Source: Ilex aquifolium
Lineage: Eukaryota; Streptophyta; Magnoliopsida; Aquifoliales; Aquifoliaceae
Reading direction: 5' to 3'
DNA length: 64,000 nucleotides
Assembly (NCBI GenBank): GCA_951799425.1
Contig: OX637402.1
Coordinates: 21,031,844 to 21,095,843, forward strand
The notes under the pieces are model-generated. The model was not told where the DNA came from and did no database searches. It worked only from the letters and a program-made list of their open reading frames with translations. Below are positions 1-64,000 of the stretch, in pieces (position 1 is the stretch's first letter; every line of letters starts with the position of its first letter). The position numbers and the translations under genes were made by a program.

Positions 1-1141
1 TTACAAGAGAGTGTTTGTTATCGTCAAAACTTACTTAATCAAGCATAGGGTCAACATTCTCCCTCTTTTTGATGATAAGAAACACAATGAACAAATGATA
101 TATGTAATTCAACTTCTCACTTAACATATGCACATATATAGTGTCAAATGTATATATAAATACAATATTTCTCCTTGTTTTGACATCATAAAAAATATAT
201 CAATAGCAAAAGCACATTAAACTAAAAACATTATTTGCTTTCCAATATATGCATCTATCAATGTTAACATTTTCAATGTGTCTCACTTCTATTTATTTCA
301 TGTTTCTGACATGAGTTCCAAAACTAACCGCAATCCTAGAGAAAGTATCAGCGAATGTTTGTGTATAATGATGACGGGTGGTTGGTTGAGTATGCAAATT
401 AAAAAAAAATCAAATCACAATAAAACAAAATATAAGTTTAAAAATCATCAAAATAAAGAAATAACCAGTTAGGTATACAATTTGAGGTTAGGGATTCATA
501 ATTTGAGATTTTGTTCGGGGGTCAATTGTGATTAAGTTACAATTTGGGGTCGAGAATTTGGGCGAATTGGATCATGAACCCACTCCATTTTGAGTAGTGC
601 GATCCTGGCTCATGAAACTCCAAGGGGGGAGAGAGAGAGAGAGGTGGTCCTATGGGGCCCATGGGTGGTCAATCTCTTTTCAGAAAAGTAAGGGGTATCC
701 CTATATTTAAGGCATTCTATAAGGATGCCAGTGTAATTTACCTGTAAATTTGGAAGATCCATCTTGTTGGGCCATAAAAGAGTCACCTTAGGCACTTTTC
801 CACAATGACGAAACTTGGTCTTTTGTTGGAGTTCAATTCTACTGTGGCATGCAGTTGTTGGTAATGGCAAAATTTGGGTAGTAGTGAAAACTGAGAATGT
901 GTCCCTCATAGATTGCTTATAACGACGTTGAACTTCAGTGCGCGTTGAAGTTACTTCCACACCTATTCTAAAAGCAGGAAAACCAATTTGGCAACCATGT
1001 TACCTGTATTTGTAATTTTTCTGATAGAAAATGTTCCTTTTTCTAACCAAATTTTAACACTAAATTTGCTGCTGTGTTTATGTTATATGAGGATGTCTGA
1101 ACTTAACACAAACAGTGGCAATGTGCTTTGTGGTGTTATAG
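1..1141. other. AT-rich intergenic DNA and probable upstream part of COX7C-like gene
   Basis: No convincing coding exon is visible here. Open frames at 278-472 (plus) and 610-960 (minus) have no recognisable family, no supporting splice sites and low-complexity stretches. The segment just before 1142 probably contains an intron and the missing first exon of the small mitochondrial protein that follows. I could not place that exon or its start codon. Confidence 0.4.
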
Positions 1142-1365
1142 TGAGCAGAGGGTTCCATTCAACTTGCGTGAAGAGAATGGGGGGAGGACATGCCCATGCC
1201 CATGATGAGCCATTTTATCTTCATGCAAAGCACATGTACAACCTGGACCGGATGAAACATCAGAAGCTGACGATGACCCTTGCTGTCTTCACTGCCTTCA
1301 GCATCGGTGTTGGAGTACCAATTTATGCTGTCATCTTCCAGCAAAGGAAGACAGGTTCTACATAG
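1142..1365 (+). CDS. Small mitochondrial inner-membrane protein, COX7C-like (last exon)
   Basis: The frame reads SRGFHST, then a His/Gly patch (GGGHAHAH), then a single hydrophobic segment with the core FSIGVGVPIYAVIFQQRK, and ends in a TAG stop. A basic N-terminal stretch followed by one membrane span and a QxxK/R tail fits the cytochrome c oxidase subunit 7c (yeast COX8) family. Yeast COX8 has the same pattern of Ile-Gly, Val-Pro, Gln and Lys-(Ser/Thr)-Gly near its end. The likely role is a structural subunit of complex IV in the mitochondrial inner membrane. An acceptor AG lies at 1140-1141 and another at 1147-1148, so the exon starts at 1142 or 1149. Everything upstream in the open frame looks like intron, so the first exon and true start codon are not identified. 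The family call rests on motif memory, not alignment; an uncharacterised small mitochondrial protein is the alternative. Confidence 0.6.
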
Positions 1366-1749
1366 CTCATCATGTCAATCCTCCTTTGCTTCAATAACAG
1401 AGATTTTTTTGAATCCCTTGTAGTAGGGTCTTGAGTCTGGCTGATTCAAGGAATTAATAGTTTGCGGTGTTTGCTTTGCTATGTCATGCTGTCTTTGCTT
1501 TATCTGCTTCAACTTGGACACGGTTTTCCTTACTGCATTCTCAATAATATTTCTTGGTTTGTTCCAATACAGATTTAGTGTTGGTTTCAAGTGTTCTCTT
1601 GTCTCGATAGCCAAACCTATGGTTGTGAGAAAGTTTTGCAGACATGGGGCAGATTGTTTTTAGAGAAAGTCGATCATTGGCCCCTTCATTCGTGAGTAAT
1701 CGTGTGGCTGTCCTAACGTTAATTTGGACTTCAAATCTGGTAATTTTTT
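1366..1749. other. 3' flank of COX7C-like gene
   Basis: Probably 3' UTR and downstream DNA. Short open frames on both strands (1375-1614 minus, 1481-1663 plus) have no family resemblance. I see nothing else. Confidence 0.4.
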
Positions 1750-2092
1750 TATATACAAGAATTAAGATTTCGTTTTAAAACAGTCGAAACATTTCTGATT
1801 TCAAGAAGAACGAAACAAATTAGTGATAGAATTGAAATTGTAATGTTTTGTTTTGAAGTGTTTCGGAATGGTTTGAAATATTTTAAGATGGATCGGCCTG
1901 ATTTTACAAATATTTTGAAATGCTTCGAAGTAGTTTAAGATGATTTAGTATCTTTTGACAATTGTTTGGAAATAATTTTTCAAATTTTACCATCCATTTT
2001 CATTCTATTTTTGAAATGTTCTCAAATTTTTTTGAAACGTTTTCATTTCCTATCAAAATAAAATTTTAATTCTTATGTATATGTAATATATT
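1750..2092. mobile_element. Inverted-repeat element, MITE-like
   Basis: The left end reads TATACAAGAATTAAG and the right end CTTAATTCTTATGTATA-like, forming an imperfect terminal inverted repeat around an AT-rich core. The core repeats GAAATGTTTC-like words in both orientations. No coding capacity. No clear target duplication was found, so the superfamily is not assigned. Confidence 0.4.
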
Positions 2093-2530
2093 GACTCTAC
2101 AAATGTATACTAATGTGCACAAGCCCATGGGCTAGAGGACCATGACCACGTTACAAACATGCTTAAGATATAGTGAAATAAGTTGTGGACACATTATGGG
2201 TGATTGGATAGGTTTTTTAGGGATTATTACATGATCTTTTTGTTATTTTGGTATAATTAGAAAATTAATTCCAATTGAGCTAAAAATAAAATATAAATAC
2301 AACATCTTACTTTTATCAATTGGAAAAGGGCCACCTTAAAACAACTTTTTGGCTCCGCCCCTATTAATATTCCATCATAATCTTGTAAGTCTTAATTGGA
2401 ACCTTGTAGTTTTTGTATTAAAAGAAGATCAACTTAATTTTTTTTTACCTTTAGCTTAACATTAGAATGATTCCCCTCCCAAATCTGATCCAAAAATGAT
2501 TGTGGTCATCAAGAAAGAGAGAAAATCTTA
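2093..2530. other. Intergenic, with an orphan hAT-like terminus near 2350-2374
   Basis: The words TTTTTGGCTCCGCCCCTA near 2350-2374 look like the right end of a TAGGGGCGG-type hAT element, as seen intact elsewhere in this window. I found no matching left end or 8-bp duplication. The rest is AT-rich with no gene visible. Confidence 0.3.
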
Positions 2531-3151
2531 TGGTTCGTTTGATATGAGGGATGAAGAGTTGGATGGTTAGACTTTCCATCTTTTGAGGAAGAAAAAATAT
2601 TTTTTCTCTTTCTTGTTTGGTATGATGGATAGAAAGTTGGGAGGATTAATTTTCTATTGTTTGGTATTAGAGGAAAAATGAAAGGAAAGAAAATATGTAT
2701 AGACTTAATTTATCATTATACCCTTACTTATGAAAACCATATTTTCTATAACAAATAAATTTTTTAAAAGACTACATTTCGTAAGATATAACTGATAAAT
2801 AATTACACAATTCAATTTATTCCAATTATGGCATGTGGTATTTTTAGAAGTTTTGACACATGACCTTTTTAAAGAAAAGACTCAGCCATGTGAATAGTAC
2901 TATGTAAGCGCATTTAAGAAGAAAGCAAGTAATGAGGTCATAAATGTAATTTACCAACTTGAATCATTAGATTCCTTTTTCCGTCCCATTTTCTCTCCAA
3001 TTTCAGGAAGAAACAAATTGAGGGGCGGAGTGGAGTTTTTTCCACCCTTCTTTCCGTTCCATCCTTTTTTCCATTGGACCCAAACAAAGAATACAGTTTT
3101 CACCCCCCGTATTTTCTATCCACTCCATTTTTCATCAAACCAAACAGGCCA
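2531..3151. mobile_element. hAT-type MITE-like element ('GTTTGGTTTGATG' ends)
   Basis: The left end GGTTCGTTTGATATGAGG is an imperfect inverted match of the right end, which on the opposite strand reads GGCCTGTTTGGTTTGATG. The body is non-coding. Ends beginning GGCCTGTTTGG are common among plant non-autonomous hAT elements (family knowledge). No clean 8-bp duplication was found, so the borders are approximate. Confidence 0.4.
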
Positions 3152-3182
3152 TTGGATTCAGCACCTCCAGCTTTGTACGGTA

Positions 3183-3183
<1 letters not shown>

Positions 3184-3219
<36 letters not shown>
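3184..3219. repeat. (CT)n microsatellite
   Basis: About 17 uninterrupted CT units. Open frames reading Ser-Leu repeats across it are artefacts. Confidence 0.9.
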
Positions 3220-3223
<4 letters not shown>

Positions 3224-3304
3224 GCACCAAAATCTAAACTAAATGGCACTGCCTACCAAGTACCAACCCAGTACTCCATACATTTAACCATGACAATGGC
3301 AGTG

Positions 3305-3377
3305 TTAGGTGTACGTTGAATAGTCGGTCTTATACTAAAAGTGAAAAATAATTCTGCTAAAATAAGCCACTTTTTAT
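3305..3377 (+). repeat. Dispersed direct repeat, copy 1
   Basis: A roughly 70-bp segment containing TACTAAAAGTGAAAA and CTGCTAAAATAAGCCAC recurs at 4100-4173 in the same orientation with few differences. It covers no coding sequence. Origin unknown. Confidence 0.6.
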
Positions 3378-4099
3378 AGCCACTCTTTGGCCAACATCCT
3401 AATTCATACGATACCCATGGACTAATTACAACCAGACATTCTAGACAGGACAGGATAGAACACAGAAAAAAGCATAAAACACGTGGCTAATAAGATATTC
3501 AATCATTAGCCCCGCCTCAATAATATACACCATTCCCTCCAACACACTTTTTTTTTTTTAATTTCTGGGCAAATCACCTATATTTTATTATGCGTTATTA
3601 AGGGACCATTATATTTGTTTGTCACCTGAATTCAGAATTCAGAACCCAGTAGTTTCTGTATTAAACTAAGATCAATTTGACCTTCACTCTCTCCACATGG
3701 ATTCAAACTGGTAGGAGAAGCACACCAAGGTTTTAAACTAAGACTAATGTGTTATTGGGATCTAAAAAATTTGATCTAATTTTTTGACTTAATGATGTAG
3801 TTTCATTTGAACCATTTAATCAATACCAAATTCTACTATTTGATGAAACCCACAATCAATCGAAATCAGAAGACTATAATATATTAAATTAATAAATTAA
3901 ATCCCAAAAAAGTTGCTCTTAAAGTAGCAAGTACCACCCCAAATTTTTTTTCTTTTTTTTGGGGGAGGAAGAGGGGGGAAGGGAAGACTTGAACCCTTGA
4001 CCTCAAAAAAGTAAAATTTTTATAAGGTAAAAAATACCATTGAACTAAAGGTCGTTGTTCACCCCAATAATTCATGCATGTCACCATTAAGTATGCCAA

Positions 4100-4173
4100 T
4101 GGATTTTAGCTGTACGGTTGAAGAACAGGTCTTGTACTAAAAGTGAAAATACTTCTGCTAAAATAAGCCACTT
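4100..4173 (+). repeat. Dispersed direct repeat, copy 2
   Basis: Second copy of the segment at 3305-3377, about 795 bp downstream. The interval between the two copies is AT-rich and shows no gene. Confidence 0.6.
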
Positions 4174-4606
4174 TTCTGCCTCGTCACTCAACTCTCTTGC
4201 ATCACTTTCGTTGCTTCATAATCATTGTTATTTCAGGTATTTTTTGCCCCTTCTTGGTCAATTTTTCTAGACTATGGGAAATTAATTTCGTAACCACAGG
4301 AATGAATTACTGTACTAATGATTTAATGCTTTTTTTTTTCCCCAGATTTGAGCTCAGTTGTACTGGTAATGATGATTTAATGCTATGTTGTTGAAGTGTG
4401 GTTATCGTTATTTGACCATTAAAAGTGGTAAGTTTGGTAACGTCAAAGAATATTTCATATGTTTAAGTGGAATTCAGTAATGACAAGCTAAAATCCCAAT
4501 GACGATCTGTGCGCATGTTTGTTTCTCACTTTTGACTGCTAAATTTGATTTGATATACGTCAACGTGTTTTTCCTCCTTAGTTAAGTTGATGAATTCCTT
4601 GTAGTG
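4174..4606. other. Intergenic flank of the copia element
   Basis: No gene recognised. The sequence is continuous with 10425 onward once the copia insertion and its duplicated AACCA are removed. Confidence 0.5.
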
Positions 4607-4611
4607 AACCA

Positions 4612-5398
4612 TGTTATAATTTATTATGTTTATTTCAAAATATAGATTATATATTGAGAAATATATATATATATGTGTGTGTGTAAGTGTATTTGAGTCA
4701 CTTTATTACGGAATTTAAAACTTATACTTATAATCGTTAGAATGCTTCAAGGAAAGTCCAAGTTTTAAATTGTTAATGTATCTGTTCGCAAACCGTTGCA
4801 ATAGGCCAAAGAAGTTCAAGTGTTTAAATTATTTAATGCATTTCAAGTGCCTGCCAATGATATATTAGAACTATGGAAAGCATCAGACCGTTGCACCTAA
4901 CTTCCAAACCATTGCAACCTAATCATTGCATCCATTGGATGGATATTATTTAAAGCAATGATGAATGGCTTTGGTGGACAGATTTTCGGACAGAAAGAAA
5001 ACAAAAACCGGATAAACAAAAAACTAAGAGGCAAGCTTCTGTTAAAGGAAAAAAACCTTTGACCAGTGGGTTTTCATATAGTAGATTTTGTGATTTGTAT
5101 GCCAATCTGATGCAACCAATGTCCTGATATACCAATATATACTACTACTCATATTACATTCGATTTGAGAATGATCAAGAGTTGTTCAAGAAACCTCTAC
5201 ATTTGTGAGTGCACGCTTGTGGAGAAGCGATAGTTGAATCCTAGAGGATAGGACGTCATAACCTGTTGCACCGGGTTTCATACTCAGAAGGGCGGAAATC
5301 TATTCTTAAGGACAGTGACTACACGCATCTATCGATAAGTTTTTTTGCCTTGTTTATTATTTGATTTTTAGCATCCTTGAACTGAAATATTCACAACA
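4612..5398 (+). repeat. 5' LTR of the copia element
   Basis: 787 bp, beginning TGTTATAATTTATTATG and ending ATATTCACAACA. A TA/TG microsatellite near 4662-4685 differs in length from the other LTR. A possible TATA box lies near 5140 (TATATACTA). Confidence 0.95.
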
Positions 5399-5414
5399 AT
5401 CTTAAGAATAGATC
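5399..5414 (+). promoter_or_regulatory. Putative primer-binding region, complementary to the element's own LTR
   Basis: Directly after the 5' LTR the sequence reads CTTAAGAATAGAT (5401-5413). It does not match the 3' end of initiator Met tRNA, the usual plant copia primer (TGGTATCAGAGC-type site). It is a perfect 13-base reverse complement of ATCTATTCTTAAG at 5298-5310 inside the LTR, and the right LTR keeps the same word. Function is inferred from position only. Confidence 0.4.
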
Positions 5415-5417
5415 AAG

Positions 5418-8400
5418 ATGAATGCTACAATTATAAACAAGACTATTCCTGATGTGACAAAAATTGAGCCTTTCAATGGGTCTAATTTTAAGTGTTGGCA
5501 ACAGAGAATTATGATGTTACTTGATATAGCAAGTGTTGCATTTGTTTTGACGGATTTAAAGCCCGAAGAAGATACATAAAATTATGTAAGAAAAAAAGAA
5601 AAATGGGAAAAGGCTGATAAGGTTTGTTGGACTATTATCTTGAATGCTTTATCAAATGAATTGTTTGATGTTTATTATCATTATAAGCATGCTAGGGAGA
5701 TTTGGGATAGTTTGGTGAAAAAGTATATTATTGAAGATGCAGGGATTAAAAAATATGCAATAGGAAATTTCTTAGACTATAAGATGGTTGAGGAGAAGGA
5801 TGTGTCTTCTCAAATTCATGAGTATCATTTGATTATTAATGAGTTGAGGAATGAAAAAATTACTTTGCCTGAGTCATTCGTAGCCGGTGCTTTGATTGAA
5901 AAATTACCCGATTCTTGGAAAGTTTACAAGAATAATCTTAAACATAAAAAGAAGGATATGTCTTTGGAAGATGTGATTATCCATATTAGGATTGAGGAGA
6001 AAATTCATTTGAAGGATAAAATTGAAAAGGCCAAGGAAAATGTCTCTAAGGCAAATGTTTTGGAGACTACGAATAAGCCTCAATATAAGCATAAAAAAGG
6101 AATCACACTGGAAGAATCTCCATAAGGCTCAAGGTTCTAGTTTTAAGAGGAAATGTAATTGTTTTGTTTGTGGAAAAGCAGGACATTATGCTCAAGGATG
6201 CCGACACCGAAAGCGGTACGAAGTCGAATGTCAATTTGGTTGACGCGTATGATATTATTGTTGCGGTCGTATCCGAGGTTAACGTGGTTGTTACTACAAA
6301 AGATTGGTTGATAGACTCTGGGGCTAGCAAACATATCTGTGGCAATAGAAGTGTTTTTACTTCCTACACACCTGTGGGGGATGGAGAGGAACAAGTGTTT
6401 GTGGGTGATTCTAGACCCTTGTCTGTTATGGGTAAGGGAAGGGTGTTATTAAAATTGACTTTTGGAAAGATCCTCTCATTGTCTGAAGTGCTCCACGTAC
6501 CTAATATTCGTTGGAACTTGATGTCGGTATTTGTCTTGAATAAGGTGGGAGTGAAAGTAACATTTGAGAGTGATGAGATCATTATGACCAATAATGGGAC
6601 ATTTGTTGGGAAAGGTTACTGTAATAAGGGTCTTTATGTACTAAATGTTGCTAAAGTTATGAATGAGAATAAGTCTAGTTCTTTTGCTTATGTGTTTGAC
6701 TCTCTTGATATGTGGCATGGTAGATTAGGTCATGTGAATTTTACTTATATCAAGAAAATGAGAGAATTAGGTCTCATCTCAAATTTTTTGAATTCAAATG
6801 TTGATAAATGTGAAGTTTGTGTTGAATCTAAAATCACTAAAAAATCTTCTAGAACGGTTGAAAGAGAAACCGAATTATTAAACTTGATACATAGTGATTT
6901 AGGTGATCTTAAGAATACCATGACAAAAGGTGGAAAAATATATTATGTTACTTTTATTGATGATTGTTCGAGGTATACTAAATTATACTAGTTGAGAAAT
7001 AAGGATGAAGCAAGTGAAATGTTTATCAAGTATAAACTAGAAGTCGAAAATTAATTGAATAGGAAAATAAAAAGGTTGAGGACTGATAGGGGAGGAGAAT
7101 ATGAATCTAATTATTTTAATGACTATTGTGAGCAACATGGTATTATACATGAAGTTACTCTTCCATACTCACCCGAATCTAATGGTGTAGTCGAAAGGAA
7201 AAATAGAACTTTAAAGGAAATGATGAATTCTATGTTAATAAGTTTGGGATTGCCGAATAATTTATGGGGAGAAGCTATTCTATCGGCATGTCATATTCAA
7301 AATAGAATTCCACATAAGAAAATAGGAAAAACTCCTTATGAACTTTGGGTAGGGCATCCACCATCCTTAAAATACTTAAAAGTGTGGGGGTGTTTAACAA
7401 ACGTTATGTTACCCGAACCTAAGAAGAGAAAATTAGGTTCTAAAACTTCAGATTGTATTTTTATAGGCTATTCGATTAATAGTACTTCATATAGGTTTCT
7501 AGTGATAAGAAGCGAGTATAACATTTTAGAACTTAACACAATCATTGAGGCAAAAAATGTTATATTCTTTGAGAATATTTTTCCTATGAAAAATAAGGTA
7601 TCAAATGAGAGTAAATTAATTGATATTTGTAATGAACCCAAATATGATACTTCTAGGGAAGTACTTGAACCAAGAAGGAGTAAAAGAGTAAGGAAGGAGA
7701 CTAACTTTTTTTTTTTTGATAGTGAAGGAAGGAGACTAACTTAAGAGATGGATTTTTTACATTTCTAATTGATAATGACCCACAAACATATGAGGAAGCC
7801 ATTAGATCACAAGATGCTCCTTTTTGGAAAGAAGCAATTAAAGACGAGTTAGATTCTATTATGTCTAATCATACTTGAGAATTAGTAAACAAAAAAAAAA
7901 ACTTGGGAATTAGTAGAGTTACCTCCTGGTGCAAAACCTATTGGGTGCAAATGGATTTTTAAAAGAAAATTGAAAATTGATGGCACAGTTGATAAGTACA
8001 AAGCCTGACTAGTAGCCAAAGGTTATAAACAAAAGAAAGATGTTGATTATTTTGATACTTATTCTTCGGTTACAAGAATAGCATCTATTAGGATTTTGAT
8101 TACTATAACTTCTATATATAAATTAGTAATTCATCAAATTGATGTGAAAACGGCGTTCTTGAATGGAGACTTGGAGGAGGAAATATACATGGAACAACCG
8201 GAAGGATCCATTGTACCAAGTAAAAAGCATATGGTATGTAAATTGATTAAATCATTATATGGTTTAAAACAAGCACCGAAACAATGGCATGAGAAATTTG
8301 ATAATGTGTTAGTGTCAAATGGTTTCAAAATTAATGACGCTGACATTAAACTAAAGAAAAATAAAGGTGATCCTATGTGTCAAAATGATTATGCACAAAT

Positions 8401-9088
8401 AATTGGAAGTTTAATGTATCTTATGAATTGTACACGTCTTGATATTGCATATGCTATTGGTAGGTTAAGTAGATACACACATAACCCTAATAAAGAACAT
8501 TGGAATGCTATATCTAGATTGTTGAAATACTTGAAAGGGACTGCTAATTATGGTTTATCATATAGTGGATTTCCTGCTGTACTAGAAGGGTATAGCGATG
8601 CTAATTGGATCTTTGATTCAGACGAGACGAAATCCACAAGTAGTTATGTATTCACCCTTGGTGGGGGTGCAATGTCTTGGAAATCTTCCAAGCAGACGTG
8701 TACAACTCGGTCTACTATGGAGTCCGAGTTTATTGCCTTAGAGAAGGCTGGTACTGAGGCTGAGTGGTTAAGAAACCTCTTAGCGGATATCCCTTTATAG
8801 ATGAGGCCAGTTCCATCTGTGTCTATGCATTGTGATTGCCAAGCTGCAATAGCAAGGGCAAAGAATAAGACATATAATGGTAAAAATAGGCATATACGCT
8901 TAAAGCATAATATTGTGAGGCAGCTGCTTAATGATGGGATAATATCCCTAGACTATGTGAGGTCAGAGATGAATTTGGCCGATCCTCTGACAAAACCACT
9001 AGAAAGAAAATTAGTGAGTGAGACATCAAGGGGGATGGGACTTATGCCTATACAGAAATCGCAAGTGATGGTAACCCAACTTACATGA
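5418..9088 (+). pseudogene. Copia gag-pol region, broken
   Basis: Gag-like start (MNATIINK) with a UBN2-type gag core. A CCHC zinc knuckle of the form CX2CX4HX4C is visible (CFVCGKAGHYAQGC). The aspartic protease motif is WLIDSGASKHICG. A GAG-pre-integrase segment reads WHGRLGHVN. The integrase core contains HSDLGDL, the DRGGEY region and SPESNGVVERKN. Reverse transcriptase includes [21 protein letters not shown] and [11 protein letters not shown]. RNase H includes GYSDANW and the [10 protein letters not shown] region. The region is a fossil with roughly half a dozen breaks. Only fragments could be made, and no host role is implied. Confidence 0.92.
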
Positions 9089-9641
9089 ATGCAGATCCCA
9101 AGAAGCAAGTGCATAAGGGTAATAACAAGTCATTGGGTGATTTGTGACACTATCATAAATTAATTAATATGTAAAGTCCATCCTTATGGTGTAGATAGTG
9201 AATATACTGCAATGTATAAGGTTGAGTTTATCTCTTAATGGATCCATAGCCTAGATTAGGCAGTGTATCTAGTTGCAGTATACACTTGATGGATTCACCT
9301 ATATAGATGTGGGAGTGGGGCCGCTTCCTATGAGAGCTTGGGCAAGTTCTCTAGAGCATCTATGAATATCCAAGTAGGGTGCATGGCCTATTCGCACCAA
9401 CCCGAGATGAACAAACTCAGATTAGAGAGTCTAATGTGGGTGATGAATGCGGTCAATTTACACCAAAGAAATCAAGTTCATAGAAATTTTAAATTTCACT
9501 TGGTTTATGTAAGCTCTGTTTTATTTACCCTAAGTGTTAGTTCATAGTCTAAAAGACACCGCCACAATGCATTAGATGCTTGTGTTCCCAAGTTGATTTG
9601 TTATTTTATATCTACTCTGTATTTTGAAATATGTGGGGGAT

Positions 9642-10424
9642 TGTTGTAATTTATTATGTTTATTTCAAAATATAGATTATATATTGAGAAATATATATAT
9701 ATATATATAAGTGTATTTGAGTCACTTTATTACGGAATTTAAAACTTATACTTATAACTGTTAGAATGCTTGAAGGAAAGTCCAAGTTTTAAATTGTTAA
9801 TGTGTCTGTTTGCAAACCATCGTAATAGGCCAAAGAAGTTCAAGTGTTGAAATTATTTAATGCATTTCAAGTGCCTACCAATGATATATTAAAACTATGG
9901 AAAGCATCAGACCGTTGCACCTAACTTCCAAACCATTGCAACCTAATCATTGCATCCATTGGATGGATATTATTTAAAGCAATGATGAATGGCTTTGGTG
10001 GACAGATTTTCGGACAGAAAGAAAACAAAAACCGGATAAACAAAAAACTGAGAGGCAAGCTTCTGTTAAAGGAAGAAAACCTTTGACCAGTGGGTTTTCA
10101 TATAGTAGATTTTGTGATTTGTATGCCAATCTGATGCAACCAGTGTCCTGATATACCAATAAATATACTACTACTCATATTACATTCGATTTGGGAATGA
10201 TCAAGAGTTGTTCGAGATACCTCTACATTTGCGAGTGCACGCTTGTGGAGAAGCGATAGTTGAATCCTGGAAGATAGGACGCCATAACCTGTTGCACCGG
10301 GTTTCATACTCAGAGGGGTGGAAATCTATTCTTAAGGACAGTGACTACACGCCTCTATCGATAAGTTTTCTTGTCTTGTTTATTATTTGATTTTTAGCAT
10401 CCTTGAACTGAAATATTCACGACA
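9642..10424 (+). repeat. 3' LTR of the copia element
   Basis: 783 bp, aligned end to end with 4612-5398. It is preceded by a short polypurine tract and followed by the duplicated AACCA. About 550 bp between the end of pol and this LTR is non-coding 3' leader. Confidence 0.95.
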
Positions 10425-10429
10425 AACCA

Positions 10430-10627
10430 TTGGGTTCTAATTGAGAATTTGTCTTTATTTTAGTTGTTCTTTTAACAAAATTAATGTCCTATGCACAGGG
10501 AATACCAATGTAAATTTTGCTTTCTTTGGCTGGAACATAGTTACTGGTGGCAAAAAACAATTTAGCTTGTATTATAGAATATTGACCCTCCTCTTTCTCT
10601 AACTGGTACTCTTAACCTTGATACTGA

Positions 10628-10665
<38 letters not shown>

Positions 10666-11459
10666 GGTCCTTTTTCTGTTATTAATTTTTTGTATGTATA
10701 TAAAGGTTGGTGTGCTCCTTATCACTGTAATGTTCAAGATGTGCTCGATTTTCCACTTTGTTGCATCTATCTTGTAGAGACGACTATTGGTGATCGTAGA
10801 GAAGTCAAATGAGTAGTGCTGCCCTAGAACTCTTGAGTTTTAAAAACCTGATAAATTATTGTACTATTTTTGTTTCAGGTTTCAATTTTGTAGCAGAAAT
10901 AAAAATGACTAGTAATTATCGCAAATTAGTCCATGCATGAAGCTTTTCTAGGTGCTTACTGTTGCAACTTCTGTTTTCACTACAGAGGCAGAAGATTGGA
11001 CAACATTAAAAAAAAAAGGACTCGGAGGTTGAGCTGTTGAACGATGCTTAATTCCAAAATTGAAAAACACCACCCAATTCAGTCCACAAACTGTCACAGG
11101 GTTTAGTTTACTTGATGCTACGTTTTGATGGGAAACAATTTCATTTAATTTGTTTATTTATAAAAATATTGTTTAGACAATTAATAGCACAAGAAATAGA
11201 TCGAAAGTACTGTGTAGTGTGGCTTACTATTTGTTTGTTTAATCCCTTGTGCTTTCTATCTACTGTCTAGTCTTGATACTGAAGCTATGGTCGATCCATG
11301 GCGGATTGCTTGTGTATGAATGAAATTTTTTTTTTTTATTTATGAAAACCTCGGCTATAATGTATTTGTAAAAAAAATTTCTTTTATAAGAATATTGGTA
11401 TATTTTTATTTTAGATATGTATGTTTGCCCAGAGAAAATATTATTGTCAATAAAATTTA
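10430..11459. other. Intergenic, with (CT)n at about 10631-10658
   Basis: No gene recognised. The open frame at 10618-10812 begins in the CT repeat and has no family resemblance. Pre-insertion sequence continues from 4606. Confidence 0.4.
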
Positions 11460-11712
11460 TTTTTTTTAGAAAAAAAGAGAGTATTTACTTCTGCAAAAAT
11501 GCTGAGACAAATAGTTTTTTTTTTTGCGTTTGCAAAGAGTATTTTGCTGAAGCAAAAATTGATTATTTGTTTTGGCTCTCTCATGCCAAAACAAATACTT
11601 CTCTTTTGCTTCAACTTTTTTTGCTTCAGCAATTAGTCGAAGCTAACTTTTGCATCAGCACTTTTTTACTACACCCCATTTGCCGAAGCAAAAGCCCTCT
11701 TTACTTGTAGTG
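11460..11712 (-). mobile_element. CACTA-like terminus with subterminal motifs
   Basis: The segment ends GCCCTCTTTACTTGTAGTG, whose reverse complement CACTACAAGTAAAGAGGGC matches the CACTACAAG start typical of CACTA/EnSpm elements. Just inside, the words GCTGAAGCAAAA, GCTTCAGC and GCCGAAGCAAAAG recur in both orientations, as CACTA subterminal motifs do. A possible left end CACTACAGAGGC lies near 10979. No matching 3-bp duplication was found, so the extent is uncertain. Confidence 0.45.
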
Positions 11713-12867
11713 GCAATTTTACCACATCCGTCTTAATTGTTTTAATTCATACAACGATCGTTGAAGTTTAATAAAATACAACTTTCGGGGTTGTGAATTA
11801 TATATACTTCTAACTTTTTGAATCCTTCAAGGATTCACATGTATATCTTATTGTCTAATGAGTCATACAAATACGCAAGAATTACGTCCATTAAGTGTAT
11901 CTCCAGTCTTTTAGAGACTGTAAGAACTATCAAAAAGTTGAAAATGATAATGTTCATTACGGGAGAATACATCTCCTTGTAATTAATACCAGATTTTTAC
12001 GAGAAATCTTGTGTCACAAGTCATGCCTTAAACCACACAATTTCATAAAATATGTTCGGCAAATCGCCGTCATTATTAGCGGTTGATCATACGTACACCA
12101 AATTTTCAATATCTTCATTTAATTTTGCGTGTGAATTTTAAAATCACATAAAGATATTTATCTCTTTAATCATGTGTATATATATGTTGTAAAATACAAA
12201 CTATAGAAAGTAAATTTTTATGGCTTCTGAAATAAATTTCTTTCAAATTCTTCTTTATTTTCTCTTTTATATTCTAATTTGCTATATAGTGATAACTTTC
12301 TTTTTCCTTTATATAATTAAATATTACTGCGGTCATGATTCTTACAAATTTATTTGATGTAATCTTATTGAAGAGTTGTTTATAATTTATTTTTATTTGT
12401 ATTCTGACAAGTGACTACTACTTCTTGTAAACTTGTATCATTAATAAAAGTTATTATGTATTTATATTGCCTATTTATAAATCTTCTAGAAAAATTTTGG
12501 GTTGAAAATAAACATTTTAAAAATTAAGAGACCTAACCAGTACTCATTATAAGATAAGAGATCAAAGTATAAAATTTATTAGATTAAACCTACTACAACC
12601 TTTCAACTCTCTACAAGCGTGGTATCAATCTCTAAAGTCATCCTTAAATAATTTTTGGCTTCAAAACAATTATTTTTCATACAGATTAAGTACAAAATTT
12701 ATTATTATTACAATTACTAGATAAATATTCAAATCGGTGACCTCCACTCACTCAAGGTGGAGTTAACCATCTCGAATAGACCTATCGATTTGAACAAATC
12801 CAACAATATATATATATTTAGTTAGTTAGAAAAATACTTCATGCAACAATTAAATTCTCAAGTGATG
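11713..12867. other. AT-rich intergenic DNA
   Basis: Very AT-rich with frequent stops in all frames. I see no gene, RNA or clear element. Confidence 0.5.
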
Positions 12868-12889
12868 ACTACAACAAAAATCGTTTTTT

Positions 12890-13668
12890 GCGACGATTTT
12901 TTTCGTCGCTAAATTCAAAAAAATCGTCGCAAATTATTTTTTGCGACGTTTTTTTTTCGTCGCGTGTTCGTCGCAATAGCCTCGTCGCAGAAAGTATTTT
13001 GCGACGCAAATTTATTTTTATCGCAAAAAAAAATTTTAGCGACGAAAAAAAAACGTCGCTAAAAGTAAAAAAATCGTCGCCAATAAATTATTACATAAAT
13101 AAAAAATTTTAAAAAAATAATTTAATTAATTTTTAGCGACGAAAAAAAAACGTCGCTAAAAGTAAAAAAATCGTCGCCAATAAATTAGTACATAAATAAA
13201 AAATTTTAAAAAAATAATTTAATTAATTTTTCGCGACGTAAAAAAGTCGTCGCAAATAAATTTTTCGTAAATAAAAAATTTTTAAAAAATAATTTAATTA
13301 ATTTTTCGCGACGTAAAAAAATCGTCGCAAATAAATTTTTCGTAAATAAAAAATTTTAAAAAAATAATTTAATTAATTTTTCGCGACGGAAAATAATCGT
13401 CGCAAATAAATTTTTCGTAAATAAAAAATTATAAAAAAATAATTTAATTAATTTTTCGCGACGTAAAAAAATCGTCGCAAATAAATTTTTCGTAAATAAA
13501 AAATTTTAAAAAAATAATTTAATTAATTTTTCGCGACGTAAAAAAATCGTCGCAAATAAATTTTTAGTAAATAAAAAATTTTAAAAAAATAATTTAATTA
13601 ATTTATCGCGACGTAAAATAATCGTCGCAAATAATTTTTTAAATAAATAAAAAATACAAAAATTAATA
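12890..13668 (+). repeat. Left subterminal tandem array of GCGACG hairpin units
   Basis: Each unit has GCGACG, a short A/T spacer, then CGTCGC, so each can fold as a small hairpin. A roughly 40-bp AT linker follows. From 13232 the CGCGACG words fall at 13232, 13307, 13382, 13457, 13532 and 13607, an exact 75-bp period. Two larger units of about 97 bp precede them. The array is the inverted counterpart of the right array. Confidence 0.9.
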
Positions 13669-14288
13669 ATTAATACTCATTTACAAGCCAAGTCTTGAAT
13701 GCACTTTGGTGTACTCGGTGTTTCAATATTTTTTTTTTTTTTTAAACATAAATTTTATTTCCAAAAAGAATGAATTACAAGAATCAAAGAACAACCTGTT
13801 TTAAAAATTACAAAACAAGACTTTAATCCTTCATGAGGACTTAAGCCATTTTTGATTACATTTTGTGCAAAAAATGTCTTGACCAGATCCTGATACATCA
13901 CCATCCCTTCAACTTCTGGCCCTTGGATCACAAATCACCATCCTTTGCATCCTACAAAAACAAAGGAAGCCATGGAACTAAATATATGGCAAAGATGATA
14001 GTTTAATTAACAAATAATCTCTATGATATATAACCCATATACCTCCATAACCAAATATAAAGACAGAGAAAACAAATGGCATAATAACACCAATGTGGCC
14101 CACAAGCAGTTATCTAAACAATCTCACATGTTTGATCTGCCAAGAAGGAAATAACTTGACATGCCCCTTTCCTGGCAACGGTGTTATCCACCACTTGGGA
14201 GAAACCAAATCCAAACTTAAACCAAGAACATAGAATAATGATAAGCTGATTAACCAGAGAAAAATCATAACATTTTGAAAGCACTCAC
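13669..14288 (-). other. Captured sequence, possible 3' UTR/terminal exon
   Basis: On the minus strand TTTTTTGTAG (an acceptor-like site near 13950) is followed by a short frame reading DAKDGDL and a stop, then non-coding sequence. This could be a captured last exon plus 3' UTR, but I cannot name the parent gene. Confidence 0.3.
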
Positions 14289-14389
14289 CATCAAAAAATC
14301 ATCTTGAAATTTTTCCGATTCAATGGCTGGTAATCTTCTCAAGAGACTAGACACTTGTCTTAGCAATGAATTCTCGCAAGGAATTTCAC
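14289..14389 (-). pseudogene. CSN6: Captured COP9 signalosome subunit 6 (CSN6)-like exon
   Basis: A 101-bp exon-like piece is bounded by an acceptor (CTGCAG) above 14389 and a donor (GTGAGT) below 14289. With two leading bases it encodes 33 codons reading EIPCENSLLRQVSSLLRRL, then PAIESEKFQDDFLM, with no stop. As I remember the family, this matches the C-terminal region of plant CSN6, the MPN-domain (non-catalytic) subunit of the COP9 signalosome that removes NEDD8 from cullins. Only this exon is visible; the MPN domain is absent, so it is a fragment. It lies inside the 11.2-kb element, downstream (on the minus strand) of the DEG2-like exons. Confidence 0.65.
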
Positions 14390-15300
14390 CTGCAGTTACA
14401 GATCTAGTAAGTTTTTACAGTTTGGATCTTCTTACCCATGTTGTCCAATGCAGTTGATAACTTAGGTTGCCTAACTTACTGACCAATGCAACCTTGCAGA
14501 CACTCAAATCAGAAGCATAGTCTCATTCAGGGAGCAGTAAGTACATGCGGCCACATGCCAAATTGTTGATTTGATGAGTAGATGCCGAAATCAAACAATT
14601 GAAGAAAACTCCCAACAAAAGTATAGCTATGAGGGTTACCAGTAAATTAACACAAATCCAATACCTGCACAGAAGTTTTATTTCTAATTTCTGACAGCTG
14701 TTTCTTTGTTTATGTTATTATTGCTCAGAAAACACTTTTCTCATACTTTTTATCCAAATAACGTTGCCCATCAACAAAATAAAAACACATACCCTTTTGC
14801 ATAGCAAGAAGATAGTGGTGAAGCACTCTAATCCTGCTATTCAGCATCTTGATGGCACTATGTCATTGACTAATTATTGTAGAAACTGAATTGAACCATA
14901 CCTAGAGATTAAGGACCAAGCTAACTTAACTGAAAAATCCCCAAAATTTGTATATACTATTCAATTCACAAATTCCACAATCTGGCAATACATTAGACCC
15001 AAAACTCCCAAAAAAGTCAAGTGGAGATATGCATATAAGAACGAGCATTGAGAAAAGTGAGGCAAAATCCTAATAGCATTAACCAATGTCTGGCAATTTC
15101 GAGAATTGGAGTGTCAGGCAGAAACCAATTTTTTTGTGGTGAGAGGAGCGAGAAGAGGGGGTTGGAGAGTAGGGGTGTTAAGGCATAACAAAACCCAAGG
15201 CATTGTATTTGTGTAAAGGCTACATGTGCAAGTGAATCGCAAAGCTTGGTAGCACCAATGCTCGCTTCTCATATAACTGAATGGAAAGCCGTGCACCTAC
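14390..15300. other. Captured intron-like sequence
   Basis: Moderate complexity, unlike the surrounding arrays. No exon that I recognise. The exon expected after 15301 in a DEG2 gene was looked for and not found. Confidence 0.35.
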
Positions 15301-16547
15301 CTGTGATAGGATCACAATCTGTTCTCCTTCAAACCTTGCCAAAGAGTAGCGTGCCTTCGCCAATAGTTTTAACTAAACCAAAAGAGAACTAGTTAACTTT
15401 AGAATATACATAAATCAACTGGGTCACACAAGACCCATTGGAAGTATCATGTTAATAGATATCATCAAGTAACTCGACTTACCCCTATGCTATCTTCGCA
15501 CTCCTCACTACCAGCATAAAAACACTATTTTAATATGATGAGTAGAAATTGCTACATAATAAATAAAATTCGGCAATAATTTCACCATTGCTAAGCACAA
15601 AAATTTTGCAACATACTCTATTAGTGGTTCTGACAGAGGCGTAAATACCAATCCAGCGACTATCAAATAAGAAGGCTGCCCTCCTTCAATATGATATGGG
15701 ACCTCGAGGAAAAGAACAAAATGGATACAAATTCAGTATTCATAGAGGGGATCACAAAACAAGAAGGAAAGTTATTAAGATTCATGTCATCACAAAAAAA
15801 TTACTGTTAGCATACCAAATCTACCCGTGGATTTAATATCGCTTGAACTTTCATGAAATCCCCTGCTCTAATGATACCAAGCTCTGTAACATCACCTGCA
15901 AATCTGGACTAGAATATCCTTAGATCTAAGATAATATTCAAATTCTTCTTCAAAATGGAAAAACACATCGTTTATGGACTATGGGAAAAAATAATTCATA
16001 GAGTATGGGAACACTGTGCATGCACCTATTCAAACTTCAGCCTAAAAGAAGAAACAGCCTATTAGGAAGCATACTGTGCATTATCGTACAGATTACTCTC
16101 AAAAGGCATCAATGCTAAATGTAAAAGCAAGCCAAGCAAATAACTAGACAAAAAACCAAACTTGAATACAAGAACAAACTTGACTGCAGGGGCTAGCCCA
16201 GTCCACACATGACATTATTTAAGGTCCTCTGTAGTAGAACATTTAAGCAGTATCATATAAATAACTGTACAACAAAAGCAACTAGTATTATTCAATGGTA
16301 TACACTCTTGAGTTCCCAGGAAAGCATAAACATGTAATGCACAAAATATTGCCCACTGTATAATTTCATTGTACAAGGGTTGAACAGTGCAGGATTTACT
16401 TGAAAATGCGCAGTACAAATTTCAAATTCAATAAGAAACTTACTTTTGACTTATGAGGTAGCGAAATGCAATACGTTCGGTCGATCGGAATGGGACAGTC
16501 CCTTCACACCCCACATGAACTCCATCAAAGCTTACAATCACGTCCCC
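15301..16547 (-). pseudogene. DEG2: Captured DEG2-like chloroplast protease fragment, five exons
   Basis: Five exon pieces with GT-AG borders lie in the right order on the minus strand. 16444-16547: [20 protein letters not shown] and onward. 15816-15903: FAGDVTELGIIRAGDF and onward. 15618-15702: VPYHIEGGQPSYLIVAGLVF region. 15483-15507: EECEDSIG. 15301-15372: LKLLAKARYSLARFEGEQIV and onward. These match the PDZ1-to-PDZ2 region of DEG2, a stromal-side HtrA/Deg serine protease linked to photosystem II D1 turnover. The trypsin-like protease domain and the C-terminus are missing, so no protease can be made. Splice phases fit across the joins, but the third piece is 85 bp, one base short of its expected phase, suggesting a 1-base loss. 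Introns are kept, so genomic DNA rather than mRNA was captured. Confidence 0.85.
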
Positions 16548-17828
16548 CTAAAAAAGCATGAAATTTACAAGTATTATTTCACCGGTGAAAGAATTGCTAT
16601 TTCCAAATAACACAATTAACAGTTCGCTGGTCTCAGATTTTCTAAGCGGAATATATGCTCCCGCCATTCTTATTGTGAGTGATGAACTTCAAGTTTTGAC
16701 AGGTTATAGGCAGTTACCTTATCACTGAACTGACTTTTCTTCCAGTGTAAAGATAAGTAAGGTTCAAGTTCGAGTGTGATTTGGAGAGGATCTCTCTCAA
16801 TTCCGACGAACTTGATATTTAGCATGCAAACTGGCATAGTAAGTTTGTTGAATGGAAGCATAAAATGGTTCAAACGATGCGTTTCACATAGTTTGCTGGG
16901 GTTTTAAGTTTTTTACTTTTACACATTATCAATCTTGCCTCTGTATTATATGGTGAACCGTGAACCTCAAATGAATTTTGGTGTTCTTTGCCTTGTCAGC
17001 TAGCTGTAAAATCTTGGGCTTATAGCTTTTTGTTGGAAAGTTATGTTATTTTTCCAAAAACTAACATTTTCAAATGAGCCCATAACAAATCTAATTTTTG
17101 CATGCAGAACATCAAACCATCAGTAAACTGAGCATCTTTAAAATTAGGATGTTAAGGATATAGATGGGCAGACCCAGAAGAGTGACTTGCATTCATTAGA
17201 AGGTGGGGTGGGCTTAAAGGTTGCAATCCAAAGGGGCAAGTTGTGGGAGAACCATTTACAATGGTCCAATATACTCATATGCAAAAGGAGTCCAAGAAAA
17301 CGACTCAACTTAGAATGGTGAACAGAGATAGAGCATATTTGGCACCTCAAGTGCATCCATTTGGTAGGAGAGGGCCTTATCTTTCACGAGCAAACGATAC
17401 ATAAGTATCAAGGCACTCATGCAAATATGAGGGCCTATAAAAAAGCAGAATGAACCTCAAAATCAATATGTCCCCATGATGATCATTAATTATATACAAA
17501 GAAAAAGGGGAAGACCAAAATTAATATGGAGTAAGATAGTTTAGAAAGCAATGGTACCTTGTAATTTAACAAGGCATATAACCATTGACTGACTAGATGG
17601 TGAAAGAGAATTCACTTGTAATTTATGAGAAATGTACTTGTTGTAACTGAGCAACCAAGGCCTTTTAACAGCGGCCAAAATGCTTTCTACATTGTTGAAA
17701 GCCTGACGCTCATCCATAGCCAAAAAATGACAGTCACTATCTGAGTGGATAAAATATTTTACCAGTAGCAATTGGAAAACCGGTAAACAAATAATCGGCA
17801 TTATTGGTTAGTTCAAAAAAAGGAATAC
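16548..17828. other. Captured or filler sequence, no recognised exon
   Basis: The upstream DEG2 exons were looked for and not seen. Minus-strand open frames at 16670-16873, 17144-17356 and 17541-17801 show no family resemblance or good splice borders. Confidence 0.35.
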
Positions 17829-17938
17829 CATTTTTGGAGGGAAATCTAGGCCTGTTGAAGGATCTCTAGCGAAGCTATCCTGAACAGACTTCGTCACTGC
17901 ATTCTTATTAGGATAAAGGCACCAGACATTGTTTTTCC
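17829..17938 (-). pseudogene. Unidentified captured exon (KNNVWCLYPNKNAVTK)
   Basis: A 110-bp piece with an acceptor (TTTTCAG) above and a donor (ATG|GTATTC) below. Two leading bases plus 36 open codons include KNNVWCLYPNKNAVTK and DPSTGLDFPPKM. Codon-like composition and clean borders suggest a real host exon. I do not recognise the gene. Confidence 0.45.
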
Positions 17939-19324
17939 CTGAAAATGATGTACAATGCAATCAGAAGCCTGCAATTCCAGAGGCTTAAATGGTTCATAGG
18001 AACAATGGCAAAAAACACAAACTCAGTTCATACATTCATTAATATAAATCGCATCCTAACATCCACTTTTAAGTTACAAATGCACCCACTCTTGAATGCA
18101 AGTTCCAATATACTACAGCTTAATCATAAAGCCAATGCTACAAGTTTCTCTAACTACTCAGTTTGGTTACTTTTAATTTGGATGACCATTCCAAATATCA
18201 TTTCGCCCATTATCTGTTTCTAAAGGAAAAAGAATATTTATGATGTAGCAGGACAAGAATAAGAATTTCCAGAATTATACCATGTGCTTTACAACATCAG
18301 AAAGCCATTGTCAGTAACCCTCAGGTACAGTAAATTCTTATCTTCTCAACAGAAGAAGAAAAAATGAAGCCAAAAACAAAATTAACACTCTCTGGTCTCA
18401 GTCCCACCAATGCCATGCCAAGGGAAGTGGTCTAGGTATAGACCTGACTTCTGGCATTATCTTCCCCGAAGTGGCATTACTTAGAATGAAACAACATTCT
18501 TACACTTGATATGTTCTAACAAAGCACCTAGCAATTACCCTGCATAAGAGCTCTCATGTAGCACTGGTAGAAAAGCCGTATTAATGTGTATACACAAAAC
18601 AAGGTACCGAAGGACCATGATTTTGTTTGATATACACTTCTTTCAATAATATTTGGAATGTTTGCTAGCTCTATGCTGATATTCATTTAAGATAGGCCAT
18701 CTACACAAGATGTAATCAGTCATTTCCTACACTTGAATTTGCGATGGGATAAAACCTGTTACTTTAAAAACAGAGTTTCAAGCATTTGGAGTGAAGCCAA
18801 GTCAGGCGATCCATGTTCAACCGGAGTCGGCACGTGTTATGGGTGATATTTTAAAAACTATGAATTCTTTCATAAATACAACTAAATGCAACAAATTTTA
18901 GAAAATCTCAACAACAACAAAATATACAACTCACCAAAAATCATTACTAATCTGAAAAAGATAATAATAATAATAATTGCAGCAAATATGGCACATAAAA
19001 CTCATTTTAGTTCTTTTCGACAGTAAAGAACAAATTACAACGTGGTTCCTAGAAAATTTAATCAACTTTTGGAATCAAACTTCTGCAAATTACAATAAAT
19101 AAGAACAAAATATAGCTAGAAAATTTTAAAAACTTTTAGCACAAAATTCCTGCAAATTACAATATATATCAACAACATTTTGTAAAATACAACTGATTTA
19201 AGAATTACCAGATAGAAATTTATCACCCAAATTCATAAATTAAACATTAACAGACTAACAATAGATAAAGAGACCCACCCCACACACGGAAGAGAAAAAA
19301 CTGAAATGGGGTTGAATCGTTTAC
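17939..19324. other. AT-rich captured or filler sequence
   Basis: No exon recognised. A short plus-strand frame near 18780-18850 (reading AFGVKPSQAIHVQPESARVM) is intriguing, but I could not assign it or find its borders. Confidence 0.3.
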
Positions 19325-19404
19325 CTGGAGTTTGCCATGATTGCTTCCAAAACTCATCTGGGCATTTGTCTCTCTCTCCAAAACCTTCAAGTCCTCAACA
19401 ATCT
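19325..19404 (-). pseudogene. Unidentified captured exon (EIVEDLKVLERE)
   Basis: An 80-bp piece with an acceptor (GGTTACAG) and a donor (CTCCAG|GTAAAC). It encodes IVEDLKVLERETNAQMSF and onward after two leading bases. Its phase (needs one upstream base) fits the phase in which the invertase exon above it ends, so the two could be spliced in frame. I do not recognise the parent gene. Confidence 0.45.
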
Positions 19405-19650
19405 CTGTAACCATAGAAAAGCATGCCGAAACCCTCAAAGATAGAAAGAATTCCACCCAAAGCAGCCATGAGAATCAACAAAAAGTTCAGATTAGTGTGT
19501 GTGACTGTATGTTTATATATATATATGTATGTGACTCTGTGTGTGACTGTATGTTTATTTGTACGTATGTGACTCTGTGTGTGTATATTTCTATTACTAA
19601 TAAAAAATGGGGTTGAAAAACGAAAGAGCTAATCTTTACCCATTACCTAC

Positions 19651-20062
19651 CATTCATCCAATTCTTCTCAGGTTGAAAATGGTAAGATGTTTTTTGCCAA
19701 GACAGCATAGCATTGGTCCAAGGGTAGACAGATTCACCGGAGACCTCCCGGAAAGTCTTCTCCGATACGCCCTGAGACACCCCTCTTGACGGTGGTTTCA
19801 ATGTTCCCAGTGAAACCGGCGTAGAAGGCAAAGGCTTTTGTTGATGGTCATTGACTTCATCTTGAGGTTCTGGTCTTTGGTTGACGATCAGAACTATCAA
19901 AGATAAGAGAAAGAGTACGGAGAGGAAGATACCGACGATACCCTTACATGGTCGCCGTTTATCGGCAGGAGAATCGGTGGATTCAATTTGTTCTGGTAGG
20001 GGGGTGTAAGAAGCTGCACGTTCAAGATCATTTGGGTGTGCGTAGATTGGGTAGGTGTACAT
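19651..20062 (-). pseudogene. Captured vacuolar invertase exon 1 (GH32)
   Basis: A start codon at 20060-20062 opens 137 codons plus one base, ending at donor AATG|GTAGGT. The frame has a short cytosolic N-terminus (SYTPLPEQIES), a basic patch (DKRRPCKG), one membrane anchor (IVGIFLSVLFLLSLIVLIVN), then a propeptide with RGVSQGVSEKTF. It ends YPWTNAMLSWQKTSYHFQPE, KNWMN. This is the vacuolar-sorting N-terminus of plant acid invertase. In that family exon 1 stops exactly at NWMN, before the 9-base mini-exon for DPN of the NDPNG motif. The catalytic five-blade propeller exons are not present, so the piece cannot encode an active invertase. It sits at the minus-strand 5' end of the captured cargo, with its own start codon. 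Confidence 0.88.
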
Positions 20063-20300
20063 TGTGGCCGGTGGGTGAATTCACTGTTGGTCGATTGTGG
20101 GAGACAGAGAGAGAGAGAAAAAAAAGGGGGGGGGGGGGGACTTCGCAGATGAGGGAAAAAGGGGAGAAGAGGCTGGGGCTGTGTGAAAGTTAAGGGTGAC
20201 AGAGGCTAAAGGTGGCCAGCGGCGGTGTAGTTGTCATTGTTTCAGATCGAGAGAGAGATGCAGAGTGAGAGGTAGAGGGATCGATGAAAAGGGTGGGGAT
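20063..20300 (-). promoter_or_regulatory. Possible captured invertase 5' UTR/promoter
   Basis: About 240 bp of GA-rich, non-repeat sequence lies between the invertase start codon and the right hairpin array. If capture included the transcription start, it could drive a minus-strand chimeric transcript. No TATA box is obvious, so this is inference. Confidence 0.3.
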
Positions 20301-20307
20301 TTTGCCT

Positions 20308-20680
20308 TTTCCCGACGTTTTTAGAAAACGTCGTAAAAAATAATTATATTGTTAATTTTTAAATTTTTATTTAAGGAAAAAATTACTATGAGCGACGTTT
20401 TTCGAAAACGCCGCGAAAAAATAAGTAGATTGTTATTTTTAAAATTTTTATTTACGAAAAAGGTTATTATTGGCGACGTTTTTGAAAAAACGTCGCGAAA
20501 AATAAATTACATTGTTATTTTTTAAATTTCTATTTACGAAAAAGGTAGTATTGGCGACGTTTTATAAAAACGTCGCGAAAAAATAATTGCATCAAAATTT
20601 ACAGTTCCCGCCATTTGTCCCGCCACAAAAAATTTAGGAGGGAATCACTTTTTTGCGACGATTTATAAAAACGTCGCTAA
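20308..20680. repeat. Inner GACGTTTTTN...AACGTCG hairpin modules
   Basis: Four to five modules of the type CGACGTTTTT/AAAACGTCGC with AT linkers, related to but more diverged than the outer right array. They mark the inner edge of the element's right terminal region. Confidence 0.8.
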
Positions 20681-20689
20681 TAACTAGGT

Positions 20690-22450
20690 AACATTCAATT
20701 CCCTTTCAATTTATTAAATTGACATTCAATTTCATCAAATTAACATATAATTTCATCAAATCGACTTTCAATTTCATCAAATTAACATTCATTTTATCAA
20801 ATTGACATTCAATTTCATGAAATTAACATTCAATTTAACAAATTGGCATTCAATTTACCAAATTAACATTCAATTTATTAAATGGACATTCAATTTCATC
20901 AAATTAACATGTAATTTCATCAAATCGACTTTCAATTTCATTAAATTAACATTCAATTTATCAAATTGACATTCAATTTCATCAAATTAACATTCAATTT
21001 ATTAAATTGACATTCAATTTCATCAAATTAACATGTAATTTCATCAAATCGAATTTCAATTTTATTAAATTAACATTCGATTTATCAAATTGACATTCAA
21101 TTTCATCAAATTAACATTCAATTTATGAAATGGACATTAAATTTCATCATATTAACATGTAATTTCATCAAATCGACTTTCAATTTCATTAAATTAACAT
21201 TCAATTTATCAAATTGACATTCAATTTTATCAAATTAACATTCAATTTATTAAATTGACATTCAATTTCATCAAATTAACATGTAATTTCATCAAATCGA
21301 ATTTCAATTTTATTAAATTAACATTTGATTTATCAAATTGACATTCAATTTCATCAAATTAACATTCAATTTATGAAATGGACATTAAATTTCATCATAT
21401 TAACATGTAATTTCATCAAATCGACTTTCAATTTCATTAAATTAACATTCAATTTATCAAATTGACATTCAATTTCATCAAATTCACAAGTAATTCCATC
21501 AAATCGACTTTCAATTTCAATAAATTAACATTCAATTTATCAAATTGACATTCAATTTATCAAATTGACATTCAATTTCATTAAATTAACATTCAATTTA
21601 TGAAATTGACATTCAATTTCATCAAATTAACATGTAATTTCCTCAAATCGACTTTCCATTTCATTAAATTAACATTCAATTTATCAAATTGACTTTCAAT
21701 TTCATTAAATTAACATTCATTTTATCAAATTGACATTCAATTTCATGAAATTAACATTCAATTTAACAATTTGACATTCAATTTAATCAAATAAACATTC
21801 AATTTATTAAATTGACATTCAATTTTATCAAATTAACATGTAATTTCATCAAATCGACTTTCAATTTCTTTAAATTAACATTCGATTTATCAAATTGACA
21901 TTCAATTTCATCAAATTAATATTTAATTTCTCAAATTGACATATAATTTCATCAAATTAACATGTAATTTCATCAAATCGACTTTCAATTTCATTAAATT
22001 AACATTCAATTTATCAAATTGACATTCAATTTTATCAAATTAACATTTAATTTATTAAATTGACATTCAATTTCATCAAATTAACATGTAATTTCATCAA
22101 ATCAAATTTCAATTTTATTAAATTAACATTCGATTTATCAAATTGACATTCAATTTCATCAAATTAACATTCAATTTATGAAATGGACATTAAATTTCAT
22201 CATATCAACATGTAATTTCATCAAATCGACTTTCAATTTCATTAAATTAACATTCAATTTATGAAATTAACATACAATTAAACATTTAAAGTAATCAAAT
22301 AAACTTTCAATTTCATTAAATTAACACTCAATTCATCAAATTAACATTCAAATTATCAAATTAACATTCAATTTCATCAAATTAACATGTAATTTCATCA
22401 AATCGACTTTGAATTTCATTAAATTAACATTCAAATTAACATGTGAATTA
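20690..22450 (+). repeat. AT-rich minisatellite with 124-bp higher-order unit
   Basis: Built from about 20-21-bp words such as AAATTGACATTCAATTTCATC and AAATTAACATTCAATTTATC. The marker AACATGTAATTTCATCAAAT falls at 20906, 21030, 21154, 21278 and 21402, an exact 124-bp period. Variants alternate, giving a partial 248-bp super-period. It carries no G/C hairpin words and is distinct from its neighbours. Confidence 0.9.
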
Positions 22451-22479
22451 AATTGATATTTTTTTTAATAATTGAAGTA

Positions 22480-24078
22480 AAAAGTTTATTTGTGACGATT
22501 TTAAAAAACGTCGCGAAAAATCAATTAAATTGTTATTTTTTAAAATTTTTAATTGAGGTAAAAAGTTTATTGGCGACAATTTTAAAAAACGTCGCGAAAA
22601 ATCAATTAAATTGTTATTTTTTAAAATTTTTAATTGAGGTAAAAAGTTTATTGGCGACGATTTTAAAAAACGTCGCGAAAAATCTATTAAATTTTTATTT
22701 TTTAAAAATTTTAATTGAAGTAAAAAGTTTATTGGCGACGTTTTTTGAAAACGTCGGGAAAAATCAATTAAATTTTTATTTTATAAAAATTTTAATTGAA
22801 GTAAAAAGTTTATTGGCGACGATTTTAAAAAACGTCGCGAAAAATCTATTAAATTTTTATTTTTTAAAAATTTTAATTGAAGTAAAAAGTTTATTGGCGA
22901 CGATTTTAAAAAACGTCCCCAAAAATCAATTAAATTGTTATTTTTTAAAATTTTTAATTGAGGTAAAAAGTTTATTGGCGACGATTTTAAAAAACGTCGC
23001 GAAAAATCTATTAAATTTTTATTTTATAAAAATTTTAATTGAAGTAAAAAGTTTATTGGCGACGATTTTAAAAAAAGTCGCCAAAAATCAATTAAATTGT
23101 TATTTTTTAAAATTTTTAATTGAGGTAAAAAGTTTATTGGCGACGATTTTAAGAAACGTCGTGAAAAATCTCATAAATTTTTATTTTTTAAAAATTTTAA
23201 TTGAAGTAAAAAGTTTATTGGCGACGTTTTTTGAAAACATCGGGAAAAATCAATTAAATTTTTATTTTATAAAAATTTTAATTGAAGTAAAAAGTTTATT
23301 GGCGACGATTTTAAAAAACGTCGCTAAAAATCAATTAAATTGTTATTTTTTAAAATTTTTAATTGAGGTAAAAAGTTTATTGGCGACGATTTTAAAAAAC
23401 GTCGCGAAAAATCTATTAAATTTTTATTTTTTAAAAATTTTAATTGAACTAAAAGTTTATTGGCGACGTTTTTTGAAAACGTCGCCAAAAATCAATTAAA
23501 TTGTTATTTTTTAAAATTTTTAATTGAGGTAAGAAGTTTATTGGCGACGATTTTAAAAAACGTCGCGAAAAATCTATTAAATTTTTATTTTTTAAAAATT
23601 TTAATTGAAGTAAAAAGTTTATTGGCGACGTTTTTTGAAAACGTCGCGAAAAATCAATTAAATTATTTTTGTTGAAAAAATTTTAATTGAAGTAAAAAGT
23701 TTATTGGCGACGATTTTAAAAAACGTCGCGAAAAATCAATTAAATTGTTATTTTTTAAAATTTGTAATTGAAGTAAAAAGTTTATTGGCGACGTTTTTTA
23801 AAAACGTCGCCAAAAATCAATTAAATTATTTTTTTCAAAAATTTTTAATTGCAGTAAAAAGTTAAAAACGTCGCTAAAATCAATTAAATTGTTTTTTTTT
23901 TAAATTTTTAATTGAAGTTAAAACTTTATTTGCGACGATTTTAAAAAACGTCGCTAAAAAATTGCCAAAAATTGAAATTTGCGACAAATTTAGAAAATCG
24001 TCGCTAATAGTTAACTTTTTGCGACAAATTTAAAATCGTCGCAAAAAAATCGTCGCAAAAAATGTTTTTTGTTATAGT
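22480..24078 (-). repeat. Right subterminal tandem array of GCGACG hairpin units
   Basis: About 18 units of TTGGCGACGATTTT, AAAACGTCGC and an AT linker, with an 81-bp period in the regular part (for example 22570 to 22651). Units alternate between two variants (linker ending TTGAGG or TTGAAG). The unit is the reverse complement of the left array unit. The period is divisible by three and the units lack stops in one frame, so long false reading frames appear. Confidence 0.9.
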
Positions 24079-24728
24079 TATAATTTTGTGCATTTAATAA
24101 TTTACGAGCTTTAGGTTTTACAAGTTAAATTGTGATTTTCTAGTATTACAATAATTTATAAACTTCAAGCTTGTAATTTGTGTGCAATTTACAAACTCCA
24201 GGTTTGTAATTTATGTGTCATTTCCTAGCACAATGAAATTCTTTGTACTTCAGGTACTAGATTTTTTTTTAATGTTTTTCAAGAATATAATTTTTATTAA
24301 ATCTTTATGCACTTCAGGTACAGAATTTATGTGTCTCAGACACTAATTCAAATATAATGACAATTTAAAAATATGACAATAAACACCTATATCATGTTCT
24401 CTCATTTTACCTTTTAGATATAGAATATTACTCGGTTGTGACTCAATTGGCTACTTTTCATGCTGATAACGTATTATAAAACTAAAAAATTATTTAGGTA
24501 CAAATAACTAATTCGAAAAGAAAATATAGAAAGAATACTGGAAAAAGAGACAACTTTTTGCTTCTGTATATAGTGTGTTCTTCTTCTGTCCATTTTGCAA
24601 TCCTTTTATAGGCAAATATTAAGGGATAAAGGGACAAGGGATTCAATTTGGGGTGGTCGTCCACCTCCATTACAGGTGGGGTGGTCATCCACCTATTGAA
24701 TATTTTCAAAACCAAGTAATTTGTTGTA
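24079..24728. other. AT-rich intergenic DNA
   Basis: Flank of the 11.2-kb element. The minus frame at 24494-24715 has no family resemblance. Nothing else seen. Confidence 0.45.
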
Positions 24729-25215
24729 GGGTAAATTATAATTTACACCCTTAAATTATACACCTAATTTCTTTTGGCACTTGAAGTTCTATCCTTAGAG
24801 TTTTAATTGTGTTTCAATTTAGTTCTTACATCAAAATTTACCGATTTATTATGACGGAATAGCCTTCTATGACCAACATCTTTTACGTATAGGTTGAAAA
24901 ACCTTATTTTATTTTATCTGATTTGGAGAAAAAAAAATATAACAAACCCAAAAAAAAAAATAGATACAGAGTAAGAATTTGAGAGATACTAAGAAATAGA
25001 TAGAGAAATATCAATATATTTGAGAAATATGTTTTTTGCTTAACAAATATCCATAGACCAAGTCTTGTGACGTTTTTCTGTCAGAACAAATTAATAGATT
25101 CTGATGGAAGGACTAAATTCAAAATCATTTAAAACTTCAAAAATGTAATTGTTTAAATTAAAATTTTAAGAACCAAATAAAAATTATGTACATATTTTAA
25201 GGGTATAAATTACCC
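24729..25215. mobile_element. MULE-like non-autonomous element with long inverted ends
   Basis: The left end GGGTAAATTATAATTTACACC and the right end (opposite strand GGGTAATTTATACCCTTAAA) form a diverged inverted repeat that continues loosely for about 100 bp, including TTTAGTTCTTAC / TTTAGTCCTTCC. Such GGGTAAATTA ends with long TIRs are typical of Mutator-like elements. The 9-bp flanks do not match cleanly, so the element is old or the border is off. Confidence 0.5.
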
Positions 25216-25359
25216 TTTTGAATGTCATAATATTATATGATTTCATGTTGTATGGAAGATATAATCTATTGTGTCACATCTCTCTGTCATTAAGAGTTTT
25301 TTGAGATATTTTAAAGTTTAATCAAAGAACCTAAAGAAAGCGTTTACTTGAATCCATTC

Positions 25360-26095
25360 AATGGCTTGAGTTGGAGAATCATACTCTCTAAAATGAAAAT
25401 AAAATACACTTACCTTGTATTTGGTATTCTATAATGTTTTAACATGAGAATGAAATGAACGTAGAAATAGAATGAAATTAGGAATGAAATAAAATATATC
25501 AAATATGATTTTAATTTTTGACAACAACTAAGATTAATTGTTGGAATAGAATTAAAAAGTCATTCAAAAATTTAGACTGAATTAAAATTTGATCAAATAC
25601 TTTTTATGATATTAAAATAATAGAGCTATTTTTTATGCCCCAACCTGGGAATCTCAAATCGGGACTAGGCCCTGGACCCAACCCAAACACTGGACCTGAA
25701 TCCCATGACCCAAACCCAACATCGATCCCAAATGCGAAGCAGACCAAACTTGGCCTCAGACCAAGGCTCGAACCACACCTTGACTCGGACCCAACCCTAA
25801 ATCGGAACTCAACACCGAACTTAAAACTGACCTCAAATTCTGGTCCCAACCTGAACCGGGCACGGACCAACCGACCAACCGTAGGAGGAGGTGGAGTTGG
25901 GCGTTGGTGATGGTGGTTGTGAGTGATGGTGGCGGTGAGGGGGGATTTGGTATTGAGAAATATCACCTCGTATTAAGAATGACTAATCCTACACCGATAG
26001 ATTAAATATTATTAAATAATAAAAATAATTTTCATTCCGACATACCAAATGTTTGAATAATTATTACTTGCTAATAGCGATTCAATTTCCACTCT
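25360..26095. other. Degraded element with GC-rich, both-strands-open core (25630-25930)
   Basis: AT-rich flanks show loose inverted words (ATTTGGTAT and GAATGAAA types near 25420 and 26030) around a GC-rich core of degenerate GACCCAACCC-like words. The core is open on both strands because of its composition. I do not regard either frame as a gene. Confidence 0.35.
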
Positions 26096-26320
26096 GAAAC
26101 ATCAACTACCAAGCGCGATAATCTTGTTAACTAAGTACAACTTTTTTAGATACAAGTGATGAAAGGACATATTTGGATACTGCCCCCACCCCGTCACTGC
26201 AACAAGATGCATCGACTCCTTGGAGCTCGTTCCCATCAAGGGGACATATTTGGATACTGAGTTTTTCACTAATCTTTGTGGCGTTAAAATTCTTATCAAA
26301 TTAGGACAATTTCAAACTTA
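26096..26320. other. Short direct repeat in intergenic DNA
   Basis: The word GGACATATTTGGATACTG occurs near 26165 and again near 26243, about 76 bp apart. No gene seen. Confidence 0.5.
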
Positions 26321-26325
26321 TTTCT

Positions 26326-27550
26326 TGTAAGTGGAGAGTTAAAATAGGTTGACTCATGTGTATATACGAAGGGCAACCGAAGGGGATGAGTAGGATAAGT
26401 AATTGGAATGGAAGGAACTCGAGCAGCCTATTAACGAAAGGACTAACCAGTTAGGCAGAGGGTAAATTGAGTAAATTTTCTCATCAACTGGGTAGTAATC
26501 CCTCTTTTCTAGTGGGCAAGTAATGCGAGTATTTATAGCATACTGCTCAGACCCAAGGGCTGCCCATCATGACCCTCTGACACTCATACCAACTTACAAT
26601 TGCCTTGACCGCGGTAATACCAGTGGTCGCTAACTGTGAGCCACATGTCCCAACATTAATTAGGTGAATGTGATGTTTCCCCAAACACAGCCTAAACTCA
26701 GGCAAAAGGGGGCTCCCAAGGTTAATGATCACGGCTGATCACTGAGGGACCAAGACCTCGAGAGGGCCATATACGCGATGCCCCCATCGCGCTCCTACTT
26801 GGGGTCCTCTCTTCCCTCTCTGAACCCTTCCTTGAGACCTTTGTCAAGGTACCCGATAGAAAAACCTACATAGTTTCAGTCATTTAGCCATCAATCCATA
26901 TGTCTCATTATCTCATATGTTGATCTGGAGCAATGATCCGAGTTACCTTAGGAATCCCTCCAGATCCTAGTCAAGCACGCCCCAATGGGCAGTGAGTCAT
27001 ACACTCGGAGACCTGCTTAAGCAGACTAAACTTTCTAGATCCTACCCCAAACTCAGGTTGATAATCATACTTGTCTACTCCCGTTGCTCAAGCCTTCCTT
27101 GAGGAGAGCCATATTGCCATGTCCTTAGGTGGGGACCCTTCCTCCGTGTCCAGTAGGACAGTCGAGCAACGGTGTCCAATAGTTTGAAGATACCAATTTC
27201 GTCAATTGTGAAGTCCTATCTTTGTGTCTTATCTCCGCAATAGGGGAGACGAATCATGCCAAGGTTGCCCCCATAGACCCTTGTGGTGTCATTTTGCCAC
27301 TTCTAATGTGATAAGAATGTGTTCCGGCCTTTGTGGCACTGGTACCTACTGTGGCACTGGATACTTATCGCGACACTATGGTGCAGTCGTAGTGATCATG
27401 CCTACTACAACGCTGGAATGTTGTCGTGGCATTGTTGTCTATACCAATCTTGTTGGACCTTGTTAGGTCCCACTGTCATGTCAACTGATAATTCTTATTA
27501 CTTATCTTTCTATAGCGTGGATATGTCTCCTGAATTTATCGAGTACTACA
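26326..27550 (+). mobile_element. Solo LTR
   Basis: 1,225 bp starting TGTAAGTGG and ending GTACTACA (TGTA...TACA inverted ends), flanked by a perfect 5-bp duplication TTTCT at 26321-26325 and 27551-27555. It is richer in G+C than the flanks. A TATTTATAG box near 26531 suggests the LTR promoter. No internal retroelement sequence is present on either side, so the element was reduced to one LTR by recombination. The superfamily (gypsy or copia) cannot be told from the LTR alone. The open frames near 27224-27564 are chance frames within it. Confidence 0.8.
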
Positions 27551-27555
27551 TTTCT

Positions 27556-28944
27556 CAAACTTAAGCAATTTTTGAAAGAAGTCATTGCGAATGACATGTT
27601 CACATTGAAAATATCAATTCAAATAATGTTTCCGATTGTTTACAAATAGTGCGCATGTGTAGTTTGAAATGACATTTTTACGTTAGTAGACACGCTTTGA
27701 AATTAAGTTTTTTTTTAAGTAACAGAGTTTGCGCAATAAAATTGATATTGCATCTTGGTTCGTGAAAAAAAAAAATTTGGTTCATCTTGGTTCGAATATT
27801 ATCCATTTCTTCCAATTTGAATTGCTCAACGTTAAATTAGTAGGCCCACTCATGGTCCACTTGGTGGGTGAAAACAAGAGGTATCTTCCAAAGTTTCATT
27901 TTCATTCATAGCTCATCATGTCCAAGTCATTTCTTGGATGTTTTTCTATCTTTAAATCATTTGCATTAGGGTTATATTATTACCCAACTAAACCCTTATG
28001 TCACCATGATCTTGTGGGGACATAAAATTTTAGCTGAGAGTAGACTAGCAAAAACAACAACTTTCCCTCTTCTCCACCCCTTACAATTAATCTAAACTTG
28101 TGCCTTTTAAGAGTGGAACTTCTTAGCCTATGGAAGAGCTTCTATCAGGACAAACCCAACCATTCTACAATTCCTTGGAACCATTCTACAACTCTTATGT
28201 CACTTCTACGACAAAATTACTTTTTTGCTCAAAAAAAAGTTACAAAATAGTAGCTTAAATGTTGTTTGGTAATACTTTTATTCAACACAGTTATAATTAT
28301 TTTCGGCCTGTTATTATATTTTGAAGACGTTACATGATACTCTTATTATCAATATCATGAAATATAATTTTATCAATATATTCAAATTAAGAGCGGGGAG
28401 AAAGAGGGGGGGGGGGAAGAGAGCCAAAACTTTAGGTTGAATTTTTGAAAACATGGTGATCGGATTCAGCTAATATTAGTTAAGTACACTTAATTGAGAG
28501 TTTAGGGATTTAACTTGAATGTGGGATATGATTTAATAGATTAGATACATGAATTCTTTTTTGAATGGAAAATTTTAAAAATATATCAGAACATGCATAC
28601 AAAAATTTGCTAATGAGAATGATACTGATGCTGATTGGTGAGATACAGCAGTTTAATACCATGACTGTTAAAGGCTGAGCATCTTCACTGGAAAAAATGA
28701 AGAGGACAAAAAAGCACGAACATACTTTACTAAATTTGGAAATGAGAAAGACAGAGAACACTAGGTCATTCGATTCCTTTTTAATTCCCTACTCTCTCTG
28801 CTCTGCTGCTTGTGTGTGTGTGTGTGTGTATGTGTAGGTCAGTAGGTGTAACAATTATGCAAGCGGAACAGTCAATCAGGCTCCAAAAACTATTCAACCC
28901 CACCTAAAGGCTTGCAACTAATAATTGTCTCAATTTCAGCAAAG

Positions 28945-28977
<33 letters not shown>

Positions 28978-29818
28978 AGTATGTGACCATAGTTTATTAG
29001 TGATGTCATAAGTGTTCCTCACAAATATGATTTAGATGAATATTTGGGCTTGAAAAAACAAGAAATCCAAATTGTATAGCAGGGCAAGAATAACAATTTG
29101 TTTATGCTACTTTCCGGAACAATTTGTTTATGCTGGAATGATTCTCTTTGCACTCCATAATAAAGGGAAAATGACAATTCAGGAACACTGGCAAACCAAT
29201 CAATGTGTGTGTGTGTGAGGGAGGGAGGGAGAGAGAGAGAGAGAGAGATTTTATTTTTTTTCCTCCAAACTTTATTTTCTTCTGGTGCAGACTCTCTCTC
29301 TCTCTCCACCAAAACAAAAACAGAGTTCTCATACCCAACTTTGTATGAACTAGCAAGGAAACAACTTTATGCAACATAAATTCAATCTTTTCCTAGAACA
29401 AAGGCAAAAATAATTCTAAACAATCAATTCTTCATTACATACAAAATGAGATTAAAAAAAAAAAAAAGATCAGAAAGACTTGAGTTAAAAAAGCTAGCCT
29501 TAAGAAAAGGAAATTCTAGGCTTATGTCACTCCAAATATCCAAATACATACCAATTCAACTCTTCTATTTTCATCATCAAAGCCAGCTTCTCCAAGGGTT
29601 ACTCCCAAGAAGCCAATAACAACAACAAAAACATCAACCATAGTCAAAACACAAAAGCAATTAACTGAAAACCCAGACTGGGCAATAACAGCTAAAAAAA
29701 CAAGAGATCGTGATGAATAACTTCTTCACCTAAAAACAGGATTTGTGGCATTATTTAACAAACTAATGGGGGAGGAGAGAGAGAAGGGTTTATGAATTCA
29801 GAGGGCATTATCATGAAA
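27556..29818. other. Intergenic and 3' flank of the TCP gene
   Basis: AT-rich with microsatellites: G run near 28400, (TG)n near 28812-28828, (TC)n 28946-28974, (TG)n near 29202-29216 and (GA)n near 29228-29247. The last 200-300 bp before 29819 are probably TCP 3' UTR. No other gene seen. Confidence 0.45.
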
Positions 29819-30985
29819 TTATCTAGAATCTTTAGGGTTTTCATCACCACTTTCACTACCTTGAGGCTGGTTTTGATGGTGATGTTGCTCCAAATTCATA
29901 CCCAAATCAACCCTACTTCCACTATTGTTATATGCATTTATAGAGGCCAACATTCCCATGTTGGTCTCTGAGACACCTAGACCCAGTTGCTGAACCGCCT
30001 GTGGCTGTTGCAATACCATTGACCCGAGTTGAACCGGACTGAACCTTCCCCCACCCGGGAACTCAAAATTTCCCATTCTCTGCATGGTTGGGGCCTTGTA
30101 CTGCCACATATGGTGGTCTGGTTGAGCAGCTCCAACTGAGGCTGTGGCAGCACCGCCGCTCACGGGGAGCATCCAGAAGGTGTTTCCGCCGTTCGTGGCG
30201 GCGGGTGCAACAGCCCACATGGCTGGAGCAGGGATGAAGCTGGACAACTGAGCTGAACCGGCTTTTGGGTCTGAGCCAGGTTCGTGATCTTGAGCTCCGG
30301 TTCTTTCAGGTTTAGCAGCCGAAGGTGAGGTTGCACCACTTGTATCTTCTCTGAACCTCTTTTTCATGTAATGCTCATCTGGGTCTTGCCCAAAACCACT
30401 GCTTTGAAGCTGGGGATGAAAGCCCAGCCTGGTGGCACCACCGCCGTGGATAAACAGTGGAGCAGACTTGGACGGCGGAGCTGAGATAGTGGTGCCACCG
30501 CTACGTAGAGGCACATTAAGGCTTGAAAAATTGGCCGGAATTGTACCGGTTCCGGTGGCGGCGATAATTGCCGGTTCAGCTTGGTGTAAAAGCCACTCAA
30601 TTGTCTCACCATCAGACTTGTGACCCAATTCTCTAGTCAACTGGAAGACCCTGGCGGCGCATAAGGCCGGCATGCGGATGCGCCGGCCGCGGCCGTCGAC
30701 CTTGGTATGGCGGTCTTTGGATGGTTTCTTGGTGGCGGCTTTGGCGGAAATAGAGTTGGTGGTGGTGGTGGTGGTGGAAGATGAGGAAAAGAGAGTTCTT
30801 GATTCCATGGAGATGGAGCCCAAGAATGGACCATGGCCTGGGGCCTGACCGGACCCAGGTCCAGGTTCAGGTTGACTTTGAGGTGGAACCAGTTGGAGGG
30901 AAGAAGGCTCTTGGTTTTGTGCATGGTGGCTTGTATTTCCACTACTACCTTGGTTTTTGCTTTGTGAATCCATGAATTTCATCAT
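29819..30985 (-). CDS. Class I TCP transcription factor
   Basis: Intronless 388-aa frame from ATG at 30985 to TAA. The TCP domain spans about residues 86-150. The basic region is [20 protein letters not shown], lacking the four-residue insertion of class II. It is followed by the helix-loop-helix with [20 protein letters not shown] and [11 protein letters not shown]. The trailing ATGTGTIPA is typical of class I proteins close to Arabidopsis TCP9/TCP19. Cys109 is the class I cysteine reported to confer redox-sensitive DNA binding. Flanks are low-complexity (Pro/Gln/Gly before, Gly/Ala and His/Gln after), as usual. The protein should act in the nucleus on GTGGGNCC-type sites, controlling cell growth and proliferation genes. 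A second Met at residue 2 and one at residue 5 make the exact start uncertain by a few residues. No miR319 site is expected in this class. Confidence 0.95.
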
Positions 30986-31218
30986 CTGGGTGTGTCAAGA
31001 GAATTCTCTTGGTGCTTCAAACATGGCCCAATTGATGAGAGGGAGAGAGAAAGAGAGAGAGACTTGGAGATCAAGGTGGTGGTGAAAGTCTTGTTGGGGG
31101 GACTTGAACAAGTGGAAGGGGGTGGGGTTTCTTCCTGCCCTCTTCCTTTGTGGTTGACTGCTGTCTTTCACACACACAGAGTTGGTGTGGGAGCCTACAA
31201 AGCTAAACCAAAGAGAAT
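30986..31218 (-). promoter_or_regulatory. TCP gene 5' UTR and proximal promoter
   Basis: About 230 bp upstream of the TCP start, with a GA/CT tract at about 31040-31065 (minus strand CT-rich), a common plant core-promoter feature. The MULE-like element begins at 31219, so any more distal promoter includes transposon DNA. No clear TATA box seen. Confidence 0.4.
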
Positions 31219-31571
31219 GAATAAATTACACTCGGATCCTTTGAGGTTTGTCACTTAATTATATAGATCATTCATATTTGATATATTACACCTAAACCCC
31301 TGAAGTATATGTGCGTGTAACACATAAGTCCAATCGTTAGTCTCCGTCAACAAAACGGTTCAAAATTCATGATTTCACCCTTACATATAAATTTATTTTA
31401 CCAAATTATCCTTTATATGGAGCTCACTGTCATCTGATTAACTGACCAAACCTCTAATTAACCATAAAATTTAAACCCACAAATTAAAGCAATTGACTCC
31501 TCAACCAGTGCCTTTACCGCCAACTTCCTTCAATCACCACAGGACACCCCCAACAATCTCTTCCATCATAA

Positions 31572-31614
<43 letters not shown>

Positions 31615-32504
31615 GCCACCATCAACACCACTCCACCAACCCAAAAAATTCTAACCCACTACCACCACCAATCCGAAAAAGGGTTATAGCACCATTAATA
31701 CCTCTACACCAACCCAAAAAATCCTAACCCACTGCCACCACCAATCAGAAGAAGGGTAATGGCGAGGGGGGCATGCATAGGAAAGGAGTTTTGGGGTGGG
31801 TATGCACAGGAGGGGAGTTTTTTTTGTGGGGGGGAGGGGGGTATGCACATGAGGGGAGTTTTGGAAGGGGGGGTCTGCACAAGAAGGGAGCTTTGAGGGG
31901 AGTTGGGTTTGCGTATGTGTGTGTGACAAAGAGAGAAGAGGGTTATGGGGAGGGGGTGGTCTGCCCAAGAGGGGAGTTTGAGGGGGAGGTGGGTTTGCAA
32001 TTGTGACACGGAGAGAAAGAGAGAGAAGAGGGTTATGGGGAAGGGGTGGTCTGCGCAGGAGGGGAATTTAGGGGGAGGTGAGTTTGCGTTTGTGACACAG
32101 AAAAAAAAAAAGAAAGAGAAGAGGGTTATGGCGAAGGGGTCTGCATAGGAGGGGAATTTGGGATAAATGGGTTTGCGAGAGAGAGACAAAGAGATAGGGG
32201 AGCGAAGAGGGCTATGGCGAGGGGCTGGTATGCGCATGAGGAGAATTTGAGGGAGGTGGGTTGCGAGAGAGAGTAAGAGAGATGGAGGAGAGAAAATCTT
32301 AAGATAGAGGTAAATGAGCATTTTGGTAATTATAGCTTAATTAAGAAAATAACTTGTATTTTGGGGGTATTTTGGTCTTTTAATCATTTTTGTTGGCTCC
32401 GTTATTTAATCGTCATTCATAAAGTGTCTAAGTGTAATATTTCAAACGTGACGGGTCTATGTGATTAAGTGACAAATTTTAATAAGTCCGAGTGTAATTT
32501 ACCC
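31219..32504. mobile_element. MULE-like non-autonomous element, 1.3 kb
   Basis: The ends (left GAATAAATTACACTCGG; right, opposite strand, GGGTAAATTACACTCGG) begin an imperfect inverted repeat that stays recognisable for about 120 bp (for example TTTGTCACTTAAT on both). The flanking 9 bp are AAAGAGAAT (31210-31218) and AAAAAGAAT (32505-32513), eight of nine identical, the duplication length of Mutator-like elements. There is no transposase. The interior holds a CT tract (about 31568-31614) and a minisatellite. Confidence 0.8.
31750..32290 (+). repeat. About 90-bp minisatellite inside the MULE-like element
   Basis: About five to six diverged units marked by GAGGGTTATGG and by AGGGGAGTTT. The marker falls near 31941, 32031, 32124 and 32211. 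The minus-strand 205-aa and plus-strand frames across it are repeat artefacts. Confidence 0.8.
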
Positions 32505-32513
32505 AAAAAGAAT

Positions 32514-33529
32514 TGATTCAGTGGGTACAGCTGGGTAGGGGTTGGGGTCCAAGTGGTGGTGGCAGGTGGGGACCTGTAAATCAGTAAATGAAGGAAGCCC
32601 ACTCGTGGGGTCTCTTTTTCAATATCTTATATTGAGTTGAGTTGGCTTCAGGATCAACTATTTCCATAGCCACACACTGTTGCTGGCTGCTGTTGTACCT
32701 TCTCTATTATATACCTGTCTCAATGTACGACGAAATATGAATGATTTTGAGAGGAATGTTAATAGTTATTGGATGAATTTTTTTAATATCGTCGGATAAA
32801 TTTATTAAAATTTATCATGTTTTACATTATAGATATATGTGCATATATGTGTGGCAAGTCTATGGTAGGGGAAATTATTTTTAGTACCACGTCGAAAATT
32901 AAGTTACAAAAGACTGAAAGTTATAATTAATTGAGGTTATACGTGATTTACTACGAATGTTTTGATCAATTGTAGAATGTTATGTTTGACAGTGAATAAC
33001 TTTTGAAAGGTGTAATTTATCTTTCAAAAATGTAATATGATTTTTAAAAGGTATTTTCGTGTAATCGATCATAATATTTTATGATTGGTTATAATTTCTT
33101 GAATTGTAATTTGATACTCAAAAGTTGCATTTTTTGTATCTTATTCAGTATTATTGTCTCATTGCTATATATTTATACAAGTGTATAAATATATCTAGAG
33201 AGAGAAGGGGGGGGGGGGGGTATGTGTATGTGTGTGTGTATATATATACATATGTATATATATTCCGAGACAGCTTTGATAAAACTAAAGTGGGATATAA
33301 AGTTCTTGGTAGCTTGATTTTTTTTTCGGGTGTGAAAGGTTGAAAACTTGAAGATAAAGGGACATTCTCAAGAAAAGCTTTGGCTAAAGTCTTTTTCTAG
33401 TCTTTTTGGATTTCAACCATCCCCTTTTTTTTTTGTTGTTGTTGTTGCTTTTCTCTCACTGCTCCATGATTGAGTTATGTTTTGTTGATAATGACGATTA
33501 TGATGACGCTTATCAATTCCATCCATTAA

Positions 33530-33572
<43 letters not shown>

Positions 33573-33800
33573 CACACATTACACCAGTGGGCTGTAAAAT
33601 TCAGAGAGGGACCAAATGGCAAAGTAATCACAAGAAGTAAAGTGGTGGGTTTTATTAAAATATCATAAGTTTAGAATTTATTTATTAAAAATTATTGTTA
33701 TTTTTATAAATACGTATTTCAAAAACTTGTTTTCTAATATAAGTTTTCATAGAAAATTATAAAAACACACTAGACCGGTGAAAAAAAATTCAAACTGATG

Positions 33801-33839
<39 letters not shown>

Positions 33840-34710
33840 GTAGAAAGAGTGGAGGTGGAGAGGACAAGCAATATTGGTAAATAAGGAGTGCATGACAGAG
33901 CAGAAGGCAGAAGGCAGAAGGCAGAAGAGCCAAGAAGGAGCATCTAATAATACACACCAAGGAAACAGCTCATCCCAACACAACCCCACTGCCCCAACAT
34001 TACATTACACATACAATTTCTTTATCACTCTTTTTCCACTTGTTTTATTACATGTTTTTCAAACCAAAAACTAACACAGATTTCTTGTTGATTTACATAC
34101 CACCCAGTCCCTCACCCCCCACCCCCCCCCCCCCCCCCACTTTACATTTCTTTATGCATTTTATTCAGATATTTCATTATTAGCATTAACACTTACTACA
34201 ATTTTTTTTGTAATTATCAACCTTTTTGTCATTTTTTTCACAACTTTTGTTTTTGCTTTTGAGGCGAGAGCTTTTCTACTTTCTATTACTTTTTCCATAG
34301 CCGTTTTGCTTTCTATTTATCTGATTATAAGTAATGATTTATATGCTGGTTTCTATGCACTATATACAACTTCTTTCAAAATCGTTATTTGGAACTTAAA
34401 AAGTTAGAAGTAGATAAAATATTTGCTTGTCATTTTCAATGTTCTCTTCGCTTCGATGAAGCCCTCCCTCTCATTTCACCTCTCACCTAGGCCCCAAGTT
34501 AGCTCAATTTGCGCCTTATATAACATTGTAGCCAAGCATGAAAGCATAGTATCACCAACCAGGTGAAATAACCTAGCAGAACTTCCCTAATCTTGTTCAA
34601 AATGAAATAAAGAAGATCAGCAATATGTAGATGTCTGACAAAACCATGGCTGCTTCTTCAGCTCTTCACCCTGAGAAATTCCTTTCATAGAAAATGACTC
34701 AGAAACTTCC
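32514..34710. other. Intergenic, microsatellite-rich
   Basis: Contains G run and TG/TA tract (about 33205-33262), (CT)n(CA)n at 33531-33573, (GA)n at about 33803-33832 and a C run at about 34118-34138. No gene recognised in any frame. Confidence 0.45.
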
Positions 34711-34718
34711 ATTAAAAC

Positions 34719-35356
34719 TAGGGGTGCAACTTGGGCGGACCAACCCGAATTTAACCTGAGACTAACTCGAAAAAATCAGGGCTTGGGTTAGTTGAGCCTA
34801 GACAAAAAAACTCCAACCCGAATTGAATTCGGGCAAACCTCGGGTTGAGGTATCGGATTCAACCCGAATATTAAAATCAGGTTGAACCCGATTATTAAAT
34901 AAGATTGAACCTGAATATACATAAATATATAAATATATTTAACTAGGGTTAATATTTATCTTCATTCTTTAGAGTCTAGACTTTCACTTCACCTCAAGTC
35001 TTCACCCCTGCGCATCCATCACTCTCAGATCCCTCTCTCACTCGTCTCTCATCTGGTCTCAGACTCTCAGCCTCCTTCGTCTGAGTCTCGTCTCAGACTC
35101 TCAGTCTCCCTCTCTCACTCGTCACTCCTCACTCTTTTATCAACCCGAATTAAATAACTCGAACCCAACCCGATTCTTAACCCGAAATTAGCCCGAATTA
35201 AATAATCCGAATTCAACCTGAGCCCACCCGAATTAAACTCGGGCAGTACTCGAGTTGAGTACCTCAGGTTGAAATAGGGTTAGGGTTAAGATTAAAAATT
35301 ATATACCTAGGGTTGGACTAGGGTTGACCTCTCAACCCACCCGAGTTGCACCCCTA
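34719..35356. mobile_element. hAT-like non-autonomous element, 638 bp
   Basis: Starts TAGGGGTGCAACTTGGGCGG; the opposite strand of the right end is TAGGGGTGCAACTCGGGTGG. The flanking 8 bp are ATTAAAAC (34711-34718) and ATTGAAAC (35357-35364), seven of eight identical, the hAT duplication length. The interior repeats AACCCGAATT-like words and a TCTCAGACTC tract; no coding capacity. Confidence 0.85.
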
Positions 35357-35364
35357 ATTGAAAC

Positions 35365-35816
35365 TTCTGTTTCTCAATCTATTTTCGACCAAAAGGTGGG
35401 GCAAAACTATTTTTCGGCCAAAAGAATGTAAGACTTCCAGAAAATCCTTGAAGGGAGTTCCTGTTTTATTAAATTTTCGGGGGACAGGAGAATGTTCTGC
35501 TTAATTTAAAGAGAATCATGCCTGCGTTTAACTTCAAGCTACAAAGTCATTCAAGTTATAAACATCATCAACAATGTTTTTGGCATTCTTCAAATGCCTT
35601 TCAAAGTTCGAAACACAAATATTAAAAGGTTTCTTTTATTGAAAAGTAAGATGCTAGTCTTGGCGGAAGCTAATGTACACAAAACCAAACTTTCAATCAA
35701 AGCCTATAAGGACAGAAAGTGCAAAAGAATATTGTTTTTGCAATGAAATAAAAAGATGTCTCACCTTCAGTTGATCTCTTTTCTTTTCTGCTATTTTCTA
35801 GTTTCATTTTAGCTCG
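35365..35816 (-). other. Probable 3' UTR/flank of the invertase gene
   Basis: No coding frame. It lies directly downstream, on the minus strand, of the invertase stop codon at 35817-35819. Confidence 0.4.
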
Positions 35817-38800
35817 TCAGCAAGTCCAAGAGGAGGATCTCTTAATAACAGGCTTCATTTGCTTGTCCTCTTCCAGAGAGATCATCCCTAAATGTGAGGG
35901 ATCCTCCAACAACATCTTTGCTACCAAATATCCTGCAATTGACCATGTCTGGTATTTCCTCGCTTGTTTACCGATATATCTTCCAAACTTCCCGTCATAG
36001 TATTCTGGCCAGCTGTCTTTGAGCAGACGGCTCTCGGCAAGATCAATTGCTCGTCTTGCTATTTGTGGTCGTCCAGTTTTGATGCAGGCAGCCGTCAGCA
36101 ACCATAGAAGCACTGCAATCAGGACAGCAGAAGCAAAAAGTTGCAATCGAGAAGACAGATGACTAGCAATCGTTAAAATGAACTTCACCAATGTTTCTTA
36201 AAAAGCATTCAGCAACTTCCATTTATACAGTCTCAAATGAAATTGGAGAAAGAAAACAAGAGGGAACAAGGCCAACATGCACTGCCTTTGACAAACAAAC
36301 ATGAAGTAAGACCCTTAAGAAACATTTCATATAGTCCTCAGTGGACGGTGAATTTTTTCATCTTCTGGGTTCAAATTTCCAATAGTCGTACATATTCTAG
36401 CCAACCTATTCCATTCATAAAGCATTTACAGGTCACAATAACTTGAATCTATTTGGATGCATTGTTTACGTACTTGCAGAATGAAACAAAACATGAACCA
36501 ATACCCTTGTCCCCTGCCAAGGACTTCCAGCTCTTTGATAAGCACAATTGGTATTCAGCAGGTTCTTGCCTTTAACAACCCCCCGCAACACATATCAAGA
36601 AAAAGGAAAAAAGAAAAAACCCCAACTGACCACCTCTCTTTTGTCCTTCCATAAAAAAAGTCATGATACCCAACTGCACCCTATTAAACTTGAATCGAAC
36701 AAAATAAAACCAGAAAATTTTAACAAAGCCAACAACCGAAGTTACTTGGCGATATTATTCTATAACCTTGCAGATGTACTCATAAACATGATTGGGGCTA
36801 TGCAATCATGTGTTATCTTTTATCATCCACAGCTGTAATACAAAATAAAGGTTACAGTTAACCATAACCACTGATCAATTAAAAAAAAGGAAATAGTTAA
36901 CCAGCACCATTAATGACATCCACAAGGTAAAGAGCAGAAGGAGAAACATAGGAAAACTGGTTCACAAATAAACTTCCCGATGTATAACATTACAAAAGTA
37001 ATAGATCACCCAGTATCAGGGAAACTAATAATAGTCAATTGGTTATTGAGGAAGGATAACTAATTACGGTTAAGTAAATCAGATGGTTAAGATCCAACTA
37101 AGGTATGCATTTTTGGGCAAAGAGACATCACAAAGAGAATATCTATTCCACCTATGTTTTACTGTCCATTTCAAACAGGATAGTACCAGTGCCTCCCAAT
37201 AAGCAATAGCAGCAATGATTGTTCTCCTATAGTAATATCCAAAAGGCAGGAAAACAAACTTTAAATAAGCATGTAAGATGGCAGGATGAGGGTAGAACCT
37301 GGCCAAGACCCCCCATTATGGTAACTCCATCTGGTATTCTTTGGATCGCAACCTGTTACAATTTGCCATTCATGACTTTCTATTGCAGGATAACATATTT
37401 TCACAGGCATTTCTCCAACTAACTCCTCCCAGCGTGCTTCAATAAGATCCATAATAGCAGCAGACTGCTCTGGGGTGGCAAGAGAAGCTAAGATAGCAAC
37501 ACAATTACCTAAAGCAAACCATCGAAAATCCATCCTTGCAGGACTGACATTGCCAATAAAGTAGCCACCACGCGTGGGCATAAACTCAAATAGCCACTCT
37601 GGGATTGAATCAGGAATAACATTAAACTTATTTACTGCCGTGTGAGAATATTCTTCTGTTTTATATCTGTATATGTCATTTAGTTGTTGGAAGTCAAGCC
37701 AGAAATAACTTCTCATGTGATAACTCAAGGCATGCAAGCGTTTTACTATTCTCTCTATACAATCTTTCCCCTCTGCATCATGCTTCAGCATTGCCAAAGC
37801 ACATCTCAATGCCATAAAGAAAAGTGCTTGGATTTCAATAGGATAACCATAAATTCCCTGAAAAATAAACAAATACCATTAGAACTGAAAACCAGCAGTT
37901 CACAATGAGCAGTAACGCAAAAAGGAACATGTTATCCACTATAATGAAAAAATCAGCATACACTAAATTGCTCACTTACAACATAACCTATGATAAAGTC
38001 CCAAAAAAGTCATACTTGCATCAGACTGAAACATCTACTCATAATGCAACTACTTTCAACGTCATCCACCCAAATGTGAATATGCACCATAAGGACCAAG
38101 TAAAAATGAGATGTTCTATTAGACACCACAGAAAAAGCTAGCTAATCTAGTTAGTCTCATAATTGTCATACTTGAATCCAGGGCCGGCTCAGTGCAATTT
38201 GAGCTCTAAGGCAACACGTCTAAGGCAATTTTTAAGCTCTAAGTATTAGTAATATTGTGAGCGAGGAAGCTTACAAGACTGAGAAATAGTGTGAGAAGAG
38301 ATGTAATGAGGAGTTTGCTTAAATTCAATCTAGTTTTTAACATAGTGAAGAGAATAGTCATTTTTATGTTCCCAATGTTATCTAAAATTCACCTAACAAG
38401 AAAAACTAATAGGACACAAGTTATATCGTCAACGTCCTTTTAAAGTTTTGATGCTATATCTTTAGGACCTTTTTTCAAGGTGAGGCGAGTAAATTGATTT
38501 TGCAAGTCATTTTCCAAAATCATTCTTCTTGATTCCCGAACACTTGCATGTTGGAATACCACTTTGGAAAAAAACTTTCTTTTGGATGGTCCAGACCAAC
38601 CAAAGCAATTGCGTTGTTTCGCCGACATGATGGCCTTTCTAATCTTATTCGTAGTTGGATCATTAAGGATCCAATAGCAATAAAAGAAAAGATAGGCCTT
38701 TTCCAATGTCAGGCCCTGGGCGACAGCCCAAGTCGCCTAAGGCTTGAGTCGGTCGGCCCTGCTTAAATCAGACCGAAGATGTTAACAATGCAGAGGGATG

Positions 38801-41800
38801 CAAGAACCATTCAATATACCACTACATATTTTCAGCTTCAATCCAATATACCATTTCGTATTTTCAGTTTCATGCAACCAAATATTTGCTTTTCTCATTA
38901 CACCAGAGCACGATAATTAGACAGTTTATTATGCTGTTGCTCCATTGCATTCACTCTAGATTTAGTTTCTGAACTCCAATGGTAGGTTGCATGCTCCCAA
39001 GTTAGACCGACTAAAACATTAGACCAAATGATGTGGCGCTAACATGGTCATACTTATGCCTCCTCTTTTGGTTATGTAAAATCCAAATATTACTCACCAT
39101 ATTAGTGCCACGTTATTTGGTCCCATTTTTTTGTCAGTTTAGCATTACCCTTCATAAGAAATTTGATATTCAGTTTCACTTGCATGACACATATATAGAT
39201 AATTTCTGCCCATCAACAACATGGATTGCATAACCAAAATAATATATAAAGCAATACAAAATCCACAAAGCAATTTGATAAACAATGTCAAAAACTAATA
39301 GAAACTTGAACAACTAATCAACATGACACATTTTCCCCAAAGTATTTTGAACACTTCTAGAAAAGTGGTGTCCGTGTTGGCCATGTGCCGGACATTTATT
39401 TTTCTCGAATATGCTTTAGCCCCATTTTGACTAAACCTTGTACATGCCTATAACTCTTCTAGGAAGTATAATGTGTCGAGGCACAAGTAACGGCTAATGG
39501 GTTAAATGTCTATACAACTTTCTTACAGTGGTAATGTTACTCCATTGTGACCTGGGCATCAAAGAGTCACAGAAACAGTCTCTCCACATGCGGAATAAGG
39601 TTGCATACATCTAACCTACCCAAACCCCACAATGGCGAGAGTCTCATGCACTAGATCACCTTTTTTAGGCTAAATGTTTAAACCAACCATCATGTAAAGA
39701 TAAAGAATAGAGGATTTCCATCTATGGGAGACACACATGCATACCAACCCCTGCGCACACACATGCGATGCCTAGTTTTCAACATGTGCATGTTCAATAT
39801 GCACGTGAGCGGACACAAATATGTTGGCATGCTCTCATAATGGTTATGCCTTACTTCTGAAAAACCATTGTACAAATCAATGTGATATGTATTTGATGCA
39901 CTGCGTAATAAGTTTCAGTTGTCTAAATGAAAAAACTTTCCTTGTAAGGATTTTACATCAGTATAATTAACTAATGTGTCAGGCTACTAGCCAGGAAACG
40001 CATTCATCAATTCTGGTTTGTACTGGGAAATTATTAAGTGCTCAAACAAAATCTATGATACACAAACTACATTTTCCATCTAATATGGATGTGTGAACAA
40101 GAAGCATTCTTTCTCCCATCTATTAGGGGTTGGCTACGTGAATCTTGTGGCACTATTGTGCTCAATCCAGTGTGTCTACCAATATAAGCTATTATATCCT
40201 TTTTTTTAATTATCTCAATCAAAATTAATTTCATTCAACCTCTACTGCTGCATTACCATTAGTACGTATCATATCAATCTTCCTCACTGGTGCATTCTTT
40301 TTATAAATTAAGAGCTCATTCCAACTGTTCATGGAACTTAATTCCTGCATGAAATCCCATTGAAGCGATTATGGAGTTTAGAACGTAGCACATAACAAAT
40401 AACCTGTACCATTGTGATTTTTGCCTCATGTGCCAAGAGTTATTTAAATGCTTTCACAAGCCAATGCTTCACCAAAAATTTGCTATCAATTTGTGGTGTC
40501 CCATCATTACGGCATGATTTTATTTCCTCCATGGCGCCTAGCCGTAGTCGCTCAATTTAGATAACAAATCAACCGAAAAGGAAACGGTTACCTCTAGTAC
40601 TAAGCATTAAAAACACCTTAGAATCAATGGCACGAAAAGATACCATAAATCTACATCATCCACTTTGAACAATAAATGAATTACGCTACAATACAGTGTA
40701 TTCCTTATTTTTGGGTCTTTTCTTCACCTGAAACTCATGACTTATTCAACCCATCTTCTTTCTATAAAGAAGATAGATATGATTTTCTAACCAAATACAA
40801 CCATAGAAATACCACCATATTTAACATGGTGGACCAATAATAAGCAAAAAAAAGTACAAAAAAAAGAAGAAGAGAGACAAGAAATGCAATACACTTATGA
40901 AAAGCAGTGTCACAGAAGAGACAAGATATCCTAACTTGAGCTTTTGCACACAGAAGGGTTTCGTGTAGAAAGGAAGATACCACATGCAGCCAGGAAAAAA
41001 ATTTGAAATGTTAACTTTGAGATAAGTAAGACAGTGTTCTCATAAAAAACAGGTTGGGGATTAATAATGAATTAGTTAAAACATTACCATATAAACTAGT
41101 ACAAAGTTCCAACAAAAAAAAAAAAAAAAAAACAAAAGCAAACAGAGGAAAACAGTAACAACCACCAACCCAAAACATTAAAAAAAACTAGATGAATAAT
41201 ACATTCAGCCAGTACACAAAACAATATAAGATTTCATTCTGCCAATTGCCATTCAAAATGAGGAACCGACTTGTCCTGGTCTATTGCCATAAAACTAACA
41301 ATAGTTTTGTTCCTAAAGCAAGAATTAGGTAACGTTGATAAGCTTAGGTTTTCCTATACTTGTTTCACCAAAGTAACATGACATGTTAGTTCATAAGAAC
41401 CTTCTCGTTACTTCAGATAAGGATAAGAATAGATTAAAGAAAGACTGAATGGAAATAGAGAATTACCCTCAAGTAGTCAAGTGAACATAACTCCAATCGT
41501 CATAACCTTGGACTTTTTCAGCTAATTATGTATCAACCATAAAGCTAAGCAGATAAAAGTTTTGCATCATGGCCACTGGCCAGTCCTTCAGTCCTACTCA
41601 AGATCTTAAAAGTGATTCATAGACATTCACTGTGTTTAGCACCACATATTAGTGTAAAAGTATCTTGTATCCCACATCTATCCACTTATTGTCAATTGGT
41701 TGAGTTAGATGTCTCTAACATGGTATCAAAACTGACATTGGCTGATCAGTGTCCAACTCAGTTACCCATTTTAATTTCTCAATATGCATGTTTGATTGTT

Positions 41801-43097
41801 CGTTTGTTTGTTGATCTTACGTGTTAGTCCCGATCCCATATGAATGTTCCAATAATTATCAACATCGTCATTGAATTCCACTCCCAAAACATATGATGCA
41901 GACCCACAAGGAGAGGCATAATGATGTTTGTGTTCTTTCAAGTATTTCATCAGATTCACTGTAACAAGATCTTAGCAACACTCATTAGTAGGCAGCCCTA
42001 AGATTATATTTGGAAGAGCTAAGCATTATAAGCACATCATAAGACTTCTGACAATATTGTTAACGTACGGACATAAGGTATCTTACCATTCTTCGATCTA
42101 TCATCGAGCATCCATCAGCACACAGCAGAGTGGGAAACGTATCAAATCCCTCAGACAAACACAGGGTCAGTATAAGCCTCATTCCCTTTTGGCACTCTGG
42201 TGTTTCAGCCAGAGTTAAATCCCCAGTAGATTTTGTATATGCACGGAGCAAAATTATCCACCAGAATCCAGAGTCAACTGGAGCAACTCTTCCAATCGCA
42301 GTCTCACCAAAATCTGCTATTATTGTATCTGTTTTACGATCTGGATCATGAAGAACTTTGAAACTAGCGGGCATTACACCTTCCCCAAGCTTGAATCTGT
42401 CTATTCTCTTTTCCCATCCTTGAAGCTGAAGTGTCTTCAATAGGAAATTCTTAACTATATCTGGCTCACCATTCATTAGAAAAGCCAAAGCACTAGGTAC
42501 AAAATCTCGTACAAAAACCTACACATTAAACAAAAATCAAATCAAACTTTTAAACCTTCTGTTAATTCGTCCAAACTTGCATAGCTTATCAGTACTGTGA
42601 CTGAAATTTCACCAAATCAAATTAAGTTTTTCGTGAAAAAAAAAAACCCTATGCAAAGTCATATTTCACATATGCCAAAGGTTATTAAGTCAAAATGTTT
42701 GGTTACAAACTTTCACCTGATCATAGTTCAACACTTCCTCTGAAGCATGGTCGTATGCCGCAATCGTGCCAACTGGTTGACGCCGGAAAAACACCATGGA
42801 TCGGCGGAGAGCTTCCCAAGCATCAGCAACCATCGGGTGGGGCTCAAAGGAGTTACGAGTCGATGAAGCCGGGGTATCGAATCCTGACCGTCCACCAGGC
42901 GTGTAAGTGTTCTCATAGTTCTCTAGACCCCTTAAAGCAACAGATAACTCACTCATTGACCTCTCATCAAACGATCTCTTCCTCTCAATGTTTAACCTCG
43001 GCTTGTCGAGGAGCTTTGAGAGATCAAAATCGTCCATTTCTGTCATCGAGCAATGGGAACTCACTTTTCTAAGTCCAAACTCTTTAGTACCATCCAT
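35817..43097 (-). CDS. CINV: Cytosolic alkaline/neutral invertase (GH100), four exons
   Basis: Exons on the minus strand: 42717-43097 (381 bp), 42087-42518 (432 bp), 37299-37857 (559 bp), 35817-36112 (296 bp). They join as 555 codons plus TGA with consistent phases and GT-AG borders, the normal length of this family. The N-terminus ([20 protein letters not shown]) lacks a transit peptide, which fits the cytosolic beta group that includes Arabidopsis CINV1. Family blocks include [56 protein letters not shown] and [20 protein letters not shown]; the Asp in PVDSG and the Glu in HEW are the likely catalytic acids. The enzyme hydrolyses sucrose to glucose and fructose near neutral pH. The C-terminus IKRSSSWTC resembles the 14-3-3-binding phosphosite described for CINV1. 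The second intron is large (4.2 kb) and holds a hAT-like insertion. Confidence 0.96.
38179..38761. mobile_element. hAT-like non-autonomous element in invertase intron 2
   Basis: Starts CAGGGCCGGCTCAG; the opposite strand of the right end is CAGGGCCGACCGACTCAAG. The flanking 8 bp are CTTGAATC (38171-38178) and CTTAAATC (38762-38769), seven of eight identical. 583 bp. A minus frame inside (38440-38706) may be a transposase scrap, but I cannot confirm it. It lies well away from the splice sites. Confidence 0.85.
38770..42086 (-). other. Rest of invertase intron 2
   Basis: AT-rich intron sequence with scattered short frames and a poly-A tract near 41113-41131. No nested gene was recognised. Confidence 0.45.
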
Positions 43098-44280
43098 AAT
43101 ACTCTTAACTCTTCAACTCACACGCACTCTGTATATCAAAGAAAGATATAATCTTTAGAGGAACAATGATAATTATATGCAAGTATTTAAAAAAGTCAAT
43201 CATTGTAACAAATCATACAAAAGTGCAAAGACAGAAATAAAACAAATTTGGAACACAAACAGCATTCTAAAACATATGAATTACCAAAGTTCAAAATGAT
43301 CTTATCTACCAACAAAATTAACAGTTGGGAATGAGACAGAAAAAGAATTATAGCAAAGAAAAAACCAATTTCACTAAAAAAGCTAAAATACATCTTATCC
43401 ATGAAACAAACTTCACATATTCAAGCAAAAGGGAAAAAAACACAAACAGTGACAGTATATTATTACCAAGATAAACAGTGTCTGTTAGTTAATCAACAAA
43501 CCAATGGGTTTTGGTCTAATGGTACTCCTTATTTTGTGAAGGTTTTCCCTTCTTGAGGCCCTCCCCTCCCCAAAAAAAAAAAGTTAATCAACAAAACCGA
43601 AACATTCTTATCCACAAATATAATGGTCATATATAGATATGATTATTTTCAAAACCACGATAGACATTAAAAAAATCCAAATGATTACCATATTAAGCAT
43701 TATCAAAACGAGAACAAAAATAATTGATTTTAAACAAAAAAAAAAGGTCAAATCTTTTTATGCTTAGATGTTTCACAGAATAAACTACATTACTAAATCC
43801 ATTCAAAAAAAAATTTACAGAAATTCAAAATCCATGTAAAGAGGACTTGAAAATATACCGAGATAGGTAACATAAATATACAAACATAATGAACAATAAT
43901 ACCCATGAAATGTTGAAGGAAAAGCTCAAATTTGAGAGCTTTGTGGAAGAAGGAAAGCGAGTTGACCAATACGTCTTAGAGAACCAGATCTAAAGTTTCT
44001 TTGCAAGAAAATCAAACTGAGAGAGGGGGTAAAAAAAACAAACCTTGTGAAGCTGAAATGGGGGAGATGGATGTTCAGTCGGAAATGACGGTGAAGAGGG
44101 CGGCAAAACTGCCGGAGAGTGATCGGAGAGAAAGAGAGAGGGAGGAGAGAGAAATAGAAGGAGAGGAGAAAAAAAGGGCATGGCTGCGAAAGCTGGTATT
44201 TATAGTGAGAGAGAGAGAGAGAGAGAAGGGGAGAGAGTTTTAGAAAGAGCCTTAGAGGGACAGATGAGAGAGTTGAAAGG
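43098..44280 (-). promoter_or_regulatory. Invertase 5' UTR, probable 5' UTR intron and promoter
   Basis: On the minus strand a donor-like CTTCACAAG|GTTTG lies near 44042 and an acceptor-like TATACAG near 43134, suggesting a leader intron of about 0.9 kb. GA-rich sequence at 44110-44240 may include the transcription start. This is inferred from splice-like words only. Confidence 0.35.
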
Positions 44281-44429
44281 ACCGGACCCTATCTAACATC
44301 CAAGTGTAAGAAACTTCACCGGCATCAACCGGTTAGAGAGAGAGAAAATTAGTTTTTCAATTCTTTCTTTTTTTTTATTTTGTTTTTCAATTCTTTCTCT
44401 TTTTTTTCTGTCTAAACCAAACCAAAAGT

Positions 44430-44614
44430 AAATATTGAATATAACGGTGATACCATAATAAAATCTTAAGTGGATAAGGTGAATTCCATTAGGACATACA
44501 TGGAGAAAGAGTGGAGAGTTATTTGCGGGGTCTATTTATTTATTTATTTTAATATTATTAATTGGTGATACCACATCACAATGTCATGTGGTATCACCAT
44601 TGTAATGAATATTT
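44430..44614. mobile_element. MITE, 'AATATTCATTACAACGGTGATACCA' family, copy 1
   Basis: The left end AAATATTGAATATAACGGTG and the right end (opposite strand AAATATTCATTACAATGGTG) form a TIR of about 26 bp around 130 bp of AT-rich sequence. The same ends occur at 49005-49187 and, more diverged, near 56718-56924. Superfamily not assigned; target duplication unclear. Confidence 0.6.
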
Positions 44615-45750
44615 TCTGTCAAAACACGAGATAAAAAAAAATGCACAAGGAGAAAGTAAAATAGAAAATTCATAGGTGAACTTTAGGTATGTTGGTATTT
44701 TTTTTTTAATTTTTTAAGAAGCGTTTGTTTTTGTATGCGTATTTTTTTAATTTTTTTTCTTATTCTAATTTACTTTATTCTTCTAGACTTAGTTATATGC
44801 AGAGGAGTAGACATTTACACATCTATTTATAAGTATATTAGCAATTTTATTAAAAACATTAATTTTTGCATTACAATTAAAAATTGCTCATTAATTTGAG
44901 ATATAAAATTAATTCAACCACCTGAATTGATTTGAAATATAAAATTTAGATAATAATTTGTGCAGAATGGCATTACTCATAAAATTAGCAGTTACCGGTA
45001 AGGGGAATGGGCGGTGAGGCAGAGTTGTGGGAGTGGGGAGAAATTGAAATAACGTTTTAGGTGAGTAAATAACGGGGTACATTGGAACGAGAGCACGAGG
45101 AAATTGCGAGATGGTCCACATGGACAAAACGACGTGGCTCTGACGGTGTCTTCCGATTTTGTCAGCGATGGGTTGTTGTTGTCCGGAGACTGGCCCTGCC
45201 CCTGCCCCTGCCCCTGCCCCTGGGAGGTAGTTGCCTTGCTGGATATTGGATTATCCACTCATGCCACCTTGTTTTATCCCTTCCCCTTTTTCATCTCCAT
45301 TTTTTCTAATTTCCATTTATTTAATAATAATAATAATACTTTCTCCTCTGTTCAATTACTATTCAATTTATTTATAAATTTATAAAATTTAATTGATTTG
45401 TATTGTATTGTCAATCTAATACACGTGCTGAATTAGGTCACTAAATTATTTTCAAATTGTATTATTGGTTACTATTTCGGAATTTCTCTATTATTAATTA
45501 TTGTTATTTTTAATCAAGTTCAATGGTTTATTGTTAAGTTATTTAAATTCCAATAATATTTTTTTGTGGATCTCGTTGAGTATATCTAAATCCAAGAGTT
45601 GGCTTAATATTACTCGACAGTTGTTTAGTATGTATTATGATACTTTTAAAATATGCATTCACTTGGTAATATTTCTCGTTCTTTTTCTTTTCTTTTGGTA
45701 AGGGGGTTGGTTCTTTTGAAATTCAATTGTGGGTTATTAGACATATATGT

Positions 45751-45781
<31 letters not shown>

Positions 45782-46785
45782 GAGGTCCAACAAAGTGTTA
45801 TTCAAATCTTGCAACTCCCATTACACTTTTATTAATGTCTACTCAACCCTTCTTTGGGAGGTTGACCATGATTACTCAATATTTTGGTGTATCCAACATC
45901 AGCCACCCATGGAGACAATTTATTTGACCCTTTCAACCCTTTTGTCTTTCAATGACCTAATTTTATTAACTCAATAATATGATAGAGACATGATCCAATT
46001 GAATTATTATAATTATTATTAAATCAACAAAACTAAACTTTTAGTTTTTTTATGTTGATTTTTTAGCAAGTCTAATGTAAAAAAATCAAGGTACACACCT
46101 ATTAGGTGGGTTATATGCTTTCAGATTTTGTTTTTCCGTGTAAGAAGTTCTCTTTGGCATGATAACTTTCACCGACCGGAAAGAAAGTACGTTCATATAC
46201 CTAAAAGAAAATTTTAAATAAAAATGTCTACTTTGAATATTTTAACTTTTTAAAAGAGATTCCTGCAACATTTATGTGTGGGTGGGTATGTGGGCGGGCG
46301 GATGTTCATGTAGACGTAGCGATAAAATTATTTCATTGTAATCTAAATTTTAATGGATCATCGATCTACATATAAAGAAGGTAAACTACGTTCGGTCTAA
46401 CTTTCATAGTGGCGAAAAAGTCGGGCATTAAACTATCTTTATCTATATATCTTTGTGCATACATATTCATATATATTCGTTGGTTTATGCATCGATGATA
46501 AGATTCAAAATCTAAAAATAATAACTACATAATAAGTCCCAACTAACCACAAAATCCATATACAGTGAACAATTGCATCATCGAGCCTGGATGGTGCTCA
46601 AGGACGTTACAGCCTCATGGAACTAAACACTTTCTGTCATAATCACCTATTCAACTATGATGCTGATATATCCTAATGAACTGGGAACTGGGAAGTCTAC
46701 AGCCCTCGCATGCCTCAATAAGCATTGATGATAAGAGCTACAAAACTTTACTCCAGCCAGAGATAATCACAATCCAAACTGTCAT
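44615..46785. other. Intergenic
   Basis: Contains a CCCTGC hexamer repeat (about 45191-45222, five units) and a GT/G tract at about 45749-45782. The frames reading CPCPCP and GQGQGQ arise from the hexamer. No gene recognised. Confidence 0.45.
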
Positions 46786-46922
46786 TTCAGCTACATCTAG
46801 TCAAATTGGGACCTGACGGACGACCAAAGCTAATTTCATATTTAGAAATAGCCATTTCGGCTACATCAAGTCAAAGTGGGACCTGACCACGAAAGCTAAT
46901 TTCATATTTAGAAATAGCCATG
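46786..46922 (+). repeat. Tandem duplication of about 68 bp, two copies
   Basis: The first copy (about 46788-46856) and second copy (about 46857-46921) share GGGACCTGAC and AAAGCTAATTTCATATTTAG. The second copy lacks a few bases. Non-coding. Confidence 0.75.
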
Positions 46923-47456
46923 CTCAGTAACCCGTCAGGGTTCCTCCATTGACTAGGTGAATTGTATTTAGGTTTTGGACGTGAGTTGGATTCCTTGTTA
47001 GTCATGTGAATTTTGATTGATTGCTGTACGTGCTGAGAGGTTGGTGCGTGCAACACTCTTTGAATGGGAAATATCTCCCAAAAGAGGTTAGGATTAACTT
47101 TGAAAAAGGTAATTCCCTCGAAATTTATTTTCTTTTTTTTTAGGTAACCCGTTAGGGTTTCAATGGATAAGATATTGATATTTCTAGTTCGAGTCTCGTT
47201 AAAGAAGTCTTGAGTGACTTGATTCGCATAGTTTAATGAATAATTTTGTACATTTTAAATTAACATAATAACCATAAATTTTTAAAAAAAAAAAAAAAAA
47301 GGGTCTCAAAACGGTTTACTATCACCTAAATAAAAGTTGATTGCCAACAAAATACAAGCAAAAGTGTTGCTTAATTCCAAATGCCCTAGGTGAAGGGCAA
47401 TTGTAATAACAGATCATCACAAAGGGTGATAGAGTAGTTCAATTAGGACTAATAAT
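46923..47456. other. Intergenic
   Basis: AT-rich, with a poly-A tract near 47283-47300. No gene or clear element seen. Confidence 0.4.
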
Positions 47457-47603
47457 AGATTCTTTACAGACAGTTTGTAAACAAATTGTTTACAGGTAAC
47501 TAATCAAAATTGAGGTGCTACACAAATATATCGGAAATCCTCAACATTGATTTATGTGTTTGTATAACTCCTCAATTTTGATTGACTGTCTGTAAAGAAT
47601 TTA
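47457..47603. mobile_element. Short inverted-repeat element (hairpin), about 145 bp
   Basis: The left arm ATTCTTTACAGACAGTTTG... and AATCAAAATTGAGG is mirrored at the right (opposite strand ATTCTTTACAGACAGTCAAT, CAAAATTGAGG). The arms of about 16 and 14 bp are separated by an unpaired bulge on the left. The transcript could fold into a long stem. MITE-like; no duplication confirmed. Confidence 0.55.
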
Positions 47604-48709
47604 ATCCCATTAGGATTTTACTGTTTTGCATGCAGACAACTGGATATTAACATCTTTGGCCTTTTCTAGTCACATTTATACCCGATTTGGTTACCTATAT
47701 TTACTAGTCACCTTACTAGTCGCAATATCAGATGATATGCAGACAACTGGGTAATTAATTATAAACAAATACATATCCAATTTGGATTCTCTCGATTTCG
47801 AATTTTGTAAATTCCAGTCAACTTCAATCATTTTTCATAATTTTTTTTGGAAAAGCATTTTTTTTTTCGTAAATTTTAATGTGCCTTACTAATAGGTTTT
47901 TTTAGGTCTAACAAAACCAAAAAATAATTGATAACAATTAAAAAATTGAGACGATCCAAATTCCAAATGAAAAGTTTTTGACATCTATGGCATGTCATCA
48001 CCTAATGACGTTGATTGAATGAACCAATGGCACACCGCTGGCTTTATTTGAATTTTTGGAAATGGGTCTTAATCAAACATGAAATTAAGGACAAGCACTT
48101 ACTGGTTTGCAGCCAAGGATAAAGGTCGGTTCCATGTATCTGTCCACAAATCTGATAAGAGAACTTATATAAGATGACTAAATATAACCATGCCTCAATA
48201 TATTGCTTAATATTTATGTATTAAATAATAATTTATTTTTTAATTATATAATTTAAAATTAAAGTAAATATAAAGAAAATAAAAGATAGATAAGAGAGAA
48301 AGAGAGGTAAATGCGGGTTAGTAGAGTTGTCTGACATTGATAGTAGTGCAAAAAAGATTATAGATTTTGGGCGATTTTTTTTTGAATGAATTTAAATTTG
48401 TACAGTTAAATAAAATTAGTTGAAGATTGAATTAATTTCAACCGTAATTGTTTTCTCTAGCACATTTCTTTTAAAAAAAAAAATTCCTCAGTGATATGTC
48501 TTAAGCCATAAATATAATTGGAACATATTATATATAAATGAATCTTTTACTAATACAAGGTGAAGTACCAAATTATTGAGGAATCCTCAAAGGTTGACCA
48601 ATGCCAACATAAAATGAAACAAAATCTGGTTGAAAAGTTCAAGAAAATTTCTTAGCAAGCATTTGTCATGACAAGAGAGAAAAATAAAGAGCACATTAAG
48701 CTTGCGGGG
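47604..48709. other. Intergenic
   Basis: AT-rich. Nothing coding or repeated recognised. Confidence 0.4.
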
Positions 48710-48995
48710 TAAGGCGTCAATCGTGTCGTATCCTATCATATTCAATTGTATTATTTTTGAATCTTGTCATTTTTAATTCGCTTCAATAAAAAAATATGTA
48801 TTCTAAAACAACTCATATGATATACTATGTAAAGAAATTAATAAAATATCTATTTTTGTTAACAGTACCAATTAATCGTATTATTCGTATTTAATCATAA
48901 ATTAACTTATTTATTATTCGTGTTGATTAGTCGTATTATATTTTTAAATTTTATATCATGTCAAATTCGTATCAAATTCTTGTCAAACGTCCGTA
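48710..48995. mobile_element. Degenerate hAT-like MITE ('GTCAATCGTGTCG' family)
   Basis: Begins TAAGGCGTCAATCGTGTCG and ends TTGTCAAACGTCCGTA, with internal AATCGTATTATTCG-like words as in the intact copy at 62104. The flanks CTTGCGGG and CTTGTGGA match at six of eight positions, so the element is older than its relatives. Confidence 0.45.
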
Positions 48996-49004
48996 CTTGT
49001 GGAG

Positions 49005-49187
49005 CAAATATTGAATGCAACAGTGATAACCATACCAGCAGTTGGGTAAGAGTGAATAATTATTTATTTATATGGAAGATTGGTTATTAATTTTAATCGA
49101 GCACATTTATTTATTTATTTTGATATTATTAATTGGTGATATTAGATCAATATTATTATATAATATCACCGTTATAATGAATATTTG
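49005..49187. mobile_element. MITE, same family as 44430-44614, copy 2
   Basis: Left CAAATATTGAATGCAACAGTG; right, opposite strand, CAAATATTCATTATAACGGTG. Length and ends match copy 1. Lies ten bases from the end of the hAT-like MITE. Confidence 0.6.
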
Positions 49188-50073
49188 CGTCTACTTGTGG
49201 GAATAGGTTGAAGTTTGTGAGCTGGGTTCATGTTCTGCTTGGTCCCCATTTTTTTGGCGGACATTGGCTTGTGTTGGTCAGGATGATGTTAGTCAACGCT
49301 CCAAGTCACCAAAACCAATTCATATTCCACAGCTATCAATGTTGTAGTAGTTAGATAGAAACGATGGGGTTTTTATTTATTTATTTAATTTTGTGAGGTG
49401 GTTGGTGGTGAGGGTGGTGTTCGTTTTGATGTAAAACTTGGGAAGTGAACGTGTCACGATTTACGAGACTTAACAATTTTAGACACGATTTAAAATTTAT
49501 ACAAAATCGTATATGATGAGTGTTCTAACTTAAAGTATAGCATTATACAAATATTATATAATACAAATATTTTTACAAAAATGATGCGATGCATTAACAT
49601 CGGTGTGTTTACAGTATATAATTTCTATTTATGGTTTAATTCTTAGGCTTAGTAATGGATTTTGTCATGGCGGGTTAATACGTGTTTGACGTCTTACCGA
49701 GTTAAAATTTGTTGAACGCGTACTCGATTCATCTATAATTATGTATTAATGATTCATATCATATTAAATTCGTGTAATATATAAGTTATATAAAATCTTG
49801 TACGCTCAAGTATACGAGTCGTGTAAAATTAGATCTTATTAACCAATTCATTAAGCAAGTCTGACCCGACCAACTTATTTACGACTCAAACTCGTTGAAA
49901 CTAAACTCTTAGTCAATAGTATGATGTCAAAATTATATCAGATTGACAAAAACATGCACGTAAAAAGTATAAAACCTAATTATTTTTGACAATGATTTTT
50001 GGTGGAGTAGTTGCAATATGTGTAGGTGCAACTACCTCTAGAAACATGCATGTTTCACGTGTGTCCATAACAT

Positions 50074-50151
<78 letters not shown>

Positions 50152-50675
50152 TCTTATTATGCGACCGCCTACCTATAATAAAAAGTGACATCCCACTAGC
50201 AGGCAAGTGGACCACGAGGTACAGCAGAGCATTAACATATTTTATTATGTGTCCTATTTTAAAGTCGTTTTTCATAAACATTGACCCAAAATAAAAAAAA
50301 AATAAAAAAAAAAACTCATAGTATAATGAACCAATCAGAATTTATTATGACGAGTGCTAATTTGCATGCTTGCCCTTTTATTATTTTAAAAATGAAATGG
50401 GTCACCTTATTTTATGGCACTTATTATGGATCTATCTCTATATGAGTTTTAAAGGGTAAGGAAGATTTGTGGTGAGGTCCCCACAAATCTTAGTTTTAAT
50501 GTTTCTATTTCCTAATATTATATTATATGATAATATAATATATCATATTATCAACCTTGTTGTTTACTTTATGTGATACCTATTATATTTCACTGAGGAC
50601 ACTTTATCCCTTATAAGATTATAGAAGTTGTACTTCACCCGTTTAAAGATTAAAAATCTCTCATTAATTTTTTTT
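49188..50675. other. Intergenic with (CT)n(TA)n at about 50078-50145
   Basis: The compound microsatellite has about 13 CT and 20 TA units and generates false frames on both strands. No gene recognised. Confidence 0.5.
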
Positions 50676-50980
50676 GGGTTAATTGTACTAGAGAACCCCA
50701 AAATATGGGGTTTATCTCATTTTGATCCCCAATATTTCAATTGCATCGTTTTGGTCCATGAAATATTGAATATATTTTTATATGGTCCTTCAAGCATACA
50801 ACGTCCAGATTGCTAACGATTTTTTATCATAAGTTTGTCATGTAATAGCTAAATATGGACAAAAAATAATTTTGATAGAAACATATTCAATACTTCAAGG
50901 ACTAAAATGATGCAATTAAAACATTGTGGACTAATATGAGACAAACTTCATACTTTGAGGACATCCAGTACAATTAATCC
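50676..50980. mobile_element. MULE-like MITE, 305 bp
   Basis: Starts GGGTTAATTGTACTAGAG; the right end on the opposite strand is GGATTAATTGTACTGGATG. The inverted repeat continues for about 100 bp per side, so most of the element pairs. The flanking 9 bp are identical (ATTTTTTTT at 50667-50675 and 50981-50989), although this is low-complexity. Confidence 0.75.
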
Positions 50981-51356
50981 ATTTTTTTTTAAAAGAAAAA
51001 ATGTTTTGTGTATAAACATTTAAAATATCACTTTGCCCGTACTACTATTGATGAATTTGCACATTGCTCCATCCCATAACTTTTTTTTTTTTTTTTTTCA
51101 ACTTCCGCATCGGTCTCTTAAAAATCTTGTTGAAAGTGTTTACTATCAAAAGGAACTTTCTATGATGTTTCTTCTTCTTTTTTTCCCTCTGTCCTTTCTG
51201 AGTTGTTACTTGCTTATACAACTTGTCCATTGATATTGATATATAAATGCCCAAGAAACATTTTCCTAGCACCAAATTGAACAAACATGATGTCACCAAT
51301 AATTATTCTTTTAAAATGTTGAAGTGGAGATCTTATCCATATGAAGGCAAACCCTT
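50981..51356. other. Intergenic
   Basis: T-rich; no gene recognised. Confidence 0.4.
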
Positions 51357-53453
51357 AAAGTGAGGCATTCCTTTTGTCATTCACACGCATACAGAGAGAG
51401 AGAGAGAGATTGACTTGGAAAAATGGCAAGAAGATACGTGAAGAGGGCCCTTTGCTTTGCATATCTACCATTATTTGTTAGGTCTTTTTTCAGGACATAA
51501 AATAAAACTAGTGTCACAGTGGTAGGACAGTGGTGGAATATTTTCCTTTCTATTTTTTAATCAAGAAGGTGAACTATATATATTTATTCTTCTATCGTGC
51601 ATCGCGCATCACGCATGGTATCCCACAATCTCACCCATACATGTGACTATATACGTGTGTCTATGACGCATATAGTTACGATTTTTATCGACTTACATAA
51701 GATTCTATTTCCCTATACTTTTAGGTTTACAGATAGCTTGAGATGATGGACTAGTCGGAGAAGTCAATTCAGGATCAACTCTCATTATAAAACTTTCAAT
51801 TACAACTCAATTTTTAACGTGAACACTCAACTCGAGTAATGTCCTTAGTTAGCTATTCAAATTCCTTTTTCGAGTTAATATTTGAGATTTGATTTCGCAG
51901 TTGAAATTCAAATTCAATTGTAGGATTATATAATTTAGACTGAAATTGTGGTTTCATTCTAGTTGAATATGAATTAGTGCATTCAAAAAGATTTTAGGTT
52001 GAGTTTTGAAGTTCCAACTCGAGTATTGACTAATTTAAATAAAGTTGGTATTTTTTGCTCAAACTTAAAATGAATATTGAAAAATTATATTCAAATACTA
52101 AGTATTTTCTTCCTAAGTTCAGATTAAATTAACTTTTTGTGAACTAAGATTAATTTAAAGTTGACCCGTCCAAATTACACCCTATATACTTGCACATTCT
52201 GGAATTATTTTATTTTCTTTTTTGGAACAAATAAGTAAACCCTAAGAATTATGTGATTTGATTAGGGGTGTCAATCGTGTCGGGTTAAACGGTTATGTGT
52301 TGGGTTAAACGGGTGACGAGTGAAAAACATGTAAACATATACACGACACGTTTAATAAATGAGTGAAAAATTTCAACACGAACACGAACCGTTTAATAAA
52401 TGATACGACTCATTTAACCCGTTTAGTCTCACTTGTTCAACCGGGTTGGCAGGTCTCACTCGAACACGACCCGTTTATTAAACGCGTTTAACGGGTCAAA
52501 CTGTTAAGATTTCACCCCACCCAAACTCGTTTAATTCGTGTCGATTAATTATATCGTGTCGAATTTTGACAGGCCTAGATTTGATACGAGTGGCCCACAT
52601 TCCCAATACATAGTGCACAAATGAGAGGAAATGAATTTTATACTTTTAAAAAATTACAATAATGTCATGAAATTATTGTCAAAAAGTAGTTTCCCCTTTT
52701 TCATAATATTTTTTTTTGGCAAAATTATAAAAATTCAATAGCAATGTACCATAATAATCAGCATGACATAAGACCATTTCTACAAGGCAATACTAACTAT
52801 AAGAAACAAAGATTGCATGAACTAAATCAATATGCTAAAATTGTGGTTAGGAAAAATTGCACGAAATAAATCAATATGCGAAATATACATGATAGGAAGA
52901 GTTCACGAAAAAATAAACGTCTAAAGTAATGGATGAGAAAACATGCACAAAAATGAAACGACAGAGAAAAATATGCATAGGATAAAAAGATGCAAAAAAA
53001 TAATGACTATGCTCCTTAAATACTTATCTATCCTAAACCAAAATACCTCGTTTGGTTTTGTTAGAATACATGTGGAAAAATTTTATGGTATCGAAATTTA
53101 ATTTTTCAACAACGTAAGAAGAAAATTCGACCCAATTAAGTGGACACCTTGATTTGGCATCATATTTTGTCCTTGAGCTTAGGGAAAAGAAAACTGTCAA
53201 GTAGGTAGAAAACGTAAATGAGATATAAATCTGCAGCCAATGAACTAGTAACCCAGCCACCAGATGCCTTCCTTGCCCCTGAAGGTGATGGCTTAGCATT
53301 TATGAAAAGCATTCATGTCTTGTTATGAACCAAAACCACAAGAAAACTAATAATGCAACGAAATAGAAAAATAGAATACAAAGATTTACGTGGTTCGGCT
53401 CAGTAAGCAAGCTTATATCCACGAACGAAACATAGCGGTAAAATTTCACTTGA
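51357..53453 (+). repeat. 2.1-kb direct tandem duplication, copy 1
   Basis: Begins AAAGTGAGGCATTCC and ends near AAATTTCACT, where copy 2 starts at once. It contains a short (GA)n, a hAT-like MITE, AT-rich sequence and a terminal AAGATTTACGTGGTTCGG word common in plant retroelement-derived repeats. The minus frame near 53033-53299 is shared in part with copy 2 (NAKPxPSGARKASGGWVTSS), but I cannot name it. Confidence 0.9.
52263..52577. mobile_element. hAT-like MITE inside duplication copy 1
   Basis: Starts TAGGGGTGTCAATCGTGTCG and ends TTTTGACAGGCCTA, with a perfect 8-bp duplication GATTTGAT (52255-52262 and 52578-52585). The interior alternates CGGGTTAAACGGG-like words. 315 bp. Confidence 0.9.
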
Positions 53454-53484
53454 AAGTGAGGCATTCCTTTTGTCATTCACACGC

Positions 53485-53558
<74 letters not shown>

Positions 53559-55621
53559 ACTTGGAAAAATGGCAAGAAGATACGTGAAGAGGGCCCTTTG
53601 CTTTGCAAATCTAACATTATTTGTTAGGTCTTTTTTCAGGACATAAAATAAAACAAGTGTCACAGGTGGGATATTTTCCTTTCTATTTTTTAATCAAGAA
53701 GGTAAACCATATATATCTATTCTTCTATCGTGCATCGCGCATGGTATCCCACAATCTCATCCATATATGTGACTACATACGTGTGTCTATGATGCACATA
53801 GTTACGATTCTTATCGACTTACATACGATTCTACTTCCTAATGTTTTTACGTCTACAGATAGCTTGACAGGATGGGCTAATCAAAGAAGTCAATTTAGGA
53901 TCAATTCTCATTATAAAACTTTCAATTACAACTCAATCTTTAACTTGAACACTCAACTCAAGTAATGTCCTTAGTTAGCTATTCAAATTCCTTTTTCGAG
54001 TTAATATTTGAGATTTGGGTTCGCAGTTGAAATTCAAATTCAATTGTAGGATTATATAATTTAGACTGAAATTGTGGTTTCATTCAAGTTGAATATGAAT
54101 TAGTGCATTCGAAAAGATTTCAGGTTGAGTTTTGAAGTTCCAACTCGAGTATTGACTAATTTAAATTAAGTTGGTATTTTTTGCTCAAACTTAAAATGAA
54201 TATTGAAAAATTCTATTCAAATACTAAGTATTTTCTTCTTAAATTCAGATTAAATTAATATTTTGTGAACTAGGATTAAGTTAAAGTTGACCTTTCCAAA
54301 TTACACCCTAAATACCTGCACATTCTGGAATTATTTTATTTTCTTTTTTGGAACAAATAAGTAAACCCTAAAAATTATGTGATTTGATTAGGATGTCAAT
54401 CGTGTTAGGTTAAACGATTATGTGTCAGGTTAAACGGGTGACGGGTGAAAAACATGTAAACTCATACACGACACGTTTAATAAATGAGTGAAAAACTTTA
54501 ACACGAACACGAACCGTTTAATAAACGGGTAACACGATACGACTCATTTAACCCGTTCAGTCTCACTCGTTTAACTGGATTGACAGGTCTCACTCGAACA
54601 CGACCCGTTTATTAAACGTGTTTAACGGGTCAACCCGTTAAGATTTCACCCCACCCAAACTCGCTTAATTCGTGTCGATTAATTGTGTCGTGTCGGATTT
54701 TGACAGGCCTAGATTTGATACGAGTGGCCCACATTCCCAATACATAGTGCACAAATGAGAGGAAATGAATTTTATACTTTAAAAAAATTACAATAATGTC
54801 ATGAAATTATTGTCAAAAAGTAGTTTTCCCTTTTTCATAATATTTTTTTTTGGCAAAATTATAAAAATTCAATAGCAATGTACCATAATAATCAGCATGA
54901 CATAAGACCATTCTACAAGGCAAGACTAACTATAAGAAACAAAGATTGCATGAACTAAATCAACATGCTAAAAATGTGGTTAGGAAAAATTGCACGGAAT
55001 AAATTAATATGCCAAATATACATGATAGGAGGAGTTCACGAAAAAATAAACGTCTAAAGTAATGGATGAGAAAACATGCACAAAAATGAAGCGACCGAGA
55101 AAAATGTGCATAGGATAAAAAGATGCAAAAAAATAATGACTATGCTCCTTAAATACTTAATATTATATAGTAATTGTATTCGTCCCTTAGATTTTTTTGG
55201 TACTTCCCTAAGTATGCTCCTTAAATACTTATCTATCCTAAACCAAAATACCTCATTTGGTTTTGTTAGAATACATGTGGCAAAATTTTACGATATCGAA
55301 ATTTAATTTTTCCACACCGTAGGAAGAAAATTCTACATGAAAAGAAAGCTTAGGGAAAAGAAAGCTGTCAAGTAGGTAGAAAACGTACATGAGATATAAA
55401 TCTGCAGCCAATGAACTAGTAACCCAGCCACCAGATGCCTTCCTTGCCCCTGAAGGTGTTGGCTTAGCATTGATGAAAAGCATTCATGTCATCTTATGAA
55501 CCAAAAGTACAAGAAAACTAATAACGTAACAAAATAGAAAAATAGAATATAAAGATTTACGTGGTTCGGTTTAACAAAAAAGTCTGTATCCACGAACGAA
55601 AAATAACAGCAAAATTTCACT
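53454..55621 (+). repeat. 2.1-kb direct tandem duplication, copy 2
   Basis: Follows copy 1 head to tail and differs by a few percent by eye. The GA microsatellite at 53491-53554 has about 32 units against about 7 in copy 1. Copy 2 also has an internal duplication of ATGCTCCTTAAATACTTA (about 55143 and 55215), and lacks a stretch present in copy 1 near 53125-53180. Confidence 0.9.
54389..54711. mobile_element. hAT-like MITE inside duplication copy 2
   Basis: Same insertion as 52263-52577: the same GATTTGAT flanks (54381-54388 and 54712-54719) at the same place in the unit. The element was therefore already present when the 2.1-kb block duplicated. Confidence 0.9.
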
Positions 55622-56090
55622 ATTGAAATGTTGGAGATTGCAAAGTTCGTTCTCGATAAACAAAAACAACCAAAGAGAACGTCACAACTCTATCACGCTA
55701 TTATAATAAATAAATAGTGCCCAAAAAATCCTCTCTCGACCAAGATTAATTTTCTTGAAGAGAACCCGAAACAAGATAGAGTGAAATCCCAATTTTATCA
55801 CCCTTGATGTCGTGGTTTTATCTAGTTGCTGAAGTAGGTCCAATTCAACACCTTGATAATGCTACTGAAAAGAAGACAAATCCCATCAAACTTGGGCATC
55901 CCAACTTCAAAGTATAAACAACTATTAAAAAAAAAAAAGTCTATCATGTGTAGGACTTTTCAACTTATTCCAAGTAACCTCAAATTAGTATTTTAAGCCA
56001 ATAGTCTTCCATGTGAAGAAGATGTCCAAGAGTTTGTGTACAAGACAAACTCAAATCATTACTCCATGTAATACTTGGAATACAAGTTAT
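55622..56090. other. Intergenic
   Basis: No gene or clear element recognised. Confidence 0.4.
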
Positions 56091-56098
56091 TTATTAAC

Positions 56099-56610
56099 TA
56101 GGGGCGGCTGAAGCTAATTTAAGGTATAAAGCGGAAACATTAAATAGAGGTCTTTTTATTTTTAGTATTATTTTTTTTTTAAAAATAATTTATTTTTAAT
56201 TTTCTATGTGAGAGGGAGACAAAAGAAAGATGTGTTAATGTTGTCGAGAAAGAGATTTCAACTTTTGTTTTTATTTTTTACCACAAAGAAGGAAAAAAAG
56301 TGTTTAATTTCAACTTTTATTTTTTTTTTACCAGAGAGAGAGAGAGTAAATATGAGTTGACTTTTGAGTATTTTTTTTTATTTTTTTAATTTCTAAGTTT
56401 TTAATGTTATGAATTGGATTATAGGTCCAAATTATAGCAATAAATATTTTGATTGAATTTCATTTTTGGGGCTTTTTTGTAGGGCTTAAAATTTAATGGA
56501 TTTATTATTATTTTTTTGTGAGCTAGTGATATACCTAAAATTATAGGATTTTCTAAAAATTTGGGGCTTAAAGCCCATATTTTCTTTTCATACTGTTGGG
56601 CCGGCCCTGT
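56099..56610. mobile_element. hAT-like non-autonomous element, 512 bp
   Basis: Starts TAGGGGCGGCTGAAGC; the right end on the opposite strand is CAGGGCCGGCCCAAC. The flanking 8 bp are identical, TTATTAAC (56091-56098 and 56611-56618). Ends resemble the intron element at 38179, so they are one family. Non-coding. Confidence 0.88.
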
Positions 56611-56717
56611 TATTAACATGCCAGTAGTGCTATGTATTGGCAATATTAATACAAGATGCATAGGTAAGTGAGACTTCATGAAGAGATGGAAGCTCGGTTT
56701 GAGCATGGAGTAAAATA

Positions 56718-56924
56718 TTTAATGTAACGGTGTCACTACACCATCACCATCTCGTAGTATTTTCACTGAATAATAAGTCTACATGTGAGCAAAGTAAACC
56801 CAACTAATCCAATGTGTTACTTGTTGGATGAAGATTAGTGAGATTCGTTTTGTCTATTTATTATTTTTTTATTAGATGGTGACATCACGTGATGGTGATA
56901 ACGTGGTGTCACCGTTACATTGGA
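56718..56924. mobile_element. MITE, diverged relative of 44430-44614
   Basis: Left AATGTAACGGTGTCAC and right (opposite strand) AATGTAACGGTGACAC, with a second internal inverted pair (ACACCATCACCATC / GATGGTGATAACGTGGTGT). About 207 bp, non-coding. Confidence 0.5.
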
Positions 56925-57956
56925 GATCAATAGGGATTAGAAAATAAGCATATAGGAGAGTTGACAGTGTCTCAGGGTTTGGATCTCCACTTAGATTCAA
57001 CTCCATCACAAGAGACAACTCTAATCCTCCAAAACTATCGACCCCTCCACCACCCCAACCATCAGTTTATGGCTAACTGCATCCATCATGCAATCATGGG
57101 CCCTAAAAAGTGATCCATAGCAGTTTAGCTGGGCCAACTTTGTATAGCTATCCATTTAGGTGAGATCCACCATGCAAACTTGGGCCTAGACCTTCTTCAG
57201 TTTTCATATGACAAGATGAGAGGGTCAGTGAAAACAGGTGGTGGGAAGATCAAGAATTCATTTTGTACATCATTTTTTTTGTGGTTTTGCTAAATATTTT
57301 CAGATTTTCACAATGGATTGGCTGAATGCAGTTTGCATTTTGAAGTGGTTTGAAAGTGTTTAAACTCTAATGGATACTCCTTAGTCCAATAGATGATAAT
57401 TCTATTTCATGCAAAAGTAACAACGCTACTTATACGTAACTTGAGGACTTAATACACCGTGACTACTGGATTGATAATAGATTTCATTCAATGTTGGAAC
57501 TCTCTCATAATTTAATGGTTACAAGGCTTTAGATACTCAAATTAAATCCCAATAGAATTGATTTTCCAAAGCCCTGATTATCCCACCTAATGACTTCTTT
57601 CTTACTCATTTTGGTTACTTACAACTATTTATTCTCTTGTTTTTTGAACAAGAAGGCTTCAACACCAAGAGTTGCCTCACTAACATGTGCTCCACCTTCA
57701 AAGGGATAGCTTACATGATCAAACCTTGTCAATCCTAAGGGCCATTCCCCCTATGGATTTATCCCACTAATTACTTGGGATAAGTACGACAGGAGGATTG
57801 CCTATGTTTAGAATTATTAAGCAGGTATTCTAAGAAATCGAAATATCTTCTAGTTAGTAAAAAAGAAAACAAATAGGATTCGCCTTTGGGACATCAAGGG
57901 TTACCATAATGCTATTTTGATTTTACTTACACATCTAATTCATTAATTTTATTGGA
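56925..57956. other. Intergenic
   Basis: No gene or repeat recognised. Confidence 0.4.
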
Positions 57957-59283
57957 TTGGTAGAGAACTTCATTCATAATTTAGACTCACTGTTTATCCA
58001 AATAATAATTTGTAGCTTTGTTGATACAAATAAGGAAGAGTCGAAGAAAAAGAATTTCCATTGTGTACGAAGAAAAGCATCGTGTACTATCAAAGGGAGA
58101 GACGAAGAAAGGAGAAGGTGCAAATGCATTGCTAAGCTTGCTGATATGATCTTCTATTGTGTTATTGTAGCTTTGTTGATGGTTGGTGAAGAGACGAAGA
58201 AAAGAAAGAAGGTGGATAGCGGAGGGAGTTCTTGCAATGCGAAAATCTTCATGGACAAACATGCTAAGAAGAGGTATGATAAATGCATTGTTAAACGTCC
58301 TTTGTTACTTGATCGTGGTGTTTGCCTCGATGAGCTAGTAGGCAGAGTGGATTGCCCTGAAATACTTCGTGCTCGGAATAGGAATCATCTATTTGAAATG
58401 AATATGGAAGATAAAGCATATATTGATTTGGTTAAGTTAGTTTATGCAAATATTCATGACTACAAGGAGAATGAAATAACATTTAAGTTAGAAAGAAATC
58501 CATCACTGTTTCCCCTGATCTAATTTCAAATATATTCAAAATTCAAAAACCTAACATTCCTAAGAATTCTATTGTCTGGTACGTACAATTACAGCTCTAA
58601 CCACTTCTGATTTTTCTAAGGGCATATTCTGAGGAGCAGTTCCTCGCCATGACGACGATTATTTGACATATTTGCATTGGGAGTGTCCCCTGGGAGAATG
58701 AGAAAAGCAAAATTGCTAACAAAGACCTTACACCGACAGATAGGATCTTAAACCGTGTTATTCCTTGTAATATACATCCGAAGGAACATACTGCTGAGAT
58801 TGGTATGATACAACCCAACTGGTATATGCTATTAGGAGAGGGGTTTGTATTGATCTACCCTTTTACATATTTGAGCATATTCTTGAAACATCTAATGTAA
58901 AGGATTGCAGGCCAAGTCTTCCATTTCCAATCTTAATTTCGAAAATTTTGAAGCATTCTGGAGTTGAATTTGAGCAGAGTGATAGTTTTTTGAACCCCAC
59001 GAATGTAATGGGTCTGGGTACACTAAATAAAAGATTGAGAGTTATTCGGGGTGTGAAACGGGCTCAGTGTCTGAAATAGCCATCAGTGGAGTCTAAGGTT
59101 GTGGGTGGTCAATGTGGTTCTGCCGTTGATACGAGTATGGTTGGACAAACACTTCAAAAAATGGTTAAAAAGTTGCAAGCCCAATTTGAAAAGTTTGAGG
59201 ATGAAACGAAGGGGTCTTTCCAGCGTCCGAAGATAAAGTTAGATGATTTTTATAAGGACTTTAAAGAGTACATCAAGAAATGA
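57957..59283 (+). pseudogene. Degraded transposon-derived reading frame
   Basis: Pieces read KRPLLLDRGVCLDELVG, RARNRNHLFEMN and VKLVYANIHDYKENEITFKL, then further along LPFPILISKILKHSGVEFEQ, and finally a C-terminal coiled-coil-like VKKLQAQFEKFEDETKGSFQ. The order (basic start, RG-LxEL, RARxxxxLF, FYAN-type, LPFPxLIxxIL) matches the widespread plant proteins annotated as putative plant transposon protein, usually found within retroelement-rich regions. It is broken, with several breaks, and I see no LTR or TIR around it. It is a fossil of uncertain parent element. Confidence 0.6.
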
Positions 59284-60357
59284 TGCAATAATATTTTGGC
59301 TAGTATATTGTAGATGTTATGATCATGGTTGTTAAATATATTGATTAGTAGTTATAAGCTTATTGTGGTTTTATGGATTTTGAATTTGGTATAGTGAATG
59401 TGAATTTTGTGCGTACGCTCATATTTATATGATTTTAACAATGATTGTGCTATAGCCTGGAGATAAATTTGAGCTTTGCACATTAGGTGAGATTATTTTC
59501 CAAACAACATATTGAATTTTTAGACTGCTTCCTTCCTTTTGCCCTTGTCACATATACAGGAAAAAGAGGGTGTGGGTTTGCAACTTCCATGCAATTTAAG
59601 AAAGTTGTATTGTGTGGTCACCTGCTGTAGAGTGAATGGTTAATTATCTCAAATTTGTCCAGTGTCCAAATGTTTACATGTTAGACTGTATGAAGTATTT
59701 AATATGTTATGCTAATGTGATGGTGGAATAGTTAATAACAAAAAAATAAAAATTGGAACACATTGAGTCGTGCTCACCTCGACATTATTTGAACAAGTAT
59801 TAACGTACTGCCCGTGCACATTCAAATTAAAATCATCCTTAATTGTCATAATTGGTGCCAAAAGAATGGTAAAAGTTCCTCTAAACTTATAAAAATGTCC
59901 ACAAATATGTTGTCTTTTTCCACATATATTGTAAAATCGACAAGTGAATTTTATTTCTCTTTGTAGATTTACCTTTAAGTACATAATAATTCAAACAAAA
60001 AAAAATAATAATATCCACTGTTCTTGTAATATTAACCAAATTATCAGTAAAATAGCCCACAAATGTTGTAAACAAAACTTCTACAATTCTAGTATTTTTA
60101 CCCATAGGGGTTGTAAATATGACTTTCATTGTAAAAACAATATTATGATATATTTTAATCGGACTAATCGTACTAATATGATGTCCTAATCCTGTCTGCA
60201 ATTTTGAATCAAAACTTGTATAGGAGGTACACAACTTGATCAATGGTTCATATTAGTTGGCAGACCCATTAATGACCGACGTTGACTTTTTAATAGGAAA
60301 TGGTAGGCTATGACGTATAGCGCATTCATTAGGCTACACATAGATGTTGGGCATGAG
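59284..60357. other. Intergenic
   Basis: Overlapping minus frames at 59712-60243 have no family resemblance. No gene recognised. Confidence 0.4.
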
Positions 60358-60740
60358 GAGCATCTCCTTAGTAGCCATTTTAGCTACCTAAAAAGCAACT
60401 TTTTCTATTTTAGCTACTCACTTTTTCAATACACACTCCAACATATTCTCCATATTTTTAACTACTCCTTTTAAATATTATTTATCATCCCTTTTGTATT
60501 ATATTTTTTGGGAATAGCGAAAGGGAGAAAGAGAGAGAATGGAAGAAATGAGAGGAAGAGAGAGAAAATAATATATATTATGTTTACATATTGCTACAGT
60601 GATGCTCTATATTTAGAGCATCACTGTAGCAAAAATCTATTTTACAGCATATGAACATAATCTGTTGGAGTGCTGTTTTTGGTTTTGGGTAGCTAAAATT
60701 TGCCTATTTTGAGCATTTGAAGCATCTGTTAGAGATGCTC
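60358..60740. mobile_element. MITE-like element with GAGCATCTC ends
   Basis: Starts GAGCATCTCC and ends GTTAGAGATGCTC; inner words TAGCTACCTAAAA and TTTTGGGTAGCTAAAA also pair. GAGCATCTCCAACA-type ends are common plant MITE termini. No target duplication confirmed. A perfect palindrome lies near the middle. Confidence 0.6.
60591..60632. repeat. Perfect 19-bp palindrome (hairpin)
   Basis: Arms TTGCTACAGTGATGCTCTA (60591-60609) and its exact reverse complement (60614-60632) are separated by four bases. They lie within the MITE-like element. Confidence 0.9.
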
Positions 60741-61129
60741 TAATATCACTTCTCTATTCAGCCAACTTCTTACTTCTTCAGTAACTTTCCACTCTGCCCC
60801 TTTAAATTTTTATATATCTCTTTCTTATAACACAAGTCCACAAATTAAATGGGTTGAGATTTGAGAGAAAGGACGTTAAACAGAGATTCTTGGAGAAGAT
60901 AGGGAACGTAGATCTTATGCATCCCACGAGTCTGTCCCTAATTTATGCATACAACTAAGATCATGATTGAGAGAGAGAGAGAGATCAACTTCCAAAGACT
61001 TTTCATTTTTCTACGTTCACGTCGTTGCCATTAATGGAACTAGGAATGATCTTCATTAAGGTAGAATTACTTACATTTCCCTGAAAATTTTTCAACTGGA
61101 AAGCAACACAGACAACCAATGTTTACCGA
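60741..61129. other. Intergenic / SAUR 3' flank
   Basis: No gene seen; the part nearest 61129 is probably SAUR 3' UTR. Confidence 0.4.
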
Positions 61130-61381
61130 CTAGCTAGGTAGCTTGCTCTTTGCCAAGAAGGCAATGAGCCTTTGGAAGGTAGAGTCATCACAAGGAAGAA
61201 CAATTTTAGTTTGTTTATGAAAGCCATACTCCTCAGCAGCCTTATCTAGCAGTTGTTGGAATAATGGATGCTTCAAGAAAGATGTGGGAACAACACACCT
61301 CCTCATTTCACTACCCACATACACCACAAAGTGCCCTTTTCGTGCTCTTTCTCTACCTTCAACCTCTACTCTTTTTGGCAT
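61130..61381 (-). CDS. SAUR: SAUR family small auxin-up RNA protein
   Basis: Intronless 83-aa frame, from ATG at 61381 to TAG at 61130-61132. It carries the SAUR core: KGHFVVYVGSEMRRCVVPTS (residues about 16-35), FLKHPLFQQLLDKAAEEYGF, then a basic/hydrophobic block with IVLPCDDSTFQRLI. The length and lack of introns are typical of the family. SAUR proteins are short-lived, and many act at the plasma membrane by inhibiting PP2C.D phosphatases, which activates H+-ATPases and cell expansion (family knowledge). The N-terminus is short and basic. A TATA box lies about 80 bp upstream. I cannot say whether this copy is auxin-induced; no clear cluster of TGTCTC elements was seen. It stands alone, whereas SAURs often occur in tandem arrays. 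Confidence 0.93.
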   Translation of the reverse strand: MPKRVEVEGRERARKGHFVVYVGSEMRRCVVPTSFLKHPLFQQLLDKAAEEYGFHKQTKIVLPCDDSTFQRLIAFLAKSKLPS

Positions 61382-61455
61382 TATAAAACAACTGAAAACA
61401 AGTAAGGGGAGAAAGAAAGAGGAGTGAAAGGCATGTTAAAGGAAAAAGGATGATC

Positions 61456-61471
61456 CTCTATATATATAGAG
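61456..61471 (-). promoter_or_regulatory. TATA box of the SAUR gene
   Basis: CTCTATATATATAGAG is a symmetric TATA element about 80 bp upstream of the SAUR start codon, a normal distance for a short leader. Confidence 0.6.
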
Positions 61472-61730
61472 GTTGAAAAGTGTGCCCTTTTTTTTTAATC
61501 ATGAAAGATAAGGTATGTACAGGAATGAGGTTTGAGGTGGCACAAGATGGTCATAACAAGGATTAGTAAGTCCTTTCATGCTTACGGATCTATGGATCAT
61601 TCTCGAGTTAGCAAGCTTCTGATAGGATTTGCGGGTCCCGTCTTTGAGTGCTACTTTCCTTGCTCCTCTTATCTTCTTATTTTCTTAAACAAAGTCCTTC
61701 CATGCACGCAAAATTCATGCTAGACACATG

Positions 61731-61765
<35 letters not shown>

Positions 61766-62103
61766 GAGTTTGACTGCAGAATGATATTATGAAGTTGCTA
61801 GGGTTTTGTGGTGTTGTTTGCTTGCACATGGTGCCAGTGACTCTGCAACTACGACTTCCATACCCTGCACTTAGTTGAATGACATCCATGGAATGATGAA
61901 TACGCCAATAGACAAGAAGCCATTTAGTTGAGTCAGCTCTCTACACTCTTGTAACAGTTTTGTACGGAAGCTACAAACCGCTTAGCATCCCCTATTCTTT
62001 CCCACCCCATTATTGAAAAATTGGAGATTCAATACCTTTGTCGATTATATATTTAGACAGAAATTAACAAGTAGACCACTTGAAAATAAATTGGGCACTT
62101 ATT
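61472..62103. other. Intergenic / distal SAUR promoter
   Basis: Holds a (TA)n(GA)n tract near 61730-61765. No gene recognised. Confidence 0.4.
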
Positions 62104-62446
62104 TAGGGGTGACAATCGTGTCGTGTCACTTTCGATCGTGTTATTTTTGTGTTGTGTCACTTTCGGTACGTGTCGGGTTCGTGTCAATATTCATGTTAAT
62201 AAAAAATAATTTAATTCAACAACAACTCATATAATACTATTTAAAAAATTATGAAAAAATATAAAATTCTTATTTTCTGTCTACAATACTCATTAAATAC
62301 TTATTTTCTATCTACAATACCTATTAATCGTGTTATTCGTGTCGAACCTTAATTCGACTCATTTATTACTCGTGTCAACTAATCGTATTATTTTCGAGTT
62401 TTGTGCTTGGTCGGGTTCGTGTTAACGGATAAAATTGACACCCCTA
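62104..62446. mobile_element. hAT-like MITE, 343 bp
   Basis: Starts TAGGGGTGACAATCGTGTCG and ends AAAATTGACACCCCTA, with a perfect 8-bp duplication CACTTATT (62096-62103 and 62447-62454). Same family as 52263-52577 and the degenerate 48710-48995. Confidence 0.92.
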
Positions 62447-64000
62447 CACTTATTGGACCAAAATGACACAATTTTAACTTAGGTGACTAGAATAAGAGTG
62501 AGTGAATATTTTAGAGACCCCTAGTGTAATTTACCAAATTTTTTTTTTTTTGCTGTTTGTGAATGGCTTTAATGAATAATGGATGTGTATGAAGGGTAAC
62601 TTGCATTTAGACCTAAAAATTTGATTTTATTTTTTAATCTAAAATAACTGTCGGACTTATTTATTGAAATAATATTATTTGACACCTCGTTTCATTAGTT
62701 AGAGAGACATATTTTAGGTTCACAAATATTTTTTTTTCTACATAGTGACAATTTATAAGATGATCAAAGAGCATTTGAGGAAATCCCTGTAGGCCTTAGT
62801 AGGATAGTACTATGGTACCACTCTGGTACCATATCAACATTTTTTGTCAACCAAAGATTTTGTCTTGATTTGTTTGTAGCTTTTGATAATAAAATAAATA
62901 AACTATAAAAACTTTATACATATAGATGTCGCTTTGTTTGGTAAAAAATAGGATAGATCACAGTAGTATTGACCTTAAAAGATTTAAATCACATCTCTCG
63001 GGGATATACCCATACTGCACTTGTGCAGCTTTCGGTAGCACTTAAATAAAGATGGGATACTTCAACTGAAGCTGTGGGGATAGCAAAGATCCTCATGCCA
63101 CTGTCTGCAATAAAAAGAAAACCAAAAAACCAGACCAACAACTGAACCAAACTGAACCAACAAAACAAGTTAAGGTTTGTCTGGTTAGCCTTGCTTTCCC
63201 TTCAGTTAGAGGTGATGATGTACAAAAGTGAATTTATACACAATTAAATTAGTCGAGTGTGTGGTATAAAATAATTAATAAAACAATTAATAATAAGAGA
63301 TAAAGATTTGGTGGTTGGGTCTAGGTGACCTAACCACTGAAGGCGGTAACGGTGGTCGGAGAACTCTATTAATGAGAGAGTATAAGGTAGTTGATGAGAA
63401 AGAAAGAGAGAGCATAAGAGTACGCTTAAGGTGAGGTGTGTGAGATCTTTAAGCCCCATATGTAAATGACTTACAATTTATAGGCACAGAGTTCTAGTTG
63501 AGGTGATGACATGAGGGTTAAAGAATTAGATTATCGGGGAAGCTAGCTACAATTGGGGATGAACACTATCTTGGAGTAATGGTTATCCCGATGATTACTC
63601 TATCACGTGTGTTGACTCTTGCTAAACTCTTAGGATTTGGATTGGACTGAGGCCATGAACTAAGTCTGACTTGCCTTTTGATGGTTTGAGTTCAACCTAT
63701 GATCTGAACTTAAAACCTGATTTGAATCTAGACTCGTCAAGAGGTAATGCTGATGACCCACGACAATGATAAGATGAGAAAGAAATATAGGATAAGTCTA
63801 TAGTAATGAAACATAATTTTTTTAAATAAAAAATAATTATCAACGGTGGACCTTATTGTAAGTTATTTAGAGGCATTGATGCTCGAAATAATAAAACAAA
63901 AGAAAATAATAAAATTTAAATTTTTGGAAAGACACAGAGAGTTGATCTTGTTGTATCTCAACCAGGGTATCATATTTTACATGCATGAGTACTTAGAAGA
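62447..64000. other. Intergenic to window end
   Basis: No gene recognised. A word near 63300 (AAAGATTTGGTGGTTGGGTC) loosely resembles the AAGATTTACGTGGTTCGG repeat word at 53383 and 55553. Confidence 0.4.

Follow-up and report, generated by a model that had tools for sequence, protein, structure and literature searches.

A non-autonomous Pack-CACTA element of Ilex aquifolium with cargo from four host genes, most likely added stepwise by template-switching repair

Transposons that capture pieces of genes are known, and the route by which the pieces enter them is disputed. Tgm-Express1, of the soybean wp allele, is a 5.7-kb CACTA element lying within intron 2 of F3H (PMC1947982). Maize Pack-CACTAs are described as containing the greatest number of loci (PMC8903248), and fusion of neighbouring copies is the model reported for the Pack-CACTAs of Arabidopsis (PMC13317346, PMC8903248). 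The DNA analysed here, the window, is a 64,000-nucleotide stretch of I. aquifolium, and within it there is, very probably, a non-autonomous CACTA (En/Spm) element of the Pack-CACTA type, to which cargo was added stepwise inside the element, most likely by template-switching repair. As a member of a large family of the same genome, the element is of a kind already known, a plant CACTA with pieces of ordinary genes comparable to Tgm-Express1, and is not a new kind. Its parts, in window positions, are as follows.

12864–12867, plus strand: left edge of the scarred target site, from the joined flanks aligned with eight empty-site relatives
12868–24078, no strand: whole non-autonomous Pack-CACTA element, with same-cargo copies with canonical ends on C8 and C3
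12868–12896, plus strand: 5' terminal inverted repeat, lacking its terminal C (G at 12867)
13034–13655, plus strand: 5' subterminal array of 97/75-bp units with GCGACG...CGTCGC inverted repeats
13640–13954, plus strand: family-internal transposon sequence, the last before the cargo, 95–97% in more than 25 places
13952–14863, minus strand: CSN6 gene fragment (exons and introns), source C4:51277368–51278282
14860–15062, no strand: 203-bp piece, also inside another family member (C18:18804548–18804750)
15062–16583, minus strand: DEG2 gene fragment (PDZ-domain exons and introns), source C19:2.62M
16584–17053, plus strand: further DEG2-locus segment of 470 bp, in opposite orientation to the source and two sister copies
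17052–18828, minus strand: fourth gene fragment, source C4:45844643–45846414
18829–19414, minus strand: fourth gene, a second piece from upstream in that C4 locus (C4:45841236–45841816)
19413–19455, minus strand: DEG2 remnant of 43 bp, marking an older DEG2/invertase junction
19449–20086, minus strand: vacuolar invertase exon 1 with flanks (coding 19652–20062), source C1:58.19M
20087–20312, no strand: segment between the invertase and the 3' arrays, partly common to C11:27.40M
20313–20592, minus strand: short 81-bp subterminal-type array
20705–22438, no strand: 41/124/248-bp minisatellite array, from TRF and copy comparison
22469–23923, minus strand: main 3' subterminal array of 81-bp units
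24050–24078, minus strand: 3' terminal inverted repeat, lacking its terminal G (T at 24079) and with one inner G to A relative to sister copies

The same core and cargo are present on three chromosomes, C12 (the window copy), C8 and C3, with different flanks. This confirms that 12868–24078 is a single mobile unit, the one large gene-capturing element proposed in an earlier note made from the window alone. Divergence of the core among these copies, the three found in the Pack-TYPE test for several copies with the same cargo, is 0.29–0.33%; the C8 copy is 13.4 kb and the C3 copy 11.0 kb, both with canonical ends. The window copy has ACTACAACAAAAATCG at 12868 and an imperfect inverse terminating in TTGTTATAGT at 24078. 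The matched inverted ends that had been claimed are located at both edges, and the same ends are paired in 13 copies read at both ends, which excludes the two arrays as independent elements. That the arrays at the two ends are inverted is likewise borne out, TRF identifying 6.6 units of 75 bp at 13162–13655 and 17.2 units of 81 bp at 22469–23863, inverse to each other, and the 3' array of the window copy being approximately 75% alike, in inverse orientation, to the 5' array of the C8 copy. The window element has direct and inverted subterminal repeats of the CACTA type. The minisatellite array is 1.7 kb in the window copy, 4.4 kb in the C8 copy, and 2.0 kb in the C3 copy. Rfam returned 0 matches for the window at gathering thresholds.

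A search of the genome with the ends, as the earlier note had advised, found other copies that pair them both around the same cargo and around other cargo: XH-domain exons at C2:36.9M (E 2.5e-26) and, at C1:52.17M, a LINE reverse-transcriptase piece, matching open frames being present at C16:17.40M. The 5' end pattern including the C is present at 515 genome sites at two or fewer mismatches, possibly with 3'-type ends among them, and the initial C is present in 17 of 17 other distinct 5' ends listed, the 5'-end count leaving out one fetched end (L032) that was not caught by the search motif. All 8 of the 3' ends listed have a TAGTG terminus; the 3' end is TAATG in the C2:50.0M copy and is clipped in the C2:14.5M copy. 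Target duplication, determined on the other copies, is 3 bp as a rule, being perfect in 11 of the 13 copies read at both ends (gtg for the C8 copy, aat for the C3 copy) and lacking in the window copy and C2:14.5M. Pack-MULEs are marked by long terminal inverted repeats and target duplications of 9–11 bp, and a Pack-MULE is ruled out here by the 3-bp duplications.

Of the 51 3'-type ends, 7 have a Transposase_21 match no more than 15 kb inside them, against 0.14 expected (at least 151 matches, 150 of them listed; 150 of 293 candidates scored), in each case on the same relative strand, and none has one within 15 kb on the outer side. Coding relatives of the element thus exist. The Transposase_21-linked element C2:41074989–41096719 has both ends and a target duplication (act), with arrays similar to those of the window copy (5' 80–81%, 3' approximately 82%), and its Transposase_21 match has stop codons. 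Two further C2 loci carry Transpos_assoc and Transposase_21, with DUF4218 at one of these. The window copy has host coding DNA between its ends and is absent among the Transposase_21 matches listed. A putative transposase from the coding relatives would act in trans on the ends and arrays, excising and inserting the element.

The family is assigned to CACTA by its canonical ends, its 3-bp duplications, and the Transposase_21 matches linked to it, which removes the suggestion of an undescribed family. That suggestion, of a new family outside CACTA with ends ACTA...TAGT, would draw on the window copy alone, which has neither the terminal C and G nor a 3-bp duplication, but the C on the other 5' ends listed, the duplications in the two-ended copies, and Transposase_21 linked to the same ends leave it next to no probability; a new end type or non-CACTA family is already refuted by the sister copies. 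Of the description of the ends as CACTA-like but atypical, the first part stands and the second does not, the sister copies being canonical and the terminal C absent, among the copies read, here only. Searching the literature for these exact ends together with CACTA gave no match.

A canonical version of the window element would span 12867–24079, from C to G. The flanks of the window copy are gat on the left and ata at 24080–24082. Comparison with eight empty-site relatives, which are diverged repeat relatives rather than the allelic site (a ninth candidate, L079, is outside the alignment), shows that approximately 4 bp of target is gone and that the terminal base is absent at each end of the element. 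Empty sites had been called for in the earlier note, and those aligned indicate no duplication at the window site. Since both target and terminal bases are lost, the lack of a terminal C is a defect of this one copy, a local scar and not a family trait. The copy would have lost these bases later or on insertion, the simplest route being cleavage and then end-joining, and this loss has probably immobilised it.

Whether the window copy was placed by normal transposition at all is evenly balanced. A trimmed, excised element may have been end-joined into a chromosome break, or both ends may have been cut and the element rejoined where it stood, which would suit the state of the target site, the damage to the ends although the core has just 9 private substitutions in approximately 6.66 kb, and the clipped 3' end at C2:14.5M. 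However, independent mutation of both ends after normal insertion would serve as well, and the empty sites are those of relatives; the altered termini may also reflect separate small mutations, or errors in the assembly.

At least three unrelated host genes had been recognised as cargo, and there are four: CSN6 (from C4:51.28M), DEG2 (C19:2.62M), vacuolar invertase exon 1 (C1:58.19M), and a fourth gene (C4:45.84M), their sources being four loci spread over three chromosomes. The parental genes are not seen in the same order at one locus; the sources lie apart. The CSN6 open frame, on the minus strand, matches PDB 9is6 (E 2.1e-11) and Pfam PF13012 (E 8.9e-7), with a JAB/MPN exon upstream at the source locus. 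Open frames of DEG2, also on the minus strand, match PDB 4fln (E 4.7e-12 and 1.8e-15), and for the upstream DEG2 exon sought in L054 there was no Pfam match (one frame). The minus-strand open frame of invertase exon 1 matches Pfam INV_N (E 3e-20) and PDB 3ugf (E 1.1e-7), with a GH32 exon downstream at the source. These matches uphold the three genes named in the earlier note, but not their placement all on the minus strand, since 16584–17053 is inverted relative to its source. The DEG2/invertase junction recurs in a mosaic on C11.

The fourth gene (17052–19414) had been overlooked. Two Pfam searches returned nothing over the cut-off (one match at E 0.11 in the first, none in the second), one PDB search gave E of 0.29 or above, and another was without matches. 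Between its two pieces, 2.8 kb of the C4 source is absent from the element. The upstream piece has two candidate sources; 18860–19414 is also present, at 97.8%, in a three-copy Helitron-like mosaic. An original source was sought for the 203-bp piece and a source for 20087–20312, and none was found for either. Between the window copy and its source, invertase exon 1 has 5 nonsynonymous codon differences and 1 synonymous, and the exon has 8 extra bases within it in the C3 copy; on these small numbers a coding role for it was rejected. There is no sign of selection for coding in the cargo.

Sister copies on C10 and C2 represent an earlier stage, with DEG2 in source order and without the fourth gene. 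The first stage would have comprised CSN6, the 203-bp piece, DEG2 in source order, and invertase exon 1, and is still to be seen at C2:14.5M and, in a form whose DEG2 piece is shortened, at C10:15.3M. In a second stage, that of the window, C8 and C3 copies, the 470-bp DEG2 piece would have been flipped, with the loss of approximately 0.2 kb from DEG2 and the insertion of 2.36 kb from the fourth gene, these copies then having apparently spread recently. The window copy differs from C10 and C2 by 0.66–1.34% in the CSN6, DEG2 and invertase parts, 0.49–1.48% in the 203-bp piece, 2.76% in 13660–13950, and 2.16–5.74% in 20100–20310. The fourth gene differs from its source by 2.15%, though it is expected to be younger than the split from C10 and C2. 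No single simple history accommodates all of these uneven divergences; any one of several causes could be responsible, namely cargo captured second-hand, a divergent allele, exchange between copies, or unequal rates.

At eight junctions the microhomology totals 19 bp, against a null mean of 6.04 (P 0.0004, 5000 random placements), an excess that leans on a single 7-bp junction, with 6 of the 8 individually unremarkable and two having none. There is no exact terminal inverted repeat core or GCGACG/CGTCGC motif in 13660–20312. The microhomology excess and the lack of internal transposon ends mean that template switching during repair is favoured as the process behind the cargo junctions. The cargo was most likely added when breaks were repaired by copying unrelated chromosomal sites, with switching at short matches. 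Fusion of two neighbouring CACTA copies that mobilise the DNA between them is a published mechanism for the superfamily (PMC13317346, PMC8903248) and could account for the very first capture. It is nevertheless an improbable source of this cargo, given that its pieces stem from four loci over three chromosomes, that no transposon-end motif lies between them (exact motifs only), and that the second stage put sequence inside an already complete element. Beyond template switching at this one element, it may tentatively be proposed, as something rather less probable than not, that CACTA elements here grow by repeated microhomology-guided switching inside mobile elements, with second-hand cargo passing between transposons, and that copies are retired by end-clipping in failed or end-joined transposition.

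One assembly contains the four source loci together with two copies of the early stage and three of the late stage, and the order of capture, the junctions, and the later spread can therefore be read directly. The window copy shows that a single copy can mislead, its atypical ends being a local scar.

Like Tgm-Express1, which has fragments of five genes, the element is a CACTA with exon and intron fragments of several unrelated host genes; at 11.0–13.4 kb, much of it subterminal and minisatellite arrays, it differs from the 5.7 kb element as that source describes it, and here four genes were found together with sister copies of an earlier cargo stage (PMC1947982). It shares CACTACAA ends and coding DNA of several loci with the Pack-CACTAs of Arabidopsis and maize, whereas capture is put down to neighbouring insertions in that account and the junctions here fit template switching better (PMC8903248). 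Captured gene fragments are also present in Chenopodium CACTAs, some of them with satellite arrays near one end, but the elements described there have transposase domains, of which none was found in the window element (PMC8978399). Soybean Tgmt* has CACTA ends, a 3-bp duplication, and asymmetric subterminal repeats, as here, but is reported as a 20.5-kb coding element (PMC2613891). Short microhomology at the capture breakpoints (median 2 bp there) and multicopy elements are common to the Pack-TIRs formed by gap filling or FoSTeST, which, unlike the window element, are described in animals (PMC8277862).

The window belongs to C12 of a plant assembly of 800 Mb, and its stretch 12868-24078 is one mobile unit. 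It starts with ACTACAACAAAAATCG and finishes with an imperfect inverse of the same sequence, and carries three repeat blocks:

13162-13655: subterminal array near the 5' end, 75-bp units, GCGACG...CGTCGC inverted repeats
20705-22438: minisatellite, 41-bp unit
22469-23863: subterminal array near the 3' end, 81-bp units, GCGACG...CGTCGC inverted repeats

Read in inverse orientation, the 3' array is about 75% like the 5' array of the sister copy on C8. When the core (13640-20300) was used as a genome query, it was found complete at 99% on C8 and on C3, and the flanks of the three copies are unlike each other. Pairwise, these cores differ at 19-22 of approximately 6,660 sites (0.29-0.33%), yet for cores only 0.3% apart the minisatellite ranges from 1.7 kb in the window to 2.0 kb on C3 and 4.4 kb on C8. 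Arrays related to this minisatellite are also present in other family members.

The ends of the family are CACTA ends. With up to 2 mismatches, the 5'-end pattern occurs at 515 sites genome-wide, a count that may take in 3'-type ends, some only two bases different, and the reversed control at 0; for the 3'-type pattern, exact matching gives 51 sites. The terminal C is present in 17 of 18 distinct 5' ends listed, the sole exception being the window copy (this tally omits one fetched end, L032, missed by the motif), and all 8 of the 3' ends listed have TAGTG, with TAATG at C2:50.01M, outside that listing. A literature search with the exact end sequence and "CACTA" returned no paper, which says little on whether the family is published. 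Both ends were read in 13 copies (window, C8, C3, C16:17.40M, C1:52.17M, C19:4.81M, C4:38.74M, C2:36.90M, C2:50.01M, C17:19.76M, C10:15.31M, C2:41.07M and C2:14.54M), 11 of which have a perfect 3-bp target duplication. The other two are the window copy and C2:14.54M, an early-stage copy (stretches L063, L018 and L013) clipped at its 3' end, which halts at TGTAG with an incomplete duplication; end damage is therefore not restricted to the window copy.

The insertion site is within an older dispersed repeat. Flank searches gave at least 40 matches on the left and at least 61 on the right (40 candidates scored for each), and the repeat flanks, 12550-12867 and 24079-24460, have many relatives of varying length at 70-94% identity. 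Eight element-free relatives were aligned, a ninth fetched stretch (L079) being left out; with variation they read ...CAAGTGTTGCTGG CACAATTTT...; in the window, ...CAAGTGATG comes before the element and TATAATTTT... after it. This comparison indicates that about 4 bp of target was lost, with no duplication, and that the terminal C and G are missing. Over its core of about 6.66 kb, the window copy shows 9 substitutions of its own. The terminal changes could be mutations after insertion; end-clipping at cleavage followed by end-joining is the simplest account of the scar.

Coding relatives of the element exist. A search of the assembly for Pfam Transposase_21 gave at least 151 matches (150 of 293 candidates scored). 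Among the matches listed, at least 7 of the 51 3'-type ends have the domain no more than 15 kb inward, where 0.14 would be expected by chance, in one relative orientation in 7 of 7, and none has it on the outer side. One of the seven, C2:41074989-41096719, has both ends, the duplication act/act and arrays 80-82% like those of the window; its Transposase_21 match is interrupted by stop codons. At two more C2 loci, frames for Transpos_assoc and Transposase_21 stand 9-11 kb inward of a matching 5' end, with DUF4218 at one; the far ends of these loci were not found within the fetched stretch, and the link to the 5' end is by distance. The transposase strand in coding relatives is that of most captured genes in the window.

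The cargo, with genes named from PDB and Pfam matches, is in this order:

to 13954: the transposon's own sequence
second: CSN6 fragment, source C4:51.28M
third: 203-bp piece, also within a family member on C18
fourth: DEG2 fragment, source C19:2.62M
fifth: 470-bp piece of the DEG2 locus, flipped relative to the source
sixth: fourth, unnamed gene, two pieces of the C4:45.84M locus in source order, intervening 2.8 kb absent
seventh: 43-bp DEG2 remnant, adjoining the invertase piece
last: vacuolar invertase exon 1, source C1:58.19M

Outside the captured pieces, the sources retain a GH32 exon downstream of invertase exon 1 (E 7.6e-84), a JAB/MPN exon upstream in CSN6 (E 2.8e-10), and the remaining end of the DEG2 PDZ domain. 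Cargo and sources diverge by 1.50-2.85%. Of the fourth gene's two pieces, the upstream one matches both C4 (95.6% identity, 9 mismatches, 6 gaps) and a three-copy mosaic (97.8%, 11 mismatches, 1 gap), so that either may be its immediate source. The mosaic copies (C19:16.48M, C13:8.51M and C12:26.52M) are 99% alike over 3 kb and join this piece to a pectinesterase fragment (PF01095, E 4.8e-14 in the C19 copy, L022); the left edge of L022, TCTATATAATAAAG, is Helitron-like.

The fourth gene is absent from the copies at C2:14.54M and C10:15.31M, which do have CSN6, the 203-bp piece, DEG2 arranged as in its source, and invertase; at C10 the 470-bp DEG2 piece is shortened to about 150 bp. The 43-bp DEG2 remnant beside the window invertase fits this arrangement as the earlier state, from which the window type would have arisen by the flipping of 470 bp, loss of about 0.2 kb and insertion of 2.36 kb. 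The divergence values do not all fit this order. Between the window and C10/C2 they are 0.66-1.34% for the CSN6, DEG2 and invertase parts, 0.49-1.48% for the 203-bp piece, 2.16-5.74% for 20100-20310 and 2.76% for the transposon's own 13660-13950 (C10 and C2 also differ by 2.76% there), and 2.15% separates the larger fourth-gene piece from its source. Possible contributors are second-hand capture, a diverged allele, exchange among copies and uneven rates.

At the eight junctions with both sources known (that at about 20086, with only its left-hand source known, was left out), source-to-source microhomology is 3, 4, 1, 0, 2, 0, 2 and 7 bp. The sum of 19 is reached in 0.0004 of 5000 random placements (mean 6.04 bp), an excess carried mainly by the 7-bp junction. 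Capture by Arabidopsis Pack-CACTAs has been modelled as fusion of neighbouring elements (PMC13317346, PMC8903248), and for animal Pack-TIRs a gap-filling process that uses short microhomology has been described (PMC8277862). Within 13660-20312 there is no exact CACTA-end or GCGACG motif. On these junction sequences, template switching during repair is favoured over fusion of neighbouring elements.

Other copies and mosaics carry further gene pieces. The sister element L081 (C2:36900400-36907000), which shares the family ends and is flanked by tat duplications, has XH-domain frames at 2433-3137 on the minus strand (PF03469, E 2.5e-26 and 5e-20) and a Vps35 match under the curated cut-off at 616-924; the XH proteins include IDN2/FDM factors, which act in RNA-directed DNA methylation. 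The family copies at C1:52.17M (L080) and C16:17.40M (L082), with 3-bp duplications, have open frames matching each other, which include part of a LINE-type reverse transcriptase (PF00078, E 2.8e-8, C1 copy tested). In another mosaic, L019 (C11:27.40M), invertase exon 1 and the DEG2 remnant seen in the window are accompanied by a NAM-associated domain and, under cut-off, a protein kinase match.

In kind, the window element belongs with soybean Tgm-Express1, a 5.7 kb CACTA element with fragments of five unrelated genes (PMC1947982), the maize Pack-CACTAs, in which several loci are often found in one element (PMC8903248), the Chenopodium CACTAs, with gene fragments and satellite arrays (PMC8978399), and the coding soybean element Tgmt*, of 20.5 kb, whose duplication spans three bases and whose subterminal repeats are asymmetric (PMC2613891).
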